A DNA stretch of 38,187 nucleotides from the IMG/VR virus record IMGVR_UViG_3300046170_000124, positions 1 to 38,187 of that record, one strand, 5' to 3'. The stretch is from a virus. The translations under genes and the position numbers were made by a program. Shown piece by piece: positions 1 through 38,187 of this stretch. The stretch's first letter is position 1, and every line of letters starts with the position of its first letter. The notes beneath the pieces are model-generated. The model ran no database searches, had not been told where the DNA came from, and saw only the letters and a list, made by a program, of their open reading frames with translations.

Positions 1-65
1 CTATTCTAATATATCAAGCTGTCAAATTTTTTTATGCGATATAACAAACGGCAATAATACTGACC

Positions 66-81
66 TATATTTTAAAATATA
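66..81. repeat. Perfect 16-bp AT palindrome
   Basis: TATATTTTAAAATATA reads the same on both strands. The right-hand counterpart at 34877-34888 keeps a 12-bp perfect core, TATTTTAAAATA. Conservation of the palindrome between otherwise diverged copies suggests a protein-binding or melting site, but no factor can be named. Confidence 0.6.
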
Positions 82-231
82 AAGATTAAAAGTTATTAGT
101 ATTAATAATCATAAGTTATCGTTAGTAATATTTTACAGCTAGATTGCTTTTTTTTAATCTAAAGTATAGGGTACCACCCCCAGACGCACCCGCCGATTAT
201 TATATATATATACATCGGACTGTAGGACACC

Positions 232-263
232 TTTACACACAGACACCTTTATACACAGACACC
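232..263. repeat. Two tandem 16-bp units carrying DnaA-box-like sequences
   Basis: The units are TTTACACACAGACACC (232-247) and TTTATACACAGACACC (248-263). The second contains TTATACACA (249-257), which fits the bacterial DnaA box TTATNCACA exactly; the first has one mismatch (TTACACACA, 233-241). The homologous right-hand region has only one unit (35041-35056), so copy number varies. The window also encodes a DnaA domain IV protein. Confidence 0.7.
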
Positions 264-303
264 TTTTACTTTCATTCCACACAAAATAAACTATATGTAG
301 TAT

Positions 304-496
304 ATGAACTACTTTTTCATCAGAAGATCTAGATTGTGTTTGCTTTATTGAAGAAAAAACAAACAATGTTGTAATTAAATTCTTTGGTATGCCTAACAAT
401 GAGTCTGCTGAACTATTTACATCTTACATTATGATGAGACTAGGATTTGAATACACACCTTTTGGAGAGCAAAACTTTAGCAAATCAATTCACTAG
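304..496 (+). CDS. Small conserved protein ahead of TerL, left copy, frameshifted
   Basis: This is the left copy of the 63-aa protein at 35097-35288. It has five T's near 313-317 where the right copy has four, so the frame breaks after about five codons and then resumes as the same protein up to the TAG at 494-496. The extra T is probably a sequencing or assembly error in this end of the contig. It lies two bases upstream of the TerL start, as in the right copy. Function unknown. Confidence 0.6.
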
Positions 497-498
497 AT

Positions 499-1771
499 AT
501 GGATATTAAGATACCCTATACACCTAGGAAACATCAAGCTCACTTACATAGACAAATAGATAAGCATAGATGGAATGTGCTAGTTTGTCACAGAAGGTTT
601 GGAAAGACAGTATGTATGATTAACCACCTAATTAGGTCAGCATTACTGTCCAAACTCAAGAACCCAAGATTTGCATACATTGCTCCAACCTTTCAAACAA
701 GCTAAAGCATTGCATGGGATTACATGAAACAGTTCACCGCCAAAATACCCCACACTAAATTTAACGAAACAGAGCTTAGAGTAGATTTGCCAAATGGTTC
801 TCGTATCACTTTGCTAGGCTCAGAATCGCCAGATGGATTAAGAGGGATTTACCTTGACGGATGTGTGATTGATGAATATGCAAACGTCAACAGTAAGTTA
901 TTTCCAGAAATTATTAGACCAGCATTATCAGATCGAAAAGGTTATTGTGTCTTTATTGGAACTCCAATGGGAATGAACAACAACTTCTATGAGTTGTACC
1001 AACACGCACAAGGTGCGGATGATTGGTTTAACTACAAGGCAAAAGCATCAGATACCAAGATTGTAGATGAGGATGAGTTGGTCAAGGCAAAAGAAGTTAT
1101 GGGTGAAAAGAAGTACCTACAAGAGTTTGAGTGTGATTGGATAGCAAACATAGAAGGTGCAGTATATGGAGATATTATTGCAAAACTAGATGATGATAAA
1201 CAATTAACTAGAGTTCCCTACGATCCTGCTCTACCAGTATCTACCGCATGGGATCTCGGGGTCTCCGACCACAGTAGTATAATATTTTATCAGCAGCTTA
1301 GGCAGAAGCATAAGTATAATAGATTATCATGAAGAGAGAGGTCAAGGTTTACCTTACTATGTTCAGCTTGTTAAAGACAAAGATTATGTTTACAAAGATC
1401 ACTTTGCACCACACGACATTGAAGTTACCGATTTTGGCAATGGCAAAACCAGGAGAGAGGTCGCCTACCAATTAGGAATTAGGTTCAAGGTAGTTCCAAA
1501 AATTCCACTAGAGGATGGCATACACGCAACCACAATGACTTTGCCTAGATGCTGGATTGATACAGACCATTGCAAAAAGTTAATAGATGCATTAAGACAT
1601 TACCACAGGAAGTATATTGATAAGAATAGAATGTTCAGATCAAAACCTGTACATGATTGGAGTTCACACGCTTGTGATGCAATGCGTTACCTTGCTGTTG
1701 GACTACAAGAAATTAACACTAGACAAACTGCTCCACAAAGTATAGCAGATAATAGTTATAGGATTATTTAA
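499..1771 (+). CDS. terL: Terminase large subunit, left copy, interrupted by indels
   Basis: Same protein as the intact 423-aa TerL at 35291-36562. Here an extra C near 688 and a missing A near 708 create a short out-of-frame stretch with a TAA at 703-705, and an extra A near 1300 breaks the frame again. Readable pieces are 499-705, 724-1332 and about 1300-1771. The total is 1273 nt against 1272 nt in the intact copy, so the net change is one base. The pieces retain the Walker A (CHRRFGKT), the Walker B (VIDE) and the C-terminal nuclease motif HACDAMRY. Errors in the assembly are more likely than a true pseudogene, because other genes in the first 9.4 kb show the same kind of defect. Confidence 0.85.
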
Positions 1772-1773
1772 TT

Positions 1774-1992
1774 ATGGGATTTTTAAAACCAAAACCACCA
1801 GTATTACCACCACCACCTCCAGCACCAGAACCGCCAAGTGCTGAGTTATCATCAGAGGAAAAAGAAGCGATTGCAAAAGAACAGGCAGCAGTTGAAAGAA
1901 GAAGAAAAGGTAGAAAGTCTACCATACTTACTTCACCTCTTGGAGTACAGGAAGATAAGGAAGAACAGTTAGAAACTTTACTAGGTAAATAA
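1774..1992 (+). CDS. Small proline-rich protein with RGRKSTILTSPLG-type C-terminus (left copy)
   Basis: 72 aa. Residues 5-22 are mostly proline, followed by a charged helix and then KGRKSTILTSPLGV and a final ETLLGK. It lies between TerL and portal and starts two bases after the TerL stop. The right copy (36565-36786) differs at several residues in the proline-rich part but keeps the C-terminal block, so that block is under constraint. A similar block ends the 196-aa protein at 2199-2789. Small proteins with this ending are common near terminase and portal genes of podoviruses. Function unknown; a head or portal interaction is inferred from position only. Confidence 0.7.
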   Translation: MGFLKPKPPVLPPPPPAPEPPSAELSSEEKEAIAKEQAAVERRRKGRKSTILTSPLGVQEDKEEQLETLLGK

Positions 1993-2196
1993 ATGTTTGA
2001 AAAAATTAAAAAAATTTTTAAAAGAAAACCAAAAGATAAACCTTTAGTTTTAAAAGATGAAAAAAGAACTTACGAAAAAAAAATAGATCATAGTAATGAT
2101 ATAACTTTTGAAAATGAAATTAACAAACCACAAGTGAATGAAACAATAACTGAAACAAAATCAGAAACTAAATCATCACTAACATTAGGAGAATAA
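1993..2196 (+). CDS. Lysine/glutamate-rich small protein (left copy)
   Basis: 67 aa, very rich in Lys, Glu and Thr. The N-terminus is basic (IKKIFKRKPKDKP) and the C-terminus is polar and probably unstructured (TETKSETKSS). It starts directly after the preceding stop. The right copy at 36788-36991 differs only at residues 2-3 (FE against LD). Not recognised. Confidence 0.6.
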   Translation: MFEKIKKIFKRKPKDKPLVLKDEKRTYEKKIDHSNDITFENEINKPQVNETITETKSETKSSLTLGE

Positions 2197-2198
2197 TT

Positions 2199-2789
2199 AT
2201 GGGTGGAGCAAGTACAGGTGGTGGTGGCGGAGGTGTCGGACCAGCAGGAGTAAGAGTTAGTAAAAAAGGTGTAAAAACTTATGGAACTAAAAAAGATGCA
2301 AAAAAAACCTCAACTAGAAATGAAACTAGAAAAGCAGTAACAGAATTTGTTAAAGGTGGTGGTGTTATTGGTGCAATTGCTAAAGGTATTACTGATACAG
2401 TTAAAAAATCAAAAGAAAAAAAAGTTGAACGTAAAGTTAATGATACTCTTATAGGTACTCCAGATTATCAAGGTGATGTAGCAAAAAAACCTACAAAAGT
2501 TACTACTCCAGTAAGAGATAATGATGGTGGAAATAATAATACACCTACACCTAAAGTTAAAGTAGCAGAAATACCAAAAGTAAATACAGCACCTACAGAA
2601 GCTGAAGTAGATCAAAGTTCTGCAACAAATACAACTACAGTTGAAGAACCAAAAAAAGTAGATGATATTTATACTAGAAAAAGAAAAGCAAAAGCTAGAG
2701 GTAGATCAATGATGACATTAACTGGTCCTCGTGGTTTACGAAAAGATGAAAAACTTACATTAGGTAAACCAAGTCTATTAGGATCGTAA
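2199..2789 (+). CDS. Gly-rich, basic structural-region protein (left copy)
   Basis: 196 aa. It begins with a glycine run (GGASTGGGGGGVGPAG), continues as a Lys- and Thr-rich, low-complexity body with GTKKDAKK-like segments, and ends with RGRSMMTLTGPRGL and PSLLGS. That ending resembles the KGRKSTILTSPLG...LLGK ending of the protein two genes upstream. The last base of its stop overlaps the portal start codon. The right copy (36994-37584) has a few substitutions. Likely a minor head-region or disordered protein; no enzymatic motif seen. Confidence 0.65.
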   Translation: MGGASTGGGGGGVGPAGVRVSKKGVKTYGTKKDAKKTSTRNETRKAVTEFVKGGGVIGAIAKGITDTVKKSKEKKVERKVNDTLIGTPDYQGDVAKKPTKVTTPVRDNDGGNNNTPTPKVKVAEIPKVNTAPTEAEVDQSSATNTTTVEEPKKVDDIYTRKRKAKARGRSMMTLTGPRGLRKDEKLTLGKPSLLGS

Positions 2790-4417
2790 TGGCAAGAACA
2801 GATTTAAGTAAAAGTTTATTGTCAAGGTATGATAAACTTGAAAGTCAAAGACAAAACTGGGAAACGCATTGGCAAGAAGTTGCAGATTATATGCAACCAA
2901 GAAAAGCAGATGTAACTAAAACTAGAGCAAGAGGTGATAAAAGAAACGAATTAATTTTTGATTCATCACCAATACAAGCAGTAGAATTATTAGCAGCATC
3001 ATTACATGGTATGTTGACAAATCCATCAACACCTTGGTTTACCCTAAGATTTAAAGAAGAAGATATTGATAACGAAGAAGAAGCAAAAATTTGGTTAGAG
3101 TCTGCAACAGACGCAATGTACACAGCGTTTAATAGATCAAACTTCCAACAAGAAATATTTGAATTGTATCATGATCTAATTACGTTTGGAACTGCTGCAA
3201 TGTTTATTGAAGAAGATCAAGATGATATAATTAAATTTTCAACAAGACATATCAACGAAGTATTTATTGCAGAGAATGATAAAGGTAGAATAGATACAAT
3301 ATTTAGAAAATTTAAAATATCTGCTAGAGCTGCGTTACAAAAATTTGGCGATAATGTTTCATCAGATATACAAGGTATCTTTAGAAAAGATCCTTACCAA
3401 GAAGTAGAAATACTACACGCAGTTTATCCAAGAGCAGACTTTAATCCTAAGAAAAAAGATAAAGAAAATATGCCATTTGAATCTGTTTACCTAGAATATA
3501 AAAATGGAAATGAATTATCTATATCTGGATTTAAAGAATTTCCTTTTGTAGTACCAAGATACTTAAAAGCATCAAACGAAATTTATGGTAGATCTCCAGC
3601 AATGACAGCTTTGCCAGACGTTAAGATGCTAAACGAAATGTCAAAGACTACAATTAAAGCTGCACAGAAACAAGTTGACCCACCACTATTAGTTCCAGAC
3701 GATGGTTTCTTACTTCCTGTAAGAACTGTACCAGGTGGATTAAACTTTTATAGAAGTGGTACTAGAGATAGAATTGAACCATTAAACATTGGTGCAAACA
3801 ATCCACTAGGATTAAACATGGAAGAGCAAAGAAGAGATGCAATCAGAGCTGTGTTCTATGTTAATCAACTTATGATGCAACAAGGTCCACAAATGACAGC
3901 AACAGAAGTTATCCAAAGAAACGAAGAGAAGATGAGATTACTTGGTCCAGTATTAGGTAGACTACAATCAGAATTATTAAAACCATTAATTGATAGAGTG
4001 TTTAATATATTACTTAGAAACAATATGTTTTCACCAGCACCAGAATTTTTATCTGGTAGAGATATAGAAATAGAATATGTATCTCCACTTGCTAAAGCAC
4101 AAAAATCTTCAGAGCTACAATCTATTATGAGAGCAATAGAAATATTAGGTAGCCTTGCAAACGTAGCACCAGTATTTGATTATGTTAACTTTGACAATCT
4201 TGTGAAACACTTGGCAGACATAGTTGGTATGCCACAGAAATTATTAAAATCACAAAACGAAGTTAATGCTCAAAGACAAGAAGCAGCACAAGCTGCAGAA
4301 CAACAACAACAAATGGCACAGATGCAACAAGTTGCACAAGCCGCAGGAGATGTAGCACCACTAGCAAAAGCATTGCCAGAAGAAGCAAGAGCTGTAGCAA
4401 ATGCTGAAGTGGAATAG
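2789..4417 (+). CDS. Portal (head-tail connector) protein, T7 gp8-like
   Basis: 542 aa, close to the usual length of T7-type connector proteins. The N-terminus has the family pattern of an RYDKLESQRQNWETHWQEVA helix followed by DYMQPR, then FDSSPIQAVELLAASLHGML and WFTLRF. The C-terminal 40 residues are Gln- and Ala-rich (EQQQQMAQMQQ), typical of the coiled crown region. The portal forms the dodecameric ring at the capsid vertex through which DNA is packaged and ejected. It overlaps the upstream stop by one base and is followed at once by the Bbp19-like gene. The first 604 bases appear again at the right end of the window. Confidence 0.95.
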   Translation: MARTDLSKSLLSRYDKLESQRQNWETHWQEVADYMQPRKADVTKTRARGDKRNELIFDSSPIQAVELLAASLHGMLTNPSTPWFTLRFKEEDIDNEEEAKIWLESATDAMYTAFNRSNFQQEIFELYHDLITFGTAAMFIEEDQDDIIKFSTRHINEVFIAENDKGRIDTIFRKFKISARAALQKFGDNVSSDIQGIFRKDPYQEVEILHAVYPRADFNPKKKDKENMPFESVYLEYKNGNELSISGFKEFPFVVPRYLKASNEIYGRSPAMTALPDVKMLNEMSKTTIKAAQKQVDPPLLVPDDGFLLPVRTVPGGLNFYRSGTRDRIEPLNIGANNPLGLNMEEQRRDAIRAVFYVNQLMMQQGPQMTATEVIQRNEEKMRLLGPVLGRLQSELLKPLIDRVFNILLRNNMFSPAPEFLSGRDIEIEYVSPLAKAQKSSELQSIMRAIEILGSLANVAPVFDYVNFDNLVKHLADIVGMPQKLLKSQNEVNAQRQEAAQAAEQQQQMAQMQQVAQAAGDVAPLAKALPEEARAVANAEVE

Positions 4418-4418
4418 T

Positions 4419-4649
4419 ATGGAACCAAATAAACAACTAGAGAAACTTATAGAAGGGTTAAGAAAAAATTACGAATACATATTCAATACAGACGAAGGCA
4501 AAGAAGTCTTGGTCGATCTTGAAAAAAGATGTCATTATCATTCTACCACTAATGTAAAAGGTGATAGCCATGAGAGTGCATACATGGAAGGACAGCGTAG
4601 TGTTCTTCTATTTATTAAATCAATGCTACGAAAGGATAAAGGAAAATAA
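4419..4649 (+). CDS. Bbp19-like small phage protein
   Basis: 76 aa from the ATG at 4419, which lies just after the portal stop. An in-frame earlier start at 4401 lies inside the portal gene and is less likely. Features are FNTDEGKEVLVDLEKRC, a central HYHSTT patch, and EGQRSVLLFI near the end. This layout (aspartate/glutamate-rich helix, Cys/His patch, then EG-R-x-V) is that of the Bbp19-like domain found next to portal and scaffold genes. Role not established; likely in head assembly by position. Confidence 0.6.
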   Translation: MEPNKQLEKLIEGLRKNYEYIFNTDEGKEVLVDLEKRCHYHSTTNVKGDSHESAYMEGQRSVLLFIKSMLRKDKGK

Positions 4650-4651
4650 AT

Positions 4652-5517
4652 ATGTCAAGCGAACAGATAACACAGGAAACTGTGCCTGTAGAAACAACGA
4701 CTACAGAAACAGTACACACCAACAGCAACACCAAACCCAGTTGCAAAAGCAGATACACCAACATCATCTTGGAAAGATTCTATTAGTGAAGAGTATAGAG
4801 CTGATCCTAATATAGAAAAATTTACTGAGATAGATGCGTTAGCAAAAAGTTATATCAACGCAACTAAAATGATTGGTCAAGATAAAGTTGTTATACCAAA
4901 TAATAATTCTACAGATGATCAATGGAATGAAGTTTATGCAAAACTTGGTAGACCAGAATCTGCAGATAAATATGCTTTTGATATAAATTCAGAAGTAGTT
5001 ACTTTAGATGAAGATGCTGTTAATTCTTTTGCAGAACAATCTCATCAAACTTGGATTAAACAATAAACAAGCTCAAGGTATCTTAGAGTTTTATAAAAAT
5101 AATATGGAAAGCTCAACACAGCAATCTGTTATAGATACTGAAACTGCTCAAGCTCAAGCTGAACAACAGTTAAGACAAGAGTGGGGTAGAGACTTTGATG
5201 GTAAAGTAAAACAAGCTGGTGCATTAGCAAAAGCTAATATTAATCCAGAAGTTTTAGATATGCAATTACAAGATGGAACAAGAATAGGTGATCATCCAGA
5301 AATCATAAAAGGTTTTGCAAAGATAGCAAGTATGATGTCTGAAGATAAAATTCTTGGAACTGAAAGTGAAAATGTAGATACAGTTAAAGATATTGAATCT
5401 GAAATTGCTGCATTATCTAATGATAAAAATGGTCCATATTGGAACAGAATGCACCCAGATCATGATAAAGTAGTACAACAAGTTTATACTTTAAGAGAGA
5501 TGTTAAATGCCAAATGA
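4652..5517 (+). CDS. Scaffolding / capsid assembly protein, T7 gp9-like, with two frameshifts
   Basis: The gene starts at ATG 4652. The first frame runs to about 4712, where one extra base shifts it to the frame reading ATPNPVAKADTPTSSWKDS and on to about 5050. Another extra base there moves it to the frame reading LGLNNKQAQGILEFY and ending at 5517. Joined, it makes about 288 aa: a Thr/Pro-rich N-terminus, a middle with GRPESADKYAF, and an acidic, helical C-terminus ending in QQVYTLREML. Acidic helical composition and position between portal and capsid fit a scaffolding protein. Both shifts are +1 and match the other likely errors in this part of the contig. Confidence 0.75.
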
Positions 5518-5689
5518 TAATGATCATCTTAATGATAAAGAAATTCGCTTAGAAATATTGCGGTTGATAAAGGAAGCAGGTTCTGAACAACAGAAAAATA
5601 ATCCCTTGCCAACCGCAGACATTTATTATAAGTGGATTAATAGTAAGACAATTCGCAAGAACCTTACAGACAAGAAGGAGAGACTCTAG
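5507..5689 (+). CDS. Small hypothetical protein between scaffold and capsid, possibly truncated by an indel
   Basis: 60 aa (MPNDNDHLNDKEIRLEILR...). It starts inside the scaffold stop region (11-nt overlap), so translation is probably coupled. The sequence after its TAG, read one base later from about 5691, continues as SLTDFKCKRCLPIGGEPF and then stops. This looks like the true C-terminus with a CxxC pair, displaced by one extra base near 5688. If so the protein is about 79 aa and may bind zinc. Not assigned to a family. Confidence 0.5.
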   Translation: MPNDNDHLNDKEIRLEILRLIKEAGSEQQKNNPLPTADIYYKWINSKTIRKNLTDKKERL

Positions 5690-5780
5690 TCTAACAGACT
5701 TTAAATGCAAGAGATGCCTACCTATTGGTGGAGAACCTTTCTGATTATTTTAAATCAACAATAATATGGAGAGACAAAAT

Positions 5781-6635
5781 ATGTCATCACAAATAACTAC
5801 AGCTTTTGTACAGCAGTATTCTGCTAACATACAAATGCTATCTCAACAAATGGGATCGTTATTAAGAGACAAAGTCAGAGTTGAAAGTGTTACAGGTAAA
5901 AATGCTTTCTTCGATCAAGTTGGCTCAGTAACTGCTGTTTTAAAAACTAGCAGACATTCAGACACTCCACAAATAGACACTCCTCACTCAAGAAGAAGAG
6001 TATCTCTTGCGGATTATGAATTTGCTGATCTTATTGATCAACAAGACAAAGTAAGACTCTTAATTGATCCTACTTCATCTTATGCTCAAGCTGCTGCTAT
6101 GGCAATGGGTAGAGCAATGGATGATGTGATTATTGCAGCTGCAACTGGTACAGCTTTCACAGGCGAAACTGGTGCAACTTCAACTGCGGCTCAAACAGCA
6201 ATCGCTGCTGGTGGAGCTGGTTTAACAATCGCTAAGTTAAGAACTGCTAAGCAGACTTTTGATTTAGCTAGTGTTGATCCTTCAATCCCAAGACACATCG
6301 TTGTGGGACCAGAGCAAATCACAAACCTTTTATCAACTACTGAAGTAACAAGTTCAGATTTCAATACTGTAAAAGCATTAGTACAGGGTGAAATCGACTC
6401 GTTCCTTGGGTTTAAATTTACTGTATCAAACAGACTTGCAAAATCTGGTAATGACAGAACTTGCATAGCTTTCGCACAGGATGGAATCACTCTTGCGATT
6501 GGTAAAGACGTATCAGCTAGAATAGACGAAAGAGCAGACAAATCTTACGCTACTCAAGTTTACTACTGCCAATCAATCGGTGCTACTAGAATGGAAGAAG
6601 CAAAAGTTCTTGGTATAGTATGTCAAGAAGCGTAA
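5781..6635 (+). CDS. Major capsid protein
   Basis: 284 aa from ATG 5781. An in-frame ATG at 5766 exists, but GGAGAG at 5768-5773 overlaps it and is well spaced as the ribosome site for 5781. Family-like segments include FVQQYSANIQMLSQQMGS, RVSLADYEFADLIDQQDKVRLL, YAQAAAMAMGRAMDDVIIAA and IDERADKSYATQVYY. This is the compact major capsid type of marine podoviruses, expected to have the HK97 fold. Position right after the scaffold and before a small companion protein supports the call. The lack of any frameshift here contrasts with both flanks. Confidence 0.88.
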   Translation: MSSQITTAFVQQYSANIQMLSQQMGSLLRDKVRVESVTGKNAFFDQVGSVTAVLKTSRHSDTPQIDTPHSRRRVSLADYEFADLIDQQDKVRLLIDPTSSYAQAAAMAMGRAMDDVIIAAATGTAFTGETGATSTAAQTAIAAGGAGLTIAKLRTAKQTFDLASVDPSIPRHIVVGPEQITNLLSTTEVTSSDFNTVKALVQGEIDSFLGFKFTVSNRLAKSGNDRTCIAFAQDGITLAIGKDVSARIDERADKSYATQVYYCQSIGATRMEEAKVLGIVCQEA

Positions 6636-6650
6636 TAGGAGGATATTAAT

Positions 6651-7115
6651 ATGGCTACAGTTTATTCGATACAAAAGACTAAATGGGATCAGAACGTACC
6701 TTCCGAAAAGATAGACACTACTGAACTAAGTGGTAGAGTAAGAGTTGCTCATGCAGAGTATGAAGCATCTTCTCTAGCATCTGGTGATGTGATTCAAATG
6801 TTTAATTTACCAAATGGTTCAAGAATCATTTCTGGTAGATTAGCACATGACGCATTAGGTAGTTCAACTACTTTGTCAGTTGGTTACGCTGCTCACAATA
6901 ATGCCGCTGGTACTGCTGTAAGTGCTTCAGCTGCTGCTTATAAAGCTGCTGCTGCTTCTACTTCTGCAACTGCAGTTAACGCTGCAAACACTATTGCATT
7001 AGGTGAAAACTCACTTGTAGACGCTGATAAGGATGGACTTCCTGTTTCAGTAACTATGGGTGGTGCTGCAGGTACTGGTACTATTCAATTAACTATGATG
7101 TATGTACTAGACTAA
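6651..7115 (+). CDS. Capsid-associated (decoration-like) protein
   Basis: 154 aa with a very good ribosome site (AGGAGG at about 6637-6642). The sequence is Ala-, Ser-, Thr- and Gly-rich with alternating beta-type segments (FNLPNGSRIISGRLAHDALG, TTLSVGYAAH) and ends MMYVLD. It directly follows the capsid gene and precedes a strong terminator, so the two share high late expression. Its composition and position suggest a head decoration or stabilising protein. No catalytic motif. Confidence 0.6.
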   Translation: MATVYSIQKTKWDQNVPSEKIDTTELSGRVRVAHAEYEASSLASGDVIQMFNLPNGSRIISGRLAHDALGSSTTLSVGYAAHNNAAGTAVSASAAAYKAAAASTSATAVNAANTIALGENSLVDADKDGLPVSVTMGGAAGTGTIQLTMMYVLD

Positions 7116-7141
7116 TAGTTTAGTATGTAATAATAGTATAT

Positions 7142-7183
7142 AGATAGGCGGGGAAAGCGAGAGTGGAACTCGCCTATCTTTTT
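7142..7183 (+). terminator. Rho-independent terminator after the capsid genes
   Basis: Perfect 9-bp stem AGATAGGCG (7142-7150) with CGCCTATCT (7171-7179), a 20-nt loop, and five T's at 7179-7183. It would stop or attenuate transcription after capsid and companion protein, lowering expression of the tail genes downstream. The ATG of the next gene (7184) follows the T run directly. Confidence 0.85.
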
Positions 7184-7384
7184 ATGAAACAGATTAAAGA
7201 TTTAAAACCTGTATTACATTTTAAAAAAGATAATTATGTATATAGGTATGTATTAGTAGATAGGTTTCAAAATGATAATAAAAATCATTATGGATTTGAT
7301 ACTAAAGAAGAGAGAACAACAGAAGAAATATTTGCGTTAGAAAAAGATAGACAAATAAGACGTAAGTATATTATAAGGAAGTAG
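7184..7384 (+). CDS. Small basic hypothetical protein
   Basis: 66 aa (MKQIKDLKPVLHFKK...), rich in Lys, Tyr and Arg, with C-terminal FALEKDRQIRRKYIIRK. A longer reading from GTG 7163 would start inside the terminator loop and is unlikely, so ATG 7184 is preferred. There is no clear Shine-Dalgarno site, so expression is probably low. It lies one base before the tail tubular A gene. Not recognised. Confidence 0.5.
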   Translation: MKQIKDLKPVLHFKKDNYVYRYVLVDRFQNDNKNHYGFDTKEERTTEEIFALEKDRQIRRKYIIRK

Positions 7385-7385
7385 T

Positions 7386-7967
7386 ATGGCATCAACAGTA
7401 GACATTTGTAATGGAGCATTAAACCAATTAGGTGCAACAACAATACTTTCACTAACAGAAGATTCAAAAAATGCTAGACTTTGTAACTCAAGATATACTC
7501 AAGTAAGAGACGCAGTATTTAGATCACATCCTTGGAACTGTTTACAAAAAAGAGTAGAACTAGCACAATCAACTACAACTCCTGCATGGGGTTATAAATT
7601 TAAGTTTGATTTACCGGGTGATTGTTTAAGACTATTAAGAATATTAGATTTTGATTCTAACTATCAAGTAGAAGGTAGATCAATATTATCTAACAATGAG
7701 ACTATGAAAATTTTATATATCTCAAGAGTAGAAGATCCTAATCAATATGATGAATTATTAAGAGAAACTTTATCTGCTGCACTTGGTTCAGACATTGCTT
7801 ATGCAATAACATCTAACAATACTACATCACAAAATATGTTAGTTACTTATCAAGAAAAATTAAAAGATGCTAGATTTGTAGATTCAACAGAAGGTCAGAA
7901 CGTAATTCAAGAAAATGGTATGGCAGATGCTGTAGATGCAGGTACATTCATAAACTCAAGGTTTTAA
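7386..7967 (+). CDS. Tail tubular protein A, T7 gp11-like
   Basis: 193 aa, the normal length for this family. The N-terminus ICNGALNQLGATTILSLTED and the segment RDAVFRSHPWNCLQKR are the family hallmarks, followed by WGYKFKFDLPGDCLRLLRI. The protein forms the ring (adaptor/gatekeeper) between portal and the tail nozzle. It is followed by tail tubular B, as in T7. Confidence 0.92.
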   Translation: MASTVDICNGALNQLGATTILSLTEDSKNARLCNSRYTQVRDAVFRSHPWNCLQKRVELAQSTTTPAWGYKFKFDLPGDCLRLLRILDFDSNYQVEGRSILSNNETMKILYISRVEDPNQYDELLRETLSAALGSDIAYAITSNNTTSQNMLVTYQEKLKDARFVDSTEGQNVIQENGMADAVDAGTFINSRF

Positions 7968-7970
7968 TAA

Positions 7971-10306
7971 ATGGCTAGAGTAGCTGCACAACTTTCAAAC
8001 TTTACAGCGGGTGAGTTGTCGCCAAGATTAGATGGTAGAAATGATTTAGCAAAATATTCTGCAGGATGTGCAACTGTAGAAAATATGGTTATCTATCCTC
8101 ATGGAGCTGCAGCTCGTAGACCAGGTACAAATTTTGTTGCAGCAGTAAAAGATAGTACAAAAAAAACAAGATTAATTCCTTTTGAATTTTCTACAACGCA
8201 AACTTATATGCTAGCGTTTGGTGATCAGTATATAAGATTTTATAAAGACAATGGTCAAATATTATCTGGTGGTTCAGCTTACGAAATATCTACACCATAC
8301 TTAGAAGCAGAATTATTTGATTTAAAATTTGCACAATCTGCAGACGTTATGTACATTTGTCATCCTAATCCATGAAGTAGAAAAATTATCAAGAACAGGT
8401 CACACATCATGGTCGCTTACAGATGTTGATTTTTTAGAAGGTCCATACTTAGACGCTAATATATCTACTACAACAATTAGTATGTCAGCTCATACAGTTG
8501 GAACTGGTAGAACTTTAACAGCTAGTGCAGTTACTGGAGTTAATGGGTGGTTCTGGTTTTTTAACAACAGATGTTGGAAGGTTAGTTAGATTTAGAGATG
8601 GTTATGGAAAAATAACTGCAAGAACAAGTGCTACAGTTGTTACTGTTGAAATATTAAAAGACACAGGATCATCTAGTGCATCAACCGATTGGTCTCTTGG
8701 TGCGTTTTCAGACACTACAGGTCATCCTTCTTGCGTGTCATTTTTTGAACAACGATTGGTATTTGCCTGCAACATTAAATAATCCGCAAACAGTTTACTT
8801 TTCTAAAGTCTGGTGATTATGAAAATATGGATGCAAATATTGGTGGTACTGTTGCAGATGATGATGCTATTATTTATACAATCGCATCTAATCAAGTAAA
8901 TGCTATTAGATTTATGGCTGCTGGTAGAACTTTAATAATAGGTACTGCAGGTGGTGAATTTACAGTAAGTGGTGGTGGAGATAATGATGCAGTAACACCA
9001 ACAAACATTCTAATTAAAAAACAATCTAACCATGGTGCAGCAAACACAGATGCAATAGCAGTTGCTAACGCAACATTATTTTTACAAAGAGCAAAAAGAA
9101 AAATTAGAGAACTAGCCTATAACTTTGATGTTGATGGTTATGTAGCTCCAGACATGACAATCCTTGCTGAACACATTACTAAAGGTGGTTTAACACAAGT
9201 TGCATATCAACAAGAACCTAATCAAATTATTTATGCAACAAGAGAAGATGGAGAGTTAGTAGGATTAACATATCAAAGAGAGCAACAAGTAACTGCTTGG
9301 CATAGACATATCTTTGGTGGAAGATTTGGTATAGCAACAATTACAGTTTCTGATTATGCAAATATTGCAAACAAGAACTAAAATTACTTTAACAAAATCA
9401 GATGGTACAACTGTAGATTTTGAATCTACAACAGGAACTGCTGGAACAAATGAATTTAAAACTGAAACCAACAATAATACTACCGCAACTAATTTAAAAA
9501 ATGCAATCAATGCTCACACTAATTTTACTGCAACAGTATCAAGTGCAGTAGTAACTATTACTGAAACAGCACATGAAGCAACAGGATATTTAACAATTAA
9601 AAGTTTTGACAAAACAAGATTAACAGCAACAAGCGAAGGTAAAGCAGTAGTAGAAAGTGTAGCGGTAATTCCTACAGATGATAAAGAATATCAAACATGG
9701 GTAATTATTAAAAGAACAGTTAATGGTGCAACTAAAAGATATGTTGAATATTTAAACGAACTTGATTTTGATGAAACAGATAACACATCATTTAATTTTT
9801 TAGATAGTGCATTAAGTTATAGTGGTTCAGCAGTTACAAATCTTTCTGGATTATCACACCTTGAAGGACAAGTTGTTTCAATATTAGCAGATGGTGCAAC
9901 GCACCCCAATAAAACTGTAAGCTCTGGTGCGATAACTTTAGATCGTTCAGCAAAAGATGTTAAGATTGGTTTAGCTTTTACATCTTTATTACAAACAATG
10001 AGATTAGATGCTGGTTCACAAGATGGTACTTCACAAGGTAAAACTAAAAGAATATTTGATATTACAGTTAGAATGTTTGAAACTATTGGTGTAGAGGTTG
10101 GACCAGATTTAACTGATATGGAAAGAATACCTTTTAGAACTTCTGCTAACTTAATGGATGAAGGTATACCACCATTTACAGGAGATAAAGAAGTAGAATT
10201 TAGAGGAAACTACGAGACAGATGGGTTTATTTATGTTAGACAAACTCAACCTTTACCTTTTACAATTTTATCGTTATACCCAAGGTTAGTAACAAATGAT
10301 GGATAA
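7971..10306 (+). CDS. Tail tubular protein B (nozzle), T7 gp12-like, broken by about five +1 indels
   Basis: About 778 aa when joined. The opening LSNFTAGELSPRLDGRND and MVIYPHGAAARRPGTNFV is diagnostic of the gp12/nozzle family. Each break is one inserted base: near 8371 (AATCCATGAA), near 8546 (AATGGGTGG), near 8769 (GCCTGCAAC), near 8811 (AAAGTCTGG) and near 9372 (CAAGAACTAAA). Pieces are 7971-8375, 8329-8589, 8525-8782, 8827-9381 and 9356-10306. Removing the extra base at each point restores a smooth protein, for example HPNHEVEKLSR and FSKSGDYENMDANIGG. The even +1 pattern points to sequencing error, not decay or programmed shifting. Confidence 0.88.
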
Positions 10307-10760
10307 CATACTACATATAGTGCCTTATACTGCACAACATGGACAATTTATTTTATCTCAACAAATGAATCATAAGGTATTAGAAGCAGATAGACATTAT
10401 ATTAATGTTGATGGTGATGCTAGAAACTTAGAACAAGATCATTTAGCATTTACTGGTATCGTTAATCATGAACCTATCTTTGCTGCAGGAATGAAAATGA
10501 TTTGGGGTCAAGTTGCTGAAGGTTGGGTGATTGCAACAAGCGAGATGTGGAAACATCCACTAGGTGTAGCTAAAGCAATTAAAAAAGATTTTGCAAGAGT
10601 TGCTAAAGAAAATAATATTACTAGAGTTCAATCTGCAATTAGAAAAGATTTTAAAGAAGGTCAAAGATTTGCAGAGTGGTTAGGTTTAGAAAAAGAAGGT
10701 CTGATGAGAAAATGGGGATTTGATGGATCAGACCAATATATGTATGCGAGGTTATTCTAA
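10296..10760 (+). CDS. T7 gp13-like internal virion protein (acetyltransferase-like fold)
   Basis: 154 aa. It overlaps the end of the nozzle gene by 11 nt. Segments such as FTGIVNHEPIFAAGMKMIWG, EGWVIATSEMWKHPLGVAK and EWLGLEKEGLMRKWGFDG match the T7 Gp13 family, which looks like a GNAT acetyltransferase. Its role in these phages is virion morphogenesis; catalysis has not been shown as far as I know. ATG 10296 and 10299 are adjacent, so the exact start is uncertain by one codon. Confidence 0.75.
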   Translation: MMDNILHIVPYTAQHGQFILSQQMNHKVLEADRHYINVDGDARNLEQDHLAFTGIVNHEPIFAAGMKMIWGQVAEGWVIATSEMWKHPLGVAKAIKKDFARVAKENNITRVQSAIRKDFKEGQRFAEWLGLEKEGLMRKWGFDGSDQYMYARLF

Positions 10761-11197
10761 TGGGTTGGGTAACAGCAGTAACATCAGTAGTAGCAGCACA
10801 ACAAGCGTCAGCAACAGGTAAATATAATCAAGCTGTTCAAGAAAGAAATGCTGTAATTGCAGAACAAGAAGCTGGTCAAATAGAAAAACAAAAAGAATTT
10901 GATCTTGCTAGATTTGATCAGCAGTTTTCACAATTACAAGGTCAAACAAAAACAGCTATATTAAAATCTGGTGCAGAGCTATCTGGATCTGGTTTAAATA
11001 TTATGAGATATAATTCTGAACAGGCAGAAATAGAAAAAGATATTATAGATTATAATTCTAAAGTTGCAGAATCAAGAAAAATGGAAGAAGCAAACTTTGC
11101 TCGTATGCAAGGTCAACTTGCAAGAATGGAAGCAAAACAAGCACAATTAGGATATTATGCACAAGCAGGTCAAAGTTTAATGACTAACTATGGATAA
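10760..11197 (+). CDS. Internal virion protein B-like (T7 gp14-like)
   Basis: 145 aa. It has a short hydrophobic, Ala-rich N-terminus (WVTAVTSVVAAQQASATG), then long Gln- and Glu-rich helices (AVQERNAVIAEQEAGQIEKQ, EEANFARMQGQLARMEAKQA). This pattern and the position before two very large proteins match gp14, an ejected core protein that inserts in the outer membrane. Start overlaps the previous stop by one base. Confidence 0.7.
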   Translation: MGWVTAVTSVVAAQQASATGKYNQAVQERNAVIAEQEAGQIEKQKEFDLARFDQQFSQLQGQTKTAILKSGAELSGSGLNIMRYNSEQAEIEKDIIDYNSKVAESRKMEEANFARMQGQLARMEAKQAQLGYYAQAGQSLMTNYG

Positions 11198-11199
11198 AT

Positions 11200-11418
11200 A
11201 TGAGAAATTATAAATCAGAATATAAAAACTACCACTCTAAACCAAAACAAAAAAAGAATAGAGCTAGTAGAAATGGTGCAAGAAGAATTATGAAAAAAAA
11301 ACTTGGTAATAGTATATTGGGTAAAGATATAGATCATAAAGATAGAAACCCTAGAAACAATAGTAGAAATAATTTAAGAGTAAGATCTAAATCTTATAAC
11401 AGATCAAGGAATAAATAA
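11200..11418 (+). CDS. Small basic HNH-like protein
   Basis: 72 aa and highly basic. The C-terminal half reads DIDHKDRNPRNNSRNNLRV, which matches the core of HNH nucleases (His-Asp ... Asn ... Asn-Leu-Arg). No flanking nuclease domain is present, so it may be a minimal HNH-type DNA-binding or nicking protein. It sits between two ejection-protein genes with 2-nt and 1-nt junctions and is therefore made late. Activity is uncertain. Confidence 0.6.
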   Translation: MRNYKSEYKNYHSKPKQKKNRASRNGARRIMKKKLGNSILGKDIDHKDRNPRNNSRNNLRVRSKSYNRSRNK

Positions 11419-13259
11419 TGCCAAAAATACCTACATTTGCAGCAAGAGGTAGACCAACAGCAGAAGTTGGAAGTATTAAAACTAATTTAAAATTATCACC
11501 TACTGCTACACCTGCCGCTGCCTTACTACCTGCTGCTAAAGCTATTGATGATTATTATATTAAACAAAGAAACTTAGAAGAAAAAACTGAAGCTAATAAA
11601 AAATTTTTTGAAATTCAAAATAAAGTAGATGAAACTCAAGAAAAAGTTAAAAATGATTTTAATCAAGATAATGCAATTAATACATTTAATACAGATTATA
11701 ATACTTTTAAAAATCAAATATTATCTCAAACATCTAATAAAAGAGTTAGAAAATTATTAGAAACAAAACTAGATATTGAATATCCGCAATATTTATTAAC
11801 AGTTAAAAAAAATTCAAGAAATGCTTTAGAAACAGAAAATCTTGCAACACATAATTCTTTACAAAATACTTTAATGAGTAAACATTATTTAGCTTCTAAA
11901 GAAGAAAGAGTTAATATTAAAAATCAATTAATTAATAATGAAATAGATTTTAGTAACACTTGGGACACAGGAAAAACAGCATTAGATAAATCAATTAACG
12001 CTATAGAATCAGATTTATTTATTACTGATGTTGAAAAAGATATTGATAATAAAAATTTTGGTAAAGCATTATCTTTGTTAAAAGATATTAAGTCATCTAA
12101 ATTTTTAGATACCGATAAAAGAATTGAATTAATAGAAAAAGTTCAAACAGAATTTAATAAAGAATTATCTTTACAAACTTTAGATAATGTTTTTTTATTA
12201 GGTCAAGGATCAACTGCAGTAGGAGCTGGTGTAAAAAATGTTAATGGAAAAGCAATAACTCAAAAAAATTTAGAAGAAACTGCAAATAGATTTGCTTTAG
12301 CAACAAATTCTAATGGAGAATTAGTTTATACAACTGCACAAGTAATAGAACAAGCCAATAAAAATAATACTAAAGTTCCATTATATTTAGAAACTTTAGA
12401 TGCAGGTGGAAATATTACAGATACATCTAGTAAAGATGCAACGCTTACAGGTTTACAATTATATCAAACATTTAAAAATCAAAATGCTTTACAATCTTTA
12501 ACATCTATTTATCAACTAGGTAAAGATGATTTAGCAACATATCAAAGATTAGATTTTGGTATGAATGTAATGAAACAAACATTTGAACAAGCATTTAATA
12601 ATGAATTACAATACAAAAATAATCCAGATAAATTTAAACTACTTAAAGCTGATGGAAAAGCTGTTACTGCAAAAGTAAATGAATTAGATTTTCCTGGAGT
12701 TACTCCATTTGAATTTGGACTTGAATTTGAAAATGAAGCATACGCAAATATTATTATGAAAAATGTTGCTAACAACGCAATGATTGCAACTGGTTCACAA
12801 GAAACTTCTTTAGAGTTTGCAAAAAGTTATATTGAACAAAATTACAGAGTAGATGATTTTAAACAACTAGTTCCTATTAATAATACTTATCCAGAATATC
12901 ATGATCAAGCTATAAAACTTTACATAAAAGATTTATATGAAAGTGGTAGAATTAACAAAGAACAACATAAAGAAGAAGATATTGTTCCAGTTTATTTTAC
13001 AGTTGGTTCTTTAACAAGTAATCAAGGATTTGTTTTAAGAGATAAAAATACAGGTGTGCCAATTACAATAGATGTTGTTGATCCTCAAGGTGATTTTGAT
13101 GAAGGTAGTTATGATAAAGCTAGAATGACTTATAAAGATATTGTAGAAAAAATATATCCATTAATGAAAGATCAAAGATATGAAGATTTTGTAACTACAT
13201 ATAATAGAATACAAGAACAAAAAAGAGAATTTGATGAAACAATAAGTATAATGCCATAA
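11418..13259 (+). CDS. Large internal virion protein (T7 gp15-like position)
   Basis: 613 aa. The N-terminal 30 residues are Ala/Pro-rich (SPTATPAAALLPAAKAIDDY). The rest is mainly helical and rich in Lys, Asn and Glu, with long charged helices at about residues 50-230. No enzymatic motif seen. Its length, its place between the gp14-like and the 1123-aa protein, and the T7 order point to the core protein that is ejected into the cell envelope with DNA. Its stop overlaps the next start by one base. Confidence 0.65.
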   Translation: MPKIPTFAARGRPTAEVGSIKTNLKLSPTATPAAALLPAAKAIDDYYIKQRNLEEKTEANKKFFEIQNKVDETQEKVKNDFNQDNAINTFNTDYNTFKNQILSQTSNKRVRKLLETKLDIEYPQYLLTVKKNSRNALETENLATHNSLQNTLMSKHYLASKEERVNIKNQLINNEIDFSNTWDTGKTALDKSINAIESDLFITDVEKDIDNKNFGKALSLLKDIKSSKFLDTDKRIELIEKVQTEFNKELSLQTLDNVFLLGQGSTAVGAGVKNVNGKAITQKNLEETANRFALATNSNGELVYTTAQVIEQANKNNTKVPLYLETLDAGGNITDTSSKDATLTGLQLYQTFKNQNALQSLTSIYQLGKDDLATYQRLDFGMNVMKQTFEQAFNNELQYKNNPDKFKLLKADGKAVTAKVNELDFPGVTPFEFGLEFENEAYANIIMKNVANNAMIATGSQETSLEFAKSYIEQNYRVDDFKQLVPINNTYPEYHDQAIKLYIKDLYESGRINKEQHKEEDIVPVYFTVGSLTSNQGFVLRDKNTGVPITIDVVDPQGDFDEGSYDKARMTYKDIVEKIYPLMKDQRYEDFVTTYNRIQEQKREFDETISIMP

Positions 13260-16200
13260 TGTCTAGTGAAAATTTAAACATTAATGTAAATCCTTTAGAA
13301 GAAAAATCTGATAAAATAGAATTTACAGTAGACAAAATGGGATTATCTAATCCTGCTAAAACTATACCTACTGATGTAGATTATTTTATAAGAAAACAAA
13401 AAGGTGAATTAGATTCTAAATTTACTTGGAAAGAAGCATTAACAAAATCTTTTGAAATAGATAATTTATTTGTATCTGGTATTAATAATTTTGGTAAAGA
13501 AGATGGTTATGCAATAGACTTTGATTTTGTTCCAACAAAAGAGATGGTAGATCGTATAGATCAATATCCCAACTATATGAGAGATGCTTTTTATGATGCA
13601 AAAAGCGAAGAACATTTTTTTGATATAGAAAAACAAGTACAAGAAAGATTAGAAACTGAAGCTGAAATATCTAAATTAGGTTGGAAAGGTTTTGGTGCAA
13701 GAATGATTGCTGCTGTTGCTGATCCTGCTGCAATAGCTTTATCTGTAGCAACAATTCCTTTTGGTGGTTATGGAGCTTATGCAACAATGCCAAGCAAAGT
13801 AATGAGATTAAAAAGAGCATTGAAGTTTGGTGCTATAGTTGGCGGTGAAAACATGGCTATTGAAGCTGGTTTGGTTGGTTTAGATAAATATAAAAATCCT
13901 ATTGATATAAAATATGCTGCACTTGCTGGATTTACTTTAGGTTCACCTGCTGGATGGATTGGTAGAGTTAATGCAAAAACAAATGCAGTACCGCAAGATA
14001 TTGTTAAGTCTTATAAAAAATTAGATGTTGCTGCAGAAAAATACAAACAAACATTAGAACTTCAAGAGATACAAGAGTTTGCAACAAAACATAATTTAGA
14101 TTTAAATCCAGATTTTATAAAAAATAAAAGAATGATTTTAAATGAAGAAGCTAATTCTATGAATCCTAAAGTTGTAGATGATCCTAGAAACGCACCAGAC
14201 ATTGGAAGTTATTGGGAAGAAACATTTAAAAAAACACATTTTAGATTTGATATTGCATCACAACTTAATAGATCACCAGATCCAATTATAAAAAGATTTA
14301 GAGAAACATTTGTTAATGATCCTGTTGTTGGTAACACTAAAGGAGATACAGCTATTGATTGGAAAAACAGAACTCAATATCAAACTATGTATGATTATAA
14401 TAATTATAGAGAAATTGCTTTACGATCTTTTAAAAATGCAAATAAAGATGTTTCTTTTAAAAGTCAATTTGACATTGAAGAAAGATTTGAAGCTCTTATG
14501 TCAGATTTAAAAGAATTTCCAGAAAGATTTGATATGTCAAATGAAATTACTACAGAAATGAGAAAATTATCATCATTAGCTGCTAAAGCGTTTGATGATA
14601 CTTTAGATGTTGTTGCACAAACAGGAAGAGAGGGTTGGGATGAAATAGCTGGTAGAAGAGTTCCTAATTATATTCCTCATGTTCATTCACCATCTAAAGT
14701 TATGAGAGCAATAGATGATTATGGTCAAGACCAAGTAGAATTAGTTTTTGCTAATGCTTTGCGAGATATGAAAGGTGATTTAGGTGATAAATTATTTACA
14801 AGAATGATCAAAAGAATTGTCGCTAAAATAAGTAATGCAAAATATTATGGTCAAGAATCAGATTTAGCAAGAGCTTTTCAAGGTTCTAATACTGCTGTTA
14901 TAAAAGAATTTTTAGAAGGTTTGGATTTAACTGAACAACAAATTAATATTATATTAAATAAAATTCAAAAAGGTTCTGGTAATACTTTAGATCCTAATGC
15001 TAAAACAAGATTACCAATTCAATTAAATGAAAGAATAGATATTAAAAATATTAAAACAGGAACAATAGATTCTTTATCAGTAAAAGATTTAACAGAAAGA
15101 AATCTTACAAGGTTATTAAAAAGATATAATCAACAAGTTTTAGGTGCTGCAGCAATGGCTCGTTTTGGTAATTTTAAAAATAATAAAGAATATTTAGATT
15201 TTTTAAAAGACGTAAAAGAAAGAGGAGAAGCAAATCCTAAGTATAAAAATATATATAGAGACGTAGAAAATATAGAAGTTGTTGTTGCATCACTTACTGG
15301 TAAACAATCTCCATTAGAAAAAAATGGTGATCCAAATGGATTTATGAGAAGAATGGCAAGACTTGCACAAGATTACAACTTTTTAAGATTATTTGGTCAA
15401 GTTGGTTTTGCTCAAGGTGCTGAACTTTATTCAGCAATATCTGAAGTAGGATTAAAAACATTTTTTCAAGCTAACCCAGCATTTAAAGATATAATGGGTA
15501 AATTAAGAGCAGGAGAAGTTAAGTTTGATGATGAGATTTTAGAAGAATTAAGATCACAAGGTGTGCCTGTTGGATTAGATAAGTTTATGCACTCACCAGT
15601 AGGAAGATTAGATAACGAACTTGATATACCATTAGACTCTACAGGTAGTAGATTAGATGCTGTAGAATTAGCTTCTGCTAAAGCTAAAAGATTTGTATCT
15701 GATATTTCTTTTTTAAATCCAATGACCATGTATTCACAAATTATAGCAGGTAGAGGATTAGCATTAAAAATATCTAATAATGTAAATGATTTAATTAAAA
15801 AATATAAAACAACAAAAGTATTTGATAAATTGTCAAAAGGAGATCAAATTAGATATAAATATTTTGGTTGGAATGAAAAAGAATTTAATTTAATTGCAGA
15901 TCAAATCAGTAAACATTCTGTTTATAAAGATGGTAAATATCAAGGTATTGGTTTAGATAATTGGACCCCAGATGCTAGATCACATTATAGTGTTGGTATG
16001 CAAAGATTTATAGATCGTGTTGTTCAAAGAAATGATGTTGGTGTAATGAACAGATGGTTTACTTCAGACTATGCTAGAATACTTACACAGTTTAGAACAT
16101 TTACATTAGGATCATATACAAAACAATTAATGAATAGATTGTATGTTCTTGCAGAAACAAGGGGTAAAGATTTTCATACTTATTCTGCATTTATGGCATC

Positions 16201-16630
16201 TATGATTGGTGCTGTACAATTCTATGCAGTTCAAAGTTATATAAATTCTTTTGGTAGAAAAGATCAAAAACAATATTTAGAAAAAAGATTATCACCAGAA
16301 AATTTAGCAAAGATAGGATTTTTAAGATCATCTTGGTCATCATTAATACCTGGTGCTATAGATACAGCTTTATATCCATTTTTAGATGACTTACCTTTTA
16401 GTTATGGTAGAAATACAGAATTATCTTCTCAATTTTTAAGTGGTATACCTACAGTAAACTTACTTCAAAGCACATTTGATACTAGTAGAAATTTAACAAA
16501 GTTAGCTTTTGACCCAACATATCAAGCATCAAAAAGAGATGTACAACAAGGTTTATCTTTGATAGCACTACAAAATGCTTTAATAATAAAAAATATTAAC
16601 AATATAATTGTTGATGAATTATCAGAATAA
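13259..16630 (+). CDS. Very large internal virion / DNA ejection protein (T7 gp16-like position)
   Basis: 1123 aa. The segment at about 140-205 (GARMIAAVADPAAIALSVAT, then GGYGAYATMPSKVMRLKRAL) is a membrane-type region. The C-terminal part has further apolar stretches (FMASMIGAVQFYAVQSYINS, SLIPGAIDTALYPFLDDLPF) as in the large core proteins of marine podoviruses. I do not see the transglycosylase motif found in T7 gp16. The expected role is a trans-envelope channel for DNA entry. The frame is open across 3.4 kb with no defect. Confidence 0.7.
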   Translation: MSSENLNINVNPLEEKSDKIEFTVDKMGLSNPAKTIPTDVDYFIRKQKGELDSKFTWKEALTKSFEIDNLFVSGINNFGKEDGYAIDFDFVPTKEMVDRIDQYPNYMRDAFYDAKSEEHFFDIEKQVQERLETEAEISKLGWKGFGARMIAAVADPAAIALSVATIPFGGYGAYATMPSKVMRLKRALKFGAIVGGENMAIEAGLVGLDKYKNPIDIKYAALAGFTLGSPAGWIGRVNAKTNAVPQDIVKSYKKLDVAAEKYKQTLELQEIQEFATKHNLDLNPDFIKNKRMILNEEANSMNPKVVDDPRNAPDIGSYWEETFKKTHFRFDIASQLNRSPDPIIKRFRETFVNDPVVGNTKGDTAIDWKNRTQYQTMYDYNNYREIALRSFKNANKDVSFKSQFDIEERFEALMSDLKEFPERFDMSNEITTEMRKLSSLAAKAFDDTLDVVAQTGREGWDEIAGRRVPNYIPHVHSPSKVMRAIDDYGQDQVELVFANALRDMKGDLGDKLFTRMIKRIVAKISNAKYYGQESDLARAFQGSNTAVIKEFLEGLDLTEQQINIILNKIQKGSGNTLDPNAKTRLPIQLNERIDIKNIKTGTIDSLSVKDLTERNLTRLLKRYNQQVLGAAAMARFGNFKNNKEYLDFLKDVKERGEANPKYKNIYRDVENIEVVVASLTGKQSPLEKNGDPNGFMRRMARLAQDYNFLRLFGQVGFAQGAELYSAISEVGLKTFFQANPAFKDIMGKLRAGEVKFDDEILEELRSQGVPVGLDKFMHSPVGRLDNELDIPLDSTGSRLDAVELASAKAKRFVSDISFLNPMTMYSQIIAGRGLALKISNNVNDLIKKYKTTKVFDKLSKGDQIRYKYFGWNEKEFNLIADQISKHSVYKDGKYQGIGLDNWTPDARSHYSVGMQRFIDRVVQRNDVGVMNRWFTSDYARILTQFRTFTLGSYTKQLMNRLYVLAETRGKDFHTYSAFMASMIGAVQFYAVQSYINSFGRKDQKQYLEKRLSPENLAKIGFLRSSWSSLIPGAIDTALYPFLDDLPFSYGRNTELSSQFLSGIPTVNLLQSTFDTSRNLTKLAFDPTYQASKRDVQQGLSLIALQNALIIKNINNIIVDELSE

Positions 16631-16648
16631 TAATATAGAGATAGTAAT

Positions 16649-19600
16649 ATGACAGTATCTTCAACTACAGTAAAGAATTCCTACTCTGGTAATGGGAGTA
16701 CAACCCAATTTGCTTATGGTTTTAAAATATTTGCGGACTCAGATTTAATTGTAATTATTAGATCATCAACAGGAACTGAAACTGTTAAAACTTTAACTAC
16801 TCACTATACAGTAGCAGGTGCAGGAGATGCTAGTGGAGGTTCAATAACTTTCACATCTGGTAACACTCCAGCGTCTGGTGAAACAGTTGTGATCATTAGA
16901 GAAGTTCCGCAAACTCAAGCGATAGATTATATTGCTAATGATCCATTCCCTGCGGAATCACATGAAGAGGGTTTGGATCGTGCAACCATGACTACTCAAC
17001 AGGTTCAAGAGGAAGTAGACAGATCACTTAAATTATCAAGAACAAACACTATGACATCTACAGAGTTTACTGTAGGTGCAACAGACAGAGCCAATAAAGT
17101 TTTATCTTTTGATTCTTCTGGAGAACTTTCAGTAACACAAGAACTAGGAACTTTCAGAGGTAACTGGTCAGCATCAACTGCTTATCAAGTTAGAGATTTA
17201 GTTAAAGATACTTCGACTAATAATATCTTTATGGCTAACACAGCTCATACATCTTCTGGTTCACAACCATTAACAAGTAATACAGATTCAGCTAAATGGG
17301 ATTTAATTGTTGACGCTGCAACAGCAACTACATCTTCTACATCAGCTGCCAACTCTGCCACAGCTGCTGCAAATTCAGCTACAGCTAGTGCCAATTCAGC
17401 TACAGCAAGTGCTAATTCAGCATCTGCTGCTTCAACTTCAGAAACAAATGCTGCTACATCAGCATCAACATCTTCTACTCAAGCAACTAATTCTGCTAAC
17501 TCAGCTACAGCATCTGCTAACTCTGCTGCCGCTGCCGCAGCTACTTTTGATTTATTTGATGACAGTTATCTTGGAGCAAAATCATCTAATCCAACAGTAG
17601 ATAATGATGGAAACGCATTGCAAGATGGAGCTTTATATTTTGATACGACTAACAATGTAATGAAAGTTTATGATCTTGGAACTACAACATGGTTGCAATT
17701 AACTCCAACAGTTTCAAATCAAAACAATATTAATACAGTTGCTGGTATTGCAAGTAATGTAACAAGCGTTGCAAATATTTCTTCAGATGTTACGACAGTA
17801 GCTGGTATAGCAAGTGATGTTCAAGCAGTAGAAAATATTTCATCCAATGTAACTTCAGTTGCAAACGTAGCAAGTAATGTTACGACAGTAGCTGGTATAT
17901 CATCCAATGTTACTAGCGTAGCAGGAATTTCATCTAATGTTACGACAGTTGCAGGTATCTCAAGTGCAGTTTCAAATGTTTCAAGTATTTCAAGTGCTGT
18001 ATCAGCAGTAAATTCAAACTCTTCAAATATTAATACAGTTGCTGGATCAATAACTAATGTTAATAATGTTGGCGGATCAATAGCCAATGTAAATACAGTT
18101 GCAACAAATTTAGCTTCAGTAAATAATTTTGGCGAAGTTTATCGTATTGCTTCTTCAGCTCCTACAACATCACTAAATTCTGGAGATTTATATTTTGATA
18201 CAACAACAAATATTTTAAATGTATATGGTGCTAGTGGATGGCAGAATGCTGGATCATCAGTTAATGGAACTTCAGACAGATTTAAGTTTGTAGCTTCTGG
18301 AACTCCAACTACTTTTAGTGGATCAGATGCTAATGGTAATACACTTGCTTATGATGCTGGATTTATAGACGTATATTTAAATGGTATTAAGATGGTTAAT
18401 GGAACAGATGTTACAGTTACATCTGGTAGTTCTATTGTCTTTGCTTCTGCTTTAACTAATGGAGACATTGTTGAAGCTGTAGCTTTTGGCACATTTGCAG
18501 TTGCATCACTAACTAATACTACTGTTACTGGAAGTTTAAGTTTTCCAGATAACATAAAAGCAAAATTTGGAACTGGAAACGATTTAGAAATTTACCATGA
18601 TGGTGCTAACAGTTATATAAGTGAGGTTGGTTCTGGAAATTTATTTGTAAATACAAATGGAACTAAAATAGCTCTTATATCTGATTTAAGTAGTTCTAAT
18701 GGAAAAATGGCAGAATTTACTAAAGATGGTGCTGTTGAACTTTACTATGACAACTCTAAGAAATTTGAAACAACTTCTACTGGTGTAACAGTTACAGGAA
18801 AATTTAATGTAAGTTCTAATATTGCTGACTTTGCTATTAAATCAGAAAACACAACTCACAATGCTAGAGTAGATATTATAGCAAGTGGAAGTAATAAAAA
18901 TAGTATTTTAAACTTTGGAGATGGAGCATCAAGCACAGTAGGTTATATTGATTATGACCATGCTGATAATTCTTTACGTTTTGCAACTTCAGCAACAGAG
19001 AGAGCTAGGATTGATGCGTCTGGAAATTTCTTGGTGGGAAAAACAAATACCACTTTTGCAACAGCAGGTTTAAATCTTCAACCTAATGGTAGAGTAGATA
19101 TTACAAGAGATGGTGGTCAATCAGGTTACTTTAATAGAACAAATAGCGATGGTGCTATTGTAGGATTTTATAAAGATGGAACAGCAGTTGGTGCAATAAC
19201 AGCAAGAAGTGGCGACATGAGTATTCATTCTACTGCTTCTAATCATTCTGGTTTAAGATTTGGATTTGATTCTATATTTGCTACTAGCAGTTCTGGTGCA
19301 GAAAATGACAATGTGTGTGATTTTGGTTCTCCAAATTTAAGATTTAAAAACATTTATCTTGGTGGTGGTGCATATCTTGGTGGCACAGGCACAGCAAACA
19401 AATTAGACGATTATGAAGAAGGAGATTGGACACCTACATTTACAAGTAACTCTGGCTCAAGTTTATATTCTGGAACTTCAGTTGGTAAATATACAAAAAT
19501 AGGTAGAGCTGTAACAATATCAGCAAGATTTCCAAATACTCATGCTTTAAGTGGTACAACAACTTATTTAAGACTAACTGGTTTACCGTTTGCTTGTATA

Positions 19601-19804
19601 AATGTTTCTAATGCTGAAAGTGCTTTAGCTGTTTGGTGTAGTGGTGGATTTTCTGTAACAGGAACTATCCAAGCAAGAACAGAAGTAAATCAAAGTGAGC
19701 TTGTAATACAACTTCAACAAAGTGGTAGTGGTTCAAATATTACAAATGCAAATTTTAGTGGAAATGTAAATTTAGATATTGGTGGAGTGTACTTTACATC
19801 ATAA
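16649..19804 (+). CDS. Tail fibre with T7-type N-terminal domain
   Basis: 1051 aa. Residues 1-135 match the T7 fibre anchor domain (FAYGFKIFADSDLIVI, HYTVAGAGDASGGSITF, EGLDRATMTTQQVQEEVDRS). At about 220-300 there is an Ala/Ser/Asn/Thr repeat (NSATASANSATASANSA). At about 360-475 there is a SNVTTVAGIS-type repeat, probably a trimeric coiled shaft. The motif LYFDTT-N-VY occurs twice (about 330 and 515). The C-terminus has a DYEEGDWTPTFTSN motif common in phage fibre tips. It adsorbs to the host surface. Confidence 0.9.
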   Translation: MTVSSTTVKNSYSGNGSTTQFAYGFKIFADSDLIVIIRSSTGTETVKTLTTHYTVAGAGDASGGSITFTSGNTPASGETVVIIREVPQTQAIDYIANDPFPAESHEEGLDRATMTTQQVQEEVDRSLKLSRTNTMTSTEFTVGATDRANKVLSFDSSGELSVTQELGTFRGNWSASTAYQVRDLVKDTSTNNIFMANTAHTSSGSQPLTSNTDSAKWDLIVDAATATTSSTSAANSATAAANSATASANSATASANSASAASTSETNAATSASTSSTQATNSANSATASANSAAAAAATFDLFDDSYLGAKSSNPTVDNDGNALQDGALYFDTTNNVMKVYDLGTTTWLQLTPTVSNQNNINTVAGIASNVTSVANISSDVTTVAGIASDVQAVENISSNVTSVANVASNVTTVAGISSNVTSVAGISSNVTTVAGISSAVSNVSSISSAVSAVNSNSSNINTVAGSITNVNNVGGSIANVNTVATNLASVNNFGEVYRIASSAPTTSLNSGDLYFDTTTNILNVYGASGWQNAGSSVNGTSDRFKFVASGTPTTFSGSDANGNTLAYDAGFIDVYLNGIKMVNGTDVTVTSGSSIVFASALTNGDIVEAVAFGTFAVASLTNTTVTGSLSFPDNIKAKFGTGNDLEIYHDGANSYISEVGSGNLFVNTNGTKIALISDLSSSNGKMAEFTKDGAVELYYDNSKKFETTSTGVTVTGKFNVSSNIADFAIKSENTTHNARVDIIASGSNKNSILNFGDGASSTVGYIDYDHADNSLRFATSATERARIDASGNFLVGKTNTTFATAGLNLQPNGRVDITRDGGQSGYFNRTNSDGAIVGFYKDGTAVGAITARSGDMSIHSTASNHSGLRFGFDSIFATSSSGAENDNVCDFGSPNLRFKNIYLGGGAYLGGTGTANKLDDYEEGDWTPTFTSNSGSSLYSGTSVGKYTKIGRAVTISARFPNTHALSGTTTYLRLTGLPFACINVSNAESALAVWCSGGFSVTGTIQARTEVNQSELVIQLQQSGSGSNITNANFSGNVNLDIGGVYFTS

Positions 19805-19827
19805 CAACAACAACACAGGAGAAAACA

Positions 19828-20082
19828 ATGGCAATAACTAAAGAGACACAGATTGGTAAAATCGAAGTGGTCGGAAAATACAAATCAGTTCAAGTAAGAA
19901 CAGATACTGTAGTTATGGAAGACAACGAAGAATTATCAAGAAAGTATCATAGACACACTTTAGCACCAGACGCAATAATTACTGATGAACATGATGAAGT
20001 GAAAGCAGTATGTAACGCAGTCTGGACACAAGATGTTAAAGATGCTTATGCAACTTTTAAAGCTGAACAAGAGGATTTATAA
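19828..20082 (+). CDS. Small hypothetical protein between the two fibres
   Basis: 84 aa with a good ribosome site (AGGAGA, 8 bases before ATG). Acidic with a beta-rich look (IGKIEVVGKYKSVQVRTDTV; RKYHRHTLAPDAIITDEHDE). Similar small proteins occur beside fibre genes in marine phages. A chaperone or minor tail role is possible but unproven. Confidence 0.55.
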   Translation: MAITKETQIGKIEVVGKYKSVQVRTDTVVMEDNEELSRKYHRHTLAPDAIITDEHDEVKAVCNAVWTQDVKDAYATFKAEQEDL

Positions 20083-20086
20083 TTAA

Positions 20087-21808
20087 ATGACTAACGCAAG
20101 AGATAAAGCAAACATACCTGCACTTAACTTTTCATCTACTGGTATAGATGACAATGCTACAAGTACAGCAGTTACAATTTTATCAGATGGAAAAGTTGGC
20201 ATTGGTACTGTAAATCCAGTTAGAGAGCTTCATGTTGATGGTTCTACTTCTAGTATTGCTATTGGAAAAAATGGAAGTGGAAGTGCTACATTAAGATTTT
20301 ATAGTGATGGTTCACAAAAATCTTACATTCAATTAGACTCATCTGAAAACATGGTTTACTATGCACCATCTGGAACAGACCAACAGTTTTATGCAAGTGG
20401 TTCAGAAAAGATGAGATTAAATTCTACTGGACTAGGTATTGGAACTTCATCGCCAGCTGCAGGTTTAGAAGTATCTAACTCAAGTGGTATTAAAATTTCT
20501 AGGTCTGGTTACTCTCAGTATATGCAATTATATCCTGCTAATAATAATGTTCCTACGATTTTAGGATTAGGTGGTAATGGTATTCACATAGGTACAACAA
20601 CAAGTACAGGCATTCATGTAGATGGCTCTGATAATGTTGGAATAGGAACTACATCTCCAGTTAGTAAAGTAAATATTGAAGCTACAAAAACAACAGCTTT
20701 ATCTTCAATGAATGATTTTTTAACATTAGGTTTAACTGTTGATGATAACACAACTTATAATGAAGGAGTAGGTGGTGGTATTGCTTTTAGAGGAAAGAGA
20801 CAATCTGGTGGACAACAAACTGTTTATGGAGCAATCGTTGGAACAAAAATAGATAATTCTAGTGATGGATATAATGGTCATTTAAGATTTTTCACTAATA
20901 ATAATAGTAATGGTGTTCCTACTGAGCATCTTCGTATCACATCTGCAGGATTGGTGGGAATTGGAGAAACGGCACCTCAAGGAAAACTTCATGTAAGAAC
21001 TGCAGATAGTGGAGCAACTGTTAATCTTGAAGCAGATGAATTAATAGTTGAAAATGGAACATCTGGAAGTGCTGTAGGAATAAGTATTCTTTCTGCAACT
21101 AATGGATATGGCAATCTCTTTTTTGGAGATAGTGGAGATAATAATGTAGGTCTTGTTCAATATGACCACTCTAGTAATGCTATGAGATTTTTTACAAATG
21201 GCTCAGAACGTATGCGTATCACCAGTTCTGGTCAAGTTGGTATCGGAACTACATCGCCTGCTGAAAAATTTCATGTTGTTGATACAGGAAGTAGTCAAGC
21301 AGCTAAAATTCATAGTGATACAAATAATTCTGGTGTTTTAGGAATGAGTGTTTTAGCTGGTCAAGATAGTGCAACAAATAGTGGAGATTGTAAATGGATT
21401 AGATTAGCAGATGGAAACGATAGTGGAAAAGCATATATCCAATTTAAAGGTTCTGGACCAAACGCAGAGTTTGCAGCTATATCAGATGAAAGATTAAAAA
21501 CAAATATACAAGATACTGATGTTGTTGGTTTAGATGTAATTAGTAATTTAAGACTTGTTAAGTTTGATTGGAATGAAACTGCTACACAAGATGCAGGTTG
21601 GAGTATGACTGGTCATCAAAAATTAGGTTTTATTGCACAAGAAGTAGAACAAATATTACCAGAATTTATTAGTGAAGATACTAATGGTTTTAAAATAATG
21701 GGAGACAGTGGATTTGTTCCTTATTTAATAAAAGCTATGCAAGAACAACAAACTAAAATTCAAGAATTAGAAGCTAGAATAACAACACTAGAAGCTAATA
21801 ACCCATAA
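20087..21808 (+). CDS. Second tail fibre/spike with C-terminal S74 intramolecular chaperone
   Basis: 573 aa. Five repeats of the GIGTxxPxxKLHV type occur (for example VGIGTVNPVRELHV, VGIGTTSPVSKVNI, VGIGETAPQGKLHV, VGIGTTSPAEKFHV). The last 108 residues form a peptidase S74 domain: ISDERLKTNI with Ser466 as the expected self-cleavage site, KLGFIAQEVEQILPEF, then YLIKAMQEQQ and a coiled-coil end. S74 domains trimerise the fibre and then cut themselves off. Having this besides the T7-type fibre implies a second receptor-binding part. Confidence 0.88.
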   Translation: MTNARDKANIPALNFSSTGIDDNATSTAVTILSDGKVGIGTVNPVRELHVDGSTSSIAIGKNGSGSATLRFYSDGSQKSYIQLDSSENMVYYAPSGTDQQFYASGSEKMRLNSTGLGIGTSSPAAGLEVSNSSGIKISRSGYSQYMQLYPANNNVPTILGLGGNGIHIGTTTSTGIHVDGSDNVGIGTTSPVSKVNIEATKTTALSSMNDFLTLGLTVDDNTTYNEGVGGGIAFRGKRQSGGQQTVYGAIVGTKIDNSSDGYNGHLRFFTNNNSNGVPTEHLRITSAGLVGIGETAPQGKLHVRTADSGATVNLEADELIVENGTSGSAVGISILSATNGYGNLFFGDSGDNNVGLVQYDHSSNAMRFFTNGSERMRITSSGQVGIGTTSPAEKFHVVDTGSSQAAKIHSDTNNSGVLGMSVLAGQDSATNSGDCKWIRLADGNDSGKAYIQFKGSGPNAEFAAISDERLKTNIQDTDVVGLDVISNLRLVKFDWNETATQDAGWSMTGHQKLGFIAQEVEQILPEFISEDTNGFKIMGDSGFVPYLIKAMQEQQTKIQELEARITTLEANNP

Positions 21809-21826
21809 TAATAAGGAGAAAATAAT

Positions 21827-22117
21827 ATGGCAACAACATACGAATGGTCTTTCCCAAATTTTGAGACAGACGCAGATAACAAAGTTAAAGTTATCCATTG
21901 GATACTTACAGCAGTAGATGGAGAACACTCTGCAACTATGTATGGTTCTGATGGTGAAACTAGCGACCAAGACTTTGACAGTATGACTAAAGAAGATGCT
22001 ATAGCTTGTGTATTAGAACATTCAGATACTACTGAAGATGATATGAAAGCTAATCTTGATGCACAAATCGCATCACAAAAAGCACCTACTTTAACGTCTA
22101 AAACTAAGGAGTGGTAA
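21827..22117 (+). CDS. DUF7936-like small phage protein
   Basis: 96 aa with a good ribosome site (AGGAGA). It contains WSFPNFETDADNKVKVIHWI and LTAVDGEHSATMYGSDGET, a pattern of small phage proteins found near fibre and lysis genes. The C-terminal part is acidic and helical. Function unknown; a minor virion or assembly role is likely. Confidence 0.6.
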   Translation: MATTYEWSFPNFETDADNKVKVIHWILTAVDGEHSATMYGSDGETSDQDFDSMTKEDAIACVLEHSDTTEDDMKANLDAQIASQKAPTLTSKTKEW

Positions 22118-22118
22118 T

Positions 22119-22328
22119 ATGAACTTTAAGTTCGATGATAAAGATTACGATAGCGATAAGCTATCTGATAATGGCAAATTATATTTAGGTAAGTTGCAAC
22201 AAATCCAAGCTAAACAACAACAGTTAAACTTGGAGATGGCAGACGTAAATATATTGCAAGGTCATTATTCTAATCTTTTAAAAGCTGAACTTCCTAAAGA
22301 TGAAGTTACAGAAGATAAAAAAGACTAA
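22119..22328 (+). CDS. DUF6447-like coiled-coil protein
   Basis: 69 aa. It starts with a short beta hairpin (FKFDDKDYDSDKLSDNGKLY) followed by one long helix rich in Gln and Leu (KLQQIQAKQQQLNLEMADVN) and an acidic tail. This matches the small DUF6447-type proteins of marine phages. One base after the previous stop; its TAA overlaps the next ATG. Function unknown. Confidence 0.6.
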   Translation: MNFKFDDKDYDSDKLSDNGKLYLGKLQQIQAKQQQLNLEMADVNILQGHYSNLLKAELPKDEVTEDKKD

Positions 22329-22543
22329 TGAAATTTGTGTTGGCTTACACTATCTGCTCGGCTATCACAGGTATGTGTAACAACACATCAGTATCACCTA
22401 TAGAATTTAATTCGTGGACCGATTGTACTAAAGCAGGTGCTGTTGCTACTATTAAAGTTACCAATGAAAATTTAGAAAAATTTAATAAAGAAAAATTATA
22501 TGTAACTTACTTCTGTAATAAATTTGAGGGAAAAAATGCCTAA
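22328..22543 (+). CDS. Small cysteine-containing hypothetical protein
   Basis: 71 aa. The N-terminus (MKFVLAYTICSAITGMC) is short and hydrophobic like a weak signal or anchor. Four Cys residues (10, 17, 33, 63) and the segment SWTDCTKAGAVATIKVTNEN follow. It could be exported to the periplasm with two disulfides; this is inference. It overlaps the next gene by 8 nt. Confidence 0.55.
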   Translation: MKFVLAYTICSAITGMCNNTSVSPIEFNSWTDCTKAGAVATIKVTNENLEKFNKEKLYVTYFCNKFEGKNA

Positions 22544-22730
22544 GAATACTGCTCTTGAAAGAATAGAATCACACGAAAAACTTTGTCGTATTATGCAGAA
22601 ACAAACTCATCAAAAAATTCATAACATAGAATCAGAGATTAAAGATATTAAGAAACATCTATACTACGCTATGTCAGCTCTTATAGGTGGTATGTTTACA
22701 ATCATAGTTATTTTATTTCAAAAACTTTAA
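22536..22730 (+). CDS. XhlA-like membrane protein (holin/lysis accessory candidate)
   Basis: 64 aa from ATG 22536, with GAGGG just upstream; an in-frame TTG at 22524 is less likely. Residues 5-40 form an amphipathic coiled coil (ERIESHEKLCRIMQKQTH, NIESEIKDIKKHL). One C-terminal membrane span follows (YAMSALIGGMFTIIVILF). This layout is that of XhlA-type proteins, which help holins in lysis. It lies two genes before the M15 peptidase. Confidence 0.6.
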   Translation: MPKNTALERIESHEKLCRIMQKQTHQKIHNIESEIKDIKKHLYYAMSALIGGMFTIIVILFQKL

Positions 22731-22744
22731 CTCTAAAGGTCTTT

Positions 22745-23047
22745 ATGGCTAGAAGAAAGAAAGCAGTTACTGGTCTAACCTCAGAAATTAAAGCTCAACT
22801 TAGACTTGCTGAAGATCCTAATTTACTTGTATTTTTACCACTTGGCGGACTTGGTCCTGTAGATATTGTTACTTTAAATATGACAACAGGGGAGTATAAT
22901 GCTTACGATGTTAAGTCTAAAAATTATAGAAAAGCTGACAGTTATGTTGCACCAGATGGATATAAAAGAAATCTTAAAGGATCTTTTATATCTAGGGGTA
23001 CAACTAAAGAGCAAAAGAAACTTAACGTAAGGATTATATACGAATGA
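22745..23047 (+). CDS. Putative PD-(D/E)XK nuclease-like protein
   Basis: 100 aa. GLTSEIKAQLRL (Glu14), then FLPLGGLGPVDIVTL (Asp40), then YNAYDVKSKNYR (Asp55-x-Lys57) reproduce the E ... D ... D-x-K core of small PD-(D/E)XK endonucleases and resolvase-like proteins. The basic N-terminus (ARRKKAV) and the Arg/Lys-rich end suit DNA binding. It overlaps the peptidase start by 4 nt (ATGA). A late nuclease may act in junction resolution for packaging. No search was possible. Confidence 0.6.
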   Translation: MARRKKAVTGLTSEIKAQLRLAEDPNLLVFLPLGGLGPVDIVTLNMTTGEYNAYDVKSKNYRKADSYVAPDGYKRNLKGSFISRGTTKEQKKLNVRIIYE

Positions 23048-23517
23048 AATTATCAGAAAACTTTACACTACAAGAACTAACTAAATCAGACACAGCAATA
23101 AGACTTGGTATAGCTAATGAGCCTAATTCAGATCAGATTGCTAAACTACAAAACCTTTGCGAGACTTTACTACAACCAGTTAGAGATGAGTTTGGTCCAG
23201 TAATTATAACTTCTGGATTTCGTAGTGCAGAGCTATGCGTAAAAATAGGTAGCTCAATCAATAGCCAACATTGCAAAGCTGAAGCGGTAGATTTTGAATG
23301 TCCAGGTACTGATAATGCTGATCTTGCTTATTGGATTAAAGATAATATAGAAGGTTGGGATCAAATGATCCTTGAGTTCTACACAATCGGTGAGCCTTCA
23401 AGTGGATGGGTTCATTGTAGTGTTGCAGAAAAACCTAGAAAACAATTCTTGAGAGCTTTTAAAGAAGATGGTAAGACGAAATACAAACCTATAATTGGAG
23501 ATATAAGATGTGGTTAA
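23044..23517 (+). CDS. Peptidase M15-type endolysin (D,D-carboxypeptidase-like)
   Basis: 157 aa. Family pattern: NFTLQELTKSDTAIRLGI, LLQPVRDEFG, IITSGFRSAELCVKIG, SQHCKAEAVDF with zinc ligands His76 and Asp83, and GWVHCS with His124 as third ligand. This domain cuts peptide cross-links in peptidoglycan and acts as endolysin in many marine phages. There is no signal peptide, so it needs a holin. The putative holin gene directly follows and overlaps by 10 nt. Confidence 0.88.
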   Translation: MKLSENFTLQELTKSDTAIRLGIANEPNSDQIAKLQNLCETLLQPVRDEFGPVIITSGFRSAELCVKIGSSINSQHCKAEAVDFECPGTDNADLAYWIKDNIEGWDQMILEFYTIGEPSSGWVHCSVAEKPRKQFLRAFKEDGKTKYKPIIGDIRCG

Positions 23518-23888
23518 GTGCAATTAAACTAGCAGTAAATGCTGGTAGTCATATTTATAAAAAGAAACAAGAAACTAAAATGATGATGGCTAACGCACAA
23601 GCTAAACACGCAGAAAAGATGGCTAGTGGTGAGCTTGAGTATAGTGGTAAGTTATTAGAAGCAAGACAATCGGATTGGAAAGACGAGTTCGTATTAATCG
23701 TGCTAACGCTGCCAATTTTAGTAATTGCGTATGGGGTTTTTAGTGATGATCCTGGTGCAGCTTCTAAGATAAAAGAGTTCTTTGAACAATTCCAGCAGCT
23801 TCCTAGTTGGTTTACAAATTTATGGATTCTTGTCGTGGCTAGTATTTATGGGATCAAAGGTACACAAATATTTAAAGGTAAGAAATGA
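23508..23888 (+). CDS. Putative holin (membrane protein after endolysin)
   Basis: 126 aa. The N-terminal half is charged and helical (KKKQETKMMMANAQAKHAEK). WKDEFVLIVLTLPILVIAYG is a membrane span at about 59-77, and WFTNLWILVVASIYGIKGTQ is a second span near the end, followed by a basic tail. The WKDEF-then-span pattern is common in putative phage holins. Adjacent to the endolysin with a 10-nt overlap. Likely forms the inner-membrane lesion. Confidence 0.7.
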   Translation: MWLSAIKLAVNAGSHIYKKKQETKMMMANAQAKHAEKMASGELEYSGKLLEARQSDWKDEFVLIVLTLPILVIAYGVFSDDPGAASKIKEFFEQFQQLPSWFTNLWILVVASIYGIKGTQIFKGKK

Positions 23889-23989
23889 TCAATAAAAGTT
23901 TTGCACAACAGTATAGCAAGAAGGTAACTATGTTATCGCAGCAAACTGGTAAGAAGAAAAAGAAAAAGAAATATAAGAAGAAGAAGTAA
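23885..23989 (+). CDS. 34-aa protein with poly-lysine tail
   Basis: Starts ATG 23885 in an ATGA overlap with the holin-like gene and ends TAA 23987-23989. After a short polar head (INKSFAQQYSKKVTM) comes TGKKKKKKKYKKKK. The lysine codons are mixed AAG and AAA, which avoids a long A run. It is the first of a run of tiny basic late genes. Function unknown; it may bind DNA or negatively charged membranes. Confidence 0.55.
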   Translation: MINKSFAQQYSKKVTMLSQQTGKKKKKKKYKKKK

Positions 23990-24126
23990 TGGCTAAGCAA
24001 AAGTTTACACACTTTATACCTAGAGATAAACCTAAAAAACGTGGACCAGGTCAACATAAAAAATCTATGAGTAAAGGTGAGAAACGTCAAAAACGTACTA
24101 GAAGATACAAGGGTCAAGGTAGATAA
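23989..24126 (+). CDS. 45-aa highly basic protein
   Basis: Starts on the last base of the previous stop (TAATG). Composition is dominated by Lys, Arg, Gly and Gln (PRDKPKKRGPGQHKK, KGEKRQKRTRRYKGQGR). Similar in type to ribosomal-tail-like or DNA-condensing peptides. No family recognised. Tight packing with both neighbours supports it as a real gene. Confidence 0.55.
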   Translation: MAKQKFTHFIPRDKPKKRGPGQHKKSMSKGEKRQKRTRRYKGQGR

Positions 24127-24218
24127 TGATGGAGTATGCCTATATGAATTATTATTTTACAGGTGCATTAATAGTTGCTTTTGTACTTCTTGCTTTCTTT
24201 GGAGGACCACCTAGATGA
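24126..24218 (+). CDS. 30-aa single-span membrane peptide
   Basis: ATG 24126 overlaps the previous TAA by one base. It encodes a short N-terminus with three Tyr, then one span (TGALIVAFVLLAFF) and GGPPR at the end. The stop overlaps the next ATG (ATGA). Small membrane peptides in a lysis block may modulate the holin. Function not established. Confidence 0.5.
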   Translation: MMEYAYMNYYFTGALIVAFVLLAFFGGPPR

Positions 24219-24577
24219 AGATAAGTGAAAATACATCTGTAAGTATGCCAATGAAAAATATGATTGGTATTATTATAGCTGTTGCTATGGGTGTCTTTGC
24301 ATACACAGAAGTTACTGCCAGACTTACATCCCTTGAGACATCAAGAGAATTATTCCAAGCTGATCTACTTAAAAAATCTGAGCAACTTCCAACTGATCAA
24401 GAACAATATATGTTGATAGAAGATTTATATAAGACAACAGAAAAATTAGAATTGACTCAAGAACAAAACATGACAAATAAAGTTAATATACAGTTTTTAA
24501 GAGATCAATTAGATAAAGCGTTAACTGATGTTGAGGATTTAAAAGACAAGGTAAGACAAAATGGAACAAGTCATTAG
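24215..24577 (+). CDS. Membrane-anchored coiled-coil protein (inner-membrane spanin-like topology)
   Basis: 120 aa. One N-terminal span at about 14-32 (KNMIGIIIAVAMGVFAYT) is followed by an extended coiled coil (ARLTSLETSRELFQADLLKK, NIQFLRDQLDKALTDVEDLK). This is the topology of Rz-type i-spanins, and the next gene starts inside its 3' end in another frame, as in Rz/Rz1 pairs. The spanin role is inference; the sequence itself is not recognisably Rz. Confidence 0.5.
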   Translation: MKISENTSVSMPMKNMIGIIIAVAMGVFAYTEVTARLTSLETSRELFQADLLKKSEQLPTDQEQYMLIEDLYKTTEKLELTQEQNMTNKVNIQFLRDQLDKALTDVEDLKDKVRQNGTSH

Positions 24578-24782
24578 TACAGTTGTGGCTCTTTGTATGT
24601 TTGTTGCAGGTGAATTAACTGAACACAGAATACAACCCGCTATGTCAGATTGTCTAAAAGGTAAACGTGTTGCTGAACGTGATGCTAATGATAATATTGA
24701 ATATAAATGTGGTAAAGTAAAAGCAGAGTTAGAAGAAAATATTGATGGTAGCAAAGCAATTAAAAAAATAGTAGAAGAATAA
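24561..24782 (+). CDS. Small protein overlapping the coiled-coil gene
   Basis: 73 aa. Hydrophobic N-terminus (VISTVVALCMFVAGEL) then a charged region with two Cys (MSDCLKGKRVAE; NIEYKCGKVKAELEENIDG). It overlaps the upstream gene by 17 nt. VALC is not a good lipobox because of the Leu before Cys, so an Rz1-type lipoprotein is doubtful. It may be a membrane- or periplasm-facing partner of the upstream protein. Confidence 0.55.
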   Translation: MEQVISTVVALCMFVAGELTEHRIQPAMSDCLKGKRVAERDANDNIEYKCGKVKAELEENIDGSKAIKKIVEE

Positions 24783-24784
24783 TT

Positions 24785-25066
24785 ATGGCTATCAGAAAAA
24801 CTACTAAAGGTAAGAACGCAAACTACAGACCCACAAAGTCTGGAGCTGGTATGACCGCTAAAGGTGTTCGAGCTTACAGACGTGCTAATCCTGGTAGTAA
24901 GTTAAAAACAGCAGTAACTGGTAAAGTAAAAGCAGGATCTAAAGCTGCTAAACGTAGAAAAAGTTATTGTGCTAGATCATTAGGTCAGTTAAAAAGATCG
25001 TCTGCTAAAACTAGAAATGATCCTAATTCTAGAATAAGACAGGCAAGAAGGAGGTGGAAATGCTAG
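24785..25066 (+). CDS. DUF6321-like arginine/lysine-rich protein
   Basis: 93 aa, extremely basic. Contains GAGMTAKGVRAYRRANPGSK, LKTAVTGKVKAGSKAAKRRK, SYCARSLGQLKRSSAK and RIRQARRRWKC. This matches the DUF6321-type small basic protein common in marine phages. Likely binds nucleic acid; role unknown. The end holds the AAGGAGGTGG ribosome site for the next gene. Confidence 0.7.
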   Translation: MAIRKTTKGKNANYRPTKSGAGMTAKGVRAYRRANPGSKLKTAVTGKVKAGSKAAKRRKSYCARSLGQLKRSSAKTRNDPNSRIRQARRRWKC

Positions 25067-25176
25067 ATAGATTTATATTAAAAATTTGTGGTTGGATAGA
25101 TGATCAATTTCAAAAAGTAGAAGATGTTTTAACTTTTAAATTTTGTAGCTGCAAAAAGAAAAAGAAAAAAAAGTGA
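25060..25176 (+). CDS. 38-aa protein ending in a Cys pair and poly-lysine
   Basis: ATG 25060 follows a very strong ribosome site (AAGGAGGTGG) inside the previous gene; the overlap is 7 nt. The head is amphipathic and helical (LDRFILKICGWIDDQFQKVE); the end is CSCKKKKKKK. This is the second of three tiny late proteins with terminal poly-lysine. The strong site suggests high expression. Confidence 0.6.
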   Translation: MLDRFILKICGWIDDQFQKVEDVLTFKFCSCKKKKKKK

Positions 25177-25385
25177 AAAAAAAAGGTTGGAAAAAACAAA
25201 AAGTTAAATCATTAATTTGTGGTTACTGTAAAGAGTGCAACAAACAATTAATGAGTGATGAAGGTGGATGGATTATCACAGCTAAGAAACAATATTTTTG
25301 TCATGATGGTAAAGATGGTTCTTGCTTTGATAACTATTGTGAGATAAAATTGAAACAACAACAGGAGAATAACTATGTATGGTAA
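25173..25385 (+). CDS. Small zinc-finger-like protein, GTG start
   Basis: 70 aa starting at GTG 25173, which overlaps the previous stop (GTGA). After a basic start (KKKGWKKQKVKS) it has CGYCKECNKQL, then FCHDGKDGSCFDNYC. The spacing C-x2-C-x2-C ... C-H ... C ... C suggests one or two zinc sites. Similar small proteins occur in cyanophages and pelagiphages. Function unknown. Confidence 0.65.
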   Translation: MKKKGWKKQKVKSLICGYCKECNKQLMSDEGGWIITAKKQYFCHDGKDGSCFDNYCEIKLKQQQENNYVW

Positions 25386-25479
25386 GTCAAAAAGTAAAAG
25401 TAAACTAACAGCTAAGCAAAAAACTCTGCCGAAGTTTTTACAAAATAAAATTAAAAAATCTAAAAAGAAGAAGAAGTAA
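25375..25479 (+). CDS. 34-aa poly-lysine-tailed protein
   Basis: ATG 25375 with AGGAG ten bases upstream; it overlaps the zinc protein end by 11 nt and the next ATG by one base. Sequence is KSKSKSKLTAKQKTLPK followed by a tail KKSKKKKK. Third member of the poly-lysine set. Not recognised. Confidence 0.55.
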   Translation: MYGKSKSKSKLTAKQKTLPKFLQNKIKKSKKKKK

Positions 25480-25640
25480 TGAAAAAAGGTTATCACAAAA
25501 CTAAATCTGGTAAAATGGCTAAGAAGGGTCTTTACTATAACATCAATAAAAAAAAACGAGCTGGTACTTCGAAAAGTAAAGCTAAGAGTACAATTTCTGC
25601 AAAGGCTTACAGAAATATGAAGTCTGGATTTAAGAAGTAG
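25479..25640 (+). CDS. 53-aa basic conserved phage protein (GLYYNI...KKRAGT type)
   Basis: Starts at 25479 in TAATG. The core KKGLYYNINKKKRAGTSKSK and the end RNMKSGFKK match a widespread family of tiny phage basic proteins (GLYANI-H/N-KKR pattern). It is the last gene of the late rightward run, and its 3' end overlaps the convergent DnaA-like gene by 11 nt. Function unknown. Confidence 0.65.
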   Translation: MKKGYHKTKSGKMAKKGLYYNINKKKRAGTSKSKAKSTISAKAYRNMKSGFKK

Positions 25641-26163
25641 TTATTGGCAACAACTCTTCTTTTAATTTAGAATACTCTTCCCATATAGGATATTCAGTTC
25701 CCCAATATCTAGACTTGTTTTGTTTATTGTTTAGTGAATGTAAAACTGTAGTGTGATCTTGACCAAACACTCTTCCAATAGATGAGATACTTATATTATA
25801 TTCTTCATGTAAAAGATTATAAAGTATACTTCTTGTTCTAACTATATCTCTAGTTCTACCTTTGCCAAACACATCGTGTTTACTTACAAGATATTTTTCA
25901 CAAACCTTATCTACTATTTTATTAACAGTTTCTAAGTTTGCATTCTTATAAACAACTCCAATTATTTTTTTATTACTATCATCAATAGGTTGTTTCTGTA
26001 AAAGTTTTGCAGCATATAAAAATCCTTCCGAGAACCCTACCTCATATAATCTTTCTTCTTGGTTCGTAAGAAGGTAAAATGCTTTCTTAACTTTGTATAC
26101 GAATGTGTTTTGGTCTAAGTGTTTTATATGTTTATTATAGTGTTGACTTACGTTTATGGTCAT
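25630..26163 (-). CDS. DnaA domain IV-like DNA-binding protein without AAA+ domain
   Basis: 177 aa. Residues about 77-155 are a bacterial DnaA C-terminal domain: VFGKGRTRDIVRTRSILYNL, then SSIGRVFGQDHTTVLHSL. Aligned by eye to E. coli DnaA, the DNA-contact residues are all kept: Arg399 as Arg103, Arg407 as Arg111, Asp433 as Asp136, His434 as His137 and Thr435 as Thr138. Residues 1-75 show no Walker motifs and no AAA+ domain. It should bind DnaA boxes but cannot by itself form an ATP-dependent filament. It lies at the end of the replication/recombination block and converges with the late genes (11-bp overlap, no terminator seen). Confidence 0.88.
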   Translation of the reverse strand: MTINVSQHYNKHIKHLDQNTFVYKVKKAFYLLTNQEERLYEVGFSEGFLYAAKLLQKQPIDDSNKKIIGVVYKNANLETVNKIVDKVCEKYLVSKHDVFGKGRTRDIVRTRSILYNLLHEEYNISISSIGRVFGQDHTTVLHSLNNKQNKSRYWGTEYPIWEEYSKLKEELLPITTS

Positions 26164-26212
26164 AGATCCCCTACAGTTTTCCTTTCTTTTTTTTCAATCA
26201 TTACGTTAATGA

Positions 26213-26380
26213 CTATTTACTTGTCATTAACTGTTCTTTTGTCTGCTCTATTTGCCAAAGTAATTTATAAGAATCTTGTTGATACTTATTTACTTTCAGT
26301 TTTGCTTCCAGATACTTCTCGTGTTTCTTCGCTTGTTGATCCTTCAGCTTCTGCAGACGCATTCGGATTTGTTCCATCAT
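26213..26380 (-). CDS. 55-aa coiled-coil protein overlapping the upstream gene
   Basis: ATG at 26380 (a second ATG at 26377), stop at 26213-26215. AGGAG lies just before the start (AAAAAGGAGC), which supports translation. The product is one long helix (MRLQKLKDQQAKKHEKYLEA; LLWQIEQTKEQLMTSK). Its first 95 bases overlap, in another frame, the end of the 84-aa gene at 26286-26540. It was found by reading the strand by hand. Confidence 0.6.
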   Translation of the reverse strand: MMEQIRMRLQKLKDQQAKKHEKYLEAKLKVNKYQQDSYKLLWQIEQTKEQLMTSK

Positions 26381-26540
26381 GCTCCTTTTTCACTTTTGTA
26401 AAATCGATTCTTAAATTATCGATATTACATTCTATTAACTCACCTCTATTCTGGGTGTTACTAGCCTTCTTTACATCATCAAAGAGTTCAATCATTTCAA
26501 AATGACACTCTCCATTGATAATTCTTTTAAATTTTGTCAT
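26286..26540 (-). CDS. Small hypothetical protein with Glu/Ser-rich tail
   Basis: 84 aa. Starts in an ATGA overlap with the DUF3310 gene. The N-terminal half is folded-looking (FKRIINGECHFEMIELFDDV; ELIECNIDNLRIDFTKVKKE). The C-terminal third is low complexity (EAEGSTSEETREVSGSKTES). That third is exactly the part shared with the overlapping 55-aa frame, so its odd composition may be dictated by the other gene. Confidence 0.6.
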   Translation of the reverse strand: MTKFKRIINGECHFEMIELFDDVKKASNTQNRGELIECNIDNLRIDFTKVKKEHDGTNPNASAEAEGSTSEETREVSGSKTESK

Positions 26541-26752
26541 ACTTTTTTACTTTTTTCAACTTTTTTTTGTATCAAAAAATCTATATACTGTTTAGCTTTT
26601 TTTAAATCTTCCACACCATTTTTTTTATTTTGTCTTAAAATATACTTAATTACATTGCCAGTACAAAAATCTAAATTGTTTGCAATAATAAAATCTATTG
26701 GTTCTATTTTATACTGAGTATAGTGCGGTGGATATTTAATATTATCTGTCAT
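26537..26752 (-). CDS. DUF3310 protein (T7 gp1.7-related)
   Basis: 71 aa from ATG 26752; a TTG 15 bases upstream is less likely. The segment YPPHYTQYKIEPIDFIIANN, then FCTGNVIKYILRQNKKNG and EDLKKAKQYIDFLI covers the whole DUF3310 domain. T7 gp1.7 of this family has nucleotide kinase activity, though the domain here is minimal, so the same activity is not assured. It is preceded by a long hairpin at 26763-26811. Confidence 0.85.
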   Translation of the reverse strand: MTDNIKYPPHYTQYKIEPIDFIIANNLDFCTGNVIKYILRQNKKNGVEDLKKAKQYIDFLIQKKVEKSKKV

Positions 26753-26762
26753 AAGTTTTTTT

Positions 26763-26811
26763 AGCAAGGTGGGGAAAACGATTAGAAAGGGAAAAAAAAC
26801 CCCACCCTGCT
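26763..26811. repeat. 12-bp inverted repeat between SSB-like and DUF3310 genes
   Basis: AGCAAGGTGGGG (26763-26774) and CCCCACCCTGCT (26800-26811) pair with one A/C mismatch, which becomes a G-U pair in the leftward transcript. The loop is 25 nt, purine-rich on the + strand (U/C-rich in the leftward RNA). In the leftward RNA it is followed by A's, not U's, so it is not a standard terminator. It may be an RNA-processing or stability site, or a single-strand structure used in replication. The arms are GC-rich in a very AT-rich setting. Confidence 0.75.
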
Positions 26812-26830
26812 GGATACCCTTTAGCCTAAG

Positions 26831-27133
26831 TTAAAAGGTATATTCGTTATTAGCACCTTCACTAGCTTTTGCAAAGGCATTTTTACTTGCTCCTGCTCCG
26901 CTTGGTGTTAAAATTACTGTCAATTCTCCTTCCTTGACATTGCCGTCTTGATCTTTTGACGGAAACGCAGCTTGATTATACCACTTGCCATTAATATTGA
27001 CCCCAATGGTCCAGTTCTTGTCTGGATGTTTCATATTCTTAGGACCAATATAAACTGGAAGTTTATCTGTTGGAGACTTCCAATCTTTATTCTTGGTTAG
27101 GTTGATGTATATTTTTTCGGATTGATTATCCAT
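26831..27133 (-). CDS. Small protein in recombination block, possibly single-strand-binding-like
   Basis: 100 aa. Beta-rich segments (EKIYINLTKNKDW; LPVYIGPKN; WTIGVNINGKWYNQAAFPSK) and a flexible end with an acidic-aromatic finish (GANNEYTF). Position just after exonuclease and ERF genes and the shape of the end suggest a single-strand DNA-binding role. I do not recognise a family, so this stays inference. Confidence 0.45.
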   Translation of the reverse strand: MDNQSEKIYINLTKNKDWKSPTDKLPVYIGPKNMKHPDKNWTIGVNINGKWYNQAAFPSKDQDGNVKEGELTVILTPSGAGASKNAFAKASEGANNEYTF

Positions 27134-27161
27134 GTTTACTCCTTAGTTATATAAACAACAA

Positions 27162-27854
27162 TTAATTATCTAAAAATTGTTGTTTATTATTTGTTAGTTT
27201 GACTTCATGCTCACGAGTTTTGTCTCTGATTTGTTCGTATGCTTTGAAGTTATTGGTTTTAAGATGATTAACAACTGATCTTACTTGACTTTTAACTGAG
27301 TCTAATTGTTTTTCAGTTTTAGTTTTTTCGATCCTGTCAATGATCTCTTCTACATCTATCTCATCATCAAGATAGGTAGGTTCTTCTACAGATTTCTCTG
27401 AAGAATTTTTCTCAAATGGTTTTGCATTGTAACCATCTTCTAAATCTAAACCTGTTTTTAAGTTTAGTGCATTTAAGAATGCATACTTTTTACTGTATGA
27501 CATTGCTTGACCAGTTCCGTATTTATCTAAACCACCCATTGCAGTACATCCATCAATGACAATAAAACTTGCTGGATCATCGATGTCAGTTATTCTCATG
27601 GTGCAAGTTACAATTACAAATCTATCCGTAACATCTGTTATGTAATTGCAGGTTGGATATAAACCATTTTTTAAAAGAGCTTCCATTGCCACTCTTTGCA
27701 CATCATCATGAAGTAAAGGATTAAAAGGCATACCTTTAACCTTACTTGCTTTCTTTACACCACTTGCATGATTACAAGCATTGTGTAACTTCTTGTGTAT
27801 GTTTGTCGTATTTTTACTTCCCATTCTATATACGTTATTATTTTCACTACTCAT
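27162..27854 (-). CDS. erf: ERF-type single-strand annealing protein
   Basis: 230 aa. The ERF signature is at about 113-141 (GTGQAMSYSKKYAFLNAL, then TGLDLEDG), after DGCTAMGG. Upstream LHDDVQRVAMEALLKNGLYP also fits. The C-terminal third is charged and probably flexible. Such proteins pair complementary single strands in phage recombination. It overlaps the exonuclease gene end by 8 nt, so the two are made together, as in other exonuclease-annealase pairs. Confidence 0.88.
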   Translation of the reverse strand: MSSENNNVYRMGSKNTTNIHKKLHNACNHASGVKKASKVKGMPFNPLLHDDVQRVAMEALLKNGLYPTCNYITDVTDRFVIVTCTMRITDIDDPASFIVIDGCTAMGGLDKYGTGQAMSYSKKYAFLNALNLKTGLDLEDGYNAKPFEKNSSEKSVEEPTYLDDEIDVEEIIDRIEKTKTEKQLDSVKSQVRSVVNHLKTNNFKAYEQIRDKTREHEVKLTNNKQQFLDN

Positions 27855-28764
27855 ATTTAATACCCCATAGTTTATTGATTAGTTGTTTTTGTTCATCTGC
27901 TAAATCTTTATAATAAAAGAAATGATTAAGATCTGGTGGCTCCATCATATTAGCTAATCTATTAATGTTACCTTCAGCAAACATAATCATCTTCTCCCAT
28001 GTTAGAATTTTATCTACCATGATATTGTAAAGATGTTGCAAGTGATCTGCCTTCATTAACTCATGGCTTTTATCAAAGATGACATAATCTTTATCATTAA
28101 CATATACCAAGTAAGGTATCTTCTTTGTTGCCATGTAGTAGAACGAAGTTTGTGTAAGGTTTTCAATCGTAGGCTCTGTAGGTAATTCTTGAGTAATCAT
28201 GTTCCACTCTTCTTTACCTTTAACCTTCCTTAAATTAGGTGGTTTAGTTTTAAGTTCTATAAATTTTGTTTTACTTTCATAATCTATTCTACCTAGAATA
28301 TGTTTGATCATATCAAATTCTTTTAGCTCTACATATCTTTCGCAAACTAATTTATCTTTACCCATTATTTGTTGCACAACTTTTTTTGTAATAGGAATAC
28401 AATCCATCGCAAATCTAATCATAGCTTCTCTGCCGTACTTATCTTTTGCGTCTACGGGTGGGTTCTTATTAATTTCTTCTTGCTCAGCTTTAAAACAAAC
28501 ATTAAAATTTCTATCCCACTCTGTTTCTTTAATTGTTTTAGTTTTATAAATTACATCTGCGATCTGTTTCTGGACCACATTATTTACTAGGTTGCCAAAG
28601 TTTGCTTTGTATCTAAATGGAAACTTCCTTCTAATTTCTTGAGGGAAACTATAACCAATAATATTTTTTGCGAAAGGTGTTGAGGTGCTAGAATAAGACC
28701 AATGATCTAATCCTTCTCCACCATTAAATATTGAAAATGCTTTTTCTATTTTGTTTTTTTCCAT
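27847..28764 (-). CDS. PD-(D/E)XK exonuclease (lambda exo/RecB-like), partner of ERF
   Basis: 305 aa. The catalytic core reads HILGRIDYESKTKFIELKTK, giving Asp161 and Glu170-x-Lys172, followed by QTSFYY (Q-x3-Y motif, 205-209). This is the arrangement of Cas4/RecB/lambda exo nucleases. It would resect double-strand ends to give 3' tails for the ERF protein. It is the first gene of the leftward block, directly behind the divergent promoter region. Confidence 0.85.
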   Translation of the reverse strand: MEKNKIEKAFSIFNGGEGLDHWSYSSTSTPFAKNIIGYSFPQEIRRKFPFRYKANFGNLVNNVVQKQIADVIYKTKTIKETEWDRNFNVCFKAEQEEINKNPPVDAKDKYGREAMIRFAMDCIPITKKVVQQIMGKDKLVCERYVELKEFDMIKHILGRIDYESKTKFIELKTKPPNLRKVKGKEEWNMITQELPTEPTIENLTQTSFYYMATKKIPYLVYVNDKDYVIFDKSHELMKADHLQHLYNIMVDKILTWEKMIMFAEGNINRLANMMEPPDLNHFFYYKDLADEQKQLINKLWGIKYE

Positions 28765-28775
28765 TTTTTTTATTG

Positions 28776-28825
28776 GTACTAGTACAATTTTTGGCTATTG
28801 TCAATAGTTCTAAAAGGTATATAAC
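28776..28825. promoter_or_regulatory. Divergent promoter region with near-palindromic operator
   Basis: Leftward: TTGACA (28804-28799) and, 17 bases on, TAGTAC (28781-28776, weak -10). Rightward: TTGTCA (28798-28803), 16 bases, TATAAC (28820-28825). Both -35 boxes lie in CTATTGTCAATAG (28795-28807), whose 6-bp arms pair exactly around one base. A regulator bound here would affect both directions. The rightward start would be very near ATG 28835 and would remove its GGAAGG ribosome site, so either the transcript is leaderless or another -10 is used. Confidence 0.55.
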
Positions 28826-28834
28826 GGAAGGAAA

Positions 28835-29095
28835 ATGATTAAAAAAAAACTACCATATAAAAAAGTGCGTATAATTTGGCAAGATATTTGCTCATCTTCG
28901 CAATGGTATGATGATTTATCTGATGTTGATAAGTTTAGTTATACTTGGTGTGAGGATATAGGATATTTATATTATAAAGATTCTAAAGTAGTTAAAATAT
29001 TTACCTCATTTTTTTATGATGAAGATAAGTTATCTATTGGAAACATTACAGCTTATCCTAGATCAGTAGTTAAAAAAATAATATATGAAAAATGA
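28835..29095 (+). CDS. Small conserved phage protein, first gene of the rightward regulatory block
   Basis: 86 aa with GGAAGG upstream. YKKVRIIWQDICSSSQWYDD, WCEDIGYLYYKDSKVVKIF and AYPRSVVKKI follow the pattern of a small beta-rich protein common in marine phages and often near regulators. No enzymatic motif. Function unknown. Stop overlaps the next ATG (ATGA). Confidence 0.6.
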   Translation: MIKKKLPYKKVRIIWQDICSSSQWYDDLSDVDKFSYTWCEDIGYLYYKDSKVVKIFTSFFYDEDKLSIGNITAYPRSVVKKIIYEK

Positions 29096-29247
29096 CATAT
29101 TCTGGAATTTTTGATGAAACTGAATGTAAAAAAGAATTAGAACGAGCCAAGAAATATATTAAGAAACAAGCTGATATAATTTTGTCGCTTGAAAACGAGA
29201 TACAAATAAAAGAATACGAAATAAAATTATTAAAAGAAAAAAAATAA
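29092..29247 (+). CDS. 51-aa coiled-coil protein
   Basis: ATG 29092 overlaps the upstream stop (ATGA), and TAA 29245-29247 overlaps the next start. It has a short head (TYSGIFDETECKKEL) and then a continuous Lys/Glu/Ile/Leu heptad helix to the end. Likely a small oligomerising protein. Not recognised. Confidence 0.55.
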   Translation: MTYSGIFDETECKKELERAKKYIKKQADIILSLENEIQIKEYEIKLLKEKK

Positions 29248-29624
29248 TGGCAAGATACACCTACGCATTTAGTAATGGCGATTATAATGATTGGCATAGA
29301 AAATATGACGGAATTGCCATGATTGATATTGATTCTGTTGAGTGTTGTGCTTATTGTTACGAGCCACTTGCTATAATTGAGACTTGTTATGATAAGGACC
29401 AGAAATATAAGGCTACAACCTTGTCAAAGATCATCGCTGAACGCCTAAACATACCTTGCTTTTTAGTATTCTATAAACAAACGACACATGGGAGCCTAAC
29501 TTTTAGAATCAAGCGTATACGAGCCTCTAAGACAGAGTTTCAACACATGAATGAGGATCAATGGGTCGACATCTTGCGAAACCTACATATAAACCATAGT
29601 AAAAACTGTAAGAAAGGAAAATAA
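29247..29624 (+). CDS. Conserved phage protein with Cys cluster, possibly nuclease-fold
   Basis: 125 aa. DWHRKYDGIAMIDIDSVECC then AYCYEPLAIIETCYD is a pattern seen in phage proteins of unknown function (Asp-x-Asp, C-x2-C, E at the next strand). The order of acidic residues and a later Lys (KYKATTLSKIIAERL) loosely resembles PD-(D/E)XK proteins. The CC-x2-C group may bind a metal. Function tentative. Confidence 0.5.
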   Translation: MARYTYAFSNGDYNDWHRKYDGIAMIDIDSVECCAYCYEPLAIIETCYDKDQKYKATTLSKIIAERLNIPCFLVFYKQTTHGSLTFRIKRIRASKTEFQHMNEDQWVDILRNLHINHSKNCKKGK

Positions 29625-30299
29625 ATGAATACATCTAGGGGATTTTTACATATTACCTATAAACTATACCACCACTTAGATATTATTGACGGAGTTAAGA
29701 AGTCTTATTGTCTTAATGTTTTTTTATCTGTCATGAAATATGCTTGGAAGAAAAATGGATATAAAGCAGGACTAAGGCATGAAACAATCCATAAAGACAC
29801 AGGACTTTGCCGAACTACAATCAAAGAGTGTTTGGAAACTTTAAATAAACTTAATATTGTTAAATCTATTCGAGGTCGATCTGGAAAAACTTATGTTGTA
29901 AATGAAGTATTTTTGAGAGCTGAAAAACTTTACGAGCCAACCCAGATAGCCGTGTCACCGACACGAGATAGCCGTAATACGACTACATTAGAAGAAACAA
30001 TATCCATTAATAATATAGGTAAAATAGTTAAGAGTTTTGCAGGGGATAGGGAGAAGATATTAGATGAATTATCTAAACTCCCTATTGAAGATTTAAAAGA
30101 AGATAAAACTAATATCTATTTATGTAAACTAGCTATTGAACGTAAACAAGATAATGAGAGAGAGAAGAGTGCAACATATGTAAATGCTGATAAAATATTG
30201 TCGGCATTGTCCAAAATAAAGAAAGAAACTAATCCAAGATACAAAGAAAAAAAAGCATATAATATTCGTAATGGTATTAAACCATGGGAAAGTAAGTAA
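29625..30299 (+). CDS. Winged helix-turn-helix protein (replication or transcription regulator)
   Basis: 224 aa with AAGGAAA upstream. Residues about 20-105 form a winged HTH: LNVFLSVMKYAWKKNGYKAG, then IHKDTGLCRTTIKECLETLN (recognition helix) and KLNIVKSIRGRSGKTYVVNE (wing). The C-terminal part is charged and helical. This layout occurs in phage replication initiators and regulators. It may bind the operator-like palindromes at 28795-28807 and 34705-34719. Confidence 0.7.
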   Translation: MNTSRGFLHITYKLYHHLDIIDGVKKSYCLNVFLSVMKYAWKKNGYKAGLRHETIHKDTGLCRTTIKECLETLNKLNIVKSIRGRSGKTYVVNEVFLRAEKLYEPTQIAVSPTRDSRNTTTLEETISINNIGKIVKSFAGDREKILDELSKLPIEDLKEDKTNIYLCKLAIERKQDNEREKSATYVNADKILSALSKIKKETNPRYKEKKAYNIRNGIKPWESK

Positions 30300-30738
30300 A
30301 TGCCAGGTAGACCCATGCGTAAAGTGTTTTGTCAAGGTTTTACTCGTGCCGGATTAAGAAAGGGATTAAAGATACCTTGTAAAATGAAAGGGTTATCTAC
30401 TTGCAAACAATGTTTATAAGTGTAAATATCATGGCTATCAAAATGTTAAGGGATTTAAAAAAGAAAACTACACAGATGAAACTAGGATCAAACAGCTATC
30501 CAAACTAATACAATTTAAAAACTATACAGATGATAAACTCAAAGAATATTACTACGAAAAAATCAAACCAGGAATTGATAACAACAAACCAAGCAGATAT
30601 AATATGCGACAAACTAGCAAATGGAAAAACCCTTACCGAAATTCTGGAGGATCAAAAGGAATATCCGTTCAGCTTGATGAAGTTTTATGCGTACTTAAAA
30701 AAAAATCCAGAATTAGAAATAAAAATAACGGAAGCTAG
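30300..30738 (+). CDS. Cys/His zinc-type small protein (HGG-like), split by a +1 frameshift
   Basis: The first frame from ATG 30300 reads MPGRPMRKVFCQGFTRAGL ... CKMKGLSTCKQCL and stops at 30419. One base later the frame reads KCKYHGYQNVKGF, then DETRIKQLSKLIQFKNYTDD, open to 30738. Joined, the C ... C-x6-C-x2-C ... C-x2-HG pattern resembles small phage HGG-type proteins found near terminase genes. The true end may be earlier, because the second frame runs about 208 nt into the small terminase gene. The break is probably an extra base near 30416. Confidence 0.55.
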
Positions 30739-31006
30739 AAAATATGGAGTTCAAACTTTAATTGATAAACTACTTCAAGTCTTTAAGTATCAAGAAATTG
30801 AGGACCCAAATGCTATCTTGTGGATAAGAGAAAAAACTAAATTTATAACTTTCCTTGCTAATAAATTAACTGATCTTTATTCTGATAATAAAGTTCAACA
30901 AGTTAAAACAGATCAAAGTATAAAAATTTCTTGGGAAGATAATCAAAGTGATTTGATTGATGTAACTGCTGAAGATGTTTCAACAGCTACACCAGATAAA
31001 GATTAA
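30530..31006 (+). CDS. terS: Small terminase subunit, Sf6-like
   Basis: 158 aa. The N-terminal HTH region at about 20-80 (QADIICDKLANGKTLTEILE, then FSLMKFYAYLKKNPELEIKI, then TEARKYGVQTLIDKLLQV) matches Sf6-type TerS DNA-binding domains. The middle (AILWIREKTKFITFLANKL) would oligomerise, and the end is acidic. TerS picks the packaging site and loads TerL. It lies in a different block from TerL, about 4.3 kb before the right-hand TerL copy with a leftward operon between. Confidence 0.78.
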   Translation: MINSKNITTKKSNQELITTNQADIICDKLANGKTLTEILEDQKEYPFSLMKFYAYLKKNPELEIKITEARKYGVQTLIDKLLQVFKYQEIEDPNAILWIREKTKFITFLANKLTDLYSDNKVQQVKTDQSIKISWEDNQSDLIDVTAEDVSTATPDKD

Positions 31007-31233
31007 TATTCTAAGTTACTATTAAAAGTTACTTCTATATGACCATAAGGATCTCTCTCATGACAGTTTTTAATCTGCATATATAGTTCTCCAAGATCAT
31101 AACAATTATCTTCAAATAAAAGTTTCTTTGTTACTTTTGGTTTAGCATATTTTATATGTTTTTTCTTTTTATTATCATAGTAACTTTCTCTTTTAATTAC
31201 TGAGTATATTTTTACATCATCGTAACTTATCAT
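31003..31233 (-). CDS. Small hypothetical protein, last of the leftward accessory operon
   Basis: 76 aa with AAAGGGA ribosome site. Basic centre (NKKKKHIKYAKPKVTKK) and a beta-like end (GHIEVTFNSNLEY). Its end overlaps the convergent small-terminase gene by 4 bp with no terminator visible. Not recognised. Confidence 0.55.
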   Translation of the reverse strand: MISYDDVKIYSVIKRESYYDNKKKKHIKYAKPKVTKKLLFEDNCYDLGELYMQIKNCHERDPYGHIEVTFNSNLEY

Positions 31234-31256
31234 TTGTTTTCCCTTTCTGTTTGTTG

Positions 31257-31487
31257 TTATATTTTTCTTGCCACATATTGAAAAACAGGATCATGATTTG
31301 TTGACCCATGTTTCAATCTTTTTTGAAATAATACTACTGAGTTATTTTCTGCACACCTCATAAAAAGATTTGCAATATCTCTTGTAGTATTATTAAAGAA
31401 TCTATCTCTTGCAAGATAACCCTCATGATACGTTATTGATTCATTTTGTTTAGCTGTTTGTAGCCATGCTTCGTATTTGCTTAACAT
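31257..31487 (-). CDS. Small hypothetical protein
   Basis: 76 aa (LSKYEAWLQTAKQNESITYH, then RDIANLFMRCAENNSVVLFQ). Mixed helix and strand with no catalytic motif. AAAGGATAAAAAA precedes the start. It overlaps the end of the next upstream gene by 38 nt. Not recognised. Confidence 0.5.
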   Translation of the reverse strand: MLSKYEAWLQTAKQNESITYHEGYLARDRFFNNTTRDIANLFMRCAENNSVVLFQKRLKHGSTNHDPVFQYVARKI

Positions 31488-31602
31488 TTTTTTTATCCTT
31501 TGTTAGTTGTTTATTTTTGTAATGAATGAAGATACTTTTTTCTGCACTCAATATATTTAAAAGCATTTCTTTTTTTAATGCTGTTAATTCCTCTTTACTC
31601 AT
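31450..31602 (-). CDS. 50-aa helical basic protein
   Basis: Start at 31602 in the overlap ATGAGTAA with the upstream gene, preferred over a longer upstream reading that lies inside that gene. Sequence begins MSKEELTALKKEMLLNILSA and ends basic (KKNVKQIRSMATNS). The 38-nt overlap with the downstream gene makes the C-terminal part less certain. Not recognised. Confidence 0.5.
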   Translation of the reverse strand: MSKEELTALKKEMLLNILSAEKSIFIHYKNKQLTKDKKNVKQIRSMATNS

Positions 31603-31834
31603 TTTTAGTATCACCTTGTATTTCTGTCTGGCAATCATCACCATAATCAACACCTTCATACTCTATTACTACTTTAGTTTTTTTATCTTCATGCATTTCA
31701 CCTTCTCTATCCATACCACTATATACACACATATCTGCAATTTCATTCTCCGTTAATTGTTTAGGTGAAGTTACTTTCCACGTTCTTACATCAACTGATT
31801 GCTCAATGTATCTGTATTCATATTCTTTTGTCAT
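31595..31834 (-). CDS. Small acidic hypothetical protein
   Basis: 79 aa with AAAGGAAAC before the start. It reads EYEYRYIEQSVDVRTWKVTS, then PKQLTENEIADMCVYSGMDR and an acidic end. The pattern of one strand pair and an 'LTENEI' helix is common in small phage proteins. Function unknown. Confidence 0.55.
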   Translation of the reverse strand: MTKEYEYRYIEQSVDVRTWKVTSPKQLTENEIADMCVYSGMDREGEMHEDKKTKVVIEYEGVDYGDDCQTEIQGDTKNE

Positions 31835-31844
31835 TGTTTCCTTT

Positions 31845-32057
31845 CTATTTTTTAAATAATGTGTCGTTATAATATTTATGAGCTTTGTTTAACCACATTT
31901 CATAAAATTGATCATTGCACCCATTAAAAATAGGTTTCAATAATTTTTGTTTTACTTCATCAACTCTTTTTAAAAGTTGCTCTCTTTTTTTTTGCTCATA
32001 CATTTTAGCTTTGTTTTTAGTTCTAATTAAATCTAATGCGTCAAAATCTATAGCCAT
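31845..32057 (-). CDS. Small helical hypothetical protein
   Basis: 70 aa. A charged helix (RTKNKAKMYEQKKREQLLKR) and a C-terminal aromatic region (NDQFYEMWLNKAHKYYNDTL). Its start lies in the repeated junction GAAAGCGAGGAATAATG. Not recognised. Confidence 0.55.
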   Translation of the reverse strand: MAIDFDALDLIRTKNKAKMYEQKKREQLLKRVDEVKQKLLKPIFNGCNDQFYEMWLNKAHKYYNDTLFKK

Positions 32058-32239
32058 TATTCCTCGCTTTCCTCTGTTCCCTCATCCATAATATCTTCAA
32101 AGAAACAATCAACTTCTTTATATTCTGCCATGCCTTGATTGTGTAAAATAGTAGCTTTCTCTAAACTATCTGCTTCTATTATACATTCTTCTCTTATATT
32201 TTTTGTAACATCTCTCCAAAATGTATATTGTTTTTTCAT
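32057..32239 (-). CDS. Small acidic protein
   Basis: 60 aa. N-terminal strand and helix (YTFWRDVTKNIREECIIEAD; SLEKATILHNQGMAEYKEVD) and an acidic end (GTEESEE). The last codons carry the GAGGA ribosome site of the next gene. The N-terminal pattern resembles small phage proteins of unknown function. Confidence 0.55.
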   Translation of the reverse strand: MKKQYTFWRDVTKNIREECIIEADSLEKATILHNQGMAEYKEVDCFFEDIMDEGTEESEE

Positions 32240-32386
32240 TTATTCCTCGCTTTCTGTTAAATGTTTTTCTCTAATATCCTCAACAAAAGATTGTAGAATT
32301 TTTAATTCATCAATAGGCAATTGATTACCTTGTATCAATTCATCTAATTGACTATGTAATAATTCTAATTTTTTATACTCTGTCAT
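32240..32386 (-). CDS. 48-aa helical hypothetical protein
   Basis: ATG at 32386, TAA at 32242-32240, immediately followed by the next ATG. Two helices (TEYKKLELLHSQLDELIQGN; PIDELKILQSFVEDIREKHL) and the end TESEE. Its 3' codons again contain GAAAGCGAGGAATAA. Gapless packing with both neighbours supports it. Confidence 0.55.
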   Translation of the reverse strand: MTEYKKLELLHSQLDELIQGNQLPIDELKILQSFVEDIREKHLTESEE

Positions 32387-32542
32387 TTATTTTTCGCTTT
32401 CTTTTATTTCAAAATTATAAAAATTTTCATCACAATTTAAACATACATAAGGATAATCAATTTCTTTAATTATCTCGTTGTATAATTTTGATGAACATTT
32501 TGGACAATTTTTTTCTGTTTTATCTTTTTTTTTATATACCAT
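32387..32542 (-). CDS. 51-aa zinc-ribbon protein
   Basis: ATG at 32542, TAA at 32389-32387. Contains CPKC (13-16) and CLNC (34-37), an 18-residue spacing typical of a zinc ribbon, with VYKKKDKTEKN before and FYNFEIKESEK after. Probably a small nucleic-acid- or protein-binding zinc protein. Target unknown. Confidence 0.65.
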   Translation of the reverse strand: MVYKKKDKTEKNCPKCSSKLYNEIIKEIDYPYVCLNCDENFYNFEIKESEK

Positions 32543-32557
32543 TTTTTCCCCTTTGTT

Positions 32558-32626
32558 TTACGTTATTATTAATACTATCATCACAAATAAAAGTATTACA
32601 TAGCAATAAAAATTAATACTTGTCAT
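32558..32626 (-). CDS. 22-aa hydrophobic micro-protein
   Basis: ATG at 32626 overlaps the preceding stop (ATGA), and TAA is at 32560-32558. The peptide MTSINFYCYVILLFVMIVLI is almost entirely a membrane span. A frame this small could be chance, but the ATGA coupling and the placement in a gapless operon favour a real peptide. Confidence 0.4.
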   Translation of the reverse strand: MTSINFYCYVILLFVMIVLIIT

Positions 32627-32802
32627 GATGTCACACTTTCTTTTTTGTATTGTTTTTTAAACTCTCTTAAACTCTTAGCGTTTGATTTGTGCAAGTGATC
32701 AAATATTATATAAAAAAATGGGTTTATATCCGAACAGGACCACCCAAACCGATCACTAGCTTTTTGAATTAAGTTTAAATATGTATCTTTCCAATTATTC
32801 AT
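32623..32802 (-). CDS. 59-aa hypothetical protein
   Basis: ATG at 32802, TGA at 32625-32623. Sequence NNWKDTYLNLIQKASDRFGW, then INPFFYIIFDHLHKSNAKSL and a basic end. It overlaps the upstream gene by 8 nt (ATGAATAA). Amphipathic helices; not recognised. Confidence 0.55.
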   Translation of the reverse strand: MNNWKDTYLNLIQKASDRFGWSCSDINPFFYIIFDHLHKSNAKSLREFKKQYKKESVTS

Positions 32803-33049
32803 TTAAACCCCTAACTTTATTTCTTAAATCAATTAATTCTAATGATAATTCAAGATTTAATTTTAATGATTGATTTAATTTTTTATTTGTCGATCTAACA
32901 TAGTGATCAATATGCATATCGCCTATAGACAGAAATTTCTTTTTACTTTCTGAATAATACTTTATTTTTTTAAAACTCTTTAAAGTATCTGACGCAATCG
33001 CTCTGTTATCAATTACACCCTGTATTTTTATTATTTCATTTAATGTCAT
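32795..33049 (-). CDS. Helical hypothetical protein
   Basis: 84 aa. N-terminal part TLNEIIKIQGVIDNRAIASD, basic middle (KKIKYYSESKKKFL), and a leucine-rich coiled coil (LNQSLKLNLELSLELIDLRN). Its start overlaps the previous stop by one base. Not recognised. Confidence 0.55.
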   Translation of the reverse strand: MTLNEIIKIQGVIDNRAIASDTLKSFKKIKYYSESKKKFLSIGDMHIDHYVRSTNKKLNQSLKLNLELSLELIDLRNKVRGLNE

Positions 33050-33240
33050 TATTGAACCCTCTCAATTATGTTGTTTTTAATTGTAATTTTTGCAAACCAT
33101 TTTCTATTAACATCGCAACCAATCACAACCCCGTCTGCTTTGTACTCATCCTTAAAAATATTAGTTTCCGAATAATCTAGCTCGGACCCTATATTATTTT
33201 TAAGCTCTTTTTTTGTCTTATAGTATAACTGTATTGTCAT
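33049..33240 (-). CDS. Small conserved phage protein
   Basis: 63 aa. TIQLYYKTKKELKNNIGSEL, DYSETNIFKDEYKADGVVIG and NRKWFAKITIKNNIIERV follow a pattern common to tiny phage proteins (beta sandwich-like with a conserved NRKW-A motif). Usually found in early regions. Function unknown. Confidence 0.65.
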   Translation of the reverse strand: MTIQLYYKTKKELKNNIGSELDYSETNIFKDEYKADGVVIGCDVNRKWFAKITIKNNIIERVQ

Positions 33241-33261
33241 TTTTTCTTATCCTTTCATTGT

Positions 33262-34020
33262 TTATTTAAGATCAACCACAAACCCGGAATTGTCCCGGTC
33301 TAGTTTACCTTTATCATTTAAAGTTAATTTTTCTTTAAGACCTACAACGACATTTTTATCATCTAAAAATCTTAGATCGTGTAAATCTCCATTTATAACC
33401 TTAAAACCTTTATATTTTGCCGGTAGTTTATTTCTAAAAACTACAGCTACATTGCCACCGGCTTTTAAAACTTGAGTAGCTTGAAAGTCATTAACTTCAT
33501 TACGACTAAATGTTAAATGATAATTAGCCGGTAATTGACCCTTTAAATATTTAATCATACGTTTAAAATGTTTTGTGTAGTCGTAAAATTGGACGTTAGG
33601 AAACAACTCAAATATTTTGTGATTTTCCCACATAATATCACTAGTTGTGTTTAATCTTACAACCGGTTTTAAGTTCTTTTTTTTACAGTTGATTTCATGA
33701 TTTCTAATTTCACGGGTCATCATGCTTAAAAATTTAGCACGTTCTTTAAAATAAAATAAAGTTCTATTAACCCTTCCTAATGTTTTTTGTGGCATATGGA
33801 CCGGGTTACCGGCTTCATGTAAACAAGCACCCTCACAACCTTTAGATTTACTTGCACAAACTTCATAACCGGATATTTTTGCCGGTGCAAAATTTAAACG
33901 TTTGATTAGATAATCTTCTAAACCTTCTATATGTTTGTTTTTATCAGTTTTAATATTGCCATTTGTAAACATCAACTTTGTTAAGTCATGATATGTAGGC
34001 TTTGTTTTTTGTAGTGTCAT
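33262..34020 (-). CDS. Gp88-family protein with conserved Cys motif
   Basis: 252 aa. Motifs in order: LNFAPAKISGYEVC, CASKSKGCEGAC (Cys55, Cys62, Cys66), RLNTTSDIMWEN (122-133), FYDYTKHFKRM (145-155), GGNVAVVFRNKLP (188-200), GDLHDLRFLDDKNVVVGL (211-228). This is the full pattern of the phage 'gene product 88' family. The three Cys could hold a metal or iron-sulfur cluster; biochemical activity is not known to me. AAGGGAAAA precedes the start. Likely an early enzyme acting on host or phage metabolism. Confidence 0.75.
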   Translation of the reverse strand: MTLQKTKPTYHDLTKLMFTNGNIKTDKNKHIEGLEDYLIKRLNFAPAKISGYEVCASKSKGCEGACLHEAGNPVHMPQKTLGRVNRTLFYFKERAKFLSMMTREIRNHEINCKKKNLKPVVRLNTTSDIMWENHKIFELFPNVQFYDYTKHFKRMIKYLKGQLPANYHLTFSRNEVNDFQATQVLKAGGNVAVVFRNKLPAKYKGFKVINGDLHDLRFLDDKNVVVGLKEKLTLNDKGKLDRDNSGFVVDLK

Positions 34021-34045
34021 ATTTTCCCTTCTGTTTTTATTTATA

Positions 34046-34051
34046 ATTATA
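34046..34051 (-). promoter_or_regulatory. Candidate -10 box for the gp88 gene and accessory operon
   Basis: TATAAT reads leftward at 34051-34046, about 25 bases before the gp88 start. No good -35 lies 16-18 bases upstream, so the site is weak on its own. It lies after the 32-aa frame at 34091-34189, so it could act as an internal promoter. Confidence 0.4.
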
Positions 34052-34090
34052 CTATCATTAAGTTTTTATAATTGGTCATATTGTCGCATA

Positions 34091-34189
34091 TTAGATTGAC
34101 CATAAATGCAAAATATAAAGCATTAATGAAGTCAAAAAAATTGTAGTAAATATAAAAAATATAGATCCCCATAATAAGTTTTTATTCAT
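34091..34189 (-). CDS. 32-aa hydrophobic micro-protein
   Basis: ATG at 34189, two bases after the stop of the 139-aa gene; TAA at 34093-34091. MNKNLLWGSIFFIFTTIFLT, then SLMLYILHLW forms a single membrane span after a short polar start. It fills most of an otherwise empty gap. Together with the 22-aa peptide at 32558-32626 it suggests tiny membrane proteins expressed early. Confidence 0.45.
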   Translation of the reverse strand: MNKNLLWGSIFFIFTTIFLTSLMLYILHLWSI

Positions 34190-34191
34190 TA

Positions 34192-34611
34192 TTAACCCCA
34201 TGTTGCGTTTTGATATTCTGTTGACTTAGTCACAAGATCGCTTGAATAGTTGTTAGCAATACAATCAATAGTTTTATATAAATCTGTCTTGTTAGCGTTA
34301 CCCTCACAAGATTGATATAAAAAGCAATTTAATGATTTTAATAATTGATAATCATTATGACCTAATTGTCTTGAAAACCAAACGGCTTTTGATCTGTCAA
34401 CTTCAAAAAACATACTTTTATAATCTTCATATCTACCTTTTAAAGATAATCTATTTAATTCTAATAATTGATCAAATACAATTCCAGCGTTTTTTTCATA
34501 CTGTTGTTTTAACTTCTCAATTTGTTTGTATCTTGAGCCGTAACAACCAGCTTTTGAAATTGCTTTCATAACTCGACCTATTGTTTCATAATCAACTTGA
34601 TAAGCACTCAT
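34192..34611 (-). CDS. Hypothetical protein, first gene of the leftward accessory operon
   Basis: 139 aa with GAAAGG upstream of the start. Helical: DYETIGRVMKAISKAGCYGS, KQIEKLKQQYEKNAGIVFDQ, then four Cys in all, including CFLYQSC and CIANNY. First gene after the noncoding region, hence likely expressed early. Not recognised. Confidence 0.6.
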   Translation of the reverse strand: MSAYQVDYETIGRVMKAISKAGCYGSRYKQIEKLKQQYEKNAGIVFDQLLELNRLSLKGRYEDYKSMFFEVDRSKAVWFSRQLGHNDYQLLKSLNCFLYQSCEGNANKTDLYKTIDCIANNYSSDLVTKSTEYQNATWG

Positions 34612-34673
34612 AATATTAACCTTTCTTTTTTGTTTGTTTAATTCAATTTAATATATTGATTAATTAATGTAAG

Positions 34674-34719
34674 TTGACAAATTGACGCAGTTATAGATTA
34701 TAGTTTAGAATAGTTCTAA
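34674..34719 (+). promoter_or_regulatory. Rightward promoter with inverted-repeat operator
   Basis: TTGACG (34682-34687), 18 bases, TAGAAT (34706-34711). A perfect TTGACA also lies at 34674-34679. The inverted repeat TTAGAA-TAG-TTCTAA (34705-34719) covers the -10 and would suit a repressor. AATAGTTCTAA (34709-34719) occurs again at 28803-28813 in the divergent promoter region. Likely drives late rightward transcription through a long leader. Confidence 0.55.
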
Positions 34720-34754
34720 GGTTTAATGTTGTTAAGTTGTGAGATTAAAATATT

Positions 34755-34800
34755 GAGAGTTAAAAAGATTGAGAGTTAAAAAGATTGAGAGTTAAAATTA
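34755..34800. repeat. Tandem 16-bp repeats (iteron-like)
   Basis: GAGAGTTAAAAAGATT occurs exactly at 34755-34770 and 34771-34786, followed by a partial copy (GAGAGTTAAAATTA, 34787-34800). Degenerate copies flank it (GAGATTAAAATATT at 34741; GAGTGTTAAAA at about 34803). Spacing is near 1.5 helical turns. Such arrays bind replication initiators or regulators; which protein binds here is unknown. Confidence 0.75.
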
Positions 34801-34902
34801 TAGAGTGTTAAAACTATCCTATCCAATTATAAAGCCAGGCAATTTTTATTTCCCGTATTAAGGCTAACGGGTTTAATATTTTAAAATATAAAGAGTTTTA
34901 TT

Positions 34903-34939
34903 TATTACTATTAATAATCATAAGTTATCGTTAGTAATA
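34903..34939. repeat. Inverted repeat TATTACTA / TAGTAATA
   Basis: Arms 34903-34910 and 34932-34939 pair perfectly around 21 bases. The loop and right arm are conserved in the left copy (about 102-131), but the left arm there has one change (TATTAGTA). May be a protein site, not a strong hairpin, given the AT content. Confidence 0.5.
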
Positions 34940-34973
34940 TTTACCGGATAGATTGCTTTTTTTTAAAATGTTG

Positions 34974-35056
34974 ACCCCCGGTACACCCCCAGACGCACCC
35001 GCCGATTATTATATATATATACATGGGACTGTAGGACACCTTTATACACAGACACC
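34974..35056. other. Candidate replication origin: C-rich patch, TA run, DnaA box
   Basis: A C-rich tract nearly free of G on this strand (34974-35004) is followed by an alternating TA run (35006-35024), as in a DNA-unwinding element, and then TTTATACACAGACACC (35041-35056) with TTATACACA (35042-35050), an exact DnaA consensus box. A related GACACC precedes it. The order is conserved in the left copy, where a second unit is present. Linked to the DnaA domain IV protein at 25630-26163. A packaging site is the main alternative. Confidence 0.55.
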
Positions 35057-35096
35057 TTTTACTTTCATTCCACACAAAATAAACTATATGTAGTAT

Positions 35097-35288
35097 ATGA
35101 ACTACTTTTCATCAGAAGATCTAGATTGTGTTTGCTTTATTGAAGAAAAAACAAACAATGTTGTAATTAAATTCTTTGGTATACCTAACAATGAGTCTGC
35201 TGAGTTATTTACATCTTACATTATGATGAGACTAGGATTTGAATACACTCCTTTTGGAGAGCAAAACTTTAGCAAATCAATTCACTAG
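35097..35288 (+). CDS. Small conserved protein ahead of TerL (intact copy)
   Basis: 63 aa, acidic. NYFSSEDLDCVCFIEEKTNN, then VVIKFFGIPNNESAELFTSY and MMRLGFEYTPFGEQNFS. First gene after the candidate origin and two bases ahead of TerL. Function unknown. The left copy at 304-496 is frameshifted, which confirms this frame as the coding one through its matching codons. Confidence 0.6.
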   Translation: MNYFSSEDLDCVCFIEEKTNNVVIKFFGIPNNESAELFTSYIMMRLGFEYTPFGEQNFSKSIH

Positions 35289-35290
35289 AT

Positions 35291-36562
35291 ATGGATATTA
35301 AGATACCCTATACACCTAGGAAACATCAAGCTCATTTACATAGACAAATAGATAAGCACAGATGGAATGTACTCGTATGCCATCGTAGGTTCGGTAAAAC
35401 AGTATGCATGATTAACCACCTAATTAGGTCAGCATTACTGTCCAAACTCAAGAACCCAAGATTTGCATACATAGCTCCAACTTTCAAACAAGCCAAAAGC
35501 ATTGCATGGGATTACATGAAACAGTTCACCGCCAAAATACCCCACACTAAATTTAACGAAACAGAGCTTAGAGTAGATTTGCCAAATGGTTCTCGTATTA
35601 CTTTGCTAGGCTCAGAATCGCCAGATGGATTAAGAGGGATTTACCTTGACGGATGTGTGATTGATGAATATGCAAACGTCAACAGTAAGTTATTTCCAGA
35701 AATTATTAGACCAGCATTATCAGATCGCAAAGGTTATTGTGTCTTTATTGGAACTCCAATGGGAATGAACAACAACTTCTATGAGTTGTACCAACACGCA
35801 CAAGGTGCGGATGATTGGTTTAACTACAAAGCAAAAGCATCAGATACCAAGATTGTAGATGAGGATGAGTTAGTCAAAGCAAAAGAAGTTATGGGTGAAA
35901 AAAAGTACCTACAAGAATTTGAGTGTGATTGGATAGCAAACATAGAAGGAGCAGTATATGGAGATATTATTGCAAAACTAGATGATGATAAACAATTAAC
36001 TAGAGTTCCCTACGATCCTGCTCTACCTGTATCTACCGCATGGGATCTCGGTGTCTCCGACCACAGTAGTATAATATTTTATCAGCAGCTTGGCAGAAGC
36101 ATAAGTATAATAGATTATCATGAAGAGAGAGGTCAAGGTTTACCTTACTATGTTCAGCTTGTTAAAGACAAAGATTATGTTTACAAAGATCACTTTGCAC
36201 CACACGACATTGAAGTTACCGATTTTGGCAATGGCAAAACCAGGAGAGAGGTCGCATACCAATTAGGAATTAGGTTCAAGGTAGTTCCAAAAATTCCACT
36301 AGAAGATGGAATACACGCAACCTCAATGACCTTGCCTAGATGCTGGATTGATACAGACCATTGCAAAAAGTTAATAGATGCGTTAAGACATTACCATAGG
36401 AAGTACATCGACAAAAATAGAATGTTCAGATCGAAACCTGTCCACGACTGGAGCAGTCATGCGTGTGATGCGATGAGGTATCTAGCTGTTGGACTACAAG
36501 AAATTAATACTAGACAATCGGCTCCACAAAGTGTAGCAGATAATAGTTACAGGATTATATAA
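35291..36562 (+). CDS. terL: Terminase large subunit (intact copy)
   Basis: 423 aa. ATPase: Walker A CHRRFGKT (30-37), Walker B GCVIDE (121-126), coupling motif IGTP (153-156). Nuclease: WDLGVSD with Asp252 and Asp257, APHDIE (303-308), and HACDAMRY with Asp393. It packages and cuts the concatemeric DNA. Its small subunit is in another block (30530-31006). The next gene starts two bases later. Confidence 0.95.
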   Translation: MDIKIPYTPRKHQAHLHRQIDKHRWNVLVCHRRFGKTVCMINHLIRSALLSKLKNPRFAYIAPTFKQAKSIAWDYMKQFTAKIPHTKFNETELRVDLPNGSRITLLGSESPDGLRGIYLDGCVIDEYANVNSKLFPEIIRPALSDRKGYCVFIGTPMGMNNNFYELYQHAQGADDWFNYKAKASDTKIVDEDELVKAKEVMGEKKYLQEFECDWIANIEGAVYGDIIAKLDDDKQLTRVPYDPALPVSTAWDLGVSDHSSIIFYQQLGRSISIIDYHEERGQGLPYYVQLVKDKDYVYKDHFAPHDIEVTDFGNGKTRREVAYQLGIRFKVVPKIPLEDGIHATSMTLPRCWIDTDHCKKLIDALRHYHRKYIDKNRMFRSKPVHDWSSHACDAMRYLAVGLQEINTRQSAPQSVADNSYRII

Positions 36563-36564
36563 TT

Positions 36565-36786
36565 ATGGGATCAATATTTAAACCAAAACCACCACCGCTA
36601 CCGCCAGTGCAACCTGCACCAGAGCCACCGAAAGCAGAAATTTCACCAGAAGAAAAAGAAGCTATCGCAAAAGAACAGGCAGCAGTTGAGAGAAGAAGAA
36701 GAGGTAGAAAGTCTACAATACTTACTTCACCACTTGGTGTACAAGAAGATGAAGAGTCTAAATTAGAAACTTTATTAGGTAAATAA
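36565..36786 (+). CDS. Small proline-rich protein (right copy)
   Basis: 73 aa. Compared with the left copy (72 aa) the N-terminal proline region differs (GSIFKPKPPPLPPVQPAPEP), and KAEISPEEKEA replaces SAELSSEEKEA. The RGRKSTILTSPLGVQED block and the LLGK end are kept. These differences are substitutions plus one codon, not frameshifts, which shows two real alleles. Confidence 0.7.
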   Translation: MGSIFKPKPPPLPPVQPAPEPPKAEISPEEKEAIAKEQAAVERRRRGRKSTILTSPLGVQEDEESKLETLLGK

Positions 36787-36787
36787 T

Positions 36788-36991
36788 ATGTTAGATAAAA
36801 TTAAAAAAATTTTTAAAAGAAAACCAAAAGATAAACCTTTAGTTTTAAAAGATGAAAAAAGAACTTACGAAAAAAAAATAGATCATAGTAATGATATAAC
36901 TTTTGAAAATGAAATTAACAAACCACAAGTGAATGAAACAATAACTGAAACAAAATCAGAAACTAAATCATCACTAACATTAGGAGAATAA
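36788..36991 (+). CDS. Lysine/glutamate-rich small protein (right copy)
   Basis: 67 aa, the same as the left copy at 1993-2196 except residues 2-3. Starts two bases after the previous stop. Near-identity at this point marks where the two strain versions become almost the same. Confidence 0.6.
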   Translation: MLDKIKKIFKRKPKDKPLVLKDEKRTYEKKIDHSNDITFENEINKPQVNETITETKSETKSSLTLGE

Positions 36992-36993
36992 TT

Positions 36994-37584
36994 ATGGGTG
37001 GAGCAAGTACAGGTGGTGGTGGCGGAGGTGTCGGACCAGCAGGAGTAAGAGTTAGTAAAAAAGGTGTAAAAACTTATGGAACTGCAAAAGATGCAAAAAA
37101 AGTTTCAAATAGAAATGAAACTAGAAAAGCAGTAACAGAATTTGTTAAAGGTGGTGGTGTTATTGGTGCAATTGCTAAAGGTATTACTGATACAGTTAAA
37201 AAATCAAAAGAAAAAAAAGTTGAACGTAAAGTTAATGATACTCTTATAGGTACTCCAGATTATCAAGGTGATGTAGCAAAAAAACCTACAAAAGTTACTA
37301 CTCCAGTAAGAGATAATGATGGTGGAAATAATAATACACCTACACCTAAAGTTAAAGTAGCAGAAATACCAAAAGTAAATACAGCACCTACAGAAGCTGA
37401 AGTAGATCAAAGTTCTGCAACAAATACAACTACAGTTGAAGAACCAAAAAAAGTAGATGATATTTATACTAGAAAAAGAAAAACAAAAGCTAGAGGTAGA
37501 TCAATGATGACATTAACTGGTCCTCGTGGTTTACGAAAAGATGAAAAACTTACATTAGGTAAACCAAGTCTATTAGGATCGTAA
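36994..37584 (+). CDS. Gly-rich, basic structural-region protein (right copy)
   Basis: 196 aa. Differs from the left copy at a few residues (GTAKDAKKVSNRNE against GTKKDAKKTSTRNE; KRKTKARG against KRKAKARG). Ends RGRSMMTLTGPRGL ... PSLLGS as in the left copy. Its stop overlaps the portal start. Confidence 0.65.
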   Translation: MGGASTGGGGGGVGPAGVRVSKKGVKTYGTAKDAKKVSNRNETRKAVTEFVKGGGVIGAIAKGITDTVKKSKEKKVERKVNDTLIGTPDYQGDVAKKPTKVTTPVRDNDGGNNNTPTPKVKVAEIPKVNTAPTEAEVDQSSATNTTTVEEPKKVDDIYTRKRKTKARGRSMMTLTGPRGLRKDEKLTLGKPSLLGS

Positions 37585-38187
37585 TGGCAAGAACAGATTT
37601 AAGTAAAAGTTTATTGTCAAGGTATGATAAACTTGAAAGTCAAAGACAAAACTGGGAAACGCATTGGCAAGAAGTTGCAGATTATATGCAACCAAGAAAA
37701 GCAGATGTAACTAAAACTAGAGCAAGAGGTGATAAAAGAAATGAATTAATTTTTGATTCATCACCAATACAAGCAGTAGAATTATTAGCAGCATCATTAC
37801 ATGGTATGTTGACAAACCCATCAACACCTTGGTTTACCCTAAGATTTAAAGAAGAAGATATTGATAACGAAGAAGAAGCAAAAATTTGGTTAGAGTCTGC
37901 AACAGACGCAATGTACACAGCGTTTAATAGATCAAACTTCCAACAAGAAATATTTGAATTGTATCATGACTTAATTACGTTTGGAACTGCTGCAATGTTT
38001 ATTGAAGAAGATCAAGATGATATAATTAAATTTTCAACAAGACATATCAACGAAGTATTTATTGCAGAGAATGATAAAGGTAGAATAGATACAATATTTA
38101 GAAAATTTAAAATATCTGCTAGAGCTGCGTTACAAAAATTTGGCGATAATGTTTCATCAGATATACAAGGTATCTTTAGAAAAGATC
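37584..38187 (+). CDS. Portal protein, right copy, cut by the window end
   Basis: First 201 codons of the T7 gp8-like portal described at 2789-4417. Only a few silent differences from the left copy were noticed. Incomplete because the sequence ends here. Confidence 0.9.
   Translation, partial: MARTDLSKSLLSRYDKLESQRQNWETHWQEVADYMQPRKADVTKTRARGDKRNELIFDSSPIQAVELLAASLHGMLTNPSTPWFTLRFKEEDIDNEEEAKIWLESATDAMYTAFNRSNFQQEIFELYHDLITFGTAAMFIEEDQDDIIKFSTRHINEVFIAENDKGRIDTIFRKFKISARAALQKFGDNVSSDIQGIFRKD

Follow-up and report, generated by a model that had tools for sequence, protein, structure and literature searches.

Few viruses of the ocean are as abundant as the HTVC010P-type phages, whose replication and gene timing are largely unknown. 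SAR11, the pelagiphage host, is an abundant ocean bacterium. DnaA was listed among the proteins of all HTVC010P-related genomes by Chen et al. 2019 (PMC6811365). The GenBank annotation of the gene reads ‘DNA replication initiation (DnaA)’ in HTVC024P, HTVC203P and others, and ‘Bac_DnaA_C’ in Greip. Stand-alone DnaA domain IV proteins of similar size also occur in other phages, namely in PHROG 27829 (named ‘DnaA-like replication initiation protein’), in PHROG 16091 and among the UniProt ‘DnaA C-terminal’ proteins of uncultured Caudovirales (92–205 aa), although the N-terminal parts of these proteins differ from that of the protein studied here. No literature on the tested function of a phage DnaA-domain protein was found.

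The window, i.e., the whole stretch of 38,187 bases that was analysed, comprises a complete virus record. Bases 1–3392 and ~34,793–38,187 are two near-identical copies at an offset of ~34,792–34,809, and the genome is therefore about 34.8 kb long with a terminal overlap. The end copies carry mismatches, and the overlap thus mixes variants or holds sequencing differences. The proteins that it encodes and the order of its genes mark the window as the genome of a pelagiphage of the HTVC010P type. The genes are grouped in a late operon for structural proteins, an early operon of small ORFs that runs leftward, a block containing a lambda-O-like gene and a recombination block. The latter comprises, in this order, a nuclease, an Erf annealing protein, small ORFs, DUF3310 and, as the last gene, the DnaA domain IV-only protein (DnaA_C). 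In agreement with the sequence-only reading that preceded this work, a search for polymerase, helicase and primase among the window proteins scanned found none. The product of a minus-strand gene at 33262–34020 matches GP88 (Pfam PF17338, E 4e-49), a family with no known function. The coordinates of the main features are given in Table 1.

Table 1. Features of the window discussed in the text
Feature	Position	Strand	Remarks
DnaA domain IV-only protein (DnaA_C)	25630..26163	-	177 aa, ATG at 26163
Parts of the DnaA_C protein			helical N-terminus, residues 1-76; DnaA domain IV, residues 77-171
Bac_DnaA_C domain proper	25729..25923	-	Pfam PF08299 at nucleotide coordinates
Erf-type single-strand annealing protein	27162..27854	-	DnaA_C operon
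Putative nuclease	27847..28764	-	DnaA_C operon; named from cultured relatives; no Pfam/PHROG match
Lambda-O-like replication initiator (putative)	29625..30299	+	winged-helix-like N-domain, disordered linker, helical C-domain
Two iterons AGATAGCCGT	29944..29975	+	22-nt spacing, linker of O-like gene
Synonymous-constraint stretch, codons 114-143 of O-like gene	29964..30053	+	candidate origin, AT-rich stretch
Intergenic region, leftward early operon / late operon	34612..35096	+	16-bp repeats (34737-34816), conserved TATATATATACATGGGA, DnaA box
DnaA box TTATACACA	35042..35050	+	late (terminase) operon leader, 55 bp before ORF at 35097

DnaA_C was found in 19 pelagiphage records and is strictly conserved, being carried by every HTVC010P-type isolate found. 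It is also present in hundreds of viral contigs, two scans having yielded 145 and 320 stretches that match, and BFVD contains 32 matches with E ≤ 0.001, many of them stand-alone DnaA C-terminal proteins of uncultured Caudovirales. The DnaA genes of the HTVC010P type (HTVC024P gp26, Greip gp42, Skadi1_28 and HTVC010P AGE60316) are direct orthologues in the same operon position, with 37–73% identity to the window protein over most of its length; the sole difference is sequence divergence. Hence, the window gene is another member of an already known, uncharacterised group. A scan of genome contigs with the family profile gave a sole match, a phage-bearing contig in a MAG. Contig L098 (PBPJ01000001.1) is filed under a Woesearchaeota MAG and encodes a pelagiphage DnaA_C, which probably reflects phage contamination of the bin.

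Fold and DNA-contact residues of DnaA_C

Pfam Bac_DnaA_C matches residues 81–145 of the protein (E = 2.4e-17; 63.2 bits against a cut-off of 31.5), and in the PDB its sequence matches the DNA-binding domains of DnaA proteins (1j1v, E = 1.6e-7; with the family profile, 2.6e-10), so the match is not due to chance. The motifs GRTRDIVRTR and RVFGQDHTTVLHS are both present. An AlphaFold model, for which 43 family members were included in the input, has block means of ~87–95 pLDDT for residues 71–170 (about 90 for the domain). The top Foldseek matches of this model were M. tuberculosis 3pvp and E. coli 1j1v, the latter with a TM of 0.86 by target length and an rmsd of 1.6 Å over 93 columns. For the N-terminus of ~75 aa, helices were predicted at residues 5–18, 21–30 and 34–57 with a pLDDT of ~46–74, which makes this part uncertain; Foldseek gave it no structural match of its own. 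The sequence-only reading had placed at exactly 25630–26163 a DnaA domain IV lacking the AAA+ ATPase and joined to an unrelated N-terminus of about 75 residues. Pfam, the PDB matches and the comparison of the predicted structure with E. coli domain IV all bear this out, and the gene lies on the minus strand.

No AAA+ match was obtained for the protein, and database matches were confined to its C-terminal part. TIGR00362, the full-length equivalog model of cellular DnaA, scored 60.8 bits against a cut-off of 343.9 and matched only residues 64–149. DnaA_C is not a cellular DnaA initiator, as it is devoid of the AAA+ ATPase domain III, and it is very likely incapable of ATP-driven assembly. It shares with cellular DnaA domain IV (PF08299) the fold and a set of DNA-contact residues, and is unlike cellular DnaA in having no domains I–III, in several replaced residues and in its unrelated helical N-terminus.

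The residues were equated through the 1j1v alignment, residue 1 of which we take to be E. coli DnaA residue 374. In this numbering, R103, R111, D136, H137, T138 and T139 correspond to Arg399, Arg407, Asp433, His434, Thr435 and Thr436. The equivalents of the base-contacting Arg399 and of Asp433-His434-Thr435 are kept. R103, R111, D136, H137 and T139 are invariant in 43 diverse relatives, and T138 is at least 90% conserved. At Arg399 and Thr435, the most important of the contacts in E. coli, the mutations R399A and T435M render DnaA defective in box binding (review PMC5742627). The earlier claim that all DNA-contact residues are kept holds for Arg399, Arg407, Asp433, His434 and Thr435, and is too strong as a whole because Gln408, Pro423 and Arg432, among which are presumed DNA contacts of the E. 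coli protein, are replaced by S112, S127 and Q135, the glutamine being invariant among phages. The substitutions could shift the specificity of the protein. DnaA_C can very likely bind sites that resemble a DnaA box.

A lambda-O-like gene with a candidate origin

The O-like ORF is annotated as a ‘putative transcriptional regulator’ in cultured relatives, and its product was found in the same 19 phage records as DnaA_C. PHROG 678, ‘replication initiation O-like’, was matched by 26/38 diverse family members at E ≤ 0.001 (the window protein at 7.8e-5), and PHROG 270 by 11/38. In the model of the protein the disordered linker spans residues 101–128; a fold search with this model returned generic winged-helix matches only. 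An Sf6-type small terminase gene (30530–31006, plus strand) adjoins the O-like gene and not terL, and in many cultured relatives this position is occupied by other genes.

The DNA encoding the linker contains repeats. The pair of AGATAGCCGT iterons is accompanied by an inverted ACGGCTA in many members of the family. The two copies of HTVC204P have the sequence AGATAGCTCA, with GAGCTA, and a third copy is present in some members; in the O-like genes of other phages, the iterons vary in concert between copies. The best direct repeat fell within codons 85–135, which cover the linker, in 80/90 O-like genes, compared to 72/270 synonymous shuffles, and its mean length was 10.9 against 8.0 in the shuffles. 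The same part of the gene is constrained at synonymous positions. Codons 114–143 form the 30-codon stretch with the highest synonymous identity (0.93, compared to a gene mean of 0.68), whereas in seven control genes the 30-codon peaks exceeded the genes' own means by about 0.10 at most; 30-codon windows were discriminating and nine-codon windows were not. No overlapping ORF of at least 50 aa in another frame was found across these codons. Together, the iterons and the near-complete synonymous-codon conservation occupy 29944–30066 on the plus strand, within the O-like ORF.

From these sequence features, the stretch most likely is an origin embedded in an initiator gene, as in lambda, with origin activity expected at the iterons. 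As with lambda O and ori-lambda, a winged-helix-like N-domain is combined with linker DNA that carries iterons and is followed by an AT-rich stretch. Unlike in lambda, the iterons number two to three copies of ~10 nt at 22-nt spacing, and a counterpart of the loader P was not identified; a search for a helicase loader among the small early ORFs with PHROGs found none. The likely origin and initiator are thereby moved from the gene labelled ‘DNA replication initiation (DnaA)’ to another gene.

One-mismatch DnaA boxes occurred near the O-like gene at 1.62 vs 1.22 per kb in 11 genomes. A plasmid-type origin with DnaA boxes was considered for the phage and rejected, since no DnaA-box cluster lies beside the O-gene iterons. 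The sequence-only reading suggested that the DnaA fragment could steer host DnaA to the phage origin. The data do not support this: the phage has an O-like initiator gene of its own, with embedded iterons and synonymous constraint, and DnaA boxes are not enriched there. GC skew was also tried as an origin marker for the window and discarded, as it tracks gene strand only.

DnaA boxes in the late-operon leader and the role of DnaA_C

DnaA boxes are not in overall excess in these genomes. The exact box TTATNCACA was counted 18 times in 11 genomes (383 kb), with 13–28 expected from Markov models, and the count of TTATACACA was typical of permuted words. In the window, 41 one-mismatch boxes were found vs 72 expected, and the number of exact boxes was ordinary under better background models. 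No excess was seen upstream of the DnaA_C gene in the 11 genomes, and autoregulation through upstream boxes was rejected on this ground.

One box does recur at a defined place. The leader box of the window, a second copy of which lies in the terminal overlap (249–257), lies in the relatives on the strand of the small ORF that precedes terL, mostly 55–67 bp upstream of it. Across 11 genomes it is the exact TTATNCACA in 6/11 and has one mismatch in the remainder. Among 68 unique leaders, the box within this interval was exact in 39 and had at most one mismatch in 62, compared to shuffle means of 1.3 and 13.5; for 34 divergent leaders the corresponding numbers were 16 and 30 vs 0.5 and 6.1. HTVC028P, whose terminase is 60% identical and whose late genes follow the same order, lacks the DnaA_C and O-like genes. 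In 46 unique leaders of the HTVC028P type the exact box was absent (0/46), and a box with at most one mismatch was found once (1/46); this comparison with a sister clade represents one evolutionary split. DnaA_C or the O-like protein is encoded in 0/58 HTVC028P-type loci, many of which are short fragments.

The kept box contacts, the recurrent late-operon box, the position of the gene at the end of its operon and the separate initiator and origin favour a DnaA DNA-binding domain repurposed for regulation at the late leader. This is the best reading of the data, and a tentative one. DnaA_C ends the early/middle recombination operon, and the leader of the terminase/structural operon contains the box. 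A protein that joins domain IV of a bacterial DnaA to a short helical module would bind DnaA-box-like sites without ATP control and without any helicase-loading activity of its own; it would most likely regulate at the late-operon leader by binding the box, either as an activator or as a repressor. Replication would be started by the O-like protein, which may fire the origin, most likely the iteron cluster in its own gene, with host helicase, primase and polymerase. The whole combination, a DnaA domain serving as a late-expression switch that reads the late-operon box plus a lambda-like origin hidden in the ‘transcriptional regulator’ gene, is possible but doubtful. The leader box could also be part of another element, such as a promoter or packaging signal, because the leader is conserved as a block, with the box (1.33 bits) barely above its flanks (1.17 and 1.04), and because the aligned position of the box differs between clades, with two alternatives. 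Host DnaA could be a user of the site as well. No sigma-70 promoter fixing the leader box relative to a transcription start was recognisable.

A domain with kept DNA-contact residues and no AAA+ part might instead mask boxes at the host oriC and at DnaA-regulated genes, acting as a dominant negative by which host initiation is halted and helicase and polymerase become available to the phage. The strict conservation in HTVC010P-type isolates is consistent with such a takeover, and freeing host replisomes would pay for a phage without replisome genes; however, it explains neither the leader box nor the fact that box and DnaA_C gene occur together, and it appears rather unlikely. Many plasmid origins at which DnaA acts have a DnaA box as well as iterons and an AT-rich stretch, and in the terminus region of the window a single DnaA box occurs together with repeats and AT-rich DNA. 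DnaA_C could accordingly be imagined as a helper that binds at the origin of the phage and brings in host DnaA, helicase or the O-like protein, which would fit both its co-occurrence with the latter and the annotation ‘DNA replication initiation’ in relatives. Against this, DnaA boxes are not in excess at the candidate origin, the gene sits with recombination genes rather than beside the O-like gene, and the all-helical N-terminus is unlike DnaA domain I, as we take that fold to be; the helper role is distinctly unlikely.

Two further readings turn on the leader itself. The box might belong to a promoter or RNA leader by coincidence, with DnaA_C having another DNA-binding role without DnaA-box specificity. 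The invariant Q135 and S127, which differ from cellular DnaA, would agree with this, as would several clades with only degenerate boxes (TTATTCAAT, TTATACAAA and TTATCAACA). However, exact boxes are retained where the flanks have diverged, in numbers far exceeding those of shuffles, and are gone where the DnaA_C gene is absent, which makes coincidence improbable. The site also adjoins terL, which lies within the terminal repeats in Skadi-1 (PMC10504331), and the block conservation of the leader would suit a terminal-repeat or packaging signal marked by DnaA_C; the separate small terminase in the window speaks against this, and such a role is very improbable. In the preferred reading, regulation at the late leader, the DnaA fragment gains a concrete candidate DNA target. 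If true, an abundant ocean phage lineage has turned a stripped-down DnaA DNA-binding domain into a late-gene switch.

The intergenic region containing the box has other repeated elements. At 34737–34816, a 16-bp unit, TTGAGAGTTAAAAAGA, occurs in four tandem copies, and different purine-rich repeats are found there in other phages; the sequence of these iteron-like repeats is not common between genomes. An operator-like palindrome, TTAGAA(N3)TTCTAA, recurs near the early promoter in many relatives; it lies at ~34703–34717 in the window and is also present in the upstream regions of L090–L096.
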